A stretch of DNA of 64,000 nt from Ruminococcus sp. YE71 (GTDB taxonomy: Bacteria; Bacillota; Clostridia; Oscillospirales; Ruminococcaceae): positions 186,001-250,000 of the forward strand of contig NZ_FPIR01000003.1 in assembly GCF_900119155.1 (NCBI RefSeq), written 5' to 3'. The notes beneath the pieces are model-generated. The model ran no database searches. It worked only from the letters and a program-made list of their open reading frames with translations, and was not told the origin of the DNA. This document shows, in pieces, positions 1 through 64,000 of this stretch (position 1 is the first letter of the stretch; every line of letters starts with the position of its first letter). The translations under genes and the position numbers were made by a program.

Positions 1-1
1 C

Positions 2-1036
2 GGCGGCGATACCTCCGCCCACGCCGTTTCACAGCTGACCTGCACCCCTGCCGTCATCGTCATCGACTGCGGCGGCATGAGCGACTCCATTGGGGCGGTG
101 ATGAGCGGTTTCCTGCACTACCGACCCAACCGCATCGCAGGGTTCATCTTCTCGAAGCTGCCGCCGAGCCTTGTGCCGATGGTGAAACGGCTCTGCGAGG
201 AACTCGGCACGGAGTATTTCGGCTGTCTGCCGAAGACCGACCTGACCTTCAAAAGCCGCCACCTCGGGCTGGTGACCGCCGCCGAGACCGAGGACATCGC
301 GGCGAAACTCGCGGCGCTGGGCGAACTCGCAGAACAGCACATCGAACTCGACCGCCTGCTGACCCTCGGTGGCGGCCTGCCGAAGTTTGAGCCGCCTGTC
401 ATCCCACGCGTCGTGGGAAGTCCCGTCATCGCGGTGGCGGATGACAGGGCGTTCTGCTTCACCTACCCCGAAACGCTGTCGCTGCTCGAAGAGATGGGCT
501 GCCGCATCCTGCGGTTCTCGCCGATGTCCGACAGTGCCGTTCCCGATGCGGACGGGCTTATCCTCAGCGGCGGCTACCCCGAGCTCCACGCGGCGGAGCT
601 TTCGGCGAACGGTGCCATGCTTGCGGACATCCGCGAGAAGATATCGGGCGGTCTGCCCACCATCGCCGAGTGCGGCGGCTTCATGTACCTTCACGAAAGA
701 CTGCGGACGGACGATGGCGTTTTCCCGATGGCGGGGGTCATCCGCGGCGAAGCATTCCCGACGGGTCGACTGACCCGATTCGGGTACGTGACGCTGACAG
801 CCGAGAGCGGCGGTCTGCTGTGCGGCGAGGGCGGCACACTTCGGGCGCACGAGTTCCACTACTTCGACAGCGAAAACTGCGGCGGCTCTTTCACCGCCGT
901 CAAGCGCGACGGCAGAAGCTGGCAGTGCGTGCATCACACCGACACGCTGTACGCAGGTTTTCCGCATCTGTACCTTTGCGGAGACATCGCGGCGGCGGAG
1001 AGTTTCGCGAGGGCGTGCGCGGACAGAAGAAAATAG
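2..1036 (+). CDS. cobB/cbiA: Cobyrinate a,c-diamide synthase, 5' end outside the window
   Basis: Glutamine-dependent amidation of cobyrinic acid side chains a and c in cobalamin synthesis, in the cytoplasm. The reading frame is open from base 2 (GGDTSAHAVSQL...), so the true start and the N-terminal ATP-binding part lie to the left. The visible part has the end of the dethiobiotin-synthetase-like domain (VIVIDCGGM) and a class I glutamine amidotransferase domain over about the last 200 residues, with LILSGGYPELHA and the nucleophile cysteine in AECGGFMYL; a late EFHYFDSE supplies the family's conserved histidine. An ATG at 77 exists but is internal to the domain. Followed directly by a strong terminator, so this is the last gene of its operon; further B12 genes may lie upstream. 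Confident family call; cobB versus cbiA naming depends on the pathway type. Confidence 0.9.
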   Translation, partial: GGDTSAHAVSQLTCTPAVIVIDCGGMSDSIGAVMSGFLHYRPNRIAGFIFSKLPPSLVPMVKRLCEELGTEYFGCLPKTDLTFKSRHLGLVTAAETEDIAAKLAALGELAEQHIELDRLLTLGGGLPKFEPPVIPRVVGSPVIAVADDRAFCFTYPETLSLLEEMGCRILRFSPMSDSAVPDADGLILSGGYPELHAAELSANGAMLADIREKISGGLPTIAECGGFMYLHERLRTDDGVFPMAGVIRGEAFPTGRLTRFGYVTLTAESGGLLCGEGGTLRAHEFHYFDSENCGGSFTAVKRDGRSWQCVHHTDTLYAGFPHLYLCGDIAAAESFARACADRRK

Positions 1037-1084
1037 AAATATCCCCCCGAAAGCGTTTCGCATGAGACTTTCGGGGGGATATTT
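1037..1084 (+). terminator. Intrinsic terminator after cobB
   Basis: A 15-17 bp near-perfect stem (AAATATCCCCCCGAAAG pairing with CTTTCGGGGGGATATTT) with a 14-base loop starts at the stop codon of the cobyrinate synthase gene. The A-rich left and T-rich right edges make it possibly bidirectional. Confidence 0.85.
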
Positions 1085-1093
1085 CGGGACAGA

Positions 1094-1199
1094 TTTAATG
1101 ACAGTCGTTAAATATTTATCGTATAAGATATGTACAGTGTGCCTAAGATTCGGGTATGTGGGTTGTGCAGTCAGCCGAAATTTAATGTTTATCGTTAAA
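1094..1199 (+). promoter_or_regulatory. Two 19-bp operator-like repeats
   Basis: TTTAATG-N5-CGTTAAA occurs at 1094-1112 and again at 1181-1199, in the same orientation, 87 bp apart. Each copy is an imperfect palindrome (6 of 7 positions pair). The second ends seven bases before the -35 box of the DUF2975 promoter. The likely ligand is the XRE protein encoded at 1790, but that is inference. Confidence 0.5.
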
Positions 1200-1205
1200 T
1201 TATAG

Positions 1206-1234
1206 TTGACAAGCATAAAAAATCATGTTAAAAT
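1206..1234 (+). promoter_or_regulatory. Sigma-A promoter for DUF2975/XRE pair
   Basis: TTGACA (1206-1211), 17-base spacer, TAAAAT (1229-1234). A second -10-like TATAAT at 1234-1239 is 22 bases away and less likely. Confidence 0.75.
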
Positions 1235-1300
1235 ATAATCACAGGAGAGAGGAACGGCTCCTCGGGACACAGAGAAAAACTACAGAACGGAGGAATATAT

Positions 1301-1780
1301 ATGGAACAGCTGAAAAACAAGACACTCGAAAAGATACAGAAAAGCAGCAGGATAATGGCGTGGATGTGTGTGCTGGGCGGCATCGTCTACATGGGAATCT
1401 CCGCGATAAACACCAGATGGCTGATCGGCACGGGTGCTGATCCGAGCGTACTCGCGCCGGGGATAGGCGGCACGATTTCGAAAATAATACACGGTATTCT
1501 GTTATTTTTTGCCGCGTCGGTATTTTTCCGCATACAGAAGAGCGGCGTACCGTTCACGGAGAAGAACTTTCGTTCGGTGCGGCTGATCGGCATTTTGCTG
1601 ATAGCGAGCACGGTGCTTTCGCAGGCGGTAATAATACTGCTGAGCGGGGGGATCACTGATATTGCGAATGATCTGATAGTACTTTCGCCGCCGATCATCA
1701 CGGGAATACTTTTCCTGTTCATTGCGAAGGTGTTCGGGTACGGAGCGATGCTCCAGCGGGAGTCAGACGAGACATTGTGA
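1301..1780 (+). CDS. DUF2975 family membrane protein
   Basis: 159-aa integral membrane protein with four predicted hydrophobic segments at about residues 18-38, 58-76, 92-115 and 127-148, and an FRIQKSGVPFTEKN motif in the cytoplasmic loop after the second, typical of DUF2975. RBS is ACGGAGG seven bases before the ATG. It is followed nine bases later by a small XRE regulator, the standard arrangement for this family, where the pair is thought to act as a small regulator-plus-membrane-partner module. Biochemical function of DUF2975 is unknown. Own promoter and two operator-like repeats upstream suggest autoregulation by the second gene. Confidence 0.75.
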   Translation: MEQLKNKTLEKIQKSSRIMAWMCVLGGIVYMGISAINTRWLIGTGADPSVLAPGIGGTISKIIHGILLFFAASVFFRIQKSGVPFTEKNFRSVRLIGILLIASTVLSQAVIILLSGGITDIANDLIVLSPPIITGILFLFIAKVFGYGAMLQRESDETL

Positions 1781-1789
1781 GGTGAGTGA

Positions 1790-2002
1790 ATGGCGATAAT
1801 ACTCAGGCTGGATCGAGTTATGGCTGACAGGAAGATGAGTCTGAACGAGTTAAGTGAGCAAGTCGGGATAAGTAATGTAAATTTATCGAAGATAAAGACG
1901 GGGAAAGTCAGTGCGGTAAGATTTTCGACGTTAAATGCGATATGTAAGGTATTGAAATGTCAGCCCGGCGACATCCTTGAATATATAGAAGACGAAGAGT
2001 AG
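1790..2002 (+). CDS. Small XRE-family helix-turn-helix regulator (YozG-like)
   Basis: 70-aa protein consisting almost only of a Cro/CI-type HTH: the region MSLNELSEQVGISNVNLSKI carries the helix-turn-helix, and the tail LKCQPGDILEYIED is typical of the YozG group of compact XRE proteins. No dimerisation or sensor domain. GAGGTGAG precedes the ATG, nine bases after the DUF2975 stop, so the two genes are cotranscribed. A short intrinsic terminator follows at once. Probably represses its own operon through the repeats at 1094-1199; that target is inferred. Confidence 0.85.
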   Translation: MAIILRLDRVMADRKMSLNELSEQVGISNVNLSKIKTGKVSAVRFSTLNAICKVLKCQPGDILEYIEDEE

Positions 2003-2005
2003 CAA

Positions 2006-2033
2006 AAGCCCGAAAGCGAGAACTTTCGGGCTT
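2006..2033 (+). terminator. Terminator after XRE gene
   Basis: AAGCCCGAAAG, six-base loop, CTTTCGGGCTT: an 11-bp perfect stem starting four bases after the stop codon. The T-run is poor. Confidence 0.7.
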
Positions 2034-2045
2034 AAATGTGCAAAA

Positions 2046-2826
2046 AGCAAACCCAAACCACCGTCCCGTCCTCGCCAGAGACTAAAAAGTTTAGGAGGGA
2101 GGGAGACCTCCGCCTTAGCTGCGCACGGCTACAAAGGCTCCCCCAGCAGTGACTCAGGGGCAGAGTCACCGTCCCGTCCTCGCCAGGGCAGAAAAAAGTT
2201 TAGGAGGGGTCTGGGGAGACCCTTTTCAAAGGGTCCCCCAGCAGGGGCTCGGGGACGGCGTCCCCGCCAAGGGAATAAGGCTTTGAAGCCAAAGCGCGCC
2301 AACATCCCCCACCAACATAAAATCGGCAAATCCCGAAAAAACGTCCCGAAAGGCGCCAAAAGAAAGACCATCTCAAACCATCAAGAACACACCGATTTGC
2401 CGATTTTATTTTCGCGAGAGAGCGCAGCGATTCGAGTGAAACACCCAATCGCACCGAAGGTGCGACAAGGCAGAAAGGCTACATCGGTTTGTGCAGTTCA
2501 GAGAAATCGCTGGCGCGATTTTGGGGGCTTTGCCAAAAGTCGCTTCGCTCTTTTGGCAAAATAAAATCGGCATTTCACGCTTCGAGATTTTGTTTGAGCT
2601 CGTCTTTTATGTTGAGTTCTTTTTCTCGATTCTCGGGAAATGCCGATTTTATTTTTGTGGGGGATGATGGCTCTCTTACGGGTCAAAGCCATGTTCCCTG
2701 GGCGGGGACGCCGTCCCCGAGCCCCTGCTGGGGGAGCCTTTGTAGCCGTGCGCAGCTAAGGCGGGGGTCTCCCTCCCTCCTAAACTTTTTTCTGCCCTGG
2801 CGAACACGGGACGGTGGTCTGGGTTT
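2046..2826. repeat. 780-bp nested inverted-repeat region without genes
   Basis: The outer arms (left about 2046-2290, right about 2665-2826) are inverted copies: both contain the phrases AAAAAGTTTAGGAGGGAGGG, CCTTAGCTGCGCACGGCTAC and GGGGACGGCGTCCCCG. The left arm holds the opening phrase (CCGTCCCGTCCTCGCCAG) twice, so part of it was duplicated. Inside are smaller hairpins: AAAATCGGCAAATC with GATTTGCCGATTTT (about 2319-2408), GCCAAAAG with CTTTTGGC (about 2532-2559), and AAAATCGGCATTTC with GAAATGCCGATTTT (about 2561-2652). No credible ORF. Parts of the arms resemble the shorter palindromic repeats elsewhere in the window. Confidence 0.75.
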
Positions 2827-2831
2827 TCTAT

Positions 2832-4483
<1,652 letters not shown>

Positions 4484-4509
4484 TTATGATCCGCCTTTCG
4501 TCAGTTGGC

Positions 4510-4977
4510 TTACTTGCTGATCTCCAGCACCTCGAACTTGATGATGCCTGCGGGAGCGTCTACCTCGAATACGTCGCCTACCTTCTTCTTGAGGGCAGCC
4601 TTGCCGATGGGAGAATCGTCGGAGATCTTGTTGTTCGCAGGGTCGGTCTCGGTCGAACCAACGATCTGGAAGGTCTCGATCTCGCCCAGCTCGATGTCCC
4701 TGATGGTCATGATCGAACCAACACCTATCTCGTCTACCGAAATGTCGTCGTCGTCAACGACTACAGCGTTGGCAAGAATGTATGCCATGTTCTCGATCTG
4801 CGACTCCAGCTTTGCCTGCTCGTTCTTCGCTTCATCGTACTCGGCGTTCTCGGAAAGGTCGCCGAATGAACGCGCTTCCTTCAGCTGATCTGCTACTTCT
4901 TTTCTGCGGACTGTCTTGAGATATTCAAGCTCAGCTTCCAGCTTCTCCTTACCTGCTTTTGAAATAGTATTTGCCAT
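4510..4977 (-). CDS. greA: Transcription elongation factor GreA
   Basis: 155-aa factor that binds the RNA polymerase secondary channel and stimulates transcript cleavage in stalled complexes. N-terminal coiled coil (residues about 8-75) with the tip acidic residues in FGDLSENAEYDEAKNEQ, then the FKBP-like domain ending in VDAPAGIIKFEVLEI. Full normal length. RBS AAAGGAG seven bases before the ATG. First gene of a greA-atpD-atpC transcription unit with a consensus promoter upstream. Confidence 0.96.
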   Translation of the reverse strand: MANTISKAGKEKLEAELEYLKTVRRKEVADQLKEARSFGDLSENAEYDEAKNEQAKLESQIENMAYILANAVVVDDDDISVDEIGVGSIMTIRDIELGEIETFQIVGSTETDPANNKISDDSPIGKAALKKKVGDVFEVDAPAGIIKFEVLEISK

Positions 4978-5051
4978 GTCAAATGCACTCCTTTTATCAT
5001 AAGTTGCTTATTTGTCCGTATCAGCGTACCCCGAAAAAAGATACACTATAT

Positions 5052-5080
5052 ATTATACCTCTTATCCCCCTGTTTGTCAA
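5052..5080 (-). promoter_or_regulatory. Sigma-A promoter for greA-atpD-atpC
   Basis: On the minus strand: TTGACA (5075-5080), 17-base spacer, TATAAT (5052-5057), a perfect consensus 75 bases before the greA start. The rest of the 4978-5306 gap holds a fragment of the palindromic repeat family (about 5100-5150) and the next operon's promoter. Confidence 0.85.
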
Positions 5081-5195
5081 GGGTCATTTTCACTAATCCT
5101 CCGTCAGGAGAGTGCGGGTCGATTTTTGGGGGGAGAACCTACCCGAACACCTTACGAACCATAAAAAATGCGATAAACAGACGATTTTGCTATAT

Positions 5196-5228
5196 AAGAG
5201 CTGTTCTCAAGCCGAAGAACAGCTCTTT
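5196..5228 (+). terminator. Hairpin with T-run in gap before the regulator operon
   Basis: AAGAGCTGTTCT, eight-base loop, AGAACAGCTCTT, followed by TATCTTTT. No gene ends into it on the plus strand within the window, so it is either left over from an insertion event or shields the downstream operon. Confidence 0.6.
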
Positions 5229-5242
5229 ATCTTTTCTGCCGA

Positions 5243-5271
5243 TTGACCTTTCCTCCGAACTATGCTATAAT
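5243..5271 (+). promoter_or_regulatory. Promoter of the sensor/ABC module
   Basis: TTGACC (5243-5248), 17-base spacer, TATAAT (5266-5271), 36 bases before the response regulator start. Confidence 0.75.
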
Positions 5272-5306
5272 TATTACAATAAACACATTCATTCGGGAGG
5301 TGTGCC

Positions 5307-5996
5307 ATGAAAAAGATTCTGACCGCTGAGGACGACAGGGAGATAAACCGCCTTATATGTGAATACTTGTCCTCGCAGGGCTATGAAACACTTTCGGCAC
5401 TGAACGGACTTGATGCCGTTCGTATCGTCCGGGAACAGAGTGACTTGTCGCTCCTGATACTTGACCTGATGCTGCCGTTTCAGAGCGGTGATATGGTTTT
5501 GCAAAAGATACGGGAATTTTCCGATATTCCAGTGATCGTGGTGTCGGCAAAAAGTGAGACACGCTCAAAGATAGACCTGATAAGAATGGGCGCTGACGAT
5601 TACATTACAAAGCCATTTGACCTTGACGAGCTGCTTGTGCGTGTGGAAGCCGTTCTGCGGAGATACGAGGGAAATCTCCATAAGCAAGATGAAGCCAAAA
5701 CACTGATCTATAAAAATCTATCACTTGACATTACAGCAGGAAGTGCGACAGTCTGCGACAAAACGCTCACTCTGACCAGCAAGGAGTTTGCAATACTGGA
5801 GCTGATGCTGAAAAATTCCACTAAGCTGTGGTCGAAAGCGAATCTGTTTGAGAGCGTGTGGGGTGAGAATTACCTTACCGATGATAATACCGTCAAAGTC
5901 CACATGAGCAATATCCGTTCCAAGCTGAAAAAGCTCGATCCCGACAACGAGTATATCGAAACGGTCTGGGGTATGGGCTATCGTCTTGTAACTTAA
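5307..5996 (+). CDS. OmpR/VanR-type response regulator
   Basis: 229 aa. Receiver domain residues 1-120 with acidic pair EDD (8-10), phosphoacceptor aspartate in LLILDLMLP (about residue 52), conserved threonine/serine in VIVVSAKSE and lysine in DDYITKPFDLDEL. C-terminal winged-helix DNA-binding domain from about residue 130, ending WGMGYRLVT. RBS GGGAGG before the ATG. It heads a module with an ABC ATPase, a permease and a histidine kinase, an order typical of peptide-antibiotic sensing and resistance systems. Likely binds the 22-bp-spaced direct repeats at 5992-6025 just after its own stop codon. Base composition is lower in GC than the flanking genes. Confidence 0.9.
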   Translation: MKKILTAEDDREINRLICEYLSSQGYETLSALNGLDAVRIVREQSDLSLLILDLMLPFQSGDMVLQKIREFSDIPVIVVSAKSETRSKIDLIRMGADDYITKPFDLDELLVRVEAVLRRYEGNLHKQDEAKTLIYKNLSLDITAGSATVCDKTLTLTSKEFAILELMLKNSTKLWSKANLFESVWGENYLTDDNTVKVHMSNIRSKLKKLDPDNEYIETVWGMGYRLVT

Positions 5997-6025
5997 CCTT
6001 TTCCGAACCTTCGCTTAACCTTTTC
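5992..6025 (+). promoter_or_regulatory. Direct repeat, probable response-regulator site
   Basis: CTTAACCTTTTC occurs at 5992-6003 and 6014-6025, a 22-base period (two helical turns), with a third partial copy (CTTTACCTTT) after it. It overlaps the stop codon of the regulator gene and precedes a TAGAAT-like -10 near 6040. OmpR-family regulators bind such in-phase direct repeats, so this probably controls the ABC genes. Confidence 0.55.
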
Positions 6026-6077
6026 TTTACCTTTGGCTGTTAGAATGGTATCAACGAAACGAAAGGGGGGCGGCGCT

Positions 6078-6992
6078 ATGGGAAATAGCGTGATAACCAT
6101 GAGAGGACTTTGCAAGTCCTATAAAAAGCAGGAAGTCCTGCACGATTTCAGCCTGACGGTGGAGCGCGGACATATCTGCGGGCTGATCGGTCCGAACGGT
6201 GCAGGCAAGACCACGATCATGAAGATACTGGCGGGATTGTTCTTTCCGACGAAAGGGAAACTGGAACTGTTCGGCAGTAACGATGATCTGGACGATTCCC
6301 GTGCAAGAATGAGTTTTATGATCGAACAGCCGATCATTGCAGGCTCAATGACAGCCCGTCAGAATTTGGAGTATATCCGCTATCTTCGGGGCTATCCCGA
6401 TGAAAAGCGCATTGATGAGATATTGGAGCTTGTCGGGCTTGCAAACACGGGCAAAAAGCGTGCCAATAAATTCTCTCTTGGCATGAAACAGCGTCTCGGC
6501 ATCGGTATGGCACTTCTGCCAAAGCCCGAGATCATGGTGCTTGACGAGCCTGTGAACGGGCTGGATCCGGAGGGCATTGTGGAAGTACGTCAGCTCATCA
6601 AGCGGATGCAGGAAGAATGGGGCGTGACTGTGCTGATCTCCAGCCACTTGCTTTCGGAGCTTTCGGAACTCTGCACGGATTTCTCTATCATCAGTCACGG
6701 TGAGCTGATCGAAAATCTCAGCCGTGAAGAGCTGCTTGTGAAGTGCAGAGGACACATTGCTTTGCGGACGGACGACATCAACCGCACGGCGGCAGTCCTC
6801 GAAGATAAACTTCAAATATCCGATTACAAAGTCATTCACGGCGAGGATATACAGATTTTTGAACATCTCGGCGATATTCTGCACATCTCAAAAACTCTGA
6901 CCGATAACGGACTTGTCATCACAAAGCTGAACGAGGAAGGTCAGAACTTAGAGGACTATTATCTGGAAAAGGTGGGTGACAGGAATGAATAA
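6078..6992 (+). CDS. ABC transporter ATP-binding protein, bacitracin/lantibiotic-immunity type
   Basis: 304 aa from the ATG at 6078, chosen because GAAAGGGGGG lies just before it; an upstream in-frame ATG at 6033 would put the -10-like sequence inside the gene. Walker A GPNGAGKTTIMK (about residues 41-52), Q-loop FMIEQ, signature FSLGMKQRLGIG, Walker B IMVLDEPVNGLDPEG and H-loop SSHLLSEL. The C-terminal 90 residues are the extra domain seen in BcrA-like ATPases. Drives the permease encoded by the overlapping next gene. Predicted to expel or detoxify a peptide antibiotic at the membrane; the substrate cannot be read from sequence. Confidence 0.88.
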   Translation: MGNSVITMRGLCKSYKKQEVLHDFSLTVERGHICGLIGPNGAGKTTIMKILAGLFFPTKGKLELFGSNDDLDDSRARMSFMIEQPIIAGSMTARQNLEYIRYLRGYPDEKRIDEILELVGLANTGKKRANKFSLGMKQRLGIGMALLPKPEIMVLDEPVNGLDPEGIVEVRQLIKRMQEEWGVTVLISSHLLSELSELCTDFSIISHGELIENLSREELLVKCRGHIALRTDDINRTAAVLEDKLQISDYKVIHGEDIQIFEHLGDILHISKTLTDNGLVITKLNEEGQNLEDYYLEKVGDRNE

Positions 6993-7728
6993 TCTGATGA
7001 AAGCAGAATGGTTCAGGCTCAGGCATTCGGGAAACTGCCTGCTTATCCTGCTGTTTTTGGGTATGTGTGCGGTCATGCTCCAGTATTCGGGAAGTGACGG
7101 TCTTGAGATCACCGCCGAAATGTTCTTCGTACATTCCTCAATGGGTATGGCGATAGCCGTAGGCGGCATAACTGCGCTTATCGCAGGCACATTCAACAAC
7201 CGACTTGTAAACTATGAGATAATGCAAGGCACGCCACCCGAGATAATGGTACTCAGCAAAATGCTCATGTCACTTATGCTGGTAACGGCGGTGTATTTTC
7301 TGCCGACCGCCCTGCTTCTTGTTATATTTGACCGTGAGAGCATAACACTTCCAATGATGCTCCTGACATTCATATGCACCGCAAAACTCACGGTGACAGC
7401 AATGGGTATCAACATAATACTCAAAGATGCGACAGGCACTGTGATATTTATATTCGGTCTTGCGTTCCAGTCTATGCCGCTGGTGATATTGCAAAATGTC
7501 CTGAAAATAGATGCGGCAAAGTTCACACCTTACCTGACAAGCACACAGCTGATGATAATTGGCAATATGAATATAGTCGACCTCGATGAACTGTCAATGC
7601 CGCTTGATATGGCGCACATCGAGATAAAAGTCATCGCTTCGTTCATAGTTATGACAGCCGTAATAACTGCCATTGCATACAAGTCGCTCAAAAACAAGTG
7701 GGCAACAGGGCTTACGATAAACAATTGA
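6985..7728 (+). CDS. ABC-2 type membrane permease
   Basis: About 247 aa from the ATG at 6985 (an in-frame GTG at 6976 is the alternative). Six hydrophobic segments, for example LLILLFLGMCAVML, MGMAIAVGGITALIAGTF, MLVTAVYFLPTALLLVIF and VIASFIVMTAVITAIAY, a pattern typical of the permeases paired with BcrA-like ATPases. The start overlaps the ATPase stop by eight bases, so the two are translationally coupled. The ligand is unknown but context (own two-component system) favours antimicrobial peptide immunity. Confidence 0.82.
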   Translation: MNNLMKAEWFRLRHSGNCLLILLFLGMCAVMLQYSGSDGLEITAEMFFVHSSMGMAIAVGGITALIAGTFNNRLVNYEIMQGTPPEIMVLSKMLMSLMLVTAVYFLPTALLLVIFDRESITLPMMLLTFICTAKLTVTAMGINIILKDATGTVIFIFGLAFQSMPLVILQNVLKIDAAKFTPYLTSTQLMIIGNMNIVDLDELSMPLDMAHIEIKVIASFIVMTAVITAIAYKSLKNKWATGLTINN

Positions 7729-7751
7729 TAATATTATGGAGGTACACGCTT

Positions 7752-8648
7752 ATGGAAATGATTCTTGCAACAGCCTGCGAGTGCCTCTTTGTCTTTCTGT
7801 GCGCCCTGCTGTGGAAATATATCTCACTGAAAAAGAATATCCGTCACTTCTCGCAGGAGCTTGAAAAGCTGAAAAGTTCCGATTACAGACAGCCTGTCAA
7901 GGTCACGGATTTTGATAAGGATTTGGTGGAACTTGCCGTAAAGGTAAACGAGCATACCGATATTCAGCGGCAGCTCGGCGTGGAGTATGAGGAACGGCAA
8001 AAGCAGCTCGGGACGGTTATTTCGGGCATTTCCCACGACTTCCGCACACCGCTGACGGCTTCACTCGGTTATCTGCAAATGATCGAAAAAAGCGGTGAGC
8101 TGTCCGATAAGAATGCAGAATATCTCACAATCGTTATGCAGAAAAACAAGTATCTCAAAGAGTTGTCAGACGAATTTTTCGAGCTGACGAAGATCGAGAA
8201 CAGCAATGATGAATTGCAGCTTGAAGAAGTCAATCTCAGCAATCTTCTGACCGAAGCGGTGCTGGAACAGCATTCATGGATAGCGGATAAAAATATCGCA
8301 ACGGATTTTGAAATTTCCGACGGTATCATGATTCAGGCTGATGTGCATTGTCTGACAAGGATACTGAATAATCTCATGTCCAATGCACAGAAATACACCT
8401 CTGACAGCTTCGGCGTTAAGCTGAAACAGGACGGTAATTGTGTGGTATTATGTGTATCCAATACCATTGCGGGCAGCACATCACTCGATGTTGACAGAGT
8501 GTTCGAGCCGTTCTACCGTATGGATGCACGGACGGAAGGCGGCAGCGGACTGGGGTTGTATGTCGTGAAGCTGTTATGTGACAGGCTCGGCTGGTCGGTT
8601 AAGGCGGAGCTGAATGATAATGTTTTTACTGCAACAATATTGATATGA
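7752..8648 (+). CDS. Sensor histidine kinase of the ABC module
   Basis: 298 aa from ATG 7752, with GGAGG ten bases upstream. One hydrophobic segment at the N-terminus (residues about 3-23) and no sizeable outside domain, so it is an intramembrane-type sensor; a coiled-coil linker follows. HisKA box GISHDFRTPLTASLGY with the phosphorylated histidine, N box NNLMSNAQKYT, and G box GGSGLGLYVVK. The small sensor domain and the adjacent ABC genes fit kinases that read the state of their transporter. It would phosphorylate the regulator at 5307. Confidence 0.88.
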   Translation: MEMILATACECLFVFLCALLWKYISLKKNIRHFSQELEKLKSSDYRQPVKVTDFDKDLVELAVKVNEHTDIQRQLGVEYEERQKQLGTVISGISHDFRTPLTASLGYLQMIEKSGELSDKNAEYLTIVMQKNKYLKELSDEFFELTKIENSNDELQLEEVNLSNLLTEAVLEQHSWIADKNIATDFEISDGIMIQADVHCLTRILNNLMSNAQKYTSDSFGVKLKQDGNCVVLCVSNTIAGSTSLDVDRVFEPFYRMDARTEGGSGLGLYVVKLLCDRLGWSVKAELNDNVFTATILI

Positions 8649-8654
8649 ACATAT

Positions 8655-8684
8655 GGCTCGGAGAACACTCTCTGAGCCTTTTTC
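8655..8684 (+). terminator. Terminator of the sensor/ABC module
   Basis: GGCTCGGAGA, four-base loop, TCTCTGAGCC, then TTTTTCTTTT; ten paired positions with one G-T wobble, seven bases after the kinase stop. Confidence 0.85.
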
Positions 8685-8794
8685 TTTTCAGCGGATAAGT
8701 TCCCTATAATCATCACGGACGGCTCTGAGGGGCATTTCCGTTCGTCTGAGGGCATAGCAAAAGGCTCTGCATTACTACAAAGCCCTTGCGTTGA

Positions 8795-8926
8795 TTATTC
8801 GTCCTCGTCAGAACACTCCGACAAGCCATGTATGAGCTGAATATAAACGCACTCCGCACGTTCATGTTCCTCGCCATCCGTAGAGATCATAAGTTCAAGG
8901 AAATATGCCTTTGCTTCTTCGTACCG
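8795..8926 (-). pseudogene. C-terminal fragment of a small unidentified protein
   Basis: Reading leftward, an open frame gives ESRYEEAKAYFLELMISTDG... ending in HGLSECSDEDE and a stop at 8795. It has no start codon or RBS of its own and runs straight into the inverted recombinase relic at 8905, so it looks like the tail of a small gene joined by deletion. I cannot name the family; its position suggests mobile-element origin. Confidence 0.3.
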
Positions 8927-9210
8927 AGATTCGTTCCCTCATGGATAGAATGGCGGAAGCCGATGATGTGGTGTTCGCCTACATTCAGTAGAGGATCAAA
9001 GAGCTGCACTCACGCAAATCGGAGCTTGAACGCAAATTGCAGACAAAAGCTCGTAAGCGTAAGGCTATCGACACAAAGCCTTTGGTCGAACCGCTTGCAA
9101 TGTGGGATACCCTGACGGTGCAGGAGAAACATGATGTTGCCGCTGAGATGATCGAGGTCATTTACATCTCGCATAACAGTGAGGACATTGAAATCAAATT
9201 CGGCGTGTGA
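8905..9210 (+). pseudogene. Tail of a large serine recombinase, with an in-frame stop
   Basis: Frame at 8905 reads LLLRTEIRSLMDRMAEADD then a TAG at 8989-8991, then RIKELHSRKSELERK, WDTLTVQEKHDVAAEMIEVI and IEIKFGV with a natural stop at 9208. This coiled-coil plus terminal-strand pattern is the C-terminus of TnpX/Tn4451-type large serine recombinases. The catalytic N-terminal domain is absent, so the gene is dead twice over (truncation and nonsense codon). It sits at the right end of the lower-GC sensor/ABC module and implies that the module arrived on a mobile element. Confidence 0.75.
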
Positions 9211-9212
9211 AA

Positions 9213-9240
9213 ACGCCGTAAAACAGGTGTTTTACGGTGT
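9213..9240 (+). terminator. Hairpin after recombinase relic
   Basis: ACGCCGTAAAACA, two-base loop, TGTTTTACGGTGT; 13 paired positions with one wobble, just after the relic's stop codon. No strong T-run. Confidence 0.5.
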
Positions 9241-9265
9241 TCGTAAAGTGCGCGAGAAGCAGACA

Positions 9266-9565
9266 CTTTTGAAAAAGGGTCTTCCCCCAAGCCCCCTCAC
9301 TAAAACTTTTAATGCTTTTTGGCTTTTGGGAAATTCTTCTATAGGTAGTATTGATCGGGAAGAGCGGCGCTCTGCTCTTCAATAGTCTGTCCCTTGCCAA
9401 AAAGACGTTCATGAGAGCGTAACGCATCATTGAGCGTATTCATCAGATGACATCTCTTGAAATGTCAAGGGACTATCTTCCAAACCACAACAAACGAACG
9501 ACAAATTAAAAGTCTTTGGAATGGGGGGCGCCTTAGCTAAGGCGGGTTTCCCCCGGCTAAGACCC
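9266..9565. repeat. Interspersed palindromic repeat, copy with long core
   Basis: Contains all parts of the window's repeat family: CTTTTGAAAAAGGGTCTTCC at 9266, CTCACTAAAACTTTTAATG, the core 9393-9481 (CTTGCCAAAAAGACGTTCAT through to GGGACTATCTTCC), AAAAGTCTTTGGAATGGGGG, and CGCCTTAGCTAAGGCGGG near 9530. The core is about 95% identical, inverted, to 39690-39779. No coding capacity is apparent in 9211-9599. Confidence 0.8.
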
Positions 9566-9574
9566 GCACAAAAA

Positions 9575-9595
9575 AGCCCGGCTGCGCACCGGGCT
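9575..9595 (-). terminator. Terminator for the leftward redox cluster
   Basis: Minus strand: AGCCCGG, seven-base loop, CCGGGCT followed by TTTTTTG, five bases after the stop of the membrane-protein gene. Confidence 0.8.
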
Positions 9596-9599
9596 GGGG

Positions 9600-10247
9600 T
9601 CATTCGTTTTTGAGTTTGCCGAGGCCTGCTTCGTGGAGCATCAGTGCTCCCAGCAAATACAGTGCCTGAGCTGATGTGTTCAGGCATTGTGCTATCCAGT
9701 TCATTTTTGCCGAGTCGAAATCCTTCGACGAGAGGTAGCCCATGCCAAGGTACAGGAAGAACGAGATCACGAGCATTACTATCGCTTTAGTGCATTTCAG
9801 CTTCGACGCGTACTTGCACAGGGATGAGTACACCGCGCACATTCCCACAATGATCATGCACACCAGTGCGCCGTTCGGGATGATGGCGTATTCTTTACCG
9901 CTTTCTTCCGACTCCTGCCCGTCGGCGGCCGCCGATTTACTCGTCAGCCTGAGCGAGTACAGCAGAGCGATCCCCATCAGCAGGAAGCCCAGCGACTGGT
10001 TCACGAAAAACTGTCCCTTCATCCATGCGATGTTTTTGCCGCTGACCGCGTATATCAGCTTGTGCAGAGCCTTTGTCGTGCCTGCGCCCGTGATATACAG
10101 GAAGCCCCAGTAATACACCAGTTTGTCTGCCGTGTTCATCCTTTTGCTGAGATCCTTGCCTATCCTCAGCGACCCGAAAAAGAACAGTGCGACAGGAATA
10201 AAGTCTAACAGTGCCATCGGCACACTGAATCCGCTGTTTCCGTTCAT
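9600..10247 (-). CDS. Six-helix membrane protein of unknown family
   Basis: 215 aa from the ATG at 10247 (TTG 10259 is an alternative; the RBS is weak, GGGTG). Six hydrophobic segments: around SVPMALLDFIPVALFFFGSL, LVYYWGFLYITGAG, QSLGFLLMGIALLYSL, ALVCMIIVGMCAVY, IVMLVISFFLYLGMGYL and SAQALYLLGALML. A polar loop rich in acidic residues (DGQESEESGKE) sits between helices three and four. I do not recognise the family. It lies 34 bp downstream of the SDR gene, is followed by a terminator, and is probably the last gene of the leftward redox operon; a role in electron transfer is not shown by any motif. Confidence 0.7.
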   Translation of the reverse strand: MNGNSGFSVPMALLDFIPVALFFFGSLRIGKDLSKRMNTADKLVYYWGFLYITGAGTTKALHKLIYAVSGKNIAWMKGQFFVNQSLGFLLMGIALLYSLRLTSKSAAADGQESEESGKEYAIIPNGALVCMIIVGMCAVYSSLCKYASKLKCTKAIVMLVISFFLYLGMGYLSSKDFDSAKMNWIAQCLNTSAQALYLLGALMLHEAGLGKLKNE

Positions 10248-10281
10248 ATATACACCCAATGATTTTTTTGTGTCTGTCGTG

Positions 10282-11139
10282 TCAGTTCCCGAAATACTCC
10301 TTTATATACTCTGCGAACGAGCTTTCTCCCGTTTCATCCCTGCCCACAAGGTCGTGGGAGAGCGTCCATCTCGAAAAGAGGATGATGTCGTGCTTGCCTG
10401 CCTTCTTTATCTTCGGCAGTTCCGCCAGCACGCCGAACAGCCATGCGGGGGCATCCTTTATCACGCAGGGCTTGCCTGCCGCCTTGAAGCACATCCTCGC
10501 CATCTCTTCATAGGTGTAGGTCTCTTTTCCGCCGACCTCGTAGGTAACGTTCTTATCCTGCATATGGTCTACGATGAACTTTGCGAGATCGGGGCAGTCC
10601 ACAACGTTCGCCCTGACATCGTGATGACCTTTGAGAAGTCTCATCTCGCCCTTGTCGATATAGGGCTTGAACACCTTTGCGATGTCGTAGAAGTAGCCCG
10701 TCGGGCGGTAGATGACGTGATCGAGCTTGCCTCTTCTGAGCTTTTCCTCGGCGAGCGCCTTTGCGTGGAGCATCGGTATCTTTTCTGCGCCCTTTTTGGT
10801 GCAGGCGATGACCGAAACGTAGTTGAACTTCTTCACCCCTGCGTGGTATGCCTCTCTGTAGAGATACATATTGCCCTTGTAGTCGATATCGTAGTTGTTG
10901 AGAGTAGTGGAAGCGCCCGTCAGACCCATCGTGGTGATGACTATATCCGCGCCGTCGCATACGCCCCTGAGCGTTTCGGGCTTGACGGCGTTTATCGGCC
11001 TGAAGGTGTACCGACCCTCAAGACCGTTGTTTTCCTTCTCTTTCAGGTCAGCGGCTACCACCTCGTGACCCTCGGCTATAAGCGCTTTGAGTATCTCGAA
11101 GCCGAGATTTCCGAAAGCGCCCGCAAGTACGACTTTCAT
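10282..11139 (-). CDS. Atypical SDR, NAD(P)-binding (NmrA-like)
   Basis: 285 aa. N-terminal Rossmann motif GAFGNLGFEILKAL (residues 6-19) followed by the acidic/basic end of the second strand, VVAADLKE. The later IYRPTGYF and GGKETYTYEEMARM segments match atypical short-chain dehydrogenases that lack the YxxxK catalytic pair; several act as redox sensors or epimerases. Third gene of a leftward group with an EFR1 ferredoxin protein and a flavin-reductase-like protein, 24 bp after the latter. Substrate unknown; likely uses or senses NAD(P)H. Confidence 0.75.
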   Translation of the reverse strand: MKVVLAGAFGNLGFEILKALIAEGHEVVAADLKEKENNGLEGRYTFRPINAVKPETLRGVCDGADIVITTMGLTGASTTLNNYDIDYKGNMYLYREAYHAGVKKFNYVSVIACTKKGAEKIPMLHAKALAEEKLRRGKLDHVIYRPTGYFYDIAKVFKPYIDKGEMRLLKGHHDVRANVVDCPDLAKFIVDHMQDKNVTYEVGGKETYTYEEMARMCFKAAGKPCVIKDAPAWLFGVLAELPKIKKAGKHDIILFSRWTLSHDLVGRDETGESSFAEYIKEYFGN

Positions 11140-11163
11140 GTGTATTACCTCTTTCTGTACGGG

Positions 11164-12099
11164 TCATCTGCCCTTTTCCTTTGAGCGTTTGTCGTTTATT
11201 ATCTCCATTTCCTTAACGTCGATGAGCTTCACGCCGTTCTCATCCGCCCACTTGACACAGCCTTTGAGCACCGTCGGCAGGAATATCCTCGGCACGTTCA
11301 CGAGCTTTTCGAGCGCCGCGTCGGTGAACTTCACATCGGTCTGCAATCTCTTCGCCGCGTACCTGACCGAATCCACCGTCGTCTGTCTCTGGGGCAGAAG
11401 CTCGGGGAGCAGTCTCCTGTGTTTGTGATACCAGAAATTCTTCGAGTCCCTGTAGCCGTAATCGACGGGTATCGGCGGAAAATCCTTCGCGGTCACGCCG
11501 TTGACTATCGCGTCGTGGTACTTCGGCTTCATGAGTATCTTGTCTATCCTCAGCACGAAATGTGCGCCGTAGGGTGTGGTGATGCCGTTGAAATCGTGGT
11601 ATTTCTCCAGCTCGTAATGATCGGCGCCCTCGGGCAGGGGCTTGTCGTTCTCCGCCCCGTCGAGGGTATCGACCCACGTACATTCGACAGCCTGCACCGC
11701 TTCGCTGATGACCTGCGGATAAATGCCGTTTCTGTCCTCAGCCTTCCGCTCGCCGTCCTCGAAGTGGAATATGAAATCCTTCATCTTCTCGGCAGGGGTG
11801 TCCCCCGGCCAGCCGAGACGGACGCACTCCTTAAAGGTCTTTCGGTCGTCGGACATGAAGTTCAGCACGCACTTTTTGTGCTTGATGAGATTCTGCGCCG
11901 TGTTCGATGAGTTGCGGCATTCCAGCATGAATGCATAGTACTCCTTGCCCGCCACGTAGAAGGGCGCGAGCAGAGAATATGGGCCGCAGGTGGTGGTGCC
12001 GTCGTCGGTCAGGGTGCTGACGAGTACGACGGGCATCGGGAAAAACAGCGACGACTGATAAAAATTATCGACGGGACGCAATGACTTGAAGCCTGACAT
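11164..12099 (-). CDS. Flavin-reductase-like protein with extra C-terminal domain
   Basis: 311 aa. The first about 210 residues form a flavin-reductase-like split barrel (FFPMPVVLVSTLTDDG, GPYSLLAPF, SSNTAQNLIKHKKCVLNF), expected to bind FMN. The last 55 residues (FTDAALEKLVNVPRIFLPT through NGVKLIDVKEMEII) resemble the PCP_red domain named after a light-independent protochlorophyllide reductase subunit: the pattern is A..L..VP.F.......G...WA...G...I. Such fusion is unusual. Six bases separate it from the upstream EFR1 ferredoxin gene, so electrons may pass from that protein to the flavin. The domain match is by eye only. Confidence 0.7.
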   Translation of the reverse strand: MSGFKSLRPVDNFYQSSLFFPMPVVLVSTLTDDGTTTCGPYSLLAPFYVAGKEYYAFMLECRNSSNTAQNLIKHKKCVLNFMSDDRKTFKECVRLGWPGDTPAEKMKDFIFHFEDGERKAEDRNGIYPQVISEAVQAVECTWVDTLDGAENDKPLPEGADHYELEKYHDFNGITTPYGAHFVLRIDKILMKPKYHDAIVNGVTAKDFPPIPVDYGYRDSKNFWYHKHRRLLPELLPQRQTTVDSVRYAAKRLQTDVKFTDAALEKLVNVPRIFLPTVLKGCVKWADENGVKLIDVKEMEIINDKRSKEKGR

Positions 12100-12105
12100 C
12101 TGTGC

Positions 12106-12888
12106 TCAGCTCTCTTTCTTTTCCTGCTTCGGCAGGAATTTATTCGCGTGGTATTTCAGTTTGTTCTGTGTGATGTTGCCGTAATCTATCGCCTCGGTGG
12201 GGCAGCTGCATATGCACGCCATGCAGTGTGCGCAGGGGGACTCCCACACGGGGCGCTTGTTCACGAGGGTGATGTTGTTCAGGGGGCAGACCTTCACGCA
12301 TTTGCCGCATCCAACACACTTGTCGGAGGTGTGGAAGGGTGTACTGGGCTGCTGAGTCCTGACCCACAGCTTGACGAGCGGCACGGTCACAGCCTTTTCC
12401 GCAAGGAAGATGTGCCTTGACTTCAGCTGCTTTCTGTTTTTCACGGCGAGGGCTATCTTCTGCGCGGCGAGCTTTGCGGTCTCCAGCCGATAGAGAATGT
12501 CGCCGTCATCGCTGCCTGCGAAAAGATCGCTCGCAATATAGTTGTTCGGCATGACGATAAAGCGGCTGCCCATGTATATCATGTGCTTTTTCCACACTAT
12601 GGACTTTGCGAGTCCGCCCGATATTCCCGCGCTCGCGCCGCAGGTGAACACGAAGTAGACGCGCCTGTTCCCTGCCAGCTTCACCTTTTTGATGTAATCC
12701 ATAAAGAACAGCGGCATTTCGCTCACGTATACGGGACAGCAGATGACGAAGGGTCTGTTGGAGTATATCTCCGAATAGTCGTGTCTCTTTATCCTGTCCG
12801 TAAGGTCGAGCGATCTGTCGCCGAGTTTTTCCGCAATAGTCTCGGCTGCATATTTCGTATTTCCCGTAGCCGAAAAGTACAGTACCAT
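12106..12888 (-). CDS. EFR1-type protein: flavodoxin fused to 2[4Fe-4S] ferredoxin
   Basis: 260 aa from the ATG at 12888, preceded by AGGAGG. Residues 1-160 form a flavodoxin fold with the FMN phosphate loop YFSATGNTKYAAE and PVYVSEMPLFF. The C-terminal part has two [4Fe-4S] motifs, CVGCGKCVKVCP and CAHCMACICSCP. It is a cytoplasmic one/two-electron carrier. First gene of a leftward operon (EFR1, flavin reductase-like, SDR, membrane protein), with a consensus promoter at 12938-12966. The bilin-reductase-like gene lies just upstream. Physiological partner unknown. Confidence 0.88.
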   Translation of the reverse strand: MVLYFSATGNTKYAAETIAEKLGDRSLDLTDRIKRHDYSEIYSNRPFVICCPVYVSEMPLFFMDYIKKVKLAGNRRVYFVFTCGASAGISGGLAKSIVWKKHMIYMGSRFIVMPNNYIASDLFAGSDDGDILYRLETAKLAAQKIALAVKNRKQLKSRHIFLAEKAVTVPLVKLWVRTQQPSTPFHTSDKCVGCGKCVKVCPLNNITLVNKRPVWESPCAHCMACICSCPTEAIDYGNITQNKLKYHANKFLPKQEKKES

Positions 12889-12937
12889 CCCAAGTCCTCC
12901 TGTCCGATGTTGCAAAATTTATCAACACTATACCAAC

Positions 12938-12966
12938 ATTTTACACTATTTTACCGATTTTGTCAA
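12938..12966 (-). promoter_or_regulatory. Promoter of the EFR1 operon
   Basis: Minus strand TTGACA (12961-12966), 17-base spacer, TAAAAT (12938-12943). Flanked by similar AT-rich words CAAAATTTATCAA (12913-12925), GATTTTGTCAA (12956-12966) and CAAAATTTGTCAA (12977-12989), which may be a regulator's site. Confidence 0.75.
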
Positions 12967-12985
12967 CAGCAAATTACAAAATTTG

Positions 12986-13666
12986 TCAATTTTCACCGTC
13001 GGGCATGACGCATCTGACGAAAAATTCCTCCGCGCCCTTTTCACCGAAAACTTTTTTCAGCGTCGCCGAAGAGGGGTTGCCCTCATTTATCATCCGCGTG
13101 CGGAAAGCCAGCAGTCCGTCAAGGTTCGCCGCGTGCTTTTCCGCCGAAAACGCCGCCTTTTTGTACGCCCTCACGCTGTCTGCCGTCAGCTCCGCCGACA
13201 GCCGCCTGTCGCCGTTCGGGTCAAGGGACTTTATCAGCGAGTAATCCGAACGCTCGCCGATGTACCACGCAGGCTTCTCGCTGTATTCGGGCAGACCGCA
13301 GTACTTCTCATGCACCGCGGAAAGGAGCGGCTGTTCGGGCTTCCCCTCTGTGCAGTCGTAGTACTCGACGAACCCGAGACGCTTTTTCTTCATCGTCATG
13401 ATGTCGATGAGCAGGAACGGAACATCCGCGCACTCATACGGCATGAACGCCGAGGTCAGCAGCTGCATCCCGAAAGCGGTGTCGGCATACATGGTCATGA
13501 AGCCGCCGAAGCCCTTCACGCGGTACTGCTTCACCTCGAACCGCATCAGCTTCACGGTCTTCGGGTAGCAGAAGCTCCGATACTGTGCAGGGGTGACCTC
13601 GGTGCTGTCCGTCCCCGACGTGAACAGCTTTGTCACACCGTCTCTTATCTTCAAAAGTTCTGACAT
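12986..13666 (-). CDS. Protein resembling ferredoxin-dependent bilin reductases
   Basis: 226 aa without signal peptide or membrane segment. Reading by eye, the layout recalls the FDBR/PcyA superfamily: a basic substrate-approach strand (KLMRFEVKQYRVKGF), then a strand pair around ECADVPFLLIDIMT and GFVEYYDCT in the place of the family's dxPxfGxDxv and DxxP motifs, and a closing TLKKVFGEKGAEEFFVRCVM comparable to the final helix and F(G).eWaeryl..vlFd ending of those enzymes. This family is known mainly from phototrophs and plants. It is 97 bp upstream of a ferredoxin-type protein, the electron donor such enzymes need. Resemblance is weak and no function should be assumed without a profile search. 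Confidence 0.4.
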   Translation of the reverse strand: MSELLKIRDGVTKLFTSGTDSTEVTPAQYRSFCYPKTVKLMRFEVKQYRVKGFGGFMTMYADTAFGMQLLTSAFMPYECADVPFLLIDIMTMKKKRLGFVEYYDCTEGKPEQPLLSAVHEKYCGLPEYSEKPAWYIGERSDYSLIKSLDPNGDRRLSAELTADSVRAYKKAAFSAEKHAANLDGLLAFRTRMINEGNPSSATLKKVFGEKGAEEFFVRCVMPDGEN

Positions 13667-13869
13667 AAGGATGCTCCTTTCCGCCGACGCTATATCATAA
13701 TCATATATTTATTTTATCATATTCTTTCGTATTTGTATGTATTTTTTTGAGATAGTCCGATTAACAATCTATTTCCATTCAGCGTTTTTTTGGTGTATAA
13801 TTATATATATTTAATATATTTCCCTCGATATAACACAGTATACCGCCGCATCCGCCCTTTTTTTGCAAG

Positions 13870-14030
13870 GTGCAAGCCACTCAACAGAAGAATCTCAAAC
13901 TCCCCCGCCAACACCATCTGCAAAAGAACACCACCCCTTGCCAAAAAGTATCAAAAGTCTTTGGAAAGGGATCCGGGGGAGAACCTTTTTTCAGAAAGGT
14001 TTCCCACGGGAAATCTCCGCACTCTGTAGC
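13870..14030. repeat. Interspersed palindromic repeat, partial copy
   Basis: CCTTGCCAAAAAGTATCAAAAGT, CTTTGGAAAGGGATCCGGGGG, AGAACCTTTTTTCAGAAAGGTTTCC at 13937-14005 are the family's parts. The remaining 13667-13869 is very AT-rich and holds nothing else I can identify. Confidence 0.65.
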
Positions 14031-14050
14031 CGTTTATGCCAAAAAAATCC

Positions 14051-14079
14051 TTGCAATTTCAGTCATAATGTTGTATAAT
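14051..14079 (+). promoter_or_regulatory. Promoter of the 1015-aa protein/aro cluster
   Basis: TTGCAA (14051-14056), 17-base spacer, TATAAT (14074-14079). Confidence 0.7.
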
Positions 14080-14119
14080 AGTATATGAATGTAAATTTGC
14101 GGGAAAGCGGTGAAGGAAA

Positions 14120-17100
14120 GTGGCTCAGAATTATTACACCCTGCTCAAGCTGAACGTGGACACGTTCGTGAGCGACCCTGCGGAGCTGGGGAACAGGCTC
14201 GAAGCGATGAAGCAGGAATGGAACAGGTCGAACAACACCGACATCCGCTCGTATGTCTCGACATACTACTCGAGCGGCGTGGTGAAAGAAGCGTTCAGCG
14301 ACCCTGCGAGATGGAGGAGCATTTACGAACAGGCAAAAGCCGAGACCGACGACGCTGTTGCCAACTACCTCATGCTCTCCTCGGGCAAGGGCTTCCTCTA
14401 CGAAAAAGAGATAAAAGCCATCGCAAGCAACAAGGACGTCTGCGCGACCGCCGACTACGTAAGGCGCATAGCCGCCGCGCAGGGCATCGAGGTGCGTTCG
14501 GACGAGGGCAGGTCGGCACAGCCGAAGGCGAAGAAAGCCTCGGCAAAGCTCGCCGACTACGAGCCCGAATCGAAGGTCGCGTTCAACGCGGCGATGAAAC
14601 AGTGCGAGAAAGTCCGCTGCACCGACATCTACGACTTTCTGCGGAAGTACGCCGAACTCGCGGGCATCAGCACGCGGACGGTGTTCAGCATCGACACGCC
14701 GCCTAACCTCTGCGCTAACGCCGCGGAAGAGATACTCTCCGCATGGAAGAGCAAGAAAGAGAACGACGAAAAATCCGCGATAGACACCATCTGCACCGTA
14801 GTCAAGAAATTCGGCGTCGAGGGCGACAAGCACTCGCAGGTCAACTACAACAAACAGCTCATCTACACCCGACTCAAATCCGTGCTGGACAGGCTGTGGC
14901 AGGCGATGTCCAAGGCCGACGAGAACGAACGCATACTCAGCGGCGAGGCTCAGATGAAGCTGGTGAGCGACCTTGCCGCCGTCATCGACGACCGCGATAA
15001 GGCCGAGTCGATACTCGATGAGTTTTGCAGGGAAAAGAAGATACACAAGGAAATGACGGCGATAGCCGACCGCGCTTACTGCCCCTTCTGCTCCAACGTG
15101 TTTGAAAAGCCCGGCGGAAAGCTGCCCGACAGCTGCCCCATCTGCCGACGCAGCTTCATCATGACCTGCCCGAAATGCGGCAAGAGGGTCAACTACGCAA
15201 GCGGCGACACCTGCTGCGGCTTCGACTTCAAGATATACGGCAAGCTGTCGAGGATGTGCGAGGAAGCGTCGGGGTTCGTCAATACCCTGAGCTTCGGCTA
15301 CGCCGAGCTGCTGCTCGCGGACGTCGAGAAACAGTGGCGCGGTTTCCCCGAAGCCGCCCCCGTCAGGGAGACCCTCAGGCAGAAAAAAGACCTGGTGGGA
15401 AAAATGGTGGGTTCGCTGGACGGACACATCGCTTCGAGGGAATTCTACGCCGCAAAGTCGGAGTACGAACGCATCTGCAAAGCAGTCCCCGGCTACAGCG
15501 ACGCTTCCCTCGAAATGAGGATAAGAACCGCAGTCTCCGAAGCGGACAAGCTGTTCGCTCAGTGCCGCAGTGAGACGGACACGGGCAGGAAACTCCGCCT
15601 GCTCATCAGCATCAAGCAGATAGCCGCCGACTGCCCCGGAGTCGATAACGCCCTCGGCAACATCCCGCCGAGCGCGGTGACGAGCTTCGAGATCGGCGCC
15701 GAGCTGAATTCGGGCTGTGTGAACCTGCGCTGGAGCTCACCCGACCCCGACGGCACAGTCGAGTTCGAGGTGCGCAGAAAGGCGTTCAGCCGACCCGTCA
15801 GCAGTGAGGACGGCGAGTTCATCACACGCACCACCGAGAAAGGCTTCTCGGACAAGACCGTGAAAGAGGGCATGGCGTACTACTACTCGGTGTTCGCGAT
15901 GCGCGGCAGGGCAAAGTCGAAGGCGGCTGTCTCGGCTGAGCCCGCGGTCATATTCCCGACCCTCAAAGGCACCCCCGAGGTCGCCTGCGACGAGACCATG
16001 ATAGAGGTCAGCTGGAAAGCCGATGCAGGCAAGATGACCGCTGAAGTCTTCCGCAGTGAGAACCCCATGATAAAGCGCTACGGCGACGGCGTGAAACTGC
16101 GAGGATGCGGCGTGAACGGCTTTGCGGACACGGGTCTCGCACTGGGTCAGAAGTATTTTTACAACCTGTTTTTCAGGATAGACCTTGAGGGCAGGAACTA
16201 CATATCACAGCCCATCTTCATTAGCGGCGAAACGGTGCGCAGGGGCAAGCCCGTCACCATCTCCGCAAAGGAGAAAGAGGGCGCAAAGGGTCGCTTCGTG
16301 CTGACCATCGAGGAGGGCATAGAGTTCGCTCCGCAGGTGCAGTTCTACTCCTCGGAGTCAAACAGCATCATGAGCGGCACGCCCACACAGGTCGGACAGC
16401 TTACGGGCGGCTTCGGCATGAAGAGACTGGGCGTAGTGCCAACAGGCACGGGAACGTTCGAGTTCAGCATCCGCGAGGGTGAGAGCTTCTACGTCTACCC
16501 CGTGACCGTCAGCGGAAGCAACGCCGTTATAGGCGGCGCGGTGTATGCCGAGAATTTCAAGCAGGTCGCCGTCCGCTCCATGCGCACCGACGGCGTGAAC
16601 CTTAACATCGAGCTGGAAGAGTGGGTCAAGGGACAGGAAATGATGTACGTCTGCTGGAGACACGACGGCTACCCCACCGAGGTCGGTCAGCAGGGCAACT
16701 CAAAGACCGCGGTCAACAGGCTGAGCTATCAGTCGGGTGGCATCGTCATCCCGAACATCGAGCAGAAGGACTACTACATCACGGGCTTTGTAAGGACTTC
16801 GGGAGAGGAACGCCCCGTTTTCAGGACGGTGTTCGGGAACAGGAAGAAGATAGACATCTCCTACGGGTTCTCGTACTCGGGGCTCTTCTCGAAACAGCTG
16901 AAGATAACGTTCACCATGAGCGAGCCCGCTCCCCTGCCCGAGATGTCCCTGAGGACGATGATGGGCGCGGTACCGATGTTCGAGGGTTCGGGCGCAGAGC
17001 TCTGCGTGATACCGCCCGTCAGCGAGGAAAAGAAGGAACACGTATACATTCTCAGCGGCAAGCTGAACAAGAACCTGCACGGAAAGCTGTTCCTGCGCAG

Positions 17101-17167
17101 CGCCGCCGACAAGAACGCCTATCAGCTGATGCTCGCACACGGCGAGAGCAACAAGCTGACCGACTGA
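14120..17167 (+). CDS. Large cytoplasmic protein with zinc ribbon and FN3-like domains
   Basis: 1015 aa from a GTG at 14120 (GTGAAGGAAA precedes it). No signal peptide or membrane helix. Residues 1-75 (QNYYTLLKLNVDTF, LSDP-like AFSDPARWRSIYEQAK) recall the J-like N-terminal domain seen in some Clostridia zinc-ribbon proteins. Cysteine pairs at about 320-323 (CPFC), 338-341 (CPIC), 349-352 (CPKC) and 364-365 (CC) form zinc ribbons. Residues about 519-610 are an FN3-like beta domain (FEIGAELNSGCVNLRWSSPD, YYSVFAM), followed by further beta-rich repeats to the end. Overall a scaffold-like protein; function unknown. It sits 21 bp before aroB, so the genes may be cotranscribed, with no obvious functional reason. 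Confidence 0.65.
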   Translation: MAQNYYTLLKLNVDTFVSDPAELGNRLEAMKQEWNRSNNTDIRSYVSTYYSSGVVKEAFSDPARWRSIYEQAKAETDDAVANYLMLSSGKGFLYEKEIKAIASNKDVCATADYVRRIAAAQGIEVRSDEGRSAQPKAKKASAKLADYEPESKVAFNAAMKQCEKVRCTDIYDFLRKYAELAGISTRTVFSIDTPPNLCANAAEEILSAWKSKKENDEKSAIDTICTVVKKFGVEGDKHSQVNYNKQLIYTRLKSVLDRLWQAMSKADENERILSGEAQMKLVSDLAAVIDDRDKAESILDEFCREKKIHKEMTAIADRAYCPFCSNVFEKPGGKLPDSCPICRRSFIMTCPKCGKRVNYASGDTCCGFDFKIYGKLSRMCEEASGFVNTLSFGYAELLLADVEKQWRGFPEAAPVRETLRQKKDLVGKMVGSLDGHIASREFYAAKSEYERICKAVPGYSDASLEMRIRTAVSEADKLFAQCRSETDTGRKLRLLISIKQIAADCPGVDNALGNIPPSAVTSFEIGAELNSGCVNLRWSSPDPDGTVEFEVRRKAFSRPVSSEDGEFITRTTEKGFSDKTVKEGMAYYYSVFAMRGRAKSKAAVSAEPAVIFPTLKGTPEVACDETMIEVSWKADAGKMTAEVFRSENPMIKRYGDGVKLRGCGVNGFADTGLALGQKYFYNLFFRIDLEGRNYISQPIFISGETVRRGKPVTISAKEKEGAKGRFVLTIEEGIEFAPQVQFYSSESNSIMSGTPTQVGQLTGGFGMKRLGVVPTGTGTFEFSIREGESFYVYPVTVSGSNAVIGGAVYAENFKQVAVRSMRTDGVNLNIELEEWVKGQEMMYVCWRHDGYPTEVGQQGNSKTAVNRLSYQSGGIVIPNIEQKDYYITGFVRTSGEERPVFRTVFGNRKKIDISYGFSYSGLFSKQLKITFTMSEPAPLPEMSLRTMMGAVPMFEGSGAELCVIPPVSEEKKEHVYILSGKLNKNLHGKLFLRSAADKNAYQLMLAHGESNKLTD

Positions 17168-17188
17168 CCGAGACGAAAGGATTGTAAA

Positions 17189-18298
17189 ATGAGATTCAAT
17201 GTTGAACTGAAACGGGTCGTGGACGATTCGTATGATATAGAGATAGGCCACTCCCTTGCGGAGAACTGCGTGAACGACGTGAAGAACGGTCTGCTGGGAA
17301 ACGTCAAGAACATCGCGGTAGTCACCGATTCAAACGTCCTGCCGCTCTGCGCGGAGCCGATATGCAAGGCGCTCTGCGAGGCGGGACTGAACGCGAAGCT
17401 GTTCACCATACCCGCAGGCGAGGAGAGCAAGACCCGCGAAATGAAAGAGTTCGTTGAGGACAGTATGCTCGAGGCAGGATTCAGACGCGACTGCGGAGTG
17501 CTGGCAGTCGGCGGCGGAGTCGTTACCGACCTTGCGGGCTTTACCGCAGGCACCTTCGGAAGAGGTGTTCCCTTCGCGAACTTCGCGACCACCCTGCTGG
17601 CGGCGGCAGACGCTTCGGTAGGCGGCAAGACCGCTGTCGATACGCCCCTCGCCACCAACCTCATCGGCATTTTCAACCAGCCGAAAAAGGTGTATATCGA
17701 CATCGACACATGGAAAACCCTCCCCGACAGACAGCTCAGGAGCGGTCTTGCGGAGACGATAAAGCACGGCTGCCTCGGCGACAGGGAGCTGTTTGAGTTC
17801 CTTGAAGCGAATATGGACAAGGTGCTGAGTCTTGACACAGCCGCCTGCGAATACATCGCAGAGCGCAACGTTGCGGTCAAGTACGACATCGTGATGCGCG
17901 ACGAGCGCGAAGCCAGCCTGCGCGAGGTGCTGAACCTCGGCCACACGGTGGGCAGAGCGATAGAGACCCTCAGCGGCTACAGACTGCTCCACGGCGAGGC
18001 TGTTTCGATAGGTCTTGCGGCTCAGGCAAGGCTTGGTCTGCGCCACGGGTTCATCTCGGAAGAGAACGTTGAGCGCGTCATAAAGCTGTGCGAGGCGGCA
18101 GGTCTGCCCGTCATCATCCCCGACTACATCGACCGCGCCGCACTCGTGCGGAAGCTCTACACCGACAAGAAGGTGCGCAACGGAAAGCTGAGATTCGTTT
18201 TCCAGCGCGAGATAGGCGACGTTGTTGAATTCGAGGGCGGAAAGTACGGACTTGAGATAGCAGAGGACGAGATTGCCGCTGTACTGGAGGAAATGTAA
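17189..18298 (+). CDS. aroB: 3-dehydroquinate synthase
   Basis: 369-aa NAD- and metal-dependent enzyme that converts DAHP to 3-dehydroquinate, step two of the shikimate pathway. Motifs: GGGVVTDLAGFTAG (NAD-binding), TTLLAAADASVGGKTAVD, metal ligands in GLAETIKHG, NLGHTVGRAIE and LLHGEAVSIGL. Normal length. RBS AAAGGA before the ATG. The stop overlaps the aroA start by one base (TAATG), so translation is coupled. Confidence 0.96.
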   Translation: MRFNVELKRVVDDSYDIEIGHSLAENCVNDVKNGLLGNVKNIAVVTDSNVLPLCAEPICKALCEAGLNAKLFTIPAGEESKTREMKEFVEDSMLEAGFRRDCGVLAVGGGVVTDLAGFTAGTFGRGVPFANFATTLLAAADASVGGKTAVDTPLATNLIGIFNQPKKVYIDIDTWKTLPDRQLRSGLAETIKHGCLGDRELFEFLEANMDKVLSLDTAACEYIAERNVAVKYDIVMRDEREASLREVLNLGHTVGRAIETLSGYRLLHGEAVSIGLAAQARLGLRHGFISEENVERVIKLCEAAGLPVIIPDYIDRAALVRKLYTDKKVRNGKLRFVFQREIGDVVEFEGGKYGLEIAEDEIAAVLEEM

Positions 18299-19521
18299 TG
18301 AACATCAGGATCACCCCCAAAAAGCTGTCGGGAGACGTTCAGCCGCCCGCTTCAAAGAGCGTGGCGCACAGACTTCTTATCGCGGCGGCGCTTGCCGACG
18401 GACGCTCGGTCATCGACAACGTTTACCCCTCGAAGGACATCCTCGCCACCATCGACTGCATGAGACAGCTGGGCGCGGACATCACCCTTGAAGGCAGCAG
18501 AGCCACCGTGACAGGCATCTCCGAACCCCCGAAGAAGGCGACCCTCGACTGCGGCGAAAGCGGCTCGACCCTGCGTTTTCTGATACCCGTTGCCTGCGCA
18601 CTCGGCGTGGAGACCACCTTCATCGGACACGGCAGACTGCCCGAACGCCCCATCACCCCCTACCTTGAAGAGCTCCCGAAGCACGGGATAACCTTCGGCT
18701 ACAACGGCACCATGCCCTTTACCGTAAAGGGGAAGCTCACGGGCGGAGAGTTCAGGATCGCGGGCGACATCTCCTCGCAGTTCATCACGGGACTGCTGCT
18801 GGCGTTCCCGCTCATCGAGGGGGAGAGCAGGGTCATCCTGACCTCGAAGCTTGAATCCAAGCCGTATGTGGACATCACCCGCGGCTGTCTCGAACAGTTC
18901 GGCTGCAAGACCGACGTGTACGAGGACGGTTTCGGCGTGAACGGTACGGCGCTTGCCCCTTGCAGCTGCGAAGTCGAGGGCGACTATTCGCAGGCGGCGT
19001 TCTTTGTAGTCGCAAATGCACTGGGTTCAAATGTAAATATTCAGGGGGTAAATGTAAATTCTTTTCAGGGCGATAAAAAAATCGTTGAAATCTGTGACGA
19101 GATGGTGTATAATAATAATGGTATGCTCAGAGCTTTCAGCATAGACTGCTCGGACATCCCCGACCTTGTGCCGATACTTTCGGTGCTCGGCTGCTTCTGT
19201 GAGGGCACTTCTCACATCACCAACGCCGCAAGGCTCCGCATCAAGGAGTGCGACAGACTTTCGGCGATGGCGCAGAGCCTTAACGCCTGCGGCGGCAAGG
19301 TCACGGAGCTTGAGGACGGTCTCGTTATCGAGGGCGTGGGCGAGCTCACGGGCGGTACAGTGCCCGATTTCAACGACCACCGCATACCGATGGCGATGGC
19401 TGTTGCGGCTACACGCAGCAGCGCTCCCATAACCATACTCGGAGCACAGTGCGTGTCAAAATCCTACCCCGACTTTTTCGAGGTGTATGAACGTCTCGGA
19501 GGCGTTTTCGAGGAGGTCTGA
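18298..19521 (+). CDS. aroA: 5-enolpyruvylshikimate-3-phosphate synthase
   Basis: 407-aa enzyme that transfers enolpyruvyl from PEP to shikimate 3-phosphate. Motifs: SKSVAHRLLIAAALADG near the N-terminus, GESGSTLRFLIPVA (PEP/shikimate site), SSQFITGLL, and DHRIPMAMAVAATRS near the C-terminus. Normal or slightly short length. Between about 19015 and 19130 the codons turn AT-rich (NVNIQGVNVNSFQGDKKI..., VYNNNG), unlike the rest, and this stretch contains a consensus-like promoter at 19085-19113. Sequence on either side stays in frame and conserved. Confidence 0.96.
   Translation: MNIRITPKKLSGDVQPPASKSVAHRLLIAAALADGRSVIDNVYPSKDILATIDCMRQLGADITLEGSRATVTGISEPPKKATLDCGESGSTLRFLIPVACALGVETTFIGHGRLPERPITPYLEELPKHGITFGYNGTMPFTVKGKLTGGEFRIAGDISSQFITGLLLAFPLIEGESRVILTSKLESKPYVDITRGCLEQFGCKTDVYEDGFGVNGTALAPCSCEVEGDYSQAAFFVVANALGSNVNIQGVNVNSFQGDKKIVEICDEMVYNNNGMLRAFSIDCSDIPDLVPILSVLGCFCEGTSHITNAARLRIKECDRLSAMAQSLNACGGKVTELEDGLVIEGVGELTGGTVPDFNDHRIPMAMAVAATRSSAPITILGAQCVSKSYPDFFEVYERLGGVFEEV
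19085..19113 (+). promoter_or_regulatory. Possible internal promoter inside aroA
   Basis: TTGAAA (19085-19090), 17-base spacer, TATAAT (19108-19113), inside an AT-rich island of an otherwise GC-rich gene. It could drive the NUDIX, small-protein and aroC genes separately from aroB-aroA. Confidence 0.5.
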
Positions 19522-19524
19522 GAA

Positions 19525-19935
19525 ATGGCAGAATTTCGCGGAGCGGCAGGCGCGGCCATAACCGACAGCGAGGGGCGCATACTTCTCGTGAAGCGGTGCG
19601 ACTGCGGCAAATGGGGCATCCCCGGCGGACTCATGGAGTTCGGCGAGACGATGGCTCAGACCGCCGTCAGGGAAGCAAAGGAAGAAACGGGGCTGGACAT
19701 CGTGATAGATAGTCTGGTGGGCGTTTACTCGGGTTATTTTTCAAGGACCGCCGACCGTCAGCCTATAACCTGTCTGTTTGCGGCACACGCTGTGGGCGGC
19801 GAGCTCTACTGCGACCACATCGAGACTGCCGAACTGCGGTACTTCGGGAAGGACGAACTGCCCGAGATATATTCGCCGCAGCATATAGATATGCTCAGAG
19901 ATTTCTTTACGGAAGAAACGGGCTTTTACAGATAA
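19525..19935 (+). CDS. NUDIX hydrolase
   Basis: 136-aa phosphohydrolase of the NUDIX superfamily. The Nudix box is complete: GLMEFGETMAQTAVREAKEE followed by TGL (GX5EX7REUXEEXGU), residues about 35-57. N-terminal strand pair FRGAAGAAITDSEGRILLV. Four bases after aroA, so part of the same unit. The NUDIX superfamily hydrolyses nucleoside diphosphate derivatives; the substrate is unknown and the link to aromatic synthesis is probably positional only. Confidence 0.9.
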   Translation: MAEFRGAAGAAITDSEGRILLVKRCDCGKWGIPGGLMEFGETMAQTAVREAKEETGLDIVIDSLVGVYSGYFSRTADRQPITCLFAAHAVGGELYCDHIETAELRYFGKDELPEIYSPQHIDMLRDFFTEETGFYR

Positions 19936-19948
19936 AGGAGAGAGCATC

Positions 19949-20284
19949 ATGGGATTTCTTTCTAAACTGTTCGGCGGGTCGGATAACGGTAAAAGCGCGG
20001 GCGCTCCTACGGACACGGGAACGGGCATCGGTATGCTCAGGACAACAAGGAGCGGCGGATACGACAAGCGCTCGGTGCTTGCGGCCATGGACGCGCTCAA
20101 TGCCGAGATACTCGCTCTTTCCGAAGCCGTCAGCAGCAAATGCAGCGGCAGTCCGTACACTCTGCCTGAGCCTGCCGACCTCGAACTCACAAAAGTTTCT
20201 TCGGGCGGCTTCAATGAAGAGGATACGAATGCCTATATAGGCGAATTAAGGAAAAAGATCGCGGAGCTTCGGGCTCTGCTTTGA
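19949..20284 (+). CDS. Small protein with duplicated DivIVA-like motif
   Basis: 111 aa, family not recognised. N-terminus MGFLSKLFGG is a short amphipathic, membrane-binding-like helix, followed by a flexible Gly/Ser/Thr linker. Two related segments follow: SGGYDKRSVLAAMDALNAEI (about residues 32-51) and SGGFNEEDTNAYIGELRKKI (about 86-105), each of the GG-aromatic-acidic then helix pattern seen at the start of DivIVA-type coiled coils. RBS AAAGGAGAG. Thirteen bases after the NUDIX gene. A curvature- or septum-associated role is only a guess from the motif. Confidence 0.6.
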   Translation: MGFLSKLFGGSDNGKSAGAPTDTGTGIGMLRTTRSGGYDKRSVLAAMDALNAEILALSEAVSSKCSGSPYTLPEPADLELTKVSSGGFNEEDTNAYIGELRKKIAELRALL

Positions 20285-20305
20285 CAGGAAAGTATAAAGA
20301 AAAAG

Positions 20306-20328
20306 CAGGGGGAAGTCATTCGCCCCTG
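20306..20328 (+). other. Leader hairpin before aroC
   Basis: CAGGGG, 11-base loop, CCCCTG between the small-protein stop and the aroC RBS (TAGGAGG). Too short and without a T-run to be a terminator; may affect aroC expression. Confidence 0.4.
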
Positions 20329-20346
20329 TGTTAGGAGGATAAACAA

Positions 20347-21444
20347 ATGGCTTCAACATGGAACAACAATATCAGCTTCTCGGTATTCGGGGAAAGTCAC
20401 GGACCTGCTATCGGCGTTGTCATGGATAATGTTCCCCCCGGAGAGAGCATCGACATGGACAAGCTCATGCAGTTCATGGCAAGACGCGCCCCGAAAAAGG
20501 ACGCTACCTCTACCCAGAGAAGAGAAAAGGATCTTCCGCAGATAATGTCGGGCTTTCTGAACGGCAAGACTACAGGCACTCCGCTCTGTGCGTTCATCCA
20601 GAACACCGACCAGCATTCCAACGACTACGTGAAGTCGAAGCTCGATACCCTCGTCCGTCCAGGTCACGCTGACTACACGGGCGCACTCAGATACAAGGGC
20701 TTCAATGACGTCCGCGGCGGCGGCCACTTCTCGGGCAGACTTACCGCACCGCTCTGCTTCGCAGGCGCTGTTGCAGGTCAGATACTCGAAAGACGCGGCA
20801 TCTACGTGGGCGCTCACATCGCTGAGATACATAAGATAAAAGACGACAGCTTCGACCCCATCGTCACCTCCCGCGAGGACATCGTGGCGGTGCGTGAGAA
20901 GTACTTCCCCGTCATCAACGACGAGAAGGGCAAGCGCATGAAGCGCGACATCGAAAAGGCGAGGGAGTTCATGGACAGCGTGGGCGGCATCGTTGAGTGC
21001 ATCGCGATAAACGTTCCCGCAGGCATCGGCTCGCCCATATTCGACGGCCTTGAGAACAGCATCGCACAGCTCATCTTCGGTATCCCCGCAGTAAAGGGTC
21101 TGGAGTTCGGCGCAGGCTTCAACGCGACCAAGATGCTGGGCTCGGAAAACAACGACGAGTTCTATGTTGACGACCGCGGCCACGTTGTTACAAGAAGCAA
21201 CTTCGCAGGCGGTATCCTGGGCGGTATCTCCAACGGTATGCCTATCACCCTCAGAGTTGCGTTCAAGCCTACTCCTTCGATAGCACAGCCCCAGCAGACC
21301 ATAGATATGCGCAGCCAGACGAACGAGACTATCGAGATAAAGGGCAGACACGACCCCTGCGTCGTTCCGAGAGCTGTTCCCTGCGTTGAGGCGGCTGTGA
21401 ACCTCGCACTGCTCAACCATATGCTCAGTTATCCGAATTTCTGA
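20347..21444 (+). CDS. aroC: Chorismate synthase
   Basis: 365-aa FMN-dependent enzyme making chorismate from EPSP. Signature regions: FGESHGPAIGVVMDNVPPG (residues about 13-31), VRPGHADYTGALRYKGFNDVRGGGHFSGRLTA-type substrate region (seen at about 115-145), and RSNFAGGILGGISNGMPI. Normal length. Strong RBS AGGAGG eight bases before the ATG. Completes aroB-aroA-aroC in one cluster; aroE, aroK and aroD are not in the window. Confidence 0.97.
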   Translation: MASTWNNNISFSVFGESHGPAIGVVMDNVPPGESIDMDKLMQFMARRAPKKDATSTQRREKDLPQIMSGFLNGKTTGTPLCAFIQNTDQHSNDYVKSKLDTLVRPGHADYTGALRYKGFNDVRGGGHFSGRLTAPLCFAGAVAGQILERRGIYVGAHIAEIHKIKDDSFDPIVTSREDIVAVREKYFPVINDEKGKRMKRDIEKAREFMDSVGGIVECIAINVPAGIGSPIFDGLENSIAQLIFGIPAVKGLEFGAGFNATKMLGSENNDEFYVDDRGHVVTRSNFAGGILGGISNGMPITLRVAFKPTPSIAQPQQTIDMRSQTNETIEIKGRHDPCVVPRAVPCVEAAVNLALLNHMLSYPNF

Positions 21445-21471
21445 TAAGACAGACAAGGGAGGTCGTGGAAA

Positions 21472-22062
21472 TTGTTTGCCTACCCAAAGATCAATCCCGA
21501 CGTTCTTAACCCGCGGGAGGTCTACGAAGTCAAACTTCTGATGGCTTATTTCATGAATCACGCCGACAGAGACTGCACGCCCGCTCAGCTGCTGGAGATA
21601 TTCACGGGGGACGGCGTTGTGGATTACTTCCTGTACACCGAGGCGCTGAAGGAAATGCTCGATAACGGTCTTATCATCGTGGTCGAGACGGAGGGCGTGA
21701 AATACTACCGCCTCAGCGAAAAGGGACGCGCAGGCGCCGAGAGCTTCAAGAAGCTCGTGAACAAAAGCGTGCGCGACCGCATACTTTCCTCGGGGATGAG
21801 ACTGTTCGCAAGGCTGAAAGCCGAACAGAGCGTGCAGACCGAGATAACCGAACTCGGCGGCGGTTCCTGCGAACTCAGGTGCTGCATCGAGGACAACGGC
21901 ATAAAGCTGATGGAGCTGACACTGTTCGCACCCGACAAGACTCAGGCAGAGCATATGCGCTCAAAGATAATGTCGAATCCGTCAGACCTGTATGGAAGGA
22001 TACTCGACCATGTGGTCTGCACCGACGATGAGTATTCCGAACCCTTTGACGCGGATATGTGA
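21472..22062 (+). CDS. DUF4364 family winged-helix protein
   Basis: 196 aa with a TTG start placed by GGGAGG ten bases upstream. N-terminal winged-helix-like region (EVKLLMAYFMNHADRDCTPA, EALKEMLDNGLIIVV, YYRLSEKGRAGAESF), then a beta-rich C-terminal part. Matches DUF4364 proteins of Clostridia, thought to be DNA-binding regulators of unknown target. Follows aroC by 27 bp and is likely cotranscribed. Confidence 0.8.
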   Translation: MFAYPKINPDVLNPREVYEVKLLMAYFMNHADRDCTPAQLLEIFTGDGVVDYFLYTEALKEMLDNGLIIVVETEGVKYYRLSEKGRAGAESFKKLVNKSVRDRILSSGMRLFARLKAEQSVQTEITELGGGSCELRCCIEDNGIKLMELTLFAPDKTQAEHMRSKIMSNPSDLYGRILDHVVCTDDEYSEPFDADM

Positions 22063-22190
22063 ATAAAATGTAAAAAAACGCATTTGCCGCGCTTACATAC
22101 TTTTCAAATGAATAAAATAATGGTATAATACTATTATGATAATTTTCGTCCGTAAACCCGGGCGTATACATAAACCGGAGGATTTTAACT

Positions 22191-22724
22191 ATGAAACTGC
22201 TTGTTATTGTTGACTATCAGAACGACTTCGTAAACGGCTCGCTCGGATTTGAGGGCGCAGAGCTGCTCGACAGAAAGATCGCTCACAAGATCCGCGACTA
22301 CCGCAAGGAAGGCGGAGAGGTCATCTACACAATGGATACTCATCAGTCTGACTACCTCTCGACTCTTGAGGGTCAGAAGAACCCCGTTGAGCACTGCATC
22401 GAGGATACTCAGGGCCACAGACTCTACGGCTTCACCGCTAAGGAGCGCACCGATAAGGATAAGGTCTTCTACAAGGATACCTTCGGCTCCCTCGAACTTG
22501 CAGACTACATCAAGTTCAAGAACTACGAGAGTGTTGAGCTGGTAGGTCTGACCTCGAACGTATACATCATGGCAAACGCAGTCCTCATCAAGACCGCTCT
22601 TCCCGAGACACCTGTTACCGTACATACCGCTTATACCGCTTCGGCTGACAAGGATCTTGAGGCTAAGGCGTTCGACGTTATGGAAGGCTTGCAGATAGAG
22701 GTCGTAAGAGACCGCGAGGCCTGA
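22191..22724 (+). CDS. Isochorismatase-fold protein lacking the catalytic cysteine
   Basis: 177 aa of the cysteine hydrolase (isochorismatase/nicotinamidase) fold: VIVDYQNDFVNGSL with the conserved aspartate (residue 8), EVIYTMDTHQ, and lysine in VFYKDTFGS. Active family members carry the nucleophile in a motif such as VGLCTDICV; here it reads VGLTSNVYIMANAVL, with tyrosine (codon TAC at about 22562) at the nucleophile position. It therefore probably has no hydrolase activity and may bind ligand only. Own -10 (TATAAT 22124-22129) and RBS CGGAGG. A terminator follows, then the RNA array. Confidence 0.8.
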   Translation: MKLLVIVDYQNDFVNGSLGFEGAELLDRKIAHKIRDYRKEGGEVIYTMDTHQSDYLSTLEGQKNPVEHCIEDTQGHRLYGFTAKERTDKDKVFYKDTFGSLELADYIKFKNYESVELVGLTSNVYIMANAVLIKTALPETPVTVHTAYTASADKDLEAKAFDVMEGLQIEVVRDREA

Positions 22725-22747
22725 TCCCTCACCCGACAGTAAAAAAC

Positions 22748-22780
22748 AACAGCCTCGCTTTGAATGGCGAGGCTGTTTTA
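22748..22780 (+). terminator. Terminator after cysteine-hydrolase-like gene
   Basis: AACAGCCTCGC, eight-base loop, GCGAGGCTGTT then TTAAAA; 11-bp perfect stem with A-rich left flank. Confidence 0.85.
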
Positions 22781-22794
22781 AAAAGCCGGTCAAA

Positions 22795-22939
22795 AGGGCA
22801 TGAAAAAAGCCCATTGTTAAGCGGTCGGCGAACCTGCAACGGGCTTTCATCATCTATAGAATTATGAAAGGGATTTGGTATATTCTTTATTTGTTGTACT
22901 TAGTATAACATCCTTAAATGAACCGAATATGACATATAA
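22795..22939 (+). ncRNA. Tandem structured-RNA unit 1 (type A)
   Basis: First of five related units in 22795-23941. Order of conserved blocks: AGGGCAT, a stem half, CGGTCGGCGAACCTGCAA, the other stem half, CATCTATAGAATTATGAAAGGG, then after a variable part AAATGAACCGAATATGACAT. The main stem is GCCC with GGGC here, versus GTCC with GGAC in units 3-5, a compensatory change that argues for RNA structure. No ORF. Strand is assigned by the covarying stem plus the run of neighbouring genes and is tentative. I cannot name an RNA family. Confidence 0.55.
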
Positions 22940-23022
22940 GCATCTCAGAGATAGAAATTAATTAAAAATTCACATCTGCGTTTGTGGAATTTGCACAATT
23001 GCCTTTATCCCGCATCCGTTTC

Positions 23023-23170
23023 AGGGCATAATTAAAGCCCATCGTTTAATCGGTCGGCGAACCTGCAATGGACTCTAATTATCTATAGAATTTTATGAAA
23101 GGGATAAGTTGTATTCTTCATTTGATGTACTTAGTATACCACGCTTAAATGAACCGAATATGACATATAA
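23023..23170 (+). ncRNA. Tandem structured-RNA unit 2 (type B)
   Basis: Same blocks as unit 1: AGGGCATAATTAAAG, GCCCAT stem half, CGGTCGGCGAACCTGCAA, ATGGAC, TCTATAGAATTTTATGAAAG, and AAATGAACCGAATATGACAT. Its stem has one C-A mismatch. An outer CATAA/TTATG pairing is possible. The 3' part (TTCATTTGATGTACTTAGTA, then ATAAAACGTTTAAG) is shared with unit 4, not with units 1 and 3. Confidence 0.55.
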
Positions 23171-23240
23171 AACGTTTAAGCATAGAAGATTTGAGGAAAT
23201 TTCTCTTGAAAATTGTGCATCCTGCACAAGAGCCTATTTC

Positions 23241-23389
23241 AGGGCATAATTAAAGTCCATCGTTTATATCGGTCGGCGAACCTGCAATGGACTCTAATTA
23301 TCTATAGAATTTTATGAAAGGGATAAGTTGTATTCTTTATTTGTTGTACTTAGTATAACATCCTTAAATGAACCGAATATGACATATAA
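23241..23389 (+). ncRNA. Tandem structured-RNA unit 3 (type A)
   Basis: Perfect main stem GTCCAT (23255-23260) with ATGGAC (23287-23292) enclosing CGGTCGGCGAACCTG. Its 3' part and the spacer after it (CATCGCAGAGATAGAATTTA) are near-identical to those of unit 1, 448 bp upstream, showing that the array grew by duplication of a two-unit block. Confidence 0.6.
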
Positions 23390-23472
23390 GCATCGCAGAG
23401 ATAGAATTTAATTAAAATTTAACATCTTCGTTTGTGGAATTTGCACAAGGGCCTTTATCGGGCATCCGTTTC

Positions 23473-23622
23473 AGGGCATAATTAAAGTCCATCGTTTATA
23501 TCGGTCGGCGAACCTGCAATGGACTCTAATCATCTATAGAATTTTATGAAAGGGATAAGTTGTACTCTTCATTTGATGTATATAGTATACCACGCTTAAA
23601 TGAACCGAATATGACATATAAA
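23473..23622 (+). ncRNA. Tandem structured-RNA unit 4 (type B)
   Basis: Perfect GTCCAT/ATGGAC stem around the invariant CGGTCGGCGAACCTGCA. Its 3' part (TTCATTTGATGTATATAGTA, ATAAAACGTTTAAG) matches unit 2, 451 bp upstream. CTTAAA and TTTAAG flanking the AACCGAATATGACAT block can also pair. Confidence 0.6.
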
Positions 23623-23691
23623 ACGTTTAAGTGTAAAATATCGCGAGAAATTTGCCCGTGAATTTGTAAGGTTTACACAAATTGGTATTTC

Positions 23692-23941
23692 AGGGCATAA
23701 TTAAAGTCCATCGTTTTAAAAGCGGTCGGCGAACCTACAATGGACTCTAATCATCTATAGAATTTTATGAAAGGGATAGTTGAATTCTTTTTCAAGTGAG
23801 GAACTGTAGGGAACAGCTGCGCGGAAAATATATCGGCTGTTACACCGAGAGGGGGAAGTACATCTTCCTGAGCATGAACCCTGCTCCCTGTCCTCTTCAG
23901 CAACTTAAATATAACACGCCTACATGAACCGAATATGAACT
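23692..23941 (+). ncRNA. Tandem structured-RNA unit 5, with a long insert
   Basis: Same 5' core with perfect GTCCAT/ATGGAC stem (loop CGGTCGGCGAACCTA). After ATGAAAGGGATAG the unit carries about 100 extra bases (23790-23900, containing GGAACTGTAGGGAACAGCTG and GAGGGGGAAGTACATCTTCC) before the closing TGAACCGAATATGAAC. It ends 88 bp before the response regulator gene at 24030, so it may also serve as part of that gene's leader. Confidence 0.5.
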
Positions 23942-24029
23942 ATCGGGCCATTATTATAAAAATATTATTTTTAACGGAAAATTATTGTTTTGTTAACATC
24001 TCAAAGAAATGAAAAGGAGGAATCAGAAA

Positions 24030-24707
24030 ATGTTTCAGGTACTTGTAGTGGAGGACGACAACAACCTCCGCAAACTTATGTGCGCGGCTCTCAAACAGAA
24101 CGGCTACAACCCTCTCCCCGCCGCCGACGGCTTCGAGGCTCTCGACGAAATGGAGAAATACTCTGTGGACCTCGTCATCTCGGACATCATGATGCCCAAG
24201 ATGAACGGCTACGAACTCACCCGCCAGCTCAGGAACGCAGGCTTCGATATGCCCGTGCTCATGGTCACCGCGAAAGAGTCCTTCGAGGACAAGCAGAACG
24301 GCTTCATGGTCGGCGCGGACGACTATATGGTAAAGCCCATCAACATCGACGAGATGATACTCCGCGTGGGCGCTCTGCTCCGCCGCGCAAAGCTCGCGTC
24401 GGACAAGGTGCTGTCGGTGGGCACATTCAAGCTCAACTACGATTCGCTCACCGTCACCAACGGCTCCGAACCGCCCGAGACTATCCCGAACAAGGAGTTC
24501 ATGCTGCTGTTCAAGCTGCTCAGCACCCCCAACCAGATCTTCACCCGCAGACAGCTGCTCGACGAGCTGTGGGGTCTCGAATCGGACGTTGACGAACGCA
24601 CGGTGGACGTTCATATCAAGCGTATCCGCGAACGCTATACACCAAATGACAACTTTGACATCGTGACCGTAAGAGGTCTGGGGTACAAGGCTGTCAAGAA
24701 AGTGTGA
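24030..24707 (+). CDS. OmpR-family response regulator
   Basis: 225 aa from ATG 24030, with AAAAGGAGG before it; an in-frame upstream start at 24009 would cover the RBS. Receiver domain with VVEDDNN (acidic pair), phosphoacceptor aspartate in LVISDIMMPKMNG, and DDYMVKPINIDEM; winged-helix effector domain from about residue 130 ending VRGLGYKAVKK. Its stop overlaps the GTG start of the histidine kinase gene, so the two are coupled. Lies directly downstream of the RNA array. Confidence 0.92.
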   Translation: MFQVLVVEDDNNLRKLMCAALKQNGYNPLPAADGFEALDEMEKYSVDLVISDIMMPKMNGYELTRQLRNAGFDMPVLMVTAKESFEDKQNGFMVGADDYMVKPINIDEMILRVGALLRRAKLASDKVLSVGTFKLNYDSLTVTNGSEPPETIPNKEFMLLFKLLSTPNQIFTRRQLLDELWGLESDVDERTVDVHIKRIRERYTPNDNFDIVTVRGLGYKAVKKV

Positions 24708-26053
24708 ACCGTATGGCTTTTCAGAGAAAAGACCCCGACAAACCGCGTTTTTCGCTGTCGCTGAAATTCTCGCTGATGCTGTTTCTTGTGATGCTGCTGT
24801 CGGCGGTCATCGCAGTGATAGCACTCCTGTTTGTGATGGGGCCTATCGTTTCGCAGAACACCGAGAACCGCGTGAATTCGCTGGTATCGTCCATGAAACT
24901 GCTCGAACAGAAGAAGGTCTACAGCACCAGCGAGATAATCTCCATCTGTAACGTGGATATCGCCGAAGTGACCACTCTGCCCGAAAAAAGCGGCGAAAGA
25001 TACAACGTTCTTATCGACGCCGCCGAGCATAACTGCTACATCGAGCGTGAGGGCAGGCTGTTCCCGACTGTCACGGGCTACACGGTCATAGGCGGCGACT
25101 ACCTCAAGATCGTCCCCGTCAATTACGACAACATCTACTGGATAGCGACATTCGTCACGATCATCACCATGCTCGTCAGCATCGTGCTCGGTTCGCTGAT
25201 GACCATGTTCGTGACCCACAGGATACTGCGCCCCATCAAGAACCTCTCCAGCGCGACGGCTATGGTCGCGAGAGGAAACTTCAAGGTCCGCGTTCCCGAA
25301 TCGAAGGACAAGGAATACAACCAGCTGATAAAGAACTTCAACCGCATGGCAGAAGAGCTTTCGGGCATCGAGACCCTGCGTGGCGACTTCATCAGCAACG
25401 TTTCCCACGAGTTCAAAACGCCCCTCGCTTCGATACAGGGCTTCGCAAAGCTCTTGCAGGACGAGACTATCTCCGATGAGGACAGGCGCGAATACACACA
25501 GATAATCATCAACGAAACGGGCAGGCTCTCGAAGCTGACAAGCGACATCCTGCGCCTATCGAAGCTCGAAAACCAGAACACTATCTCGAACAAAAAGCGC
25601 TTCTCCATCGACGAGCAGATACGCAAGATACTCCTCGTGCTCGAACCCGAATGGACGAAGAAAAACATCAACCTCGAACTTGAACTCGACACGGTCTACT
25701 ACTTCGGAAACGAGGAACTTATGGCGCAGATATGGCAGAACGTCATCAACAACGCCATCAAGTTTACCCCCGAGGGCGGAAATATCGGCGTGCGGCTCTT
25801 CGCAAATGAGAAGAACATAACCGCTAAGATCACCGACGACGGCCCCTCGATCCCCCCCGAGGTCATCGAAAAGATATTCGTTAAGTTCTACCAGGGCGAT
25901 AACTCCCGCAAGACCGAAGGAAACGGCCTCGGCCTCGCTCTCGTAAAACGCATTATCGACCTCTGCAACGGTAAGATCTACGTGGAAAACCGATACGACG
26001 GCGGCGTCTGCTTCACCGTGGAACTCCCCTACGTGATCGGCGACATGATGTGA
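24704..26053 (+). CDS. Membrane sensor histidine kinase
   Basis: 449 aa from GTG 24704 (overlapping the regulator stop as GTGTGA); ATG 24713 is the alternative. Two membrane segments (about residues 20-48 and 145-170) enclose an outside domain of roughly 95 residues; then HAMP (LRPIKNLSSATAMVARGNF), HisKA box FISNVSHEFKTPLASIQGF, N box NVINNAIKFTPEGG and G box EGNGLGLALVKRI. Classic OmpR-partner kinase, signal unknown. A strong terminator follows. Confidence 0.93.
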   Translation: MNRMAFQRKDPDKPRFSLSLKFSLMLFLVMLLSAVIAVIALLFVMGPIVSQNTENRVNSLVSSMKLLEQKKVYSTSEIISICNVDIAEVTTLPEKSGERYNVLIDAAEHNCYIEREGRLFPTVTGYTVIGGDYLKIVPVNYDNIYWIATFVTIITMLVSIVLGSLMTMFVTHRILRPIKNLSSATAMVARGNFKVRVPESKDKEYNQLIKNFNRMAEELSGIETLRGDFISNVSHEFKTPLASIQGFAKLLQDETISDEDRREYTQIIINETGRLSKLTSDILRLSKLENQNTISNKKRFSIDEQIRKILLVLEPEWTKKNINLELELDTVYYFGNEELMAQIWQNVINNAIKFTPEGGNIGVRLFANEKNITAKITDDGPSIPPEVIEKIFVKFYQGDNSRKTEGNGLGLALVKRIIDLCNGKIYVENRYDGGVCFTVELPYVIGDMM

Positions 26054-26057
26054 GAAA

Positions 26058-26100
26058 AACCAAACCGACACCGCCTTCGGGTGGTGTCGGTTTGGTTTTT
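26058..26100. terminator. Bidirectional terminator
   Basis: AACCAAACCGACACC, ten-base loop, GGTGTCGGTTTGGTT then TTTA; a 15-bp stem between the kinase gene and the convergent AEC transporter gene. Confidence 0.9.
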
Positions 26101-26134
26101 ATTATGAGTGCGGGAATTGTTGAAAAAAAAAGTC

Positions 26135-27082
26135 TCACTTCACCAGGAAGCTGGCGGCGCCTGTGATGAGGGGGAGGGTGAGCATGGAGAGGACGGTGGT
26201 GATGGCGAATATTTCGGAGCAGTGTTTGGCGTTTTTGTCGAAGAGGAGCGCGAACATTGTGCCTGTGGTCGCGGCGGGGCAGGCGCAGGCTATGCAGACG
26301 GTGAGCCGCGGCATGAGGGGGACGGAGTGGGGGACGAGGCTCATGAGAAGTATCACGGAGATGGGCACGAGTATCAGCTTGTACAGAGCGGTAGTCATCG
26401 TGCCGACGTTCTTCATCGAGCGCAGGAGGTCGCTCTGGGCGGCGGTCGCGCCTGCTATGAGCATAGCGAGGGGCGTATTCATATCCGCGATGAATTGCAG
26501 GGCTTCGGCTATTACGCCGCCGACTGCGGGGATGTCGGTGAGCCTGAGTTTCGTGACGTAGCAGACCGCCCCGACGATAACGGCGATGATGGTCGGCGAG
26601 CGCACCGCTTTAAAGAATGCCGACAGGTCGGTCTCTTCCTTCATCATCATGTAGCCGTGGGTGAAGACCAGCAGGTTGAACACGGTAATGTACGCTGTCA
26701 GGTACAGCACGCCCTCGTCGCCGAAAATGCCGCGTATGAGGGGGATGCCCATGAATCCGCAGTTCGAGTAGATGCATGAGAACCGTTCCACCGACCAGTT
26801 TTCCTTGTCCTTGCGTTTGAGGAGCGACGCCAGCGGTATCGTCACGGCGAAACTGCCTGCCGCCAGCAGGAACGACCAGAGCAGACCGTGCAGAAGTTCG
26901 CTGTTGAACGCCTGCTGATAGCTCATGAAAATAAGGAGCGGATTAACGATCTTAAGCTCGACTGCCGAAAGCTGTTTTGCACCGTTTTTGTCGATGATCT
27001 TTGTTTTGTATGCCACCGCGCCGATGACGAGGATGATGGACATTATCAGCACGCGCATACCGATGACCTTTGCGTTTTCCAT
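26135..27082 (-). CDS. AEC family transporter
   Basis: 315 aa, about ten transmembrane helices in two inverted halves, of the auxin efflux carrier family. Characteristic parts: KLLFIMSYQ-like NPLLIFMSYQQAF, SNCGFMGIPLIRGIFG, and late CACPAATTGTMFALLFDK. Family members move organic acids or amino acids across the cytoplasmic membrane; substrate unknown. RBS GGGAGAAG. Divergent from the ArsR operon, and an ATATGTGAACA word resembling the ArsR repeats lies in its promoter region (27132-27142). Confidence 0.88.
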   Translation of the reverse strand: MENAKVIGMRVLIMSIILVIGAVAYKTKIIDKNGAKQLSAVELKIVNPLLIFMSYQQAFNSELLHGLLWSFLLAAGSFAVTIPLASLLKRKDKENWSVERFSCIYSNCGFMGIPLIRGIFGDEGVLYLTAYITVFNLLVFTHGYMMMKEETDLSAFFKAVRSPTIIAVIVGAVCYVTKLRLTDIPAVGGVIAEALQFIADMNTPLAMLIAGATAAQSDLLRSMKNVGTMTTALYKLILVPISVILLMSLVPHSVPLMPRLTVCIACACPAATTGTMFALLFDKNAKHCSEIFAITTVLSMLTLPLITGAASFLVK

Positions 27083-27131
27083 TAGCTTCTCCCTGTTTTT
27101 TCAGATTTTTGACATACCGATTATACAATAA

Positions 27132-27249
27132 ATATGTGAACATTTTGTCGGTATTGACGGAATATTTGTGTAAATCGGAAAAATGGCGGTAAGCCCCTTG
27201 ACAATCGGGCGAGAATGTGTTATTATATGAACAGATAAGCATATGAACA
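27132..27249 (+). promoter_or_regulatory. ArsR operon promoter with operator-like repeats
   Basis: TTGACA (27198-27203), 17-base spacer, TATTAT (27221-27226). ATATGAACA is repeated at 27225-27233 and 27241-27249, a 16-bp period overlapping the -10 and start point; a related ATATGTGAACA is at 27132-27142. Half-sites of this ATATGAACA type are typical of metal-sensing ArsR/SmtB repressors. Confidence 0.7.
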
Positions 27250-27270
27250 CATGAAAGGCAGGGATGATAA

Positions 27271-27627
27271 ATGTCAGTAATGACCGAGAATGAAGAAAAC
27301 GGCTGTGTGCATGACGAGGTCATCGAACGGGTGAGACCCGAGATGCCCCCCGAAGAGACGCTCTACGACCTGGCGGAGTTTTATAAGGTATTCGGAGATA
27401 CCACGAGGATACGCATCCTCTACGCGCTGCTCGAAAGCGAGATGTGCGTCGGGGACATGGCGGCACTGCTGGGACTTTCGCAGACGGCGTGCTCACATCA
27501 GCTGAGGGTGCTCAAAAACAGCAAGCTGGTGCGGTTCCGCAGAGAGGGTAAGGTCGTTTACTACTCGCTGTCGGACGACCATGTGGCAAAAATAATCGAG
27601 CTCGGTATGGAGCACGTTACGGAGTGA
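27271..27627 (+). CDS. ArsR/SmtB-family metal-responsive repressor
   Basis: 118 aa. Winged helix with recognition region MAALLGLSQTACSHQLRVLK (residues about 64-83) and wing VRFRREGKVVYYSLSDDHV. The C-terminal helix DDHVAKIIELGMEHV carries Asp/His residues in the alpha5 pattern DxHx(10)HxxE used by zinc sensors such as CzrA and SmtB, only partly conserved here; the N-terminal NGCVHDEVIE could add ligands. Heads the operon with a methyltransferase, an HMA protein and a P1B ATPase, so it probably derepresses them when metal (Zn or Cd class) is in excess. Confidence 0.88.
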   Translation: MSVMTENEENGCVHDEVIERVRPEMPPEETLYDLAEFYKVFGDTTRIRILYALLESEMCVGDMAALLGLSQTACSHQLRVLKNSKLVRFRREGKVVYYSLSDDHVAKIIELGMEHVTE

Positions 27628-27636
27628 GGCGAAGAA

Positions 27637-28233
27637 ATGTTCTGGGATAAGGTCGCATTCGGCTACGAACAGTTCGAGAAAGCGATAAACGGCAGAGTGA
27701 CCTTGATGATGGGCGTCAAGACCGCCGCATTCATCGAGGAAGGCGACGAGGTGCTCGAATGTGCCTGCGGTACGGGGCTCATTAGCCGCCACATCGCGCC
27801 GAAATGCAGAACGCTCACGGCAGTCGATCTGTCGGTGAAGATGCTCGCGCAGGCAGAGAAAAACTGCGCACAGTTTGACAACATCCGCTTTTTTAAGGCG
27901 GATATCACGCACCTGAAATGCAGGGATGAGCGCTTCGACAAGGTGGTGGCAGGCAACGTCATCCACCTGCTCGACGACTCGGAAGCGGCGGTCAGGGAGC
28001 TGATGAGGGTCTGTAAAAAGGGCGGCAAGGTCATCATTCCGACCTACGTTTCGGTCTCGCCGAAACAGATGCTCATGTACGACCTGATAGACAAAACAGG
28101 CGCAAAGTTCAAAAGAATGTTCACGCTCGACACCTACAAGCAGTTCTTCGCAGACATGGGCCTCGAAAACGTCCGCTTCGAGATAGCAGACGGCGTGATG
28201 CCCTGCGTGCTGGCGGTGATTGATAAACAGTGA
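27637..28233 (+). CDS. Class I SAM-dependent methyltransferase
   Basis: 198 aa, single Rossmann-like methyltransferase domain: motif I VLECACGTGLISRHIA, motif II TAVDLSVKMLAQAE, and DKVVAGNVIHLLDD in the motif IV region. Small-molecule type (ubiE/arsM-like size) without a recognisable specificity domain or a cysteine set typical of ArsM. Nine bases after the arsR-like gene and upstream of the HMA/ATPase pair, so it belongs to the metal operon; whether it methylates a metal(loid) is not shown. Confidence 0.8.
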   Translation: MFWDKVAFGYEQFEKAINGRVTLMMGVKTAAFIEEGDEVLECACGTGLISRHIAPKCRTLTAVDLSVKMLAQAEKNCAQFDNIRFFKADITHLKCRDERFDKVVAGNVIHLLDDSEAAVRELMRVCKKGGKVIIPTYVSVSPKQMLMYDLIDKTGAKFKRMFTLDTYKQFFADMGLENVRFEIADGVMPCVLAVIDKQ

Positions 28234-28258
28234 GCGTGATTCCCGGGGATTTGCTAAG

Positions 28259-28287
28259 GCGGATCTCCCCAAGTAAAATCCGCACTT
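28259..28287. repeat. Short palindromic repeat in metal operon
   Basis: GCGGATCTCCCCAAGTAAAATCCGC-like hairpin (GCGGAT paired with ATCCGC) following GCTAAG; a minimal member of the border repeat family, between the methyltransferase and HMA genes. Confidence 0.5.
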
Positions 28288-28315
28288 TTGAAAATAATAG
28301 AAAGGATGGATCATT

Positions 28316-28543
28316 ATGGCAATCGTAAAGAAGAGTTTTGAGATGGAGGATCTTGACTGCGCCAACTGCGCGAGAAAGATGCAGGAGGCTATTGCAAAGC
28401 TGGACGGAGTGGAAAACTGCGAGATCAGCTTTATGGCGCAGAAGATGAAGATCGAGTATGACGACTCGGACGAGAAAAAGCTGTTCAAGGAGATACAGAA
28501 GTGCGTCAAGAAAGTCGAGCCCGACTGTTCGGTGAACTTCTGA
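28316..28543 (+). CDS. Free heavy-metal-associated (HMA) domain protein
   Basis: 75-aa ferredoxin-like HMA domain with the metal-binding motif DCANCA (residues about 14-19) and a second strand VENCEISFMAQKMKIEYDD. It ends 17 bases before the P1B ATPase gene, which lacks such a domain at its N-terminus, so it is likely the metal donor or sensor that is fused in most related ATPases. Extra cysteines near the end (KCVKKVEPDCSVNF) might add binding capacity. Confidence 0.88.
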   Translation: MAIVKKSFEMEDLDCANCARKMQEAIAKLDGVENCEISFMAQKMKIEYDDSDEKKLFKEIQKCVKKVEPDCSVNF

Positions 28544-28560
28544 CGCAGGCAAAGGAAAGT

Positions 28561-30435
28561 ATGAAAAATTTCAAGCTCACGAAAAAACAGAAGAAGATGC
28601 TATACCGCATCACTGCGGCGATAGCGCTTCTCATCATCGCGGAGGTCGTGACCCACGCGTTCAGTCTGCCCGTCTGGGCGCAGATAGTGATATTCCTCGT
28701 GCCTTTCGGGGTTGCGGGGTATGACGTTGTACGCAAGGCGGTGCTGGGCATAGGCAACAAGCAGCTGTTCGACGAGAATTTTCTCATGACGGTGGCGACG
28801 GTCGGCGCTATGGCGGTAGGCGAGTACAGCGAAGGCGCGGCGGTAATGCTGTTCTATCAGGTGGGCGAGCTGTTCCAGAGCATCGCGACCACCCGTTCGA
28901 GGAAGTCGGTGGCGGCGCTCATGGACATCCGACCCGACAGCGCGGTGGTCATCCGCGACGGCGAGCGCATCGACGTTCACCCCGAAGAGGTGGAGGTCGG
29001 CGAGCTCATCGAAGTGGCGGCAGGCGACAAACTGCCCCTCGACGGCATCATCGAGAGCGGCGAGAGCGCACTCAACACCGCGGCTCTGACGGGCGAGAGC
29101 CTGCCGAGAGAGGTCACGGTGGGTGACGAGGTGCTTTCGGGATGCGTGAACCTGACGGGCACGCTGACTGTCCGCACCACAAAGCCCTTCGGCGAATCCA
29201 CCGTCTCGAAGATACTCGAACTGGTGGAAAACGCGTCCTCGAAGAAGGCGAGAGCCGAGAACTTCATCACGAAATTCGCGAGGTACTACACCCCCATCGT
29301 CGTTATCACGGCGGTGCTGGTGGCTGTCCTGCCGCCGCTGTTCACCGACATCAGCTTCAAGACGCAGGTGTACAGGGCGCTGAATTTCCTTGTTGTGTCA
29401 TGCCCCTGTGCGCTGGTGATCTCGGTGCCGATGAGCTTTTTCGGCGGCATCGGCGGCGCTTCGAGACAGGGCGTGCTCATCAAGGGCGGCAACTACATGG
29501 AGACCCTCTCGAAGGTCGGCACGGTCATCTTCGACAAGACGGGTACTCTCACAAAGGGCGAGTTCGGCGTGACCGAGATACTGACCGAAGGCTGCAATTC
29601 CGAAGAACTGCTGGCGGCGGCAGGCTCGGCTGAGATGAGTTCGAGCCACCCGATAGCGCGTTCGCTGGTAAGGACTGCCGAGGAGAGGGGCATCCCCCTC
29701 TCCCGTCCCGAAAGCTGCACCGAGATAAGCGGCAAGGGCATCAGCTGCGTGGTCGGCGGCGAAAAGATACTGGCAGGAAACGCCGCCCTCATGGATGAGA
29801 ACGGCATCAGCTGCCGCAAGGATCACAACGACGGCACGGCTGTCCACATCGCGAAGAACGGCAGGTATCTCGGCGTGATAACCGTCAGCGATACCCTCAA
29901 GCCCGACAGCGCCGAGGCGGTCTCCCTGCTCAAAAAGCTCGGGGTGCGCACGGTCATCCTCACGGGCGACAACAAAAAAGCGGGCGAGGCGGCGGCAAAA
30001 GCCCTCGGTATCGACGAGGTGTACACCGAGCTCATGCCCCAGGACAAGGTGGCGATGGCTGAAAAACTCATCGCCGAAGGCAACGGCTCGACGGCGTTCG
30101 TGGGCGACGGCATCAACGACGCCCCCGTGCTGTCCCGTGCGGATGTCGGCATCGCGATGGGCGCAATGGGCGCCGACGCCGCTATCGAAGCGGCTGACGT
30201 GGTCCTCATGGACGACAAGCCCACAGGCATCGTCAATGCGGTCAAGATATCGCGCAAGACCCTCGGCATCGTGCATCAGAACATCGTGTTCGCTATCGTC
30301 GTCAAGGTCATCGTGCTCGTAACGTCCGCAGTCGGCATCACCAATATGTGGGCGGCAGTCTTCGCAGACGTGGGCGTGGCAGTCCTCGCTATCCTGAACG
30401 CCATGCGCGCACTGACCAAGCCCAAAAAGAAATAA
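28561..30435 (+). CDS. P1B-type heavy-metal ATPase without N-terminal HMA domain
   Basis: 624 aa from ATG 28561 (AAAGGAAAG upstream); the longer frame from 28501 overlaps the HMA gene and is rejected. Actuator TGES, membrane metal site CPC in VVSCPCALVISVP, phosphorylation site FDKTGTLTKGE, and hinge VGDGINDAPVLSRADVGIAMG. Pattern after CPC and the missing MBD fit the Zn2+/Cd2+/Pb2+ export group (ZntA/CadA-like). Acts in the cytoplasmic membrane. Last gene of the ArsR-controlled operon. Confidence 0.93.
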   Translation: MKNFKLTKKQKKMLYRITAAIALLIIAEVVTHAFSLPVWAQIVIFLVPFGVAGYDVVRKAVLGIGNKQLFDENFLMTVATVGAMAVGEYSEGAAVMLFYQVGELFQSIATTRSRKSVAALMDIRPDSAVVIRDGERIDVHPEEVEVGELIEVAAGDKLPLDGIIESGESALNTAALTGESLPREVTVGDEVLSGCVNLTGTLTVRTTKPFGESTVSKILELVENASSKKARAENFITKFARYYTPIVVITAVLVAVLPPLFTDISFKTQVYRALNFLVVSCPCALVISVPMSFFGGIGGASRQGVLIKGGNYMETLSKVGTVIFDKTGTLTKGEFGVTEILTEGCNSEELLAAAGSAEMSSSHPIARSLVRTAEERGIPLSRPESCTEISGKGISCVVGGEKILAGNAALMDENGISCRKDHNDGTAVHIAKNGRYLGVITVSDTLKPDSAEAVSLLKKLGVRTVILTGDNKKAGEAAAKALGIDEVYTELMPQDKVAMAEKLIAEGNGSTAFVGDGINDAPVLSRADVGIAMGAMGADAAIEAADVVLMDDKPTGIVNAVKISRKTLGIVHQNIVFAIVVKVIVLVTSAVGITNMWAAVFADVGVAVLAILNAMRALTKPKKK

Positions 30436-30438
30436 TCC

Positions 30439-30467
30439 TTGCATTATATTTGATAATGTGCTATAAT
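30439..30467 (+). promoter_or_regulatory. Promoter after the P1B ATPase gene
   Basis: TTGCAT (30439-30444), 17-base spacer, TATAAT (30462-30467). It begins four bases after the ATPase stop and fires into a terminator-like hairpin. Confidence 0.65.
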
Positions 30468-30473
30468 ATCCTT

Positions 30474-30543
30474 AGCAGCACCACACAGGTATTTGCGGTG
30501 CTGTTTTTTTCGCCGTGGAGTGTTTCACTGGGTGAAACCCCAC
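30474..30543 (+). terminator. Terminator hairpin and second leader hairpin
   Basis: CAGCACC (30476-30482) pairs with GGTGCTG (30497-30503), followed by TTTTTTT: a good intrinsic terminator. It ends the ATPase operon but also lies at +1 to +35 of the promoter just before it. A second, longer stem follows at 30513-30543 (GTGG, GTTTCAC with GTGAAAC, CCAC), 31 bases before the aldo/keto reductase start. Together they could form an attenuated leader. Confidence 0.65.
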
Positions 30544-30573
30544 GTACAAGCGCCGCTAAAAGGAGGAATAACC

Positions 30574-31569
30574 ATGTATCAGGCAAAAGAGAACAGGTAT
30601 GAGAAGATGATTTACAGTCACTGTGGAAAGAGCGGGCTGAAACTGCCTGCCATTTCGCTGGGGCTGTGGCAGAATTTCGGGTACGGCTCGGTGTTTGCGA
30701 ACGCGGAGGAGATGTGCCGCACGGCGTTCGACCTGGGCATCACGCACTTTGACCTTGCGAACAACTACGGTCACCCTTACAACGGTTCTGCGGAGGAGAA
30801 TTTCGGCAGGATACTCGACCGCGGGCTGAGAGCCTACCGTGACGAGCTGTGCATATCCACCAAGGCAGGCTACGATATGTGGGAAGGGCCTTACGGCGAC
30901 CGAAACGGAAGCCGAAAGTACCTCATCGCGTCCCTTGACCAGAGTCTGAAGCGCATGGGGCTCGAATATGTGGACATTTTCTACCACCACGTTTTCGACC
31001 CGAACACTCCCCTTGAAGAGACCGCCCTCGCGCTCGACCACATCGTGAGACAGGGCAAGGCGCTCTATGTGGGCATTTCCAACTACAACCGCGAGCAGAC
31101 TGCGGAGATATCCGCTATATTCGACGAGCTGAAAACGCCCTTCATCGTCAACCAGCCCTCATATTCGATGCTCAACCGCTGGATAGAGGACGACCGTCTT
31201 GACGAGTGGACGAAGGAGAACGGCGTCGGCATCGCGGTGTTCTCGCCGCTGTATCAGGGTTTCCTGACCGACAGGTATCTGAACGGCATCGCCGCGGATT
31301 CGCGCATCGGCAAGGGCAACACCTGGATAGGCGAACAGCTCACCGACGCGATGCTGGCAAAGCTCAGCAAGCTCAACGATCTGGCGCAGAGCCGCGGTCA
31401 GAAGCTCTCACAGATGGCGATAGCCTGGATACTGCACAACCCTGCGGTAACGACCGTCCTCGTCGGCGCAAGCAGACCCTCGCAGATAGAGGACAACGTC
31501 GGAGCGATAGAGAACCTCAGCTTTACCGATGAGGAGATCGCGCTCATAAACAAGATACTCGCGGAGTGA
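30574..31569 (+). CDS. Aldo/keto reductase (YghZ-like)
   Basis: 331 aa from ATG 30574, with AAAAGGAGG before it. TIM-barrel AKR: catalytic Asp/Tyr region THFDLANNYG, lysine in CISTKAGYDMW, histidine in VDIFYHHVFDP, and NADPH-binding end LVGASRPSQIEDN. The GYDMWEGPYGD and NRWIEDDRLDEW segments match the YghZ/Gpr14 group, which reduces aldehydes such as L-glyceraldehyde 3-phosphate and methylglyoxal. Cytoplasmic, stands alone behind a structured leader. Confidence 0.92.
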   Translation: MYQAKENRYEKMIYSHCGKSGLKLPAISLGLWQNFGYGSVFANAEEMCRTAFDLGITHFDLANNYGHPYNGSAEENFGRILDRGLRAYRDELCISTKAGYDMWEGPYGDRNGSRKYLIASLDQSLKRMGLEYVDIFYHHVFDPNTPLEETALALDHIVRQGKALYVGISNYNREQTAEISAIFDELKTPFIVNQPSYSMLNRWIEDDRLDEWTKENGVGIAVFSPLYQGFLTDRYLNGIAADSRIGKGNTWIGEQLTDAMLAKLSKLNDLAQSRGQKLSQMAIAWILHNPAVTTVLVGASRPSQIEDNVGAIENLSFTDEEIALINKILAE

Positions 31570-31636
31570 GCCGCACGCGCTTTATGTCATACTGCGACAA
31601 TTCATTGAAAATGTGGTGAATGTTTGCTTTATCGGG

Positions 31637-31665
31637 TTGACAAAACTGTCCTGAATTGTTATAAT
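31637..31665 (+). promoter_or_regulatory. Promoter of lipid kinase gene
   Basis: TTGACA (31637-31642), 17-base spacer, TATAAT (31660-31665). Confidence 0.85.
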
Positions 31666-31729
31666 CTATATATATAGAAAAATCGCCGTTTTTGCGCGGC
31701 GGCACACAGGAAAGGAGCGGGATTTAGCT

Positions 31730-32689
31730 ATGAAAACCATGCTTTTCATCTACAATCCGCGTTCGGGCAAGGGTAATATCCGCTACAATCTTTTCGAGAT
31801 AATCAACATCTTTACGAGCGGAGGATATCAGGTCACCGCTTACCCGACACTTAACCCCCGTGACTGCTTCAAGCTCATCACCGAGACAGGCATGAACTAC
31901 GACGTCGTTACCGTCAGCGGCGGCGACGGCACCCTGAGCGAGGCTGTTCACGCACTCATGAATCTTCCCGAGAAGATACCTCTCGGCTACATCCCCGCAG
32001 GCTCGACCAACGATTTCGCATCCTCGATGAGCATCCCGAAGAATATGGAGCAGGCGGCAAGAGACATCGTCAACGGCGTGTTCTTCGAGTACGACATCGG
32101 AAAATTCAACGACAGGTATTTCGTTTACGTCGCGGCGTTCGGTATGTTCACCGACGTTTCCTACGAGACCTCGCAGGATGTCAAGAACCTTATCGGGCAC
32201 GCGGCATACATCGTTGAAGGCATCCGCAGACTGCCCAACTACCGCGGTATCGAGATGACTGTCGAGCACGACGGCGTTACCGAAACGGGCAACTTCATCG
32301 TCGGACTGGTATCCAATTCAAAATCCGTGGCAGGCATGAAATTCCTCCTCGATGACACAGTGTTCTTTGACGACGGACTGTTCGAGGTCTCGCTGGTAAG
32401 GACTCCCGCGAATCCGCTCATGCTCCAGCAGACGCTGAACGACGCTATCATGAACCGTCTCAACACGAAGAATTTCCTTACGTTCAAGACTTCAAAGGTC
32501 ACGTTCACCACTGCCGAGCCGCTGGCGTGGACACTTGACGGCGAAGCGGGCGGCGCTCACACAAAGATGGAGATAACCAACTGCCGCCGCGCCATAAAGC
32601 TCATAATCATGCCCAACGACAACACAGACCAGCAGCGCGAGATAGACAACATGAACGACCGCCGCCTGAAAGAGCTCGAAGACAACTGA
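31730..32689 (+). CDS. Diacylglycerol/lipid kinase family protein (DgkB/YegS-like)
   Basis: 319 aa. Catalytic-domain motifs: FIYNPRSGKG (nucleotide loop), VVTVSGGDGTLSEAVHAL (GGDGT), and LGYIPAGSTNDFASSM; C-terminal beta domain with FFDDGLFEVSLVR and AWTLDGEAGG. These soluble enzymes phosphorylate diacylglycerol or related lipids at the membrane surface, recycling DAG to phosphatidate. Monocistronic by position. A 20-residue charged tail (MPNDNTDQQREIDN...) is extra. Confidence 0.9.
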   Translation: MKTMLFIYNPRSGKGNIRYNLFEIINIFTSGGYQVTAYPTLNPRDCFKLITETGMNYDVVTVSGGDGTLSEAVHALMNLPEKIPLGYIPAGSTNDFASSMSIPKNMEQAARDIVNGVFFEYDIGKFNDRYFVYVAAFGMFTDVSYETSQDVKNLIGHAAYIVEGIRRLPNYRGIEMTVEHDGVTETGNFIVGLVSNSKSVAGMKFLLDDTVFFDDGLFEVSLVRTPANPLMLQQTLNDAIMNRLNTKNFLTFKTSKVTFTTAEPLAWTLDGEAGGAHTKMEITNCRRAIKLIIMPNDNTDQQREIDNMNDRRLKELEDN

Positions 32690-32753
32690 CAGGGTATCGA
32701 TACCCTATGACGCAGAAGAGGTTTTGATAACCTCTGAACGGGGTAATGCTTTG

Positions 32754-32880
32754 TTGACACACTCCCCCGTCTGTGCTATAATGTATACTGTCAGGAGACA
32801 AAGAAACGACAAAGAAAAACATTTACCCTTCCACCTTAACCCCGAACGGTCCTACCCCACCGTCGGGGGTTCTTTTTTTG
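32754..32880 (+). ncRNA. Candidate small RNA gene with own promoter and terminator
   Basis: TTGACA (32754-32759), 17-base spacer, TATAAT (32777-32782), predicted start near 32789; then about 60 bases without any start codon that has an RBS, and a terminator (AACCCCGACGG-like arm at about 32839-32850, CCGTCGGGGGTT, then CTTTTTTT) ending about 32879. Nearby genes downstream run the other way, so this is not a leader. Expected transcript about 90 nt. Upstream, GGGTATCGATACCC (32692-32705) and AGAGGTTTTGATAACCTCT (32716-32734) are two palindromes, perhaps the lipid kinase terminator or operators. Confidence 0.6.
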
Positions 32881-33125
32881 CAGGCAGGATCGGGGAGGTG
32901 GGGAAAAACCTTGCCAAAAAACGTTCATGAGCGCAAAAAAGACGGGAGCAAGCCCCCGCCCTACAAACAGATATTCTCTCTTGAAATGGTGATAGTCTGT
33001 CTTCCAAACCAAATCCAAATGACGACAATATTAAGGCAACACCGCACAACCACCGGCTTACGCCTTTGCACGGCAAGGGGAAGACCCTTTTTCAAAAGGG
33101 TCTCCCCCAATTCAACACTCCCCTC
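32881..33125. repeat. Interspersed palindromic repeat, diverged copy
   Basis: CCTTGCCAAAAAACGTTCATGAG (about 32909), CTCTTGAAATGGTGATAGTC near 32976, CTTCCAAACCAAAT, and the hairpin AGACCCTTTTTCAAAAGGGTCT at about 33083-33104. Fills the gap to the response regulator gene; no coding capacity seen. Confidence 0.7.
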
Positions 33126-33132
33126 GTAAAAA

Positions 33133-33762
33133 TCACATGATGTTATTTTTTACGGCGTAGACGGCGAGCTGGGTGCGGTCTTTGAGTTTCAGTTTTGCGA
33201 GAAGTTTTGAGATGTTGTTTCTCACTGTGCCTTCGGAGAGGAACAGTTTCTGAGCTATCTCCTTATTGTCGCAGCCCTGAGCTATGAGCCGCAGCATATC
33301 CATTTCGCGGTCGTTGAGGTCGTCGCAGACGGGGGACGGGGCAGGCGAATTCATGTTCGTTTTCATCGACGTAAAGATATTCGAGCAGAAAACGTTCATG
33401 CCGCCGCTCACGACCTTTATGGAGCTGATTATCTTTTCGTTATCCATCTCTTTGAGGATATAGCCGTCGGCACCGCTTTCCATCGCGGCGCGGACAGTCT
33501 CGGCGTCGTCGAAGGTCGTCAGCACGAGAACGCGCACATCGGGGCAGTTCTGTTTTATCTGACGGGTACCGTAAGCGCCGTCGAAACCCGGCATTCTCAT
33601 ATCCATGATAGCCACATCGGGTTTCAGCTGAGCGCAGAGTTCAAAAGCCTCCTTGCCGTCGGAAGCCGTTCCGACCACTTCTATCTCGCTGTCCTGAGCC
33701 AGCACTGTTTCAAGTCCCTTGCGAAGAACGGGGATATCATCGGCGATTATCACACGTATCAT
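33133..33762 (-). CDS. NarL/LuxR-family response regulator
   Basis: 209 aa. Receiver domain with IIADDIPVLRKGL, phosphoacceptor aspartate in VAIMDMRMPGFDG (about residue 53) and DGYILKEMDNEK; C-terminal LuxR helix-turn-helix LNDREMDMLRLIAQGCDNKE, IAQKLFLSEGTVRNNISKLL. Starts one base after the kinase stop, so the pair is coupled. Confidence 0.93.
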   Translation of the reverse strand: MIRVIIADDIPVLRKGLETVLAQDSEIEVVGTASDGKEAFELCAQLKPDVAIMDMRMPGFDGAYGTRQIKQNCPDVRVLVLTTFDDAETVRAAMESGADGYILKEMDNEKIISSIKVVSGGMNVFCSNIFTSMKTNMNSPAPSPVCDDLNDREMDMLRLIAQGCDNKEIAQKLFLSEGTVRNNISKLLAKLKLKDRTQLAVYAVKNNIM

Positions 33763-33763
33763 G

Positions 33764-35374
33764 TCAGACCTCCTTGTTAGCTACGGGTATCTTAACAGTT
33801 GCGCGGAAGCCCTCATCCTCACCCGAGCTGAACATCACCGTTCCGCCGAGGCGTTCGATGCGTTCGCGGATGCCGCGCAGACCGTTTCCTTCCTTTATTT
33901 CGGAGCAGCCCTTTCCGTTATCGAAATAGAACACTTCCAGCGACCTGTCGCCGAAGCGCAGTATAAAATCTATCCTGTCCGCGGACGAATAGCGCAGGCA
34001 GTTGGTTATGAGCTCGCGGCAGCTGTCGTAGACCTCGCGGATGCAGAAGGAGAACCTTCCGTCCTCCGCGCCCTGTATGCAGAGCTCGGTCTCCATATCC
34101 TTCACCGAGTCGCAGAGCATCTTCACCGCGCCCGTCACGGACTTGAGGAAGCTGTCATCGCGGAGATTGTTTATCGAGCAGCGAAGCTGAGTAACGCCGC
34201 TGCGCGAGATCCTTTCGGTCTCTTCGAGATATTCTTTCAGGTCGTTCAGACCCTCGCCCGTGACCTTCTCGGCGGCAGCCTGCGAAAGTCTCGCCAGAGA
34301 TGTTATCATGGTCAGCGTGTGACCTGCCGTGTCGTGAACTTCCTGTGCGATGCGGTTGCGTTCGTGTTCGAGTGCGAGACTGCGCTCCGCAGCCGCAAGC
34401 TGAGCCGTTCTGTCCAGCAGCTCGTAGTAGTGGGTGATGTCGGCGGCGATGATGATGTGCGCCAGCGTCGCGCCCTTCGAGTCAAGACAGCGGTAGTAGC
34501 GAATGCTCGCGGTCACGCCGTCAACGGTTATCTCGGAGGGTTCGTCGGAATTCTCGTTCGTCATTTTGAGGACGTCGGCAAGGGCGGTGTTCTCGTCCGC
34601 GCCCAGCAGCTTCCTCGCGGAGGAGCTGAGATAGGTTATCCTGCCGCGGCGGTTGAATATCATCACGCCCTCGGCGATGGAGTTGAACGCATCCTCAAAA
34701 GCCACGCCGTTGACGTTCAGGAAGTCGTACCTGTAGGTCGCCAGCAGTATCAGCAGACCCGACAGCGCAAAGGTCAGCGGCGTGACAGCTATCTTCGTCC
34801 TGATGACGCCGCTTATCGACAGAAAGTTGAAGAGCAGCGGTATGCAGGTCGCAAGAAGTATCAGCGTGCCCTGACTCGACGGCCGCTGCTTCAGGATGAA
34901 ACAGCACCGTATCACCATGTAGATGCCCGTCAGGAACGCCGAGTAAATGTATGCCTGCCCGATGTAGAACGCGGGCCCGTATACCGTTCCGTCCAGCGTG
35001 AATGACTTGTAGTAAAGGTGATGACACGGGTTCGTCAGGATTATCACAAAGAAGAACAACGATATGGATGTCATTATGTATACGAAATTCTTCGGCGTCT
35101 GCCTGTCAACATAGTTCAGTACGAATAACAGCCAGAACGTCCCCGTGAACGATACTCCAAGGTTCCCGATGGTGTAACTCTGCCATAACTGCTTCACAGT
35201 CACCGACTGCAATATCAGCAGCTGCGAGATAAGCCACAACGCAAGCGTCGTGTGGTTGCCTATGAAAAAATACGTCGTGATACTGTGGTCGCTTCGCAGC
35301 ATCAGCCAGCATATGCACCAGCCGACCGCCGCAAGCCCCAGCCAGTACGCGATACTCAATAACGTTATTGTCAT
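33764..35374 (-). CDS. 7TM-type sensor histidine kinase with PAS domain
   Basis: 536 aa. Seven or eight hydrophobic segments in residues 1-225 (the 7TM sensor type of histidine kinases), then a PAS domain (FEDAFNSIAEGVMIFNRRG, LSSSARKLLG), HisKA_3 dimerisation box with the phosphorylated histidine in RIAQEVHDTAGHTLTMI, and a HATPase_c domain ending GNGLRGIRERIERLGG. Partner of the NarL-type regulator. The signal is unknown; a membrane-embedded or small hydrophobic ligand is usual for this sensor class. Confidence 0.92.
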   Translation of the reverse strand: MTITLLSIAYWLGLAAVGWCICWLMLRSDHSITTYFFIGNHTTLALWLISQLLILQSVTVKQLWQSYTIGNLGVSFTGTFWLLFVLNYVDRQTPKNFVYIMTSISLFFFVIILTNPCHHLYYKSFTLDGTVYGPAFYIGQAYIYSAFLTGIYMVIRCCFILKQRPSSQGTLILLATCIPLLFNFLSISGVIRTKIAVTPLTFALSGLLILLATYRYDFLNVNGVAFEDAFNSIAEGVMIFNRRGRITYLSSSARKLLGADENTALADVLKMTNENSDEPSEITVDGVTASIRYYRCLDSKGATLAHIIIAADITHYYELLDRTAQLAAAERSLALEHERNRIAQEVHDTAGHTLTMITSLARLSQAAAEKVTGEGLNDLKEYLEETERISRSGVTQLRCSINNLRDDSFLKSVTGAVKMLCDSVKDMETELCIQGAEDGRFSFCIREVYDSCRELITNCLRYSSADRIDFILRFGDRSLEVFYFDNGKGCSEIKEGNGLRGIRERIERLGGTVMFSSGEDEGFRATVKIPVANKEV

Positions 35375-35394
35375 GCTATCTTCCTTAACGTGGT

Positions 35395-35632
35395 TTTTTT
35401 CTTTTGGGGAAGACCCTTGCCAAAAAGACGTTAAACGCTTTATTTGCGTAATTTTTTAGATGATCACTCTTGAAGCGGTGATAGTCTATCTTTCAAACCA
35501 CACTAACAAACGACATATTAAAAGTCTTTGGAATGGGGGCCGCCTTAGCTTCGCACGGCAAGGGGAGAACCTTTCTTCAAGCCGTGCGAAGCTAAGGCGG
35601 GTTTCCCCCAGTCAATACCCGCACTCAGCAAG
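35395..35632. repeat. Interspersed palindromic repeat
   Basis: CCCTTGCCAAAAAGACGTT (35412), CACTCTTGAAGCGGTGATAG, CTATCTTTCAAACCACA, AAAAGTCTTTGGAATGGGGG (35520-35539), then GCCTTAGCTTCGCACGGC facing GCCGTGCGAAGCTAAGGC (35541-35597), a perfect 18-bp inverted repeat, and TTTCCCCCAG. The small stem around CTCTTGAA has different pairing bases from the 9.4 kb copy. Confidence 0.8.
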
Positions 35633-37214
35633 GCGAGTACTGAGACATGATGGCAAGGGCAGCGCGGATGCCGTCTACGGCTGCCGACATTATGCCGCCT
35701 GCGTAGCCTGCGCCTTCGCCGCAGGGGTAAAGGTTGTCGGCCGCCGAGGCTGTGCCGAGTTCGGAGCGGGGCAGACGGATCGGCGAGGAAGTTCGTGTTT
35801 CGGGGGCGGTCAGGAGAGCGCCCATGTCGGCGTAGCACGCCATTTTCCGCGAGAACGCCTGCAAGCCTTCTGCGAGCGCGTCGGTCACAAAAGCGGGGAA
35901 AATGTCCCGAAGTTCCTGTTCGCGCACTCCGCAGGCGTAGGTAGGCGTCACGGAAGCTCCTTTGAGGGTCGGCTGACCGCTCAGGAACCCGCCGACGGTC
36001 GTTGCAGGCGCGGTATAGCCGTTCATCGCCCGATAGGCGGCGCGTTCGATGTTCTTGGCGAAGTCGAAACCGTCGAATGCCCCGTGCCCGAAGTCATCGG
36101 GGGACACCGAGACGACCACTGCCGCGTTGGAATTTCTGCCGTCGCGTGCAAATTCGCTCATACCGTTCGTGACGATGCCGCCCTTTTCGCTGGCGGCAGG
36201 CACGACCACTCCGCCCGGGCACATACAGAAAGTATACACCCCTCTGCCGTCGGCGGTGTGATGCGAAAGCTGATACTCCCCGACGGGCAGGAGCGGATTG
36301 CCTGCGTGTTCGCCGTAGAGGGCGCGATCGACCGACTCACGGGTGTGCTCTATCCTCGCGCCCACCGAGAATGGCTTGGGTTCGAGGGTCACTCCCCTGC
36401 CGTGCAGGAGCCTGAACGTATCGCCTGCCGAGTGTCCGCAGGCGATGACCAGCGAAGCGCATTCTTCCTCGCCCCTGCCGCTCTTCACCGAGCGGACGCT
36501 GTTGTTCTGTATGCTGAAACCCGTGAGCGGCGTTTCAAAAGCGATCTCGCCGCCGAGCCGTTTTATTTCCTCGCGGATGTTTTTTACCACCGTTCTCAGC
36601 ACGTCGGTGCCGATGTGGGGCTTCGCCTTGGTCAGCACCGAACGGTCGGCGCCGAACTTCACGAAGGTCTCAAGGACGTATCTGCACTTGGGGTCGCTGA
36701 TACGCGTGGTCAGCTTGCCGTCCGAGAAAGTGCCTGCGCCGCCCTCGCCGAACTGCACGTTCGAGTTCTCGTCAAGCTCGCCCGTTTCCCAGAAGCGGCG
36801 GGTCTTGTCGGTGCGTGTGTCAACGTCCGCGCCCTTTTCCAGCACGAGGGGTCGGTAGCCGTACTGCGCGAGCATCAGCGCACAGAACATACCCGCAGGC
36901 CCGAAGCCTGCTATGACCGTCCTGCCGCCGCGCTTTTTCGGCGAGATAACGGGGCTGATGTCGGCGCTCACCGCCATCCTGCACGAGCTGTCGCGTCCGC
37001 ACAGCTTCTTTTCGAGGGCAGGGTCTTTCAGTTCGAGGCAGACCGAGTGGACGAAGTGCATACTGCCGCGTTTTCTCGCATCGAGAGAAGTCTTGTGTAT
37101 ATCCGCCGCCGCAACTGCCGATGGCGGTATCCTCAGTTTTTTCAGAGCCGCGGCGATGACCTCGCCTGCTTCGGCTCCCACAGGTGCTTTGATACCTGAC
37201 GCTATTACTGCCAT
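35625..37214 (-). CDS. FAD-dependent dehydrogenase of the COG2509 type
   Basis: 529 aa from ATG 37214 (GGGTGAAG upstream). FAD-binding GFGPAGMFCALMLA (about residues 100-113) after an N-terminal 90-residue domain (KTSLDARKRGSMHFVHSVCL) typical of this group; later GEGGAGTFSDGKL, YTFCMCPGGVVV and PCGEGAGYAGGIMSAAVDG at the end. Uncharacterised oxidoreductase, often next to cdaR/glmM in Clostridia. Here it follows cdaR by 19 bp. Its 3' end overlaps the repeat at 35395-35632 by a few bases. Confidence 0.88.
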   Translation of the reverse strand: MAVIASGIKAPVGAEAGEVIAAALKKLRIPPSAVAAADIHKTSLDARKRGSMHFVHSVCLELKDPALEKKLCGRDSSCRMAVSADISPVISPKKRGGRTVIAGFGPAGMFCALMLAQYGYRPLVLEKGADVDTRTDKTRRFWETGELDENSNVQFGEGGAGTFSDGKLTTRISDPKCRYVLETFVKFGADRSVLTKAKPHIGTDVLRTVVKNIREEIKRLGGEIAFETPLTGFSIQNNSVRSVKSGRGEEECASLVIACGHSAGDTFRLLHGRGVTLEPKPFSVGARIEHTRESVDRALYGEHAGNPLLPVGEYQLSHHTADGRGVYTFCMCPGGVVVPAASEKGGIVTNGMSEFARDGRNSNAAVVVSVSPDDFGHGAFDGFDFAKNIERAAYRAMNGYTAPATTVGGFLSGQPTLKGASVTPTYACGVREQELRDIFPAFVTDALAEGLQAFSRKMACYADMGALLTAPETRTSSPIRLPRSELGTASAADNLYPCGEGAGYAGGIMSAAVDGIRAALAIMSQYSPC

Positions 37215-37233
37215 ATCTTCACCCGTTTTCCGC

Positions 37234-38610
37234 TCAGCGGTCGTCGGCAAGCGACGAGCTGTCGGATGCCGATGAGCTGTCCGACGCGGACGACGAGCTC
37301 GACGACGAATTGAGCGACGAGATGTCCGATACGGTCAGCACCGCTTCATGCGTGCCTATATTCCAGATGTTGTTGTACTTGTCGGAGTATATCTTCACCT
37401 CATGGGACACCGAGCCGTTCGCCGAAATGTCGCTGAGGTCTATCTCTGCCACGAGGTGCTTGATCTTCAGCTTCTCGATGACTTCCGAGGGTCCGATGAT
37501 GACGACATTGACTATCTGCTCGTTGTCGAGCTTCGCGGTCTTGCCTGCGGGGACGTTCGTGAACTTCACGTTTTCCGCAGGTATGGTAAAGCTCGCGGTG
37601 GTGTAGTCCGAGAGGTCGATAGCGAGCTCGACCTGTTCGATGCCGCTCTGGTTCTCCTCATTTGCCGAGAGCAGGCTGTTTATCTCGTTCTTGAAGGTCC
37701 TGCCGCGGTTTATCTCGTACATGGATATGGGCGAGAGCAGCAGCTCCTCGGTGGAATTCGCGTCGAGCTGGGGCGTGATGAACTGTATCGTTTCCGCCGA
37801 CAGCGTCACGGGGAGCGAGCTTATGTCAAAGTTAGGCGGCTGGTCGGTGAACTGCGGTCTGAGGGTCGCCGTCACCTTCTTGTATACCATGAACTTGATG
37901 CTCACAAGTGTGTTTTCGATGGTGTAGTCCGCGCTGCGGAGCAGGTTGTTGTTCTCGTCATACAGCAGGATGGTGTCGGTGGTGACGGTCATGTCGTCCG
38001 AAAGGCTCTGCTCGTCGGAGTAGACCGCTTCGACCCTCTTTATCTTCTCCAGCTCGTTGACGGGACCCGAGATGTCGATGCTTCCCGGCTGTACCGTAGT
38101 CGCTTTGAGGGTGTAGCCCTCAGCCGCGCTGACGTTCGGCACGGACGGGAAAACTTCCATGCTGATGGTATCTATCTGGTCGAACTTGACCTCGACGGTC
38201 GAGGGGGTGACGGACAGTATCTTGCACCTGTCGGTAGCGTGAGTGCTCTTGACCTCGATGTCCAGCTGGTACGTGCCTGCCTTGGTAACGTCGTCAACGT
38301 TGACCGTTGCCACAAGGTCGTTGACGGCGTAGGTGCCTATCTCGTAGTTCATGCCCTCTATCTCCACATCGACCGTTATGTCCTTATAGCCGAGAGCGCT
38401 GAGCCCCTTGGTCTCTGCGACGGTGCCTGCAAGGGAGAATACGACGGGAATCTTCGAGATAGTCTTGGTAGTTGTGGGAAACTGGGTTATCGCGAGTGCG
38501 AACCATATTATAACGGCAATAACGACAGCGAGTATCCTCATCGCGAAGTCCGAGAGTACGCCGCCCTTGCCGCCTTGTTTTTTCTTCTTTTTTATTACTT
38601 CTTTCTCCAT
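37234..38610 (-). CDS. cdaR: CdaR, YbbR-domain regulator of CdaA
   Basis: 458 aa. Basic N-terminus (KKKKKQGG), one membrane anchor (MRILAVVIAVIIWFALAI, residues about 24-41), then about four YbbR beta-domains outside the cell (typical pattern KDITVDVEIEG, ...VTPSTVEVKFD, ...PGSIDISGP, IIGPSEVIEKLKIK). The tail is a low-complexity serine-rich stretch. CdaR binds and modulates the diadenylate cyclase CdaA. Start overlaps the cdaA stop by 16 bases. Confidence 0.93.
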   Translation of the reverse strand: MEKEVIKKKKKQGGKGGVLSDFAMRILAVVIAVIIWFALAITQFPTTTKTISKIPVVFSLAGTVAETKGLSALGYKDITVDVEIEGMNYEIGTYAVNDLVATVNVDDVTKAGTYQLDIEVKSTHATDRCKILSVTPSTVEVKFDQIDTISMEVFPSVPNVSAAEGYTLKATTVQPGSIDISGPVNELEKIKRVEAVYSDEQSLSDDMTVTTDTILLYDENNNLLRSADYTIENTLVSIKFMVYKKVTATLRPQFTDQPPNFDISSLPVTLSAETIQFITPQLDANSTEELLLSPISMYEINRGRTFKNEINSLLSANEENQSGIEQVELAIDLSDYTTASFTIPAENVKFTNVPAGKTAKLDNEQIVNVVIIGPSEVIEKLKIKHLVAEIDLSDISANGSVSHEVKIYSDKYNNIWNIGTHEAVLTVSDISSLNSSSSSSSASDSSSASDSSSLADDR

Positions 38611-39485
38611 CCGGATATCATCCTTCCAACAAAGGTCGAGCTTGTTCCATCGTTCTGCTCTTCGGTCACGAGTCTTGAGCGCAGCAGCTTTGCGAGGCTG
38701 TCTTTCGAGAAGCCCCTCGTCAGCTCGCCGTTTTCCGCAACGGAGATAGTTCCCGTTTCCTCGCTGACGACTATGACCACAGCGTCGCTGTTCTCACTCA
38801 TGCCGATGGCCGCACGGTGTCTTGAACCGAGCTGCTTGGCTATAAGCTCTTCCTTCTGCGGCTTTGGCAGAAAACAGCCTGCCGCAAGGATCTTGCCGTC
38901 TCTCATTATGACCGCGCCGTCATGCAGCGGCGTGTTCGGGTAGAAAATGTTGCCGAAAACCGCGGCGCTCGGGGTGCAGTCGAGTATCGTGCCCGTGTCT
39001 ATCTGCTCGCCGAGCCTTGTCTTGCGCTCGCAGATGATGAGTGCGCCAGTGCAGGTCGCCGAAAGGTTCTGCGCCGCTTCACAGATGGCGCCGATAGCGT
39101 TTGTCCATTTCTCGTTGCTGTCGGAGCTGTCGGAAGTGGGGATAAAGCTAAAGTCGGTTATCTTCGCACGGCCGAGCTTTTCTATCATACGCCTCAGCTC
39201 GGGCTGGAACAGTATGACAAGCGCAATGATGCCCCACTGGAAAAATACTTTTAAAAGGTATTTCAGCGCGTCCAGCTTGAAAAGCATCGCAAGCAGATAG
39301 AACGCGATGAGCAGCAGGATGCCCTGCACAAGCTGTAACGCCCTCGTCTCACGAATGAGCTTGAAAGCATGGTATAATATATATGAAAGTATCGCTATGT
39401 CAACGATGTTGTTTAATCTTATCGAGAGAAAAACTCCGAGTATGGAGTTCATAAGCTCCGTAAAGCTGCCAAACGAATCAAACAT
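38595..39485 (-). CDS. cdaA: Diadenylate cyclase CdaA
   Basis: 296-aa enzyme making the second messenger c-di-AMP. Three N-terminal membrane segments (about residues 12-100) then the DAC domain with the active-site DGA (PLHDGAVIMRDGKI) and RHR (GSRHRAAIGMSE) motifs. c-di-AMP controls potassium and osmotic balance and cell-wall functions. First gene of cdaA-cdaR-FAD protein; glmM, often next, is not seen. RBS AAAGGAGG is 11 bases before the ATG. Confidence 0.96.
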   Translation of the reverse strand: MFDSFGSFTELMNSILGVFLSIRLNNIVDIAILSYILYHAFKLIRETRALQLVQGILLLIAFYLLAMLFKLDALKYLLKVFFQWGIIALVILFQPELRRMIEKLGRAKITDFSFIPTSDSSDSNEKWTNAIGAICEAAQNLSATCTGALIICERKTRLGEQIDTGTILDCTPSAAVFGNIFYPNTPLHDGAVIMRDGKILAAGCFLPKPQKEELIAKQLGSRHRAAIGMSENSDAVVIVVSEETGTISVAENGELTRGFSKDSLAKLLRSRLVTEEQNDGTSSTFVGRMISGWRKK

Positions 39486-39523
39486 CCGGGCAACGCCTCC
39501 TTTGTATAAGCTGCACTGTTATT

Positions 39524-39552
39524 ATTGTACCATAAATCTCTCCGAAGTGCAA
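39524..39552 (-). promoter_or_regulatory. Promoter of cdaA
   Basis: Minus strand TTGCAC (39547-39552), 17-base spacer, TACAAT (39524-39529). Confidence 0.7.
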
Positions 39553-39589
39553 GCAAAATTTGCAATTTCATCAAAAAAAATGGCACCGA

Positions 39590-39900
39590 CGGGGGGGGGG
39601 AGTTTATTGGGGGAGACCCTTTTGAAAAAGGGTCCTCCCCCAAACCCCCTCACTAAAACTTTTAATATGTTGTCTGATGGATGTGGTCGGGAAGATAGTC
39701 CCTTGACATTTCAAGAGATGTCATCTGATGAATACGCTCAAATGTTGCGTAACGCACTCATGAACGTCTTTTTGGCAAGCGCAAGCTGCCTGAGAGTAGA
39801 ATCACAAATTTCCCGACCTGCACAGAGTAAAGAAGAACTACTCACAAGCCAAAAAGTATTAAAAGTTTTAGTGAGGGGGTCTCCCCCAAGAAAAAAAAAA
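39590..39900. repeat. Interspersed palindromic repeat, inverted long-core copy
   Basis: Begins with a run of ten G (39592-39601), then AGACCCTTTTGAAAAAGGGTC, CTCACTAAAACTTTTAATATG, the core 39690-39779 (inverse of 9393-9481) and, at the other end, TATTAAAAGTTTTAGTGAGG as the inverted partner of the first flank. The whole element is thus bounded by inverted copies of CCTCACTAAAACTTTTAATA (about 39645-39668 and 39856-39876), like a small non-autonomous element. Confidence 0.8.
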
Positions 39901-39939
39901 AGCCACGGCACCAGCAAAGAAGTACCGTGGCTTAGAGGT

Positions 39940-41034
39940 TTAAGAAATGCAGAGGATGGCGTTTTCGTTGGTGAACTTAGCGCCTGCCGACTTGTCGAGG
40001 AGGTCGGCGTCGCAGGATCTGAGGGGGTAGCCGAGGTCTACCTTGTCCTCGCGGTAGGAGTTTGCGTAGATGAATTCGGGGGTGCCGTTCTTTTCGGTGT
40101 AGCCTGTGAAGAGCATATAGTGTTCAAGTCCGCTCTCCTGTACCATGTCGCCGTTGTCGAACTTAACGAGCACCATCGCCTGTCTGCCGCTTTCAAGGAT
40201 CTCCTTGACCACCTCGGAAGGTTTTCTGTTGGCGTCGTAGGCGTTCACGAGCTGGTAGCCGTAAATATCCTTCGCAAAGTTCATAACTGCGTCCGCGCTC
40301 ATTCCGCCGCCGTAGAGGTAAAGGGAGCCCTGATCCGAGTAGCCGTGATCCTGCGCGTAGGCGAGCAGCTGGGAATAATCGGAAAGCTCGGGGATAACGG
40401 GCTTGATGCCTGTGTAGCGTTCCATCATGTGCAGGCAGGCGGGAGCGCTTCCCGAATAGCCCACATATCCGCTGGTTATCTGGCAGACCATACCCACGGG
40501 CATGATTATCGCGGAGGTATCCGACATCACGTTTTCGGCAGGGACGAGAGCCTTGCCGTCGCGGTAGTCGATCTCGATATAATTGCCGTCCTCGGAGAAG
40601 GGTCTGCCCGTGTAGTAGCCCTTCGAGTACAGGTCGGGATACTCGGTGACGGGGGCTTCCGCGTCGTCGGGCTGAACGTATATCGGGGTCTTCTGGTCGA
40701 GCTGATAGAGACCCGTGTACACGCCGTTCTGTGCGTTCGCACCCTGTGCCGAGCCGCCCACCTTGAACACCATACTGCTGTTGCCGTCAGCGGGTGTCTT
40801 GTCGGGAACTTCCGCCTCAACGGGCTGAGTCTCATCGGAGACGGTATCGGCAGGAGCAGTCTCCGCCTGCTTTGCCGTGGTCGTGGTGACAGCCTCGGGT
40901 TTCAGCTCGGCAGCCTTGCCGCCCGATTTTTTCACCGCAGCCGTCACGCCGTATGCTATCATCATGATGATGAGCACCGCCGTGCATCCAATGAATATGC
41001 CCAGTACCGTAACTGTCAGCTTACTCTTCTTCAT
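39940..41034 (-). CDS. Membrane-anchored C39-like peptidase-fold protein
   Basis: 364 aa. N-terminal membrane anchor (VLGIFIGCTAVLIIMMIAYG, residues 10-29), a Thr/Pro/Glu-rich linker, an SH3-like segment (KTPIYVQPDDAEAPV...), and a C-terminal domain like Peptidase_C39_2. The histidine is seen in GLEHYMLFTGYTEKNG, followed by YANSYRED. Aligning PTGCESVSAVM-type motifs, the nucleophile position falls in YSGSAPACLHMMERYTG, where serine or a displaced cysteine is found, so activity is doubtful. Exported, cell-surface. Follows the DUF308 gene by 14 bases. Confidence 0.6.
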   Translation of the reverse strand: MKKSKLTVTVLGIFIGCTAVLIIMMIAYGVTAAVKKSGGKAAELKPEAVTTTTAKQAETAPADTVSDETQPVEAEVPDKTPADGNSSMVFKVGGSAQGANAQNGVYTGLYQLDQKTPIYVQPDDAEAPVTEYPDLYSKGYYTGRPFSEDGNYIEIDYRDGKALVPAENVMSDTSAIIMPVGMVCQITSGYVGYSGSAPACLHMMERYTGIKPVIPELSDYSQLLAYAQDHGYSDQGSLYLYGGGMSADAVMNFAKDIYGYQLVNAYDANRKPSEVVKEILESGRQAMVLVKFDNGDMVQESGLEHYMLFTGYTEKNGTPEFIYANSYREDKVDLGYPLRSCDADLLDKSAGAKFTNENAILCIS

Positions 41035-41048
41035 CCCTTACTACCCCT

Positions 41049-41663
41049 TTATTCATCCTCATATTTTACGTCTATCACTTTGGTGCCGTCAGCCTGCTTC
41101 TTATTCTTCTTCGACCTGCCGTCCACGAACTTCTTTTTGAGGACAGCCGTCGAGCTTCCGCTGACGAAACTGAATATACCTGCCGCAGTCAGCGCCACAC
41201 CGAGAAGTCTCATGACGCCATCGATGATGAACAGCGGCATCACCAGCACGAGCGTGCCGAACACCACCGTCAGCAGCGAGGAGACCATCGGCTTCTTCCA
41301 GGAGTCGGTGTATTTTTTCAGCGACACCGCCTCGAACAGCTTCGGGACTCCCGAGAAAATCAGGTACACGCCCAGCGTACACATCACGGCTCTTTCAAGA
41401 AAGCGCTCGTTCACCAGCACGAAGATACCGCCCGCCAGCAGCGCGATATTTCCCAGAAGCGACATGATGCCGACCCTTGAATCGGAATCCGAAGCCCTCG
41501 ACATGATGAACCTCAGCACCCCGAACGCCGCCCACACGATGAGCACCGTGCCGACTATGCTGTTGAGCACCTGTCCGATCATATCGGGTTTTATTATGAG
41601 CGCGATGCCCATAACAATGCAGGCAGCCGCTCCGAGACTGTAATTCTGCATCATTTTTTTCAT
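41049..41663 (-). CDS. DUF308 (HdeD-like) membrane protein
   Basis: 204 aa with six hydrophobic segments (for example SLGAAACIVMGIALIIKPDM, VLIVWAAFGVLRFIM, LLGNIALLAGGIFVLV, LTVVFGTLVLVMPLFIIDGV), repeating the DUF308 pattern of helix pairs, and a charged lysine-rich cytoplasmic tail. HdeD in E. coli is linked to acid resistance; the role here is unknown. RBS ACGGAGG; first gene of a two-gene unit with the C39-like protein. Confidence 0.8.
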   Translation of the reverse strand: MKKMMQNYSLGAAACIVMGIALIIKPDMIGQVLNSIVGTVLIVWAAFGVLRFIMSRASDSDSRVGIMSLLGNIALLAGGIFVLVNERFLERAVMCTLGVYLIFSGVPKLFEAVSLKKYTDSWKKPMVSSLLTVVFGTLVLVMPLFIIDGVMRLLGVALTAAGIFSFVSGSSTAVLKKKFVDGRSKKNKKQADGTKVIDVKYEDE

Positions 41664-41703
41664 ATTTCAAGCACCTCCGTAAAAACAACAATATTCCATT
41701 ATT

Positions 41704-41732
41704 ATTTTACAATATTATCTTACAAAATGCAA
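41704..41732 (-). promoter_or_regulatory. Promoter of DUF308/C39-like unit
   Basis: Minus strand TTGCAT (41727-41732), 17-base spacer, TAAAAT (41704-41709). Confidence 0.7.
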
Positions 41733-41763
41733 GCGATTCGGGATTATTTGTCATCACGCATTA

Positions 41764-41790
41764 AAAACCGCCGCCCGTGGTCGGCGGCGA
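41764..41790 (-). terminator. Terminator of the phosphatase gene
   Basis: Minus strand CGCCGCC, seven-base loop, GGCGGCG then GTTTTTAA, about 50 bases after the phosphatase stop. Confidence 0.75.
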
Positions 41791-41841
41791 TTAGTGATAA
41801 TGTGAAAAAAATTGTTACGGACAATGCCGCGCAGTTCTTCC

Positions 41842-42297
41842 TCACTCCTTCGTGAGCGTTTCGAGGAGAGCCTTGCAGCCCGTCAGGATGTCGTTATACG
41901 CGATGTCGAACCTGCGGCTGTACCACGGGTCATCCACATCCTTCCCCGAACCCGCAAAGCTCAGCAGCTTCACTATCTTGCCGTCGGGGTCGTCGCGGAA
42001 AATGTACGATATATTGCGGCGGTTGAAGTCGTCCATGTACACGAACATATCCCACTTGCCGTAGTCCGTGGGTTTCAGCCGCACCGCGGTCTTGCCCTTG
42101 CAGGACAGCCCGTGCTCCGCAAGTATGCTTTTTGCAGGCGGATAAACGGAGTTTCCGATCTCCTCCGACGATGTCGCCGCCGAAGCTATCTCAAACTCGT
42201 CCTCCAGCCCCGCCTTCTTCACCAGGTCTTTCATTATAAACTCCGCCATCGGCGAACGGCAGATGTTGCCGTGGCACACAAACATTATCCTATTCAT
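41842..42297 (-). CDS. Low-molecular-weight protein tyrosine phosphatase
   Basis: 151 aa from ATG 42297 (GAAGGAAGG upstream); the frame extends further left of the start into repeat sequence and that part is rejected. Active-site loop VCHGNICRSPMAE (C-X5-R-S, residues 7-19) and the general-acid aspartate in KDVDDPWYSRRF. Normal family length. In Firmicutes such enzymes dephosphorylate tyrosine kinases of polysaccharide synthesis or protein arginine phosphates; no partner kinase is nearby. Confidence 0.93.
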   Translation of the reverse strand: MNRIMFVCHGNICRSPMAEFIMKDLVKKAGLEDEFEIASAATSSEEIGNSVYPPAKSILAEHGLSCKGKTAVRLKPTDYGKWDMFVYMDDFNRRNISYIFRDDPDGKIVKLLSFAGSGKDVDDPWYSRRFDIAYNDILTGCKALLETLTKE

Positions 42298-42329
42298 TTT
42301 TTTGTCCTTCCTTCTTAATGTGTGAGTTT

Positions 42330-42378
42330 TACCGTGGGAAACCCTTCTGAAGAAAGGTCTCCCCCAATACAAGACCCG
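42330..42378. repeat. Short copy of the border repeat
   Basis: GTGGGAAACCCTTCTGAAGAAAGG, TCTCCCCCAA and AGACCCGCACTCACCC, between the phosphatase and the AraC-fusion gene. Confidence 0.6.
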
Positions 42379-42381
42379 CAC

Positions 42382-44103
42382 TCACCCTTTTCTCCGCGCA
42401 TCACGGCGATATTCGGTGGGAGTCTGACGGGTGATGCGTTTGAACTGCTTCATGAAATAGCTTTCGGTGGAGTAGCCGCAGGCCGCCGATATTTCCGAGA
42501 GTGAGAGGTCGGTATCGGCGAGGAGGTGTTTGGCTGCATCCACGCGAAATTCGATCAGATCCTCGAACAGGCTTTTGCCGAACATCTGCTTGTAGTGCTT
42601 TTGCAGGGTGCTTTTGGACAGGCCGCTTTCCTCGCAGAGGGTCTCGACCGTCCACTGTTCGGTGGGGGCTTCGCGGAGTTTTTCGCGCAGTCGGATGAGT
42701 TTTTCATTCAGCTCGGAGCGGTTTCGGCTGCGCACCGACTCCTCATCGGCGCAGTCGGGAGCGTCGGGCCTGCCGAGGTACAGCCTGTCAAGCGCCTGCG
42801 TCAGCACCGTGACATAGTGCAGCCAGTTCTCGTCGTAGACGCGGCCGTGCTCCCCGAACGAGAGGGATATCATCCCGAACTGCCGCGAATTCAGGTGCAG
42901 CGGCGAGACGAACACTATCTCGGGGTCGGGACTGCCCGAAAGGAACGCCGCCGCACTTTTCGCAGACGGAACGCTATTGTGTATCTGCGGCACACCGTCC
43001 GCATCGCAGGAAGCGGCAAGGCGATATTCACCCGATCGTCCGCAGATGAAAATACGCACCCTCTTCATCTGAAAGATAGTTTTGCTATGGTGCAGGGCGC
43101 TTTCCAGAAGCTCGGGGAGCGTTTTCGCCTGTGCAAGCGCAGGCGCCATGCTGACGCCGAACATATACTCCGACCACATCCGCGGCACGGCAGTGTCGGT
43201 ATCGGTCGGGATCGGCTGAGGGGGGATGTTCGTGCAGCCGCAGGAGCTGCCGATCAGGAAACCGCTTCTCTTCCGCGCCGCCTTGCTGCACAGAAGTCCC
43301 GTCATATTGCGGTACAGGCGGCGGACGGCATCGGTGCCGAGGTGGAAATGGTCACGCTCGTAGGTAGTGAGGGTGACGTCAACGTTCGAGGTGAAGGGGT
43401 AGCCGTCATAGCCCGTCACGGCAACGTCCTCGGGCACGCGGACGCCGCCTGCTATCAGCGTTTTTATGAGGGAGACAGCCATGACGTCATTTCCGCAGAC
43501 GACCGCTTCGGGCATGGGGAGCCTGCCCGTCAGAAGTTTTTCGGCGTAGGGCAGGACGGAATCATACCAGAAAGTCCCGTACTCGAAATAGCTGTCGTCG
43601 AAATAGAGCCCGTGCTGTGTCATGCGGTCTTTCCATGCGCGCAGACGGGTCTGTGCCTGCTGACTGTCCGCGGGGCCCGTCAGGCAGTATATCTTCCGAT
43701 AGCCGTGGACTTCGATCAGATGCTCGACTACCCTGCCGAAATCGTCGTAATCGTCGTACTGCGTGCTGTCGAAAACGGGGTGAGTCTGCTCATCGACGGT
43801 CATCACGTATTTCTGTGTTTTCAGCAGGAGCCGTTCGATCTCCTCGGTCACGGCGGCGCCCATCGAAGGAGCGTCCTTCAGGTACAGGAACGCGTCTATC
43901 TCCCGAGCTTCGATATATCGGAATATCTCAAGCTCCGCCTGTGCGTGTTCGGGGGCGGCGCCTTCAAACTGTATCAGCGGCGCGAGGATGACCGCGTCAC
44001 ATCCGCAGAGCCGTATCTGACTGACCGCGCCACGGAGGATGTCCTTCATGTACATTTTCGCCAGCACGGGCGTGACGATGCCGATAAGCGGTCTTTTTTC
44101 CAT
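42382..44103 (-). CDS. Regulator with LacI-type sensor fused to AraC DNA-binding domain
   Basis: 573 aa. Residues 1-290 form a periplasmic-binding-protein-like (LacI/Peripla_BP_3) sensor without the usual N-terminal HTH: IGIVTPVLAKMYMKDILRG, EAVVCGNDVMAVSLIKTL, VAVTGYDGYPFTSNVDVTLT. A middle region of about 170 residues looks GAF-like but is not certain. The C-terminal 100 residues are an AraC-type double HTH (SGLSKSTLQKHYKQMFGKS, SEISAACGYSTESYFMKQF, RQTPTEYR). Probably a sugar-responsive activator; the target may be the divergent secreted protein genes at 44310 onward. Confidence 0.85.
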   Translation of the reverse strand: MEKRPLIGIVTPVLAKMYMKDILRGAVSQIRLCGCDAVILAPLIQFEGAAPEHAQAELEIFRYIEAREIDAFLYLKDAPSMGAAVTEEIERLLLKTQKYVMTVDEQTHPVFDSTQYDDYDDFGRVVEHLIEVHGYRKIYCLTGPADSQQAQTRLRAWKDRMTQHGLYFDDSYFEYGTFWYDSVLPYAEKLLTGRLPMPEAVVCGNDVMAVSLIKTLIAGGVRVPEDVAVTGYDGYPFTSNVDVTLTTYERDHFHLGTDAVRRLYRNMTGLLCSKAARKRSGFLIGSSCGCTNIPPQPIPTDTDTAVPRMWSEYMFGVSMAPALAQAKTLPELLESALHHSKTIFQMKRVRIFICGRSGEYRLAASCDADGVPQIHNSVPSAKSAAAFLSGSPDPEIVFVSPLHLNSRQFGMISLSFGEHGRVYDENWLHYVTVLTQALDRLYLGRPDAPDCADEESVRSRNRSELNEKLIRLREKLREAPTEQWTVETLCEESGLSKSTLQKHYKQMFGKSLFEDLIEFRVDAAKHLLADTDLSLSEISAACGYSTESYFMKQFKRITRQTPTEYRRDARRKG

Positions 44104-44216
44104 ACGCTGTCACCTCCCGAAGGTCTGTTGTACTATTATATCACATTCTGTGCGAAAAATCAAGACGATATTGCATCTGATGGAAATAAAACTTTGTTAT
44201 TTCAGACAATTTTTAA

Positions 44217-44245
44217 TTGACAGCGTGAAATAAATATGTTACAAT
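44217..44245 (+). promoter_or_regulatory. Promoter of the secreted metallopeptidase gene
   Basis: TTGACA (44217-44222), 17-base spacer, TACAAT (44240-44245). Confidence 0.8.
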
Positions 44246-44309
44246 GTAACCAATCCGAGGATTAAGTTAAAATATTTTGCAAAATTGTTAATAAAAGGAG
44301 GACTAAGAA

Positions 44310-45809
44310 ATGCAAATAAAGAAGATCGCCGCTCTGACAGCGGCGGCAGTAATGTGCATGAGCACGATGGCGGCACAGGCAGCACCGTTCACAGCGGTCA
44401 CGGTCTCCGCGGAAACTATCGCCGATATGCCGTCGAAATATCAGAGCGCGGCGGACTGGATATGGCAGAACCGCGTAGTGAGGGAAAACTCCACGGGTTC
44501 GCAGACACGCCGCTGGAACTCGCTCTTCGACCAGATAATTGACGGCAAGGGCACACTGAACTACGTCGTCCGCTGGCACTCCACCAAGACCATCACCTAC
44601 GAACAGCGCCGGAAGCTTGAGACCGCGCTGGACGACTGCGTGAACGCATGGACAGACTGGCTGGTGGGCTATGAGGAATGGCCTTATCAGCACGTTGATG
44701 TGAACATCGTCGGCTGGGCTGTGGCGGACAAGTCCCTGCTACTCGACCTTCATCCCGACGAGGTAGTCTATACCAACACGGAGCAGTACGTGATACAGCC
44801 GGGCGAGAGCAGTCAGATACCGACGGTCATGGCGAGTGCGCCTTCCGAGCTGTCGAGGTTCGACCACTTCACGGACGAGAACTATCAGTACCCCGGCGGA
44901 CTCGACAAACGCTTCGATATGTACCTATGGGCGACTCAGGGCTTCCCCGAGATAGGCGGATGCGGCGGCGACTGGGGTCAGAGACTCGGCGACAGCTACT
45001 ACCTCGGGCTGGCGAACGGCACTGCCACTCCCCACGTCCAGATCCACGAACTGGGTCACGGATTCGGGTTCACCGACTTCTACGGCGGCGAGGGCGCGTC
45101 GGACGGATTCCCCCCCGGAGGTTTCCCCGTTGAAGGCGGCGGCTCGATCATGATGGCAGGCTCTTCAAGCGTCATCACCGATTTCGACGGCTGGTTCATG
45201 CGCTACACCTGGAGCAAGATAAAGGACGAAAAGGGCCGCTTCGACCTGAAAAACGCACAGCCCTCAAAGCCGACGACCGCCACCGCCGAGTTCACCGACA
45301 AGATAACGAACATCAGCGTTCAGAGCGGCGGATACTCCACCATCACCTTCGCGGACAACGGCACCTACCGCTTCCCTGCGACGGGCTACTTCGACAGCGA
45401 CAGCAAGAACCTCGCGTTCTACGAGGCAGGTGACACGGTGTCCATAAAGTTCACATACAGCACCGCCGACTCCGAGATAAAGAACATCGAGTCCTTACAG
45501 CTTATCGAAAACGTCCATAACGACAGCGTTTACGTCAGCGATGCCAGGGTGGAGTACAGCGAGGCGACCCATCAGGTAAGGCTCACATGGTCGCCTGTGG
45601 AGGGTGCGGAGAAATATGCCGTTGCAGTATATTTTTCGGGCAAGTGGAGGATCTACGCCCCAAGCATCCCGGCTTCGACAACGAGCTACACCTCGCCCAA
45701 GAACCTTGCGCCCAACAAGTCCTACAAGGTCGCTGTCGCAGTCAAGGTCAACGGCGAATGGAACGCCGCCGAGGCTGTCAAGCACCCCCTGACCATCACC
45801 ATCAGGTAA
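44310..45809 (+). CDS. Secreted zinc metallopeptidase with C-terminal FN3-like domain
   Basis: 499 aa. Signal peptide in residues 1-37 (KKIAALTAAAVMCMSTMAAQA). Zinc site HELGHGFGFTD at about residues 247-257, an HExxHxxGxxD pattern with aspartate as third ligand as in snapalysin, and a Met-turn-like GGGSIMMAG some 27 residues later, both of the metzincin kind. The last 85 residues (ARVEYSEATHQVRLTWSPVE... YKVAVAVKVNGEW) resemble FN3. RBS AAAGGAGG. No dockerin, unlike the neighbouring galactanase. Substrate could be host or plant glycoprotein; unknown. Confidence 0.75.
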   Translation: MQIKKIAALTAAAVMCMSTMAAQAAPFTAVTVSAETIADMPSKYQSAADWIWQNRVVRENSTGSQTRRWNSLFDQIIDGKGTLNYVVRWHSTKTITYEQRRKLETALDDCVNAWTDWLVGYEEWPYQHVDVNIVGWAVADKSLLLDLHPDEVVYTNTEQYVIQPGESSQIPTVMASAPSELSRFDHFTDENYQYPGGLDKRFDMYLWATQGFPEIGGCGGDWGQRLGDSYYLGLANGTATPHVQIHELGHGFGFTDFYGGEGASDGFPPGGFPVEGGGSIMMAGSSSVITDFDGWFMRYTWSKIKDEKGRFDLKNAQPSKPTTATAEFTDKITNISVQSGGYSTITFADNGTYRFPATGYFDSDSKNLAFYEAGDTVSIKFTYSTADSEIKNIESLQLIENVHNDSVYVSDARVEYSEATHQVRLTWSPVEGAEKYAVAVYFSGKWRIYAPSIPASTTSYTSPKNLAPNKSYKVAVAVKVNGEWNAAEAVKHPLTITIR

Positions 45810-45844
45810 GGTGCGCTGTGATCGTGCTTTTTTATCGGATAAAG

Positions 45845-45873
45845 TTGACAAACGGTAAAATAACTGGTATAAT
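45845..45873 (+). promoter_or_regulatory. Promoter of the GH53 gene
   Basis: TTGACA (45845-45850), 17-base spacer, TATAAT (45868-45873). Confidence 0.85.
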
Positions 45874-45923
45874 AATAACGTAAAATGGCAGTTTTACAGA
45901 ATATTATCTATGCGAGGACGATC

Positions 45924-47504
45924 ATGAAAACAAAAATTTTTCAGCGCGCAGTAAAGATCTGCGCAGGACTGACCGCATCCGTACTGATGCTGACTTCGTC
46001 CGCACTTACGGTGACGTCATCCGCTTTTTCACAGGCAAGACCTGCCGCCGCCTACAGCAAGAGCGTGACCTTCGAGTCTTTTCCTTCGGCTGTCAACGGC
46101 GGCGAGCCTATCCGCGGCGTGGACATCTCCTCGATAATCTCTATCGAGGAAGCAGGTGTCGTTTTCCATGACGACAGCGGAAGAGAAGAGGACATTTTCC
46201 GCGTGCTGTACGACCACGATGTGAACTACATCCGCGTGCGCGTGTGGAACGAGCCGAACGACGGCAAGGGTCACAGCTACGGCGGCGGAAACAACGACGT
46301 GAACACCGCCTGCGAGATCGGCAGACGCGCCGCAAAATACGGCATGAAGCTGCTGGTGGACATACAGTATTCCGACTTCTGGGCGGACCCTGCCAAGCAG
46401 ACCCGCCCGAAATACTGGGCCGCTCACGACCATAACACTCTCTCGGGGGAGATATACAAGTGGACGACCTGGGTGCTGACCGCCATCACCGAGGCCGGCG
46501 GCGACATCGGCATGGTGCAGGTCGGCAACGAGACCAACTGCTTCTTCTGCGGCGAGAAGGATATGTACAAGATCTGCGACCTCTTCGCAAGCGGCGACAA
46601 GGCGGTGCGCGACTTTGACAAGAACATCCTGATCGCGCATCACTTCGCGAACCCTTCAAACGCCGATCACTACTACTGGTACGCGAAGGTCATGAACGAG
46701 TGCAAGCTCGATTACGACGTCTTTGCGACTTCCTACTACCCCTACTGGCACGGCACCGCCGAGAACCTCACAAACGTGCTAAGGACTATCGGCAACACCT
46801 ACGGCAAGTACGTCATGGTGGCTGAAACGGCGTATCCGTACACTTCCGAGGACGGCGACGGTTTCGGGAACGTGGTCTCCGCAGGTTCGGGCGGCGCAGA
46901 TCTTCGGTATGATATCTCCGCGGACGGACAGGCGGAATGTCTGACGGATGTCTTTCAGGCTGTGGCGAACTGCGGCGATAAGGGCATAGGCGCATTCTAC
47001 TGGGAACCTGCATGGCTGGGCGTCAGCGGCATTTCCTGGTGGGAGCAGAAGGATAAGTGGGCGCAGTACGGCTCGGGCTGGGCGACGGATTATGCCGCCG
47101 AGTACGACCCCGATGCGACTTCGGCAGGCGGTTCGTCCTACGACAATCAGGCGCTGTTCGACTTCAGTGGTCATCCGCTGGATTCGCTCGACGTGTTCAC
47201 ACGCGTCTACCCGAAAAAACAGAAGCCCCACATCGACGACCCCCACAATTTCAAGATCACCCGTCTGTACGGCGACCTCGACGGCGACAATGAGATCACC
47301 GAGAGCGAACTCTCGCTTCTGGAACGTGCCGTCGTGAACGACTACGTACCCGACGAGGAACAGTCGGTGCTGGGCGACCTCAACATGGACAGCAGTGTGG
47401 ATGTCATGGATGTCATCCTGCTGGACAGATACCTGCACGAAGGCGGCCTTTCGGCGAATTGGAAGACTGTCATCGGCGAAAAAACAGTCTTTGAGCGCAA
47501 GTGA
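45924..47504 (+). CDS. Secreted GH53 endo-beta-1,4-galactanase with type I dockerin
   Basis: 526 aa from ATG 45924 (GAGGACG upstream), because the signal peptide (KTKIFQRAVKICAGLTASVL... SSAFSQARPAAA) starts there; an in-frame ATG at 45885 is upstream of it. GH53 domain about residues 55-400: RGVDISSIISIEEAG, acid/base glutamate in MVQVGNETNCFF, nucleophile glutamate in VMVAETAYPYT. The C-terminal 60 residues are a dockerin with two calcium-binding repeats, GDLDGDNEITESELSLLERA and GDLNMDSSVDVMDVILLDRY. It cleaves beta-1,4-galactan side chains of pectin and can plug into a cohesin scaffold outside the cell. Confidence 0.93.
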   Translation: MKTKIFQRAVKICAGLTASVLMLTSSALTVTSSAFSQARPAAAYSKSVTFESFPSAVNGGEPIRGVDISSIISIEEAGVVFHDDSGREEDIFRVLYDHDVNYIRVRVWNEPNDGKGHSYGGGNNDVNTACEIGRRAAKYGMKLLVDIQYSDFWADPAKQTRPKYWAAHDHNTLSGEIYKWTTWVLTAITEAGGDIGMVQVGNETNCFFCGEKDMYKICDLFASGDKAVRDFDKNILIAHHFANPSNADHYYWYAKVMNECKLDYDVFATSYYPYWHGTAENLTNVLRTIGNTYGKYVMVAETAYPYTSEDGDGFGNVVSAGSGGADLRYDISADGQAECLTDVFQAVANCGDKGIGAFYWEPAWLGVSGISWWEQKDKWAQYGSGWATDYAAEYDPDATSAGGSSYDNQALFDFSGHPLDSLDVFTRVYPKKQKPHIDDPHNFKITRLYGDLDGDNEITESELSLLERAVVNDYVPDEEQSVLGDLNMDSSVDVMDVILLDRYLHEGGLSANWKTVIGEKTVFERK

Positions 47505-47536
47505 CAAACAGCTTAAAAAGCGCTGATATTCCGCGG

Positions 47537-47569
47537 TATCCGCATAATGTGGATGCTGCGGATATTTTT
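47537..47569 (+). terminator. Terminator after GH53 gene
   Basis: TATCCGC (47537-47543) pairs with GCGGATA (47558-47564), then TTTTTA. Confidence 0.75.
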
Positions 47570-47596
47570 ATCCTCTTGTACATGGGCGGAAAACAC

Positions 47597-47625
47597 TTGA
47601 ATTTTCTGGAAGCATATGGTATAAT
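47597..47625 (+). promoter_or_regulatory. Promoter of the Tim44-like protein gene
   Basis: TTGAAT (47597-47602), 17-base spacer, TATAAT (47620-47625). Confidence 0.75.
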
Positions 47626-47679
47626 ATTCAAGGCAGGCGGATGCCCTGCCCGTACATCACAGAAAAAGAGGGACAACAC

Positions 47680-48909
47680 ATGGATATACTCGGATTCAAG
47701 ATCACCGAAAACCACGATCTGAAACAGCCCTACAACAAGTTCGCAGGTCAGCTGTCGAAGTGGTACAACGGCGGAGAGATCCCCGTGCTCGCGAGTCAGG
47801 ATATGCGCCTTACTCTCGAATTGCAGCGGCAGAAGCTGAGGTCGCTGGGCCTGGATATGAAATGCGGTCTCACCACCGTGCAGAGCAAGTACGGCGATAC
47901 GGGCGGTCTGACCTACTGCGACAGGATATTCTCGAACAGCATCGTCAGCGGAAACGCCCAGCTCAACAGGAGCATCAGCGACAAGTCGCAGGGGGTCATC
48001 TTCGACGAAAAGCTCGGCATCACCGCCGTGATACAGGATCTGAAAGGGGAGACACGACCCAGTGCCGACATGGCGCTGTGCTGTCCCCACTGCGGCGCAC
48101 CCTCGACCCTCGGCGAGCTTGAGAGCGGATGCAGATTCTGCGACACGCAGTTCCTGATGAGCGAGCTTTTCCCGAAGGTGATGAACATTTTCATCGGAAG
48201 AAAGAAGGACAACTCGCCGAAGAACAAGCGCGACTTTGCGATATGTCTGGCGGTCGGCATCGTCCCGATGCTCATCTACGCTCTCATCAGCGGCTCGGAC
48301 AGTCTTGCCGAAACTATCGCCGCAGGGATCATTACAGGCGGCGTCATCGGCGTCTCGCTGTTCGTGTTCAAGAAGATGATCGAGACGTTCGCGCTGATGG
48401 GCAAGACCGCGAGAGGCGGTTCGCAGGCGCTGTCGTCGGTGCATTATCTGAGCAAGATCAAGCGTCACGACCCCGAGTTCTCCACCGAGTATTTCCGCGA
48501 CAAGGCTATCTCGCTGTTCAGAATGGCTGTCTACAGCAAGAACGCCGGGGAGCTGACCTGCTGCAAGTGTCAGTGCCCGAAGAAGCTGGCGGACATCATC
48601 GAAGCGGACATCTACAATTTCGGCGTGAACAGCTGTAAGATAAAGGACGAGGTCTGCAACGCGGATGTCACCCTCTATCTCGACACGCTCCACTACAAAA
48701 ACGGGAAGATAAAGGACAGGACGGACAAGGTACGCATGAATATGCGCAAGCGGATAAAGAAGCCGACCGAGCTGGGTTTCTCGTTCAGGGCGGTCAGCTG
48801 TCCCTCCTGCGGTGCGAGCTTCGACGCCCACAAAGCCAAAGCCTGCCCGTTCTGTCACGCCGAGTACGACATCGAGGAAAACGACTGGGTGGTCACAGAT
48901 ATTCGGTGA
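47680..48909 (+). CDS. Zinc-ribbon, membrane-anchored Tim44-like protein
   Basis: 409 aa from ATG 47680 (AGAGGG upstream). First zinc ribbon CCPHCGAP... CRFC at about residues 134-158, two hydrophobic segments (AICLAVGIVPMLIYALI and IAAGIITGGVIGVSLFVF, about 187-230), a Tim44-like domain (STEYFRDKAISLFRMAVYS, about 265-360), and a second zinc ribbon at the end (CPSCGASFD, CPFCHAEY). Function unknown; Tim44-like domains in bacteria are lipid- or peptide-binding. It shares the double-CxxC style with the 1015-aa protein at 14120. A terminator follows. Confidence 0.75.
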   Translation: MDILGFKITENHDLKQPYNKFAGQLSKWYNGGEIPVLASQDMRLTLELQRQKLRSLGLDMKCGLTTVQSKYGDTGGLTYCDRIFSNSIVSGNAQLNRSISDKSQGVIFDEKLGITAVIQDLKGETRPSADMALCCPHCGAPSTLGELESGCRFCDTQFLMSELFPKVMNIFIGRKKDNSPKNKRDFAICLAVGIVPMLIYALISGSDSLAETIAAGIITGGVIGVSLFVFKKMIETFALMGKTARGGSQALSSVHYLSKIKRHDPEFSTEYFRDKAISLFRMAVYSKNAGELTCCKCQCPKKLADIIEADIYNFGVNSCKIKDEVCNADVTLYLDTLHYKNGKIKDRTDKVRMNMRKRIKKPTELGFSFRAVSCPSCGASFDAHKAKACPFCHAEYDIEENDWVVTDIR

Positions 48910-48942
48910 CGATCGGTTCACGCATTTAAGATACCATTCCAA

Positions 48943-48976
48943 AAGGCACGGCAGATGTGTTTTTCTGCCGTGCCTT
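48943..48976. terminator. Bidirectional terminator
   Basis: AAGGCACGGCAGA, eight-base loop, TCTGCCGTGCCTT; 13-bp perfect stem between convergent genes. Confidence 0.85.
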
Positions 48977-48987
48977 ACTGTCTGACC

Positions 48988-49047
48988 TTATTTCGGAAAT
49001 CCGTTGACCGCAACATATACCGCAAAGATGATGATGTCTATCGCCAT
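48988..49047 (-). pseudogene. Duplicated tail of the XRE gene, now a 19-codon fragment
   Basis: Minus strand reads M-AIDIIIFAVYVAVNGFPK-stop. The bases 48988-49046 match 54455-54513, the 3' end of the XRE regulator gene, at 58 of 59 positions (one A/C change). An ATG happens to precede it, so a 19-aa membrane peptide could be made, but no RBS is evident. It marks the left edge of an accessory block whose right edge is the intact gene. Confidence 0.7.
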
Positions 49048-49051
49048 GTCA

Positions 49052-49549
49052 TTAAAACAGAGTGCATATCCACGCCGCCAGTGCGGAGGCTGCGGGAAAA
49101 ATCACCAGCAGCTTGAGCAGCTGACTTCTGATATTGAAGCCGTATTTTCTGTTTGAATACACGCTTTCGACTTCGGGAAAGTAATGCTGAAAGAATCTGT
49201 ATCTCATAAGCAGAAAATAATCAAAGCAGACCATGTCATATATCTTGTATATCGAAAATATCAGCACGAACCGCAGAAAGAACTGCCCGAATGTAAATCC
49301 GCTGCGAAATCCGTCCCATATCGAGATAACGCCTACTCCTGCTATCATCAGAAAGCTGAAAGCCATCAGCGCCCAGCCGATAACTCGCGCACCGTAGAAC
49401 AGCTCTGTCTCTCTCGGCTTGATAACCTCCTGCGCTTCCTTTGGTGCCGAAGAGAAAAACTTTTTATCCTGAATAAAAGCGACCGCAGAAAGCAGCATCA
49501 GGGATATCGCTGCGCAGAATACTATCGCTAAAAATATCGTTAAAAGCAT
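49052..49549 (-). CDS. Membrane protein of unknown function
   Basis: 165 aa with four hydrophobic segments: residues about 2-26 (LTIFLAIVFCAAISLMLL), 54-77 (VIGWALMAFSFLMIAGVGV), 88-108 (FFLRFVLIFSIYKIYDMV) and 145-163. Family not recognised. Its start overlaps the stop of the alpha/beta hydrolase gene by one base, so it is coupled to that gene; it may be an immunity-like or transport partner, but nothing in the sequence shows it. Confidence 0.65.
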   Translation of the reverse strand: MLLTIFLAIVFCAAISLMLLSAVAFIQDKKFFSSAPKEAQEVIKPRETELFYGARVIGWALMAFSFLMIAGVGVISIWDGFRSGFTFGQFFLRFVLIFSIYKIYDMVCFDYFLLMRYRFFQHYFPEVESVYSNRKYGFNIRSQLLKLLVIFPAASALAAWICTLF

Positions 49550-50472
49550 TATATCTCACCTCGCTCGCCGTTCAGCCACCTTATTATCTCCCTCTCCGAC
49601 AGCTCGAATGCCCTCATGCACACCGCTCTGTCGGTCAGGAAGCTGCGGTAGACAAGCCCGATAAGCGGTACCGCCGCATACAGCAGCCGTTCGCGCTTTC
49701 TGTTCGGCATTACGCCTATAAGGTGGCTCGCCTTCGGGAAGATCAGCGCCTTGCAGTCTTTCTCATATGCTGCATTGTCAAGCCGCTTTTTCATATATCT
49801 GACAGAATATTCAGACCACCACGCTTCATCGTGACCGCCCGCTATCATCAACACTCTTGCATCTGACTTTTCGATATGCAGAGCGGCTTGTTCCACACGC
49901 TGTTTATCCCTGTATGCGTCACGGTAAGCACACCACATCCTCGTGACCCTGCGCCCCTCCTCGTCGTCGTAAACATATCTCATCATGCCGCCCGATGAAA
50001 AATCGGCTGTAACGTATGGGATATCCTCGCCGTTGAACGTCGCGACCGAACGTCCTGTCATCGTCTTTTTGTCGGCAAGCGTACCCTCGAACGGAACGTG
50101 AGTCGGAGAACAAAGAACCAGGCTGTCAATACCACCGAAATGCTCCGCCGCAAGTACAGCGAAGACCGTTCCCATCGACATTCCGTAAATGCTTATGCTT
50201 TTGAAGCCCATATCTCTCAGTGTGCCGATAGCCGCACCGAACATCTCCAGCGGAATGCGGTCGGGAGAATCGTGGAGACCCTCCGCCCCGAACAGCGAGA
50301 CCGACAGTCCCGCAAAGCCGAGATCTGCAAAACGCTCGGCTATCATCCTACCGGGAAGCAGACTCTTTTCGCCGCCCATTATGACGATAACGGCTCTGTC
50401 CGAACCTGCGTCGGGCTGTACCAGATGACCTGCAAAGCCGTGATCGGTCATATTATAATGCCTGTATTTCAT
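49549..50472 (-). CDS. Alpha/beta hydrolase, acyl-CoA thioesterase/BAAT C-terminal type
   Basis: 307 aa. Nucleophile elbow IYGMSMGTVFAVLAAEH (serine near residue 98), acidic residue in LMIAGGHDEAWWSEY, histidine in FPKASHLIGVMP; the layout matches bile acid-CoA:amino acid N-acyltransferase C-terminal domain hydrolases. Strong RBS AAGGAGG lies inside the end of the preceding small ORF. Second gene of a three-gene unit controlled by a promoter at 50759-50787 with a DtxR-like box on the start point. Substrate unknown. Confidence 0.8.
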   Translation of the reverse strand: MKYRHYNMTDHGFAGHLVQPDAGSDRAVIVIMGGEKSLLPGRMIAERFADLGFAGLSVSLFGAEGLHDSPDRIPLEMFGAAIGTLRDMGFKSISIYGMSMGTVFAVLAAEHFGGIDSLVLCSPTHVPFEGTLADKKTMTGRSVATFNGEDIPYVTADFSSGGMMRYVYDDEEGRRVTRMWCAYRDAYRDKQRVEQAALHIEKSDARVLMIAGGHDEAWWSEYSVRYMKKRLDNAAYEKDCKALIFPKASHLIGVMPNRKRERLLYAAVPLIGLVYRSFLTDRAVCMRAFELSEREIIRWLNGERGEI

Positions 50473-50705
50473 TACAGTCGTTCCTCCTTATCCCTGCCGC
50501 ACACGCAAGCCACAGATAACAGCATAAACGCTATCCCCCACGACTCTCCTCCTGCAAAAATGTGCCTGAATATCTGCTCGCCTGTCAATGCCGTCAAGCC
50601 TTTACCGAGTACCTGACATATCACAAAAAGCACAGCGTCCCCCTGAACGGGTGAACAGCTTGAACAGGTTCGGGAGCCTGCCGCCGAGACGGAATGCTTT
50701 TTCAA
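50472..50705 (-). CDS. Small hypothetical protein ahead of the hydrolase
   Basis: 77 aa from a TTG with weak support. Its stop overlaps the hydrolase ATG (TAATG). Residues 24-70 include two hydrophobic stretches (AVLFVICQVLG, GIAFMLLSVACVCG). The first 23 residues look out of character, while the alternate frame there reads KAFRLGGRLPNLFKLF, so this may be a membrane protein gene with a frameshift near 50630. An ATG in the region (ATGAAATATTGA) is followed at once by a stop. Confidence 0.4.
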   Translation of the reverse strand: MKKHSVSAAGSRTCSSCSPVQGDAVLFVICQVLGKGLTALTGEQIFRHIFAGGESWGIAFMLLSVACVCGRDKEERL

Positions 50706-50739
50706 TATTTCATTTTACCTGAATTTCATTTCCATTTGT

Positions 50740-50787
50740 GTTAGTTATTGCTAACTGTATTATATCACACTAAAGTCTAAACGTCAA
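50740..50787 (-). promoter_or_regulatory. Promoter with DtxR-like box, hydrolase operon
   Basis: Minus strand TTGACG (50782-50787), 17-base spacer, TATAAT (50759-50764). The palindrome GTTAGCAATAACTAAC (50740-50755) covers the expected transcription start, ideal for repression. A related box is at 54283-54298. Confidence 0.65.
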
Positions 50788-50957
50788 TATGATTTTGAAA
50801 AAATCTCGCCTGCACATATTATTCTGTTAGTTTTCAGTCATTTGATATGTTGTACAATATAGATAACTGCATTGATCGGGTTTGTAAGGTGTGAATTTTG
50901 AAAAGCGCGGCTTCTGCCGTATGCATCGTGCAGCAAGAAAGGTACGATAACAACAGC

Positions 50958-50996
50958 AAAGACCGACCCGATAATTCAGCATTTCGGGTCGGTCTT
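50958..50996. terminator. Terminator of the ABC exporter operon
   Basis: AAGACCGACCCG and CGGGTCGGTCTT with a 14-base loop, just after the permease stop (51007, minus strand). The rest of 50788-50957 holds nothing identifiable beyond AT-rich sequence. Confidence 0.8.
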
Positions 50997-51006
50997 GTCT
51001 GTCAAC

Positions 51007-53301
51007 TTATTCCAGACCTTTCAGCACGCCCACCATGTCGATGCGCTTGATGCGCTTCGAGAACATGAAGCCCACCAGCACCGAAATGCCGATGACAAAC
51101 GCCCCCGAGATGACAAAGGTAAGCGGCTTTATAAAGCAGGGCCAGTCGATGGCGTCGCCGTTTGAATCCATCATCGCCTGCAATATCTTCCTGCCGAACG
51201 GGATGCCGCACACCGCACCGATCAGCGACAGCCAGAGGTTCTGCACCGAGATGAGCCTGCGGACTCTCGGGCTTCCGAAGCCCATGACTTTCAGGGTCGC
51301 AAACTCCTTTTCGCGCTCGTTGAAGCTGAGGTTGCCCGAGTTGTAAAGCACGATGACTATCAGCAGTGCCGAGAAGAATACCATGAAGTATACCAGCAGG
51401 TTCATGACCTCCATCGTCTTGTCGAAGGCGGCTTTCAGGTCGTCCATGCTGTGTACCGCCGATACGCAGTCCAGATTCTTTGCATCTGAGCAGTCCTTCT
51501 TAGTGACCATCATCTGCGGCTTGAACTCAAAGCCCTCGCGCTCGTAATCGCTGCGGAGTATGGTGATACCCGTGATGGACGGGTGACGCGAGATGAGCCC
51601 GATCTTGCTCTTTATCCATTTGCTGCCGTCAGTGGTTTTCCAGAAGACGCTGTCGCCTGTTTTCAGCCCCAGCTTTGCCGCCTGCTTCATCGTGACCGCG
51701 ACGGTGCCCTCTTTCAGGGCGCTGACGTTCAGATCGGTGTCGGAGATGCAGAACAGCCCCTTGCCCTCTGTTACGGACAGCTTGCAGCTGATGATGTCGT
51801 CCGAAACGGGGTGGTCGCTCGCAGCTATGGATATAAGCCCCATGCCGACAAGCTCGCCGTCGTAATCCGCCGAGAGGCTTTCGGCTTCTTCGATCGAACA
51901 GCTGTCGGTGAGGATCACCTGACTGCTGTAATTCTGAATATCATCAAAATACCAGCTTCGCACGAACCCGAGGGTGTCGAAAGCGCCGAGGCCAAGCGTC
52001 ATCAGCATCATGCCCACGCAGGTGCCGAAAATTCCCATGACCGCACGCAGCTTCGAGCGCGAAATGTCACGCAGGCTGTAGCGCGAGGTAAATCCCAGCC
52101 TGCCCCAGAACGGCAGCTTCTCGAAAATGCAGGGCTTTGCGGTCTTTGCCGTTGCGGGGCGGAGCGCTTCGGAGGGGTGGATCTTGAGTATCTGATAGCA
52201 GCTGAGATACGCCGCACCCGTGCAGATCAGCACGATCATGACCGCCACGATGACGCTCTGATAACCGACCCCGCCATTCCAGTCAGGGCAGCGGTAGAAC
52301 TTTGAGAACATATCTATCATCACTCTGCCGAAGGTGTAAACGCCAAGCACCGCACCTGCCAGACAGCCGAGCGCCGAGAGAATGAAGCTGTACCCCAGAT
52401 AGTGCGTCATTATCCTGCTGCGCTTCATGCCGAGAGCGTTGAGCGTTCCGATCTGCGTGCGCTGCTGCGCTACCATACGCTTCATCGTCGTGGTGATGAC
52501 AAGCAGAGCTATCGCCACGAACACGAACGAGAAAATGTAGGAAAAGCTGTCATGCTGGTTCAGCTCGTCAACAAGGCGTTTGTAGCCGTCGATGCTTATG
52601 CGGTCGGCGATGAAAGAATATTCGCCGTCAAGTGCTTTGTCGATATTGCTTTCATAAGACAGCGCCTTGCCCTCGCAGGTGAAAACTATCTCGTTGTTGA
52701 CACGCATTTCTTCGGGCAGGACTTTCTGCGAAAGGTATGCAAAGCCGATGTTGTGGAAGTCGGTATCGGTATCGCTTGAAGCGCAGGAGAAGATATGCTC
52801 GGGCGACATGATCAGACCCTTGATCTCCTTTTCGATATCCTGCCCCATAACGTGAACGGTGAACTTGTCGCCGACCTGCATTCCCCATGTGTCCGCAAAA
52901 GCCTCGAACAGCCACACGCCGTCGGTATCTTCGGGGTCGAAGTCAGCACCGCTGACCGTGTAGGGCTTCGTGACGACATTGTCGTTCTGGAAATAGCACC
53001 ATATCTCGGCGGTGTTGTATTTTTCGTCCGCCTTGCCGAGGACTTCCGTGCGAAGCTGAACGTCGCTGATGCCGTCAATGGCTTTGACCTTGTCAGCCTG
53101 CGTTTTGTCGAATCCGCTGCCGTATATCCAGCCGTCGGAGAAGTTCGAGCTTTCGGCAAACTTGCTCATGGCACGCCGTCCGCCGATAACGTCCGACTGA
53201 AATCCCGTGAGGCACCACATCGCCACCGCCGCAAGAATGAATATCGAGAAGAACTGCGCGAAATTGCCCTTGATATCGCGCAGCATTTTTTTCCTAAGCA
53301 T
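51007..53301 (-). CDS. ABC transporter permease with two FtsX domains
   Basis: 764 aa. N-terminal membrane segment (GNFAQFFSIFILAAVAMWCL), a large outside domain, a first FtsX domain (FVFVAIALLVITTTMKRMV, IGTLNALGMKRSRIMTHYLG, about residues 255-380), a second outside domain and a C-terminal FtsX domain (LVYFMVFFSALLIVIVLYN, EFATLKVMGFGSPRVRRLIS, about 640-755). This is the MacB/LolE-like class of mechanotransmission exporters, used in Firmicutes for lipid, peptide or antibiotic handling. Twelve bases after its ATPase gene. Confidence 0.9.
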   Translation of the reverse strand: MLRKKMLRDIKGNFAQFFSIFILAAVAMWCLTGFQSDVIGGRRAMSKFAESSNFSDGWIYGSGFDKTQADKVKAIDGISDVQLRTEVLGKADEKYNTAEIWCYFQNDNVVTKPYTVSGADFDPEDTDGVWLFEAFADTWGMQVGDKFTVHVMGQDIEKEIKGLIMSPEHIFSCASSDTDTDFHNIGFAYLSQKVLPEEMRVNNEIVFTCEGKALSYESNIDKALDGEYSFIADRISIDGYKRLVDELNQHDSFSYIFSFVFVAIALLVITTTMKRMVAQQRTQIGTLNALGMKRSRIMTHYLGYSFILSALGCLAGAVLGVYTFGRVMIDMFSKFYRCPDWNGGVGYQSVIVAVMIVLICTGAAYLSCYQILKIHPSEALRPATAKTAKPCIFEKLPFWGRLGFTSRYSLRDISRSKLRAVMGIFGTCVGMMLMTLGLGAFDTLGFVRSWYFDDIQNYSSQVILTDSCSIEEAESLSADYDGELVGMGLISIAASDHPVSDDIISCKLSVTEGKGLFCISDTDLNVSALKEGTVAVTMKQAAKLGLKTGDSVFWKTTDGSKWIKSKIGLISRHPSITGITILRSDYEREGFEFKPQMMVTKKDCSDAKNLDCVSAVHSMDDLKAAFDKTMEVMNLLVYFMVFFSALLIVIVLYNSGNLSFNEREKEFATLKVMGFGSPRVRRLISVQNLWLSLIGAVCGIPFGRKILQAMMDSNGDAIDWPCFIKPLTFVISGAFVIGISVLVGFMFSKRIKRIDMVGVLKGLE

Positions 53302-53313
53302 ACCGCTGCCCCC

Positions 53314-54021
53314 TTACCACTCGATCTCGTCCGCCGAGAGGGGGTGCTCGTTTACTTTGATGGACTTGATCTTTGCATTCTTCATGTGGATGACCTTGTT
53401 GGCGCACTTTGCGATGTCGGCGTTGTGGGTCACGAGGATGACGGTGTTGCCGCCCTCGGTGGAGAGCCTTTGCAGCAGGTCGATGACGATCTTGCCCGTC
53501 TCGGAATCCAGAGCACCTGTAGGCTCGTCGCCTAAGATTATCTTCGGGTCCTTCGCAAGGGCGCGTGCGATGGAGACTCTCTGCTGCTGACCGCCCGACA
53601 TCTGCGCGGGGAACTTGTGCTTCTGGTCAGAAAGCCCCACGCGGTCGAGCATTTCGTCAGCGTCGAGCGCGGTCTTCTTTATGTCCCTGACCAGCGCCAC
53701 ATTCTCGTAAGCCGTCAGCCCCGGGATGAGGTTGTAGAACTGGAATATGAAGCCGATCACGTCTGCACGGTACTGCGACAGCTTCTTGTCGTTGAACGAG
53801 GATATCTCCTGACCGTCCACGATCACCTTGCCCGAGGTCGGCACGTCCATACCGCCCAGCATATTCAGCACGGTGGATTTGCCCGCGCCCGACTGACCGA
53901 GTATCACCACGAACTCGCCCTTGTCTATCGTGAAGCTGACATGATCGACCGCCGTCTGAGCGCCCTCGCCCTTGCCGTAGGTCTTTACGACGTCCCTGAA
54001 TTCAACTGCTGTCTCTTTCAT
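53314..54021 (-). CDS. ABC transporter ATP-binding protein, MacB/LolD type
   Basis: 235 aa from ATG 54021 (AAGGAGATT upstream). Walker A ILGQSGAGKSTVLNML (about residues 38-53), Q-loop IGFIFQFYNLIPGL typical of the LolD/MacB group, signature MSGGQQQRVSIARAL, Walker B KIILGDEPTGALDSETG, and H-loop VTHNADIA. Works with the downstream two-FtsX permease. It follows a decayed DtxR-type gene in the same transcription direction. Confidence 0.94.
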   Translation of the reverse strand: MKETAVEFRDVVKTYGKGEGAQTAVDHVSFTIDKGEFVVILGQSGAGKSTVLNMLGGMDVPTSGKVIVDGQEISSFNDKKLSQYRADVIGFIFQFYNLIPGLTAYENVALVRDIKKTALDADEMLDRVGLSDQKHKFPAQMSGGQQQRVSIARALAKDPKIILGDEPTGALDSETGKIVIDLLQRLSTEGGNTVILVTHNADIAKCANKVIHMKNAKIKSIKVNEHPLSADEIEW

Positions 54022-54058
54022 TTTCCGAATCTCCTTTATTCCTGTGAAAGCACGTAAT

Positions 54059-54209
54059 TTACGAGTTTTTCGGCGTTTCCTCATCGGGCACCGAGCTTAT
54101 CATCATGCTTGCCTCGCCTGCCTTTTCAGGCTCGACGCCGACCTTCGAGATGAAGAAGTCCTGCAATATAGATCGTTATCAGATATTTTTTCTGCTGTTC
54201 CGGCAGCAT
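54059..54209 (-). pseudogene. DtxR/MntR-family regulator remnant with internal deletion
   Basis: Two fragments in different frames. From ATG 54209: MLPEQQKKYLITIYIAG, like the first helix of DtxR proteins (eqYLktIYxL). From about 54165, another frame: LQDFFISKVGVEPEKAGEAS and MMISSVPDEE, like the end of the DtxR dimerisation region (FL..iLGVdpe.AeedAc.iEH.ise), with a stop at 54059. The DNA-recognition helix and metal ligands between them are gone. It sits first in the ABC exporter operon, just where an autoregulating repressor would be. Confidence 0.5.
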
Positions 54210-54211
54210 TT

Positions 54212-54334
54212 GGTTAGCATTATATAACCACAGAATATAATATCACTTGAAAATGGTAATGTCAATGATCGAAGTCTATGAGGTTAGCAAATTCTAACTA
54301 TCGCACAAAAACGGCAGTTAGTTACACATAACTA
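54212..54334 (-). promoter_or_regulatory. ABC operon promoter with three palindromic boxes
   Basis: Minus strand TTGACA (54260-54265), 17-base spacer, TATTAT (54237-54242). Boxes: GGTTAGCATTATATAACC (54212-54229) on the start point, GTTAGCAAATTCTAAC (54283-54298) upstream, and TTAGTTACACATAACTA near 54318-54334. The first two share the GTTAGCA core with the box at 50740-50755 and resemble DtxR-type TTAG...CTAA operators. Confidence 0.6.
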
Positions 54335-54356
54335 TTATCTATAACTACAGTATAGC

Positions 54357-54397
54357 AAAAGTGACAGCAGCCGAACATCAGCTGCTGTCACTTTTTT
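54357..54397. terminator. Terminator hairpin between XRE gene and ABC operon
   Basis: AAAAGTGACAGCAGC, eight-base loop, GCTGCTGTCACTTTTTTA; a 15-bp stem, about 58 bases after the XRE gene stop. Confidence 0.85.
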
Positions 54398-54454
54398 ATC
54401 GGGAAGTGTACAGATCATTTCTTTACGTTGAATGCGCCCCTGTCCCCTTAACCT

Positions 54455-54859
54455 TTATTTCGGAAATCCGTTGACCGCAACATATACCGCAAAGCTGATG
54501 ATGTCTATCGCCAGCACCACCGCCGCGATTATGGCGGCTATTTTTATGCCTTTTTTGGCTTTTTTCCTGTTCTCCTCAGTGACGATGTTTTCCTTGATGT
54601 CCGAGTATATCGCCGCGCCTGCGGTCTGTGTGGGAGCGGCAGCAGCAGGCTCGGGCTCGGGAGCCTTATTCAGCACCAGCTCGTCGAGGGAGATGCCGAA
54701 AAGGTCGCTGATGGCTACCAGTTTTTCAAGGTCGGGGGTCGAGTCGCCGATCTCCCATTTCGAGATAGTCTGTCTCGAAACGTTCAGCCGATTGGCAAGC
54801 TCTTCCTGCGACAGCCCCTTCTGCTTGCGGAGCTCGTAGAGTTTATTGTTGAAATCCAT
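54455..54859 (-). CDS. XRE-family regulator with C-terminal membrane anchor
   Basis: 134 aa from ATG 54859 (TAGGAGG upstream). HTH in residues 5-60 (LSQEELANRLNVSRQTISKW, DLFGISLDELVL), an Ala/Pro-rich linker (PEPEPAAAAPTQTA), a basic stretch (RKKAKKG) and a membrane segment (IAAIIAAVVLAIDIISFAVYV) at the C-terminus. Such membrane-tethered XRE proteins are common in Clostridia near peptide-resistance or transporter genes. Its last 59 bases are repeated at 48988-49046. Confidence 0.88.
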   Translation of the reverse strand: MDFNNKLYELRKQKGLSQEELANRLNVSRQTISKWEIGDSTPDLEKLVAISDLFGISLDELVLNKAPEPEPAAAAPTQTAGAAIYSDIKENIVTEENRKKAKKGIKIAAIIAAVVLAIDIISFAVYVAVNGFPK

Positions 54860-54917
54860 GATAAACCTCCTATCACATACACCTATATGTATATTATAAC
54901 ACAACAGCCGACCCGAA

Positions 54918-55901
54918 TCAACATTTTCTTTCGGTCTCCGCCGAGGAGCGCCTGCGCAGTATCACGAACAGGACAGCCGCGCATACCGCATAGAAAAAGG
55001 TCGTGACGATGCTTCCCTCGATGCCGAAAGAGCTGCCGTTCACCACGTTCCTGCCGACGCTCTCGGCGTTGATGACAGAGGTGTACTCAAGCGACCCGGC
55101 ACCGCTGACGGTCAGCCCGAAGATGTTCGCCAGTGCGAAGTTCCAGATGAAGTGCAGTCCGCAGGACGCCAGTATGCTGTCGGTCAGCAGCATGACGAGC
55201 AGGAATATCGCAGAGATGAGCAGATTGTTGAGCATACCTACCGCTTCGACCGCCGTACCCGACGACTGCATCGAGGAGATGTGCGGCACCATGAAAAACG
55301 CCGTGCTGACCGCAAACGCCGCAGGAGTGCCCAGCTTGTTTTTCAGGCTTGAGAAGGCAACTCCCCTGCACAGGAGTTCCTCGTGAGCGCTCTGGAAGAT
55401 GAACATGAGCCCGCTCAGCAGGATAGACAGGATGTCGGGATGTGCTGTCAGTCCGTTCACCCTGACAGTCCCTGTGAGCACCACCGAGGCGATGCAGGCG
55501 GCGGCTAAGACAGCGCCGATAAGCAGACCGATCAGATAACAGCCCACGCCTTTTTTCACGAACATCTCCGACAGCTTTTTCTTCTCGAACAGCCGCCAGT
55601 AGAGCAGTACAAGAAGGCAGGGCAGCAGATAGTTCAGCGCCGTGAACAGCTGTCCCGCATAGCCGCCGAACGCTTCGCCCTTCAAGGGGTCGAGCCCGAG
55701 CGGGTAGTGCATCAGCACGATGACGGCGGTGCCGAGCACCATACTGCCGAGATTTGCAAGCAGATAGCCGAGCAGCTTCTTTATAAAGAACTGTATCTTC
55801 GGCATCTCATCGCGGGTGTTGAAGGGCGAGACGTTCTTAAAAAACTGCCCGACCTTTCCTGCGCCCGTACTTTTCTGAACTGCGATACAATTGCTTTTCA
55901 T
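54918..55901 (-). CDS. CPBP family intramembrane metalloprotease
   Basis: 327 aa from ATG 55901 (AGGAGG eight bases upstream). About eight membrane segments. Catalytic motifs of the CAAX/CPBP group: glutamate pair in SAHEELLCRGVAFSSL (about residue 175), histidine in FFMVPHISSM, and HFIWNFALAN. Bacterial members are often linked to bacteriocin immunity or peptide processing. Lies 58 bp upstream of the XRE gene, in the same direction, so they may be cotranscribed. Confidence 0.88.
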   Translation of the reverse strand: MKSNCIAVQKSTGAGKVGQFFKNVSPFNTRDEMPKIQFFIKKLLGYLLANLGSMVLGTAVIVLMHYPLGLDPLKGEAFGGYAGQLFTALNYLLPCLLVLLYWRLFEKKKLSEMFVKKGVGCYLIGLLIGAVLAAACIASVVLTGTVRVNGLTAHPDILSILLSGLMFIFQSAHEELLCRGVAFSSLKNKLGTPAAFAVSTAFFMVPHISSMQSSGTAVEAVGMLNNLLISAIFLLVMLLTDSILASCGLHFIWNFALANIFGLTVSGAGSLEYTSVINAESVGRNVVNGSSFGIEGSIVTTFFYAVCAAVLFVILRRRSSAETERKC

Positions 55902-55997
55902 CAACGATTCCTCCTTGTTCGGTTCGGTGTTTCATCCTATGGTCTCATCATACCATTTTTGCCCGAAACAGTCTACCAACTAAGGCAGGAAATCTGT

Positions 55998-56047
55998 CAA
56001 CGGGGCTTAACGATCGTGTTAAACATCGTTGCAAGCCCCGTTTTTCA
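55998..56047 (+). terminator. Hairpin with T-run on the plus strand
   Basis: ACGGGGCTTAACGAT pairs with ATCGTTGCAAGCCCCGT (one bulge), then TTTTT. No plus-strand gene leads into it, so it may block readthrough, or end an unrecognised transcript. Confidence 0.55.
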
Positions 56048-56135
56048 AGGGTTTTAGCATATCACGCCCTCGGAGAGGGACGTTTATCAAAAGTCAAGAT
56101 GCTTGACCGACGCAGATGAGCGGACGGTTATTTTT

Positions 56136-57296
56136 TCACGGGCGAGGGATGCTCTCAACGCCCTTTTTCAGCCGTTCAAGACCGTCGCGGAGAAGCGTTT
56201 TCGGGCAGGCGATATTCATGCGCAGGAAGCCCTCGCCACCGAAGGGGCCGCCGTCCGTGAGGTACAGACCCGTGCTGCTGCGGATGTGCTGAGTCAGTTT
56301 CTTCGAGCTGACGCCCAGCTCCCTGCAATCGAGCCACAGCAGATAGGTCGCCGCGGAAGGGGTCAGCTTTATCTCGGGGATGTTGCGGCTCAGGTAGTCG
56401 CTCACCAGATTCCTGTTGGAGCAGATGTACTCCCTCAGCTCGTCCAGCCATTCACCGCCCTGTTCAAACGCCGCGACGGCTGCCTGCACCGCGAACGCGT
56501 TCGGGTAAGCGCAGTTGTCGATGGTCAGCGCCCTGCTCACCGCTTTCCGCAGTTCCTCGTTCCTGACGATGACCGCCGAGCTTTGCAGTCCCGCGAGGTT
56601 GAAGGTCTTGGTCGGCGAAACGCACACTATGCCGTTCTCCGCGCAGAGCTCCGACGCGCTGTAGTAGGGCACGTAGCTCACGTCGGGGTCGGTGAGGTCG
56701 CAGTGTATCTCGTCCGAGACCACCGTAACGCCGTACCTGTCGGCAAGCTCGCCTATCTCCGCAAGCTCTTCCCTGCTCCATATCTTCCCGACGGGATTGT
56801 GCGGATCGCTCAGCAGCATGAGCTTCGTGTCGGGGTCGGACATCGCCGCTTCGAGCCGCTCACGGTCTATCGAGTAGACGCCGCCGGTCTCGCTGAGCGG
56901 ACAGTCCAGCACCCTCCGCCCGTTCTGCTCGATCAGCTTGTAGAAAACATAGTAGACGGGCGACAGTATCAGCACCTTGTCGTTCGGCTCGGTGAACGCC
57001 TTGATGCAGCAGGCAAGGGTCGGTACCACGCCGCTGCTGAACATCATCTCGCTCTTCCTGAACTCCACCCCGTGACGAGTCTTCCACCAGCCGATGTACG
57101 CCGTGTACCACTCGTCGGGTATCACCGAATACCCGAAAATGCCGTGCTCCGCACGCTTCATGATGGCGTCAACGATGGCAGGCGCGGTCTGAAAATCCAT
57201 GTCCGCCACCCACATGGGCAGCTCATTCTCTCCGCCGCTCCACTTGACCGAGTTAGTCCCCCTGCGCTCCGTTACCTTGTCAAAATCGTATCTCAT
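56136..57296 (-). CDS. MalY/PatB-type PLP-dependent lyase/aminotransferase
   Basis: 386 aa, fold type I PLP enzyme: MWVADMDFQTAPAIVDA near the N-terminus is a MalY/PatB hallmark, then LMLLSDPHNPVGKIWSREEL, VVSDEIHCDLTDPD, PLP lysine in VSPTKTFNLAGLQSSA and the C-terminal RMNIACPKTLLRDGLERL. Family members are cystathionine beta-lyases (cysteine desulfhydrases), some with regulatory side roles. Monocistronic, cytoplasmic. Confidence 0.93.
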   Translation of the reverse strand: MRYDFDKVTERRGTNSVKWSGGENELPMWVADMDFQTAPAIVDAIMKRAEHGIFGYSVIPDEWYTAYIGWWKTRHGVEFRKSEMMFSSGVVPTLACCIKAFTEPNDKVLILSPVYYVFYKLIEQNGRRVLDCPLSETGGVYSIDRERLEAAMSDPDTKLMLLSDPHNPVGKIWSREELAEIGELADRYGVTVVSDEIHCDLTDPDVSYVPYYSASELCAENGIVCVSPTKTFNLAGLQSSAVIVRNEELRKAVSRALTIDNCAYPNAFAVQAAVAAFEQGGEWLDELREYICSNRNLVSDYLSRNIPEIKLTPSAATYLLWLDCRELGVSSKKLTQHIRSSTGLYLTDGGPFGGEGFLRMNIACPKTLLRDGLERLKKGVESIPRP

Positions 57297-57440
57297 ATTA
57301 CTCTCCCATATCCTGCCGAACGTCCCCGCCCGCGTATTTACTCTGATTATATCTCTTTTTCACATGATTGTCAATCCTGCCCGCACCGCATAAAATGACA
57401 ACGTTGTCAGATTTTCTCCCCCTCATCCACTCCCCCCATA

Positions 57441-57469
57441 TTGACACACTGCCCCCGTTCTGCTATAAT
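57441..57469 (+). promoter_or_regulatory. Promoter of the flavin reductase-like gene
   Basis: TTGACA (57441-57446), 17-base spacer, TATAAT (57464-57469). Confidence 0.85.
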
Positions 57470-57485
57470 CTACTTATGAGGGGTC

Positions 57486-57521
57486 GTGAGTGCGGGTTTC
57501 CCCCAGCAATACCGCACTCAC
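57486..57521 (+). other. 5' leader hairpin built from border repeat
   Basis: GTGAGTGCGG (57486-57495) pairs perfectly with CCGCACTCAC (57512-57521); the loop TTTCCCCCAGCAAT is a phrase of the repeat family. It lies about 10 bases after the expected transcription start and 36 bases before the gene. Confidence 0.6.
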
Positions 57522-57557
57522 TACCCCCGAGAAAGTCAAACAAAGGAGCTTGGTAAT

Positions 57558-58118
57558 ATGAAGAAGAGTTTTGAGAAGGGGTTTGTTACTCCGCTGCCTG
57601 TGTTTATTATTGCGACGTACGGGAAGGACGGCAAGCCCAACGCCATGAATGCGGCGTGGGCGGGGCAGGTCGGCGGCGACCTCATCTCCATCAGTCTTGG
57701 GAGCCACGTTTCGACGGAGAACATTAAAGCGGCGAAGGCTCTGACCGTGAGCTTTGCCACGAAGGAATTCCTTGCGGAGTGCGACTATGTCGGCATGGTA
57801 TCGCAGGCGAAAGTCCCCGACAAGTTTGAGAAGGCAGGGTTCACCGTCACGAAGTCGGAGAAGGTCAATGCGCCCGTCATCGACCAGCTGCCCGTCGCGC
57901 TCGAATGCGAAGTCAGGGACATCATCGAAGAGTACGGCGAGACCCGAGTAGTTGCGCAGATCGTCGGCATGACCGCCGATGAGAGCGTGCTGACCGACGG
58001 CAAGGTTGACCTCGGCAAGCTGAACCCCCTGATGTTCGACTCGTCGGCGAGAGCCTACCGTGAGATAGGCGGCATTGTCGGCGGCGCATGGGACGCAGGA
58101 AAGAAATTCGCGGAATAA
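57558..58118 (+). CDS. Flavin reductase family protein
   Basis: 186 aa from ATG 57558 (AAAGGAG upstream); an in-frame start farther left would lie in the leader hairpin. FMN-binding split-barrel: FVTPLPVFIIATYGKDGKPN, NAAWAGQVGGDLISISLG, STENIKAAKALTVSFAT, and GGIVGGAWDAGKKF at the end. Such proteins bind FMN and act as NAD(P)H:flavin or small-molecule reductases. Expressed alone; physiological substrate unknown. Confidence 0.9.
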   Translation: MKKSFEKGFVTPLPVFIIATYGKDGKPNAMNAAWAGQVGGDLISISLGSHVSTENIKAAKALTVSFATKEFLAECDYVGMVSQAKVPDKFEKAGFTVTKSEKVNAPVIDQLPVALECEVRDIIEEYGETRVVAQIVGMTADESVLTDGKVDLGKLNPLMFDSSARAYREIGGIVGGAWDAGKKFAE

Positions 58119-58124
58119 CAGAAC

Positions 58125-58163
58125 AACTCCCCGAAAGCTGTGACGGCTTCGGGGAGTTCGGTT
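58125..58163. terminator. Bidirectional terminator
   Basis: AACTCCCCGAAAGC, six-base loop, GCTTCGGGGAGTT, with TTTTT a few bases later; between convergent genes. Confidence 0.8.
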
Positions 58164-58171
58164 TTTGTGGA

Positions 58172-61274
<3,103 letters not shown>

Positions 61275-61315
61275 TATAACAAAAGTATCATATATTTTCA
61301 GAGGAGATGAGAAAA

Positions 61316-62122
61316 ATGTTTTTCTGTGATTACCCTATCAAGAATAATGAGGTGGGTCTGCCGCTGTTTCTCGACAACATCGGGAAGCACGTCTGCCAGC
61401 CGAGGACCGTCCGCGGCAGCGGCTTCACCCATCCGCAGATACTCTACTGCACGAAGGGGAACGGTGTGCTCTGCATCGACGGCAGCCGCATCGAGATACC
61501 GCCGAATACCGCGTTTTTTCTGCCGTCGGGCTACCCCCACGAGTACTACCCCACTGCCGAAGAATGGGACCTTCACTGGGTCGTGCCCGACGGCTACGCC
61601 TGCGGCGACCTGCTGACCTATATCGGGCTGGACAAGCCCACGGTCATCGAGCTGAAGGACACTGCTCTCCTCGAACACTTCTTTTCGCGGATGCACGAGT
61701 CGATACGCGGCGACAGCATCGGCGGAAATCTGCGCGCTTCGGGATATTTGTATAATTTTCTCATCGAGCTCTACCGTCAGATGAATTCGGGCAGGATCAT
61801 CAGGACTTCAAACCGCGCCATAGTCGCCGCCATCGACCACATCAACAACTGCTACATGAACAAGATAACGATGGCGGAGCTCTGCGAAGTGACCGAGCTG
61901 TCGAAACAGCAGCTGTGCAGGCTTTTCAAGCGCTACCTGAACTCGCGCCCGATGGAGTACATCGCAAAGCGCAGGATACAGGCGGCAAAGGAGATGCTGA
62001 CTTCCACAGAGATGTCCGTGGAGGATATCGCGGACGCGGTGGGATTCTGCAGCGGCAGCTACTTCTGCAAGCTGTTCAGCCGATATGAGGGCATGACCCC
62101 TACCCAATTCCGAAATATCTGA
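61316..62122 (+). CDS. AraC-family regulator with cupin sensor domain
   Basis: 268 aa from ATG 61316, placed nine bases after GAGGAG; ATG 61307 overlaps that site. N-terminal cupin-like AraC_binding domain (THPQILYCTKGNGVLCIDGS, IPPNTAFFLPSGYPHEYYP) and C-terminal double HTH (TMAELCEVTELSKQQLCRLF, SVEDIADAVGFCSGSYFCKL, FSRYEGMTPTQFR). Divergent from lacZ, so it most likely activates that gene in response to a galactoside; that link is positional inference. Confidence 0.92.
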   Translation: MFFCDYPIKNNEVGLPLFLDNIGKHVCQPRTVRGSGFTHPQILYCTKGNGVLCIDGSRIEIPPNTAFFLPSGYPHEYYPTAEEWDLHWVVPDGYACGDLLTYIGLDKPTVIELKDTALLEHFFSRMHESIRGDSIGGNLRASGYLYNFLIELYRQMNSGRIIRTSNRAIVAAIDHINNCYMNKITMAELCEVTELSKQQLCRLFKRYLNSRPMEYIAKRRIQAAKEMLTSTEMSVEDIADAVGFCSGSYFCKLFSRYEGMTPTQFRNI

Positions 62123-62171
62123 CGGTATCGGATCTTTTGGCACAAATTGTAATAAATACGGCTCTGCGGTA

Positions 62172-62200
62172 TTGACTAACTGCTGTCACTGTGCTATAAT
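62172..62200 (+). promoter_or_regulatory. Promoter of the SBP-GGDEF gene
   Basis: TTGACT (62172-62177), 17-base spacer, TATAAT (62195-62200). Confidence 0.8.
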
Positions 62201-62296
62201 AATGTGTGAACAATAAACAAACGAAATCGTAATTACAGATAAAGCATCACACGTTACCAAACATTTGTCACAGAACAAAACAGGAGGGGCTGCCGT

Positions 62297-64000
62297 ATGT
62301 ATACAAAGCTCGCTGAGCATTCTATATTCAAGCGGATAACGGCTGTATTACTATGCCTTGTCATGATGACAGTGCTGATGCCGCAGCTTCCCGTCAGGGC
62401 TCAGACCACAGGAAGGACCGTCCGCGTCGGATGGCACGAAGCGCCCTACTTCATCACCGATGAAAACGGCAGACATTCGGGTTATACATACGATTATCAG
62501 CAGAAGATAGCCGCCTACACGGGCTGGAACTACGAGTACGTGGAGGGCAGCTGGACGGAACTACTGCAAATGCTCAAAAACGGCGAGATAGATATGATGG
62601 GGAACATCTCCTACATGGAGGAGCGTGCGAAGGACATCCTTTACGCTTCCCTGCCGATGGGTACGGAGACCTACTATCTCTTCGTCGCGCCCGACAACAA
62701 GGAGATACAGGCTGACGACACCGCCTCTCTCAACGGCAAGAAGATAGGCGTCGCAAAGGAGAGCATACAGTGTGCGCTCTTCAAGGAGTGGACAGCGTCC
62801 CACGGGATAGACGCCGAGATAGTCGAGATGAGCGGAGCCGCGGAGGAATCCCTGCCCATGCTCGGCAACGGCATCGACGCTTACGTCACGATGGACGTTT
62901 ATGCCAATCTGAAAAAGTATGTGCCCGTGTGGAAGATAGGCTCTTCCGACTACTTCTTCGCGGTCAGCAAGAAAAGCTCCGACCTGCTCAACGACCTCAA
63001 CTACGCGATGAACAGGATACAGGACGAGAACAAGTTTTTCAGTCAGGAGCTGAATGAAAAATACCTGCGGAATTCCGAGACGGCGCTGTTCCTCACCGAC
63101 AGGGAGCTTGAATGGCTGTCGGCTCACAGCACCATCCGCGTGGGCTATCAGGACAACCACCTTGCGTTCTGCGCAAAAGACCCGCGGACGGGCGAACTCA
63201 CGGGCGCTCTGAAGGACTACCTCGACTGCGCTTCGACGGCGCTCGAAAACGCGCAGCTGAGGTTCGAGCCTGTGGCATATCCCACGGTCAGCGAGGCTAT
63301 CGAGGCGCTGAAAAAGGGCGAGATAGACTGCGTTTTCCCTGCGAATATGTCCTATTCCGACAGCGAGTCCGAGGGGCTTGTCATCACGCCCGCGATGATG
63401 AGCACCGAGATGCACGCGGTAGTGCGTTCCTCCGACAAGAAGTCTTTTCTCCAGAAGAAGCGGGTAACGGCGGCGGTCAATCAGGGCAACACGAACTATG
63501 TGCTGTTCCTGAAAGAGAATTTCCCCGACTGGGATATGAAGTACTATGAGAACACCGACGCCGCCCTTGAAGCTGTTGCGGACAAGGAAGCGGACTGCAT
63601 CATCATCAGCAACTACCGTTTCGGCAACATCTCGAAGAAGTGTGAGAAGCTGCATCTTTCCACGGTCTACACGGGCGTGAACATGGACTATTACTTTGCC
63701 GTGCGAAAGGGCGACACCGACCTTTACTCCATCCTTTCGAGGATAACCGTAGCCGTCCCCGACGCGACCATCCACACAGCGCTGACCTACTATTCAGCCG
63801 AGGATGTAAAAACGGGCATCATCGACATCATCAAGGACAATATGCTGATCGTGATGACGGTGATCTCGGCAGTTCTGCTGGTCATCCTGTTACTGCTCCT
63901 GAGGAGCATCAAAGCCGAGAGGAAAGCGATGGCGAAGGAGAGCATGGTAAAGGCGCTGAACAGGAAGGTCTATGTAGACGCGCTGACATCGGTACGCAAC
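62297..64000 (+). CDS. Membrane sensor with two solute-binding domains and GGDEF start, 3' end outside
   Basis: At least 568 aa, open to the window end. RBS CAGGAGGGG. Signal-anchor (ITAVLLCLVMMTVLMPQL), then two SBP_bac_3-type solute-binding domains outside the cell: residues about 38-255 (VRVGWHEAPYFITDENGRHS, MLKNGEIDMMGNISY) and 275-500 (IRVGYQDNHLAFCA, LKKGEIDCVFPANMS). A membrane segment follows (MLIVMTVISAVLLVILLLLL, about 514-533), and the frame ends in VDALTSVRN, the usual opening of a GGDEF diguanylate cyclase domain. It probably links amino-acid-like ligand sensing to c-di-GMP; the catalytic motif itself is beyond the edge. Confidence 0.88.
   Translation, partial: MYTKLAEHSIFKRITAVLLCLVMMTVLMPQLPVRAQTTGRTVRVGWHEAPYFITDENGRHSGYTYDYQQKIAAYTGWNYEYVEGSWTELLQMLKNGEIDMMGNISYMEERAKDILYASLPMGTETYYLFVAPDNKEIQADDTASLNGKKIGVAKESIQCALFKEWTASHGIDAEIVEMSGAAEESLPMLGNGIDAYVTMDVYANLKKYVPVWKIGSSDYFFAVSKKSSDLLNDLNYAMNRIQDENKFFSQELNEKYLRNSETALFLTDRELEWLSAHSTIRVGYQDNHLAFCAKDPRTGELTGALKDYLDCASTALENAQLRFEPVAYPTVSEAIEALKKGEIDCVFPANMSYSDSESEGLVITPAMMSTEMHAVVRSSDKKSFLQKKRVTAAVNQGNTNYVLFLKENFPDWDMKYYENTDAALEAVADKEADCIIISNYRFGNISKKCEKLHLSTVYTGVNMDYYFAVRKGDTDLYSILSRITVAVPDATIHTALTYYSAEDVKTGIIDIIKDNMLIVMTVISAVLLVILLLLLRSIKAERKAMAKESMVKALNRKVYVDALTSVRN

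Follow-up and report, generated by a model that had tools for sequence, protein, structure and literature searches.

The array and its neighboring genes

The DNA that we analyzed, a single stretch of 64,000 nucleotides referred to here as the window, contains an array of five tandem units between positions 22795 and 23941. The array is flanked by a converging gene of the isochorismatase family and by a divergent gene for an OmpR-type response regulator (24009..24707, plus strand; Pfam Response_reg and Trans_reg_C), the presumed activator of the array. A histidine kinase gene (24704..26053, plus strand; HAMP, HisKA and HATPase_c by Pfam) follows that of the regulator. Nothing in the neighboring genes hinted at what the kinase senses. 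Elsewhere in the window (27271-30435), genes for an ArsR-type regulator, a methyltransferase and a heavy-metal P-type ATPase are consecutive. Below, genomes are labeled G, loci L and genera g, and G000 is the window's own genome.

We found that the layout given in the original prediction was largely correct. The five units are where they had been placed, with spacings of 229, 219, 232 and 221 from start to start, and the proposed duplication of a ~450-bp dimer agrees with the 93.2% identity between 22880-23330 and 23331-23781 (440 aligned bases). The array also has no open reading frame (ORF) of its own, as had been noted. That is, between 22725 and 24008 all fully internal ORFs are at most 50 aa, and those of more than 50 aa overlap the neighboring genes. 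Other parts needed revision. A 17-mer loop described as invariant differs in its fifth copy (CGGTCGGCGAACCTACA), and it is not the best conserved part of the unit; the single-stranded sequence AUCCCUUUCAUAAUUCUAUAG (the core) is conserved better. A distal block, TGAACCGAATATGACAT, had been taken as part of the RNA and is instead the operator, a direct repeat of the response-regulator type with an 11-bp period; it lies ahead of each RNA, with a -10 box after it. The fifth distal copy (TGAACCGAATATGAACTAT) begins 324 bp past the fourth because the fifth unit is longer. The original prediction had also missed that the minus strand is likely the transcribed one, that the unit adjacent to the regulator gene is of the longer RNA type, and that the neighboring two-component genes seem to be part of the system.

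On the minus strand, each unit consists, in order, of GTTCAT or TGTCAT, N5, GTTCAT, N10, a -10 box (TATACT or TATATT, the two forms in the array), a leader, the core, and a hairpin that contains an inner GGUUCGCCGACC stem-loop. We rejected a plus-strand reading because the minus strand alone has operator, -10 box, core and hairpin in this order. Folding z-scores for one unit (-2.25 and -2.24) did not separate the strands.

The positions of the units, all on the minus strand, come from pattern matches (operator-promoters) and from matches to a covariance model (RNAs), with the RNAs assumed to start 7 nt after the -10 box. Unit A, proximal to the regulator gene, has its operator-promoter (GTTCAT-N5-GTTCAT and TATATT; geometry from the sequence) at 23908..23939 (G000:C16:209908-209939) and a predicted long RNA of ~206 nt at 23696..23901, with the core and hairpin at 23696-23781. 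The predicted RNAs of units B to E are short (~100 nt). In unit B, the operator-promoter (TGTCAT-N5-GTTCAT-N10-TATACT) is at 23584..23615, the RNA (~101 nt) at 23477..23577, and the core and hairpin at 23477-23560. The corresponding positions are 23352..23383, 23245..23345 and 23245-23328 in unit C, 23133..23164, 23027..23126 and 23027-23109 in unit D, and 22902..22933, 22799..22895 and 22799-22878 in unit E. Units A to D have two extra A in the core; unit E has the canonical core without them, and a U-run after its hairpin. At the far end of the array, a consensus scan only indicated a terminator-like hairpin with a T-run (22748..22777, minus strand).

Structure and distribution of the RNA family

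The claims that the units resemble structured RNAs and that their stem covaries were both supported. In a plain alignment, 12 of the 15 predicted pairs had compensatory changes. Among 61 distinct rows aligned with the covariance model, 99.1% of cells pair and 14/15 pairs vary on both sides; this alignment was fitted to the structure and is therefore biased towards it. None of 500 shuffles of the 61-row alignment reached any of five measures, and sliding the structure along it lowered the paired share to 33-53%. Covariation alone would also be expected from a mere terminator hairpin. What marks the family is the core together with a GCCGA loop, which is conserved in most aligned units outside genus g146.

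The core was predicted to be more unpaired than the rest of the RNA in 56 of 57 folded units. These 57 were drawn from 64 operator-linked matches, leaving out L009, L011, the weak partial match L103:2807 (counted among the 68 model matches described below) and four copies from G012 that carry TATAA instead of CATAA. L084 has the same sequence as L045 and was dropped from both operator and folding counts. The core, AUCCCUUUC, which contains a UCCC motif, is mostly unpaired by prediction. Genomes of g146 have UUCC or AUCC in place of this UCCC.

The same units were looked for, and found, in related genomes. The covariance model was built from 29 units and necessarily matches these seed units. 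With this model, 12 of the 13 genomes examined from the genus had the RNA, as did 26 of 396 genomes of the family, belonging to 4 of 126 genera. Among 394 genomes of the order, a sample that contains no other known carrier, only the window's own genome matched. The searches of the family and order used stricter filters, with which weak matches are lost. Genomes with the RNA had from 1 to 5 matches. A search at the DNA level gave matches in 9 of 100 genomes, including the window's own; one of the nine (G063) was taken as chance, since its locus (L015) is a promoter match that lacks the core. The core pattern was found in 19 stretches of named genomes, 13 of them titled Ruminococcus and one 'uncultured Clostridia'. 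We rejected the other five (Pseudomonas, Clostridium liquoris, Desertivirga, Aequorivita and Mesoplasma) as chance matches in which the operator is absent. Two exact matches of the 17-mer in viral contigs were GC-rich and unrelated.

The array RNAs are members of no curated Rfam family. The original prediction could not match the array to a named family, and no Rfam family reached its gathering score in the window or in the loci of 8 relatives. At E values up to 10 there were weak matches to RsaE, snoR60 and Atu_C9 only, and that to RsaE was taken as chance (26 bits compared to the 79 needed). Rfam includes an LhrC model. A search of the literature on Ruminococcus small RNAs (sRNAs), with thin coverage of subscription papers, found no title reporting this family.

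The operator-promoter and the adjacent regulator

We found that the RNA and the operator occur together. An operator (up to 4 mismatches allowed) was present on the same strand within 330 nt upstream of 64 of the 68 model matches, and the remaining four (L045, L062, L094 and L104) run into a contig edge. In L009 and L011 the operator was scored on an overlapping match with 4 mismatches, and the true sites are exact. Conversely, the operator-promoter pattern occurred at 49 sites in 20 carrier genomes (0 for the reversed control), and by a comparison of positions 47 of these had a model match within 250 bp downstream. The two exceptions (G115 and G326) lie between the regulator gene and the sRNA, with no core seen. 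In the window's own genome there were 5 operator-promoter sites, all in the array. Allowing up to 3 mismatches, we counted 7 operator motifs in the window, of which the array contains 5; 1.46 were expected in the window, and none of 100 shuffles reached 7.

Extra operator-promoters without a recognizable core lie between regulator and sRNA in L088 (near 1881, minus strand) and L089 (near 1203, plus strand). These sites are perhaps decayed or belong to another RNA gene.

The regulator gene is linked to the RNA as well. It is divergent from the RNA in 27 of 37 loci. Five of the other ten loci stop at the edge of a contig or of the examined stretch, and five are RNA copies located elsewhere, away from the regulator. 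Regulator orthologues (67-100% identity) were found in 23 of the 396 family genomes, and the RNA was present in all 23. In contrast, none of the eight genomes with only a 57-60% identical relative of the regulator had a match to the RNA. In G297, G385 and G421 the RNA is present near a contig end and there was no full match to the regulator. Among the best 25 of 95 NCBIfam families listed, none scored above its cut-off for the regulator. Based on position and co-occurrence, it is very likely that the array promoters are controlled by the adjacent divergent regulator.

In L175 (G182; near 1012 on the minus strand), a sequence resembling the operator, TTTATATTCGGTTAAAT, followed by TATAAT, lies upstream of, and on the same strand as, a gene for a 60%-identical response regulator. 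This may reflect autoregulation in a sister system that has no sRNA.

The first unit was long in 23 of the 27 regulator-linked loci, with a leader of 117-199 nt (counted by script) containing at least one UCCC. The exceptions are L013, L037, L101 and L107 (30-76 nt). Distal units were short (21-54 nt) in the window, L008, L036, L037, L050 and L105, and longer in L096, L102, L103, L106, L107, L109 and one of those in L101.

The order of operator, -10 box, core and hairpin, the covariation, the conserved core, the linkage to the regulator and the complementarity to a conserved leader described below are all visible in the sequence. We are confident that the units are sRNA genes, a reading that presumes their transcription.

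Candidate targets and related systems

The core is complementary to sequences in several mRNA leaders. The pattern TTATGAAAGG-N(4-14)-ATG had 117 matches in 13 genomes, some of them nested, compared to 8 for the reversed control and 40 for a shuffled pattern. We rejected these matches as evidence because they are confounded by ATGAAA start codons, and therefore used a 17-nt match. The upstream extension TATAGAA was exact at 4 of 39 sites, compared to 0 of 1755 control offsets. TATAGAATTATGAAAGG (up to 1 mismatch, outside the sRNA genes) occurred at 18 sites in the 26 genomes that have the RNA and at none in 16 genomes that lack it; by genome, 11/26 compared to 0/16 (Fisher P 0.003). Eleven of the 18 sites are 5-12 nt upstream of an ORF of at least 60 aa, and the other seven have no such ORF at the right distance. 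Outside genus g1, near-exact sites were found only in G274, G369 and G406, with no pilus gene among them as far as seen.

Two patterns led to six homologous genes (31-47% identity) in G002, G004, G005, G008, G009 and G012, found by way of their sites, so that homologues lacking a site would not have been detected. All six encode large proteins with a prepilin-like start, GSVLLAVV. In G012 the neighbors of the large gene have Pfam matches to T2SSF, PilM_2 and N_methyl; the large protein itself has no Pfam match, and 'prepilin-like' is therefore our own reading. By eye, gene order is similar in G005, G008 and G009. The complement of the core over the Shine-Dalgarno site, TATAGAATTATGAAAGGTGG, is identical in four of the leaders; that of G009 differs by one change, and G002 has a shortened form. 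Also by eye, the pilin leaders (L194, L200, L203, L205, L218 and L219) share a hairpin-like stretch and GTTAAAA upstream of the complementary site.

We compared the duplex energy of each core with the pilin leader of its own species to that of 300 shuffles. The genome G004, which is 56% complete and carries a target site without a model match, was excluded, since the RNA was not found there. Five of ten pairs beat all 300 shuffles, and the core of G002 beat all but one. The poor pairs were two of the three cores of G012 (39 and 32 of 300 shuffles as good) and two cores of G009 (59/300 for one and 9/300 for another). In the window's own genome there is an exact site (L187) upstream of a gene for a 143-aa protein without a Pfam match, and two of the window's cores beat all 300 shuffles with this leader. 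Hfq is encoded in all three genomes inspected. We consider it probable that the core pairs with the Shine-Dalgarno regions of mRNAs, and, with somewhat less assurance, that the pilus gene is genuinely targeted in at least some of the genus.

Several other loci have related sequences. In L201 (minus strand, 189; G005) and L202 (minus strand, 211; G007), TATAATTAGC is followed by TATAGAATTATGAATGG and a GC-rich hairpin, with no ORF; the element is alike in the two species and is perhaps another RNA or an sRNA decoy. Two similar genes in G369 (L214, plus strand, 242; L215, minus strand, 220) have TATGGAATTATGAAAGG before them, which complements the variant core of that genome, CATAATTCCATA, exactly; their products look like excisionase-type helix-turn-helix proteins. 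A 90%-identical gene in the window's own genome (L189) and in G009 (L237) looks like that of a sigma factor and has TTATTATTATGAAAGGAGG upstream. It is a weaker candidate target.

Our overall explanation, which is likely as a whole, is that the array consists of five tandem genes for trans-acting sRNAs that are activated by the regulator and repress translation as anti-Shine-Dalgarno RNAs. The kinase would sense an outside signal, and the regulator would then bind and activate the five copies of one minus-strand promoter. Each RNA would end in its terminator-like hairpin and expose AUCCCUUUCAUAAUUCUAUAG, which would pair over the Shine-Dalgarno site of mRNA leaders and block translation. The redundant sRNAs would thus repress genes for pili and surface functions, the pilus gene first. 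The best-supported target, in sister species, is predicted to be the large prepilin-like gene within a type IV pilus operon. More tentatively, the array may be the sole direct output of its sensor, switching type IV pili post-transcriptionally, with copy number (1 to 5) and the two RNA types tuning the dose.

Rsm RNAs bind a protein, and it is possible that the array RNAs do the same, as RsmY and RsmZ bind RsmA, instead of pairing with mRNAs. The many copies, the near-invariant core and the conserved GCCGA loop would fit this as well. We think it unlikely given that, in several species, homologous genes have the complement of the core over their Shine-Dalgarno site, and that the 16 genomes without the RNA lack this complement. 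In this respect the array RNAs would differ from the Rsm RNAs; the evidence favors pairing with mRNA. Slightly less likely again is that pairing of the sRNAs with leaders activates or stabilizes the mRNA, as could happen if the hairpin preceding the pilin site were opened. The conserved hairpin-like stretch is consistent with activation, but the predicted pairing spans GAAAGG, the Shine-Dalgarno sequence, 5-12 nt before the start codon, which is the usual place for repression.

Two further alternatives would leave the array without a functional RNA or treat it as DNA alone. Five operator copies close to a regulator gene could be a cluster of binding sites serving the promoter of the two-component system, with the remainder as spacer. 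This is very improbable, as the core and hairpin are conserved and covary, also at five loci away from the regulator, and match leaders elsewhere. Least probable of all is a DNA-level repeat or mobile element: copies are in tandem and variable in number, but the six DNA matches to one unit in the window's genome are all inside the array, with none dispersed, no internal ORF exceeds 50 aa, and the position beside one gene pair is fixed in 27/37 loci.

Under the preferred reading, that of regulator-activated sRNAs that repress translation, the system likely works like LhrC/LisRK and csRNA/CiaRH. The five similar sRNAs LhrC1-5 of Listeria monocytogenes require LisRK; by pairing of their UCCC motifs with G-rich sequence ahead of its start codon, they impede translation of a surface-protein mRNA (PMC4132741). 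Both systems have several similar sRNAs with UCCC in a single-stranded part (by prediction here) and one two-component system (by linkage here). Unlike LhrC, the array has no Rfam match, its RNAs adjoin the genes of their own regulator, and its operator does not resemble the LisR-responsive element, which lies upstream of -53 (PMC4132741). The bacteria and the candidate target are also different. The streptococcal csRNA promoters, controlled by CiaRH, have a 6-bp direct repeat, TTTAAG-N5-TTTAAG, 10 nt from the -10 box, and there are two to six csRNAs per genome (PMC3091779, PMC8186281). The geometry of the array operator (6-bp repeat, N5, N10, -10 box) is identical, whereas its half-sites are GTTCAT/TGTCAT. 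CiaR also controls protein genes; in contrast, the array-type operator-promoter was found almost only before sRNAs. Streptococcus sanguinis has tandem csRNA1-1 and csRNA1-2, and csRNA1-1 targets pilT of a type IV pilus cluster (PMC3091779, PMC8186281); for the array RNAs, a type IV pilus gene is a candidate target only. GacAS, with RsmY and RsmZ, is a two-component system said to act exclusively via sRNAs (PMC4132741).

In ruminococci, type IV pili contribute to adhesion to cellulose. A role of the Ruminococcus albus pilus in adhesion to cellulose was shown earlier, and in R. flavefaciens 007 strains that degrade cotton and strains that do not have different amounts of a type IV pilin, as reported (PMC3672088). 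If our explanation is correct, the array would represent a family of RNAs that Rfam does not contain, together with its probable upstream switch and a candidate target that is conserved in ruminococci. It would add a further sensor that seemingly acts almost wholly via sRNAs, resembling the csRNAs both in the geometry of its promoters and in having a pilus target, and it would provide a testable controller of ruminococcal cellulose-adhesion pili.
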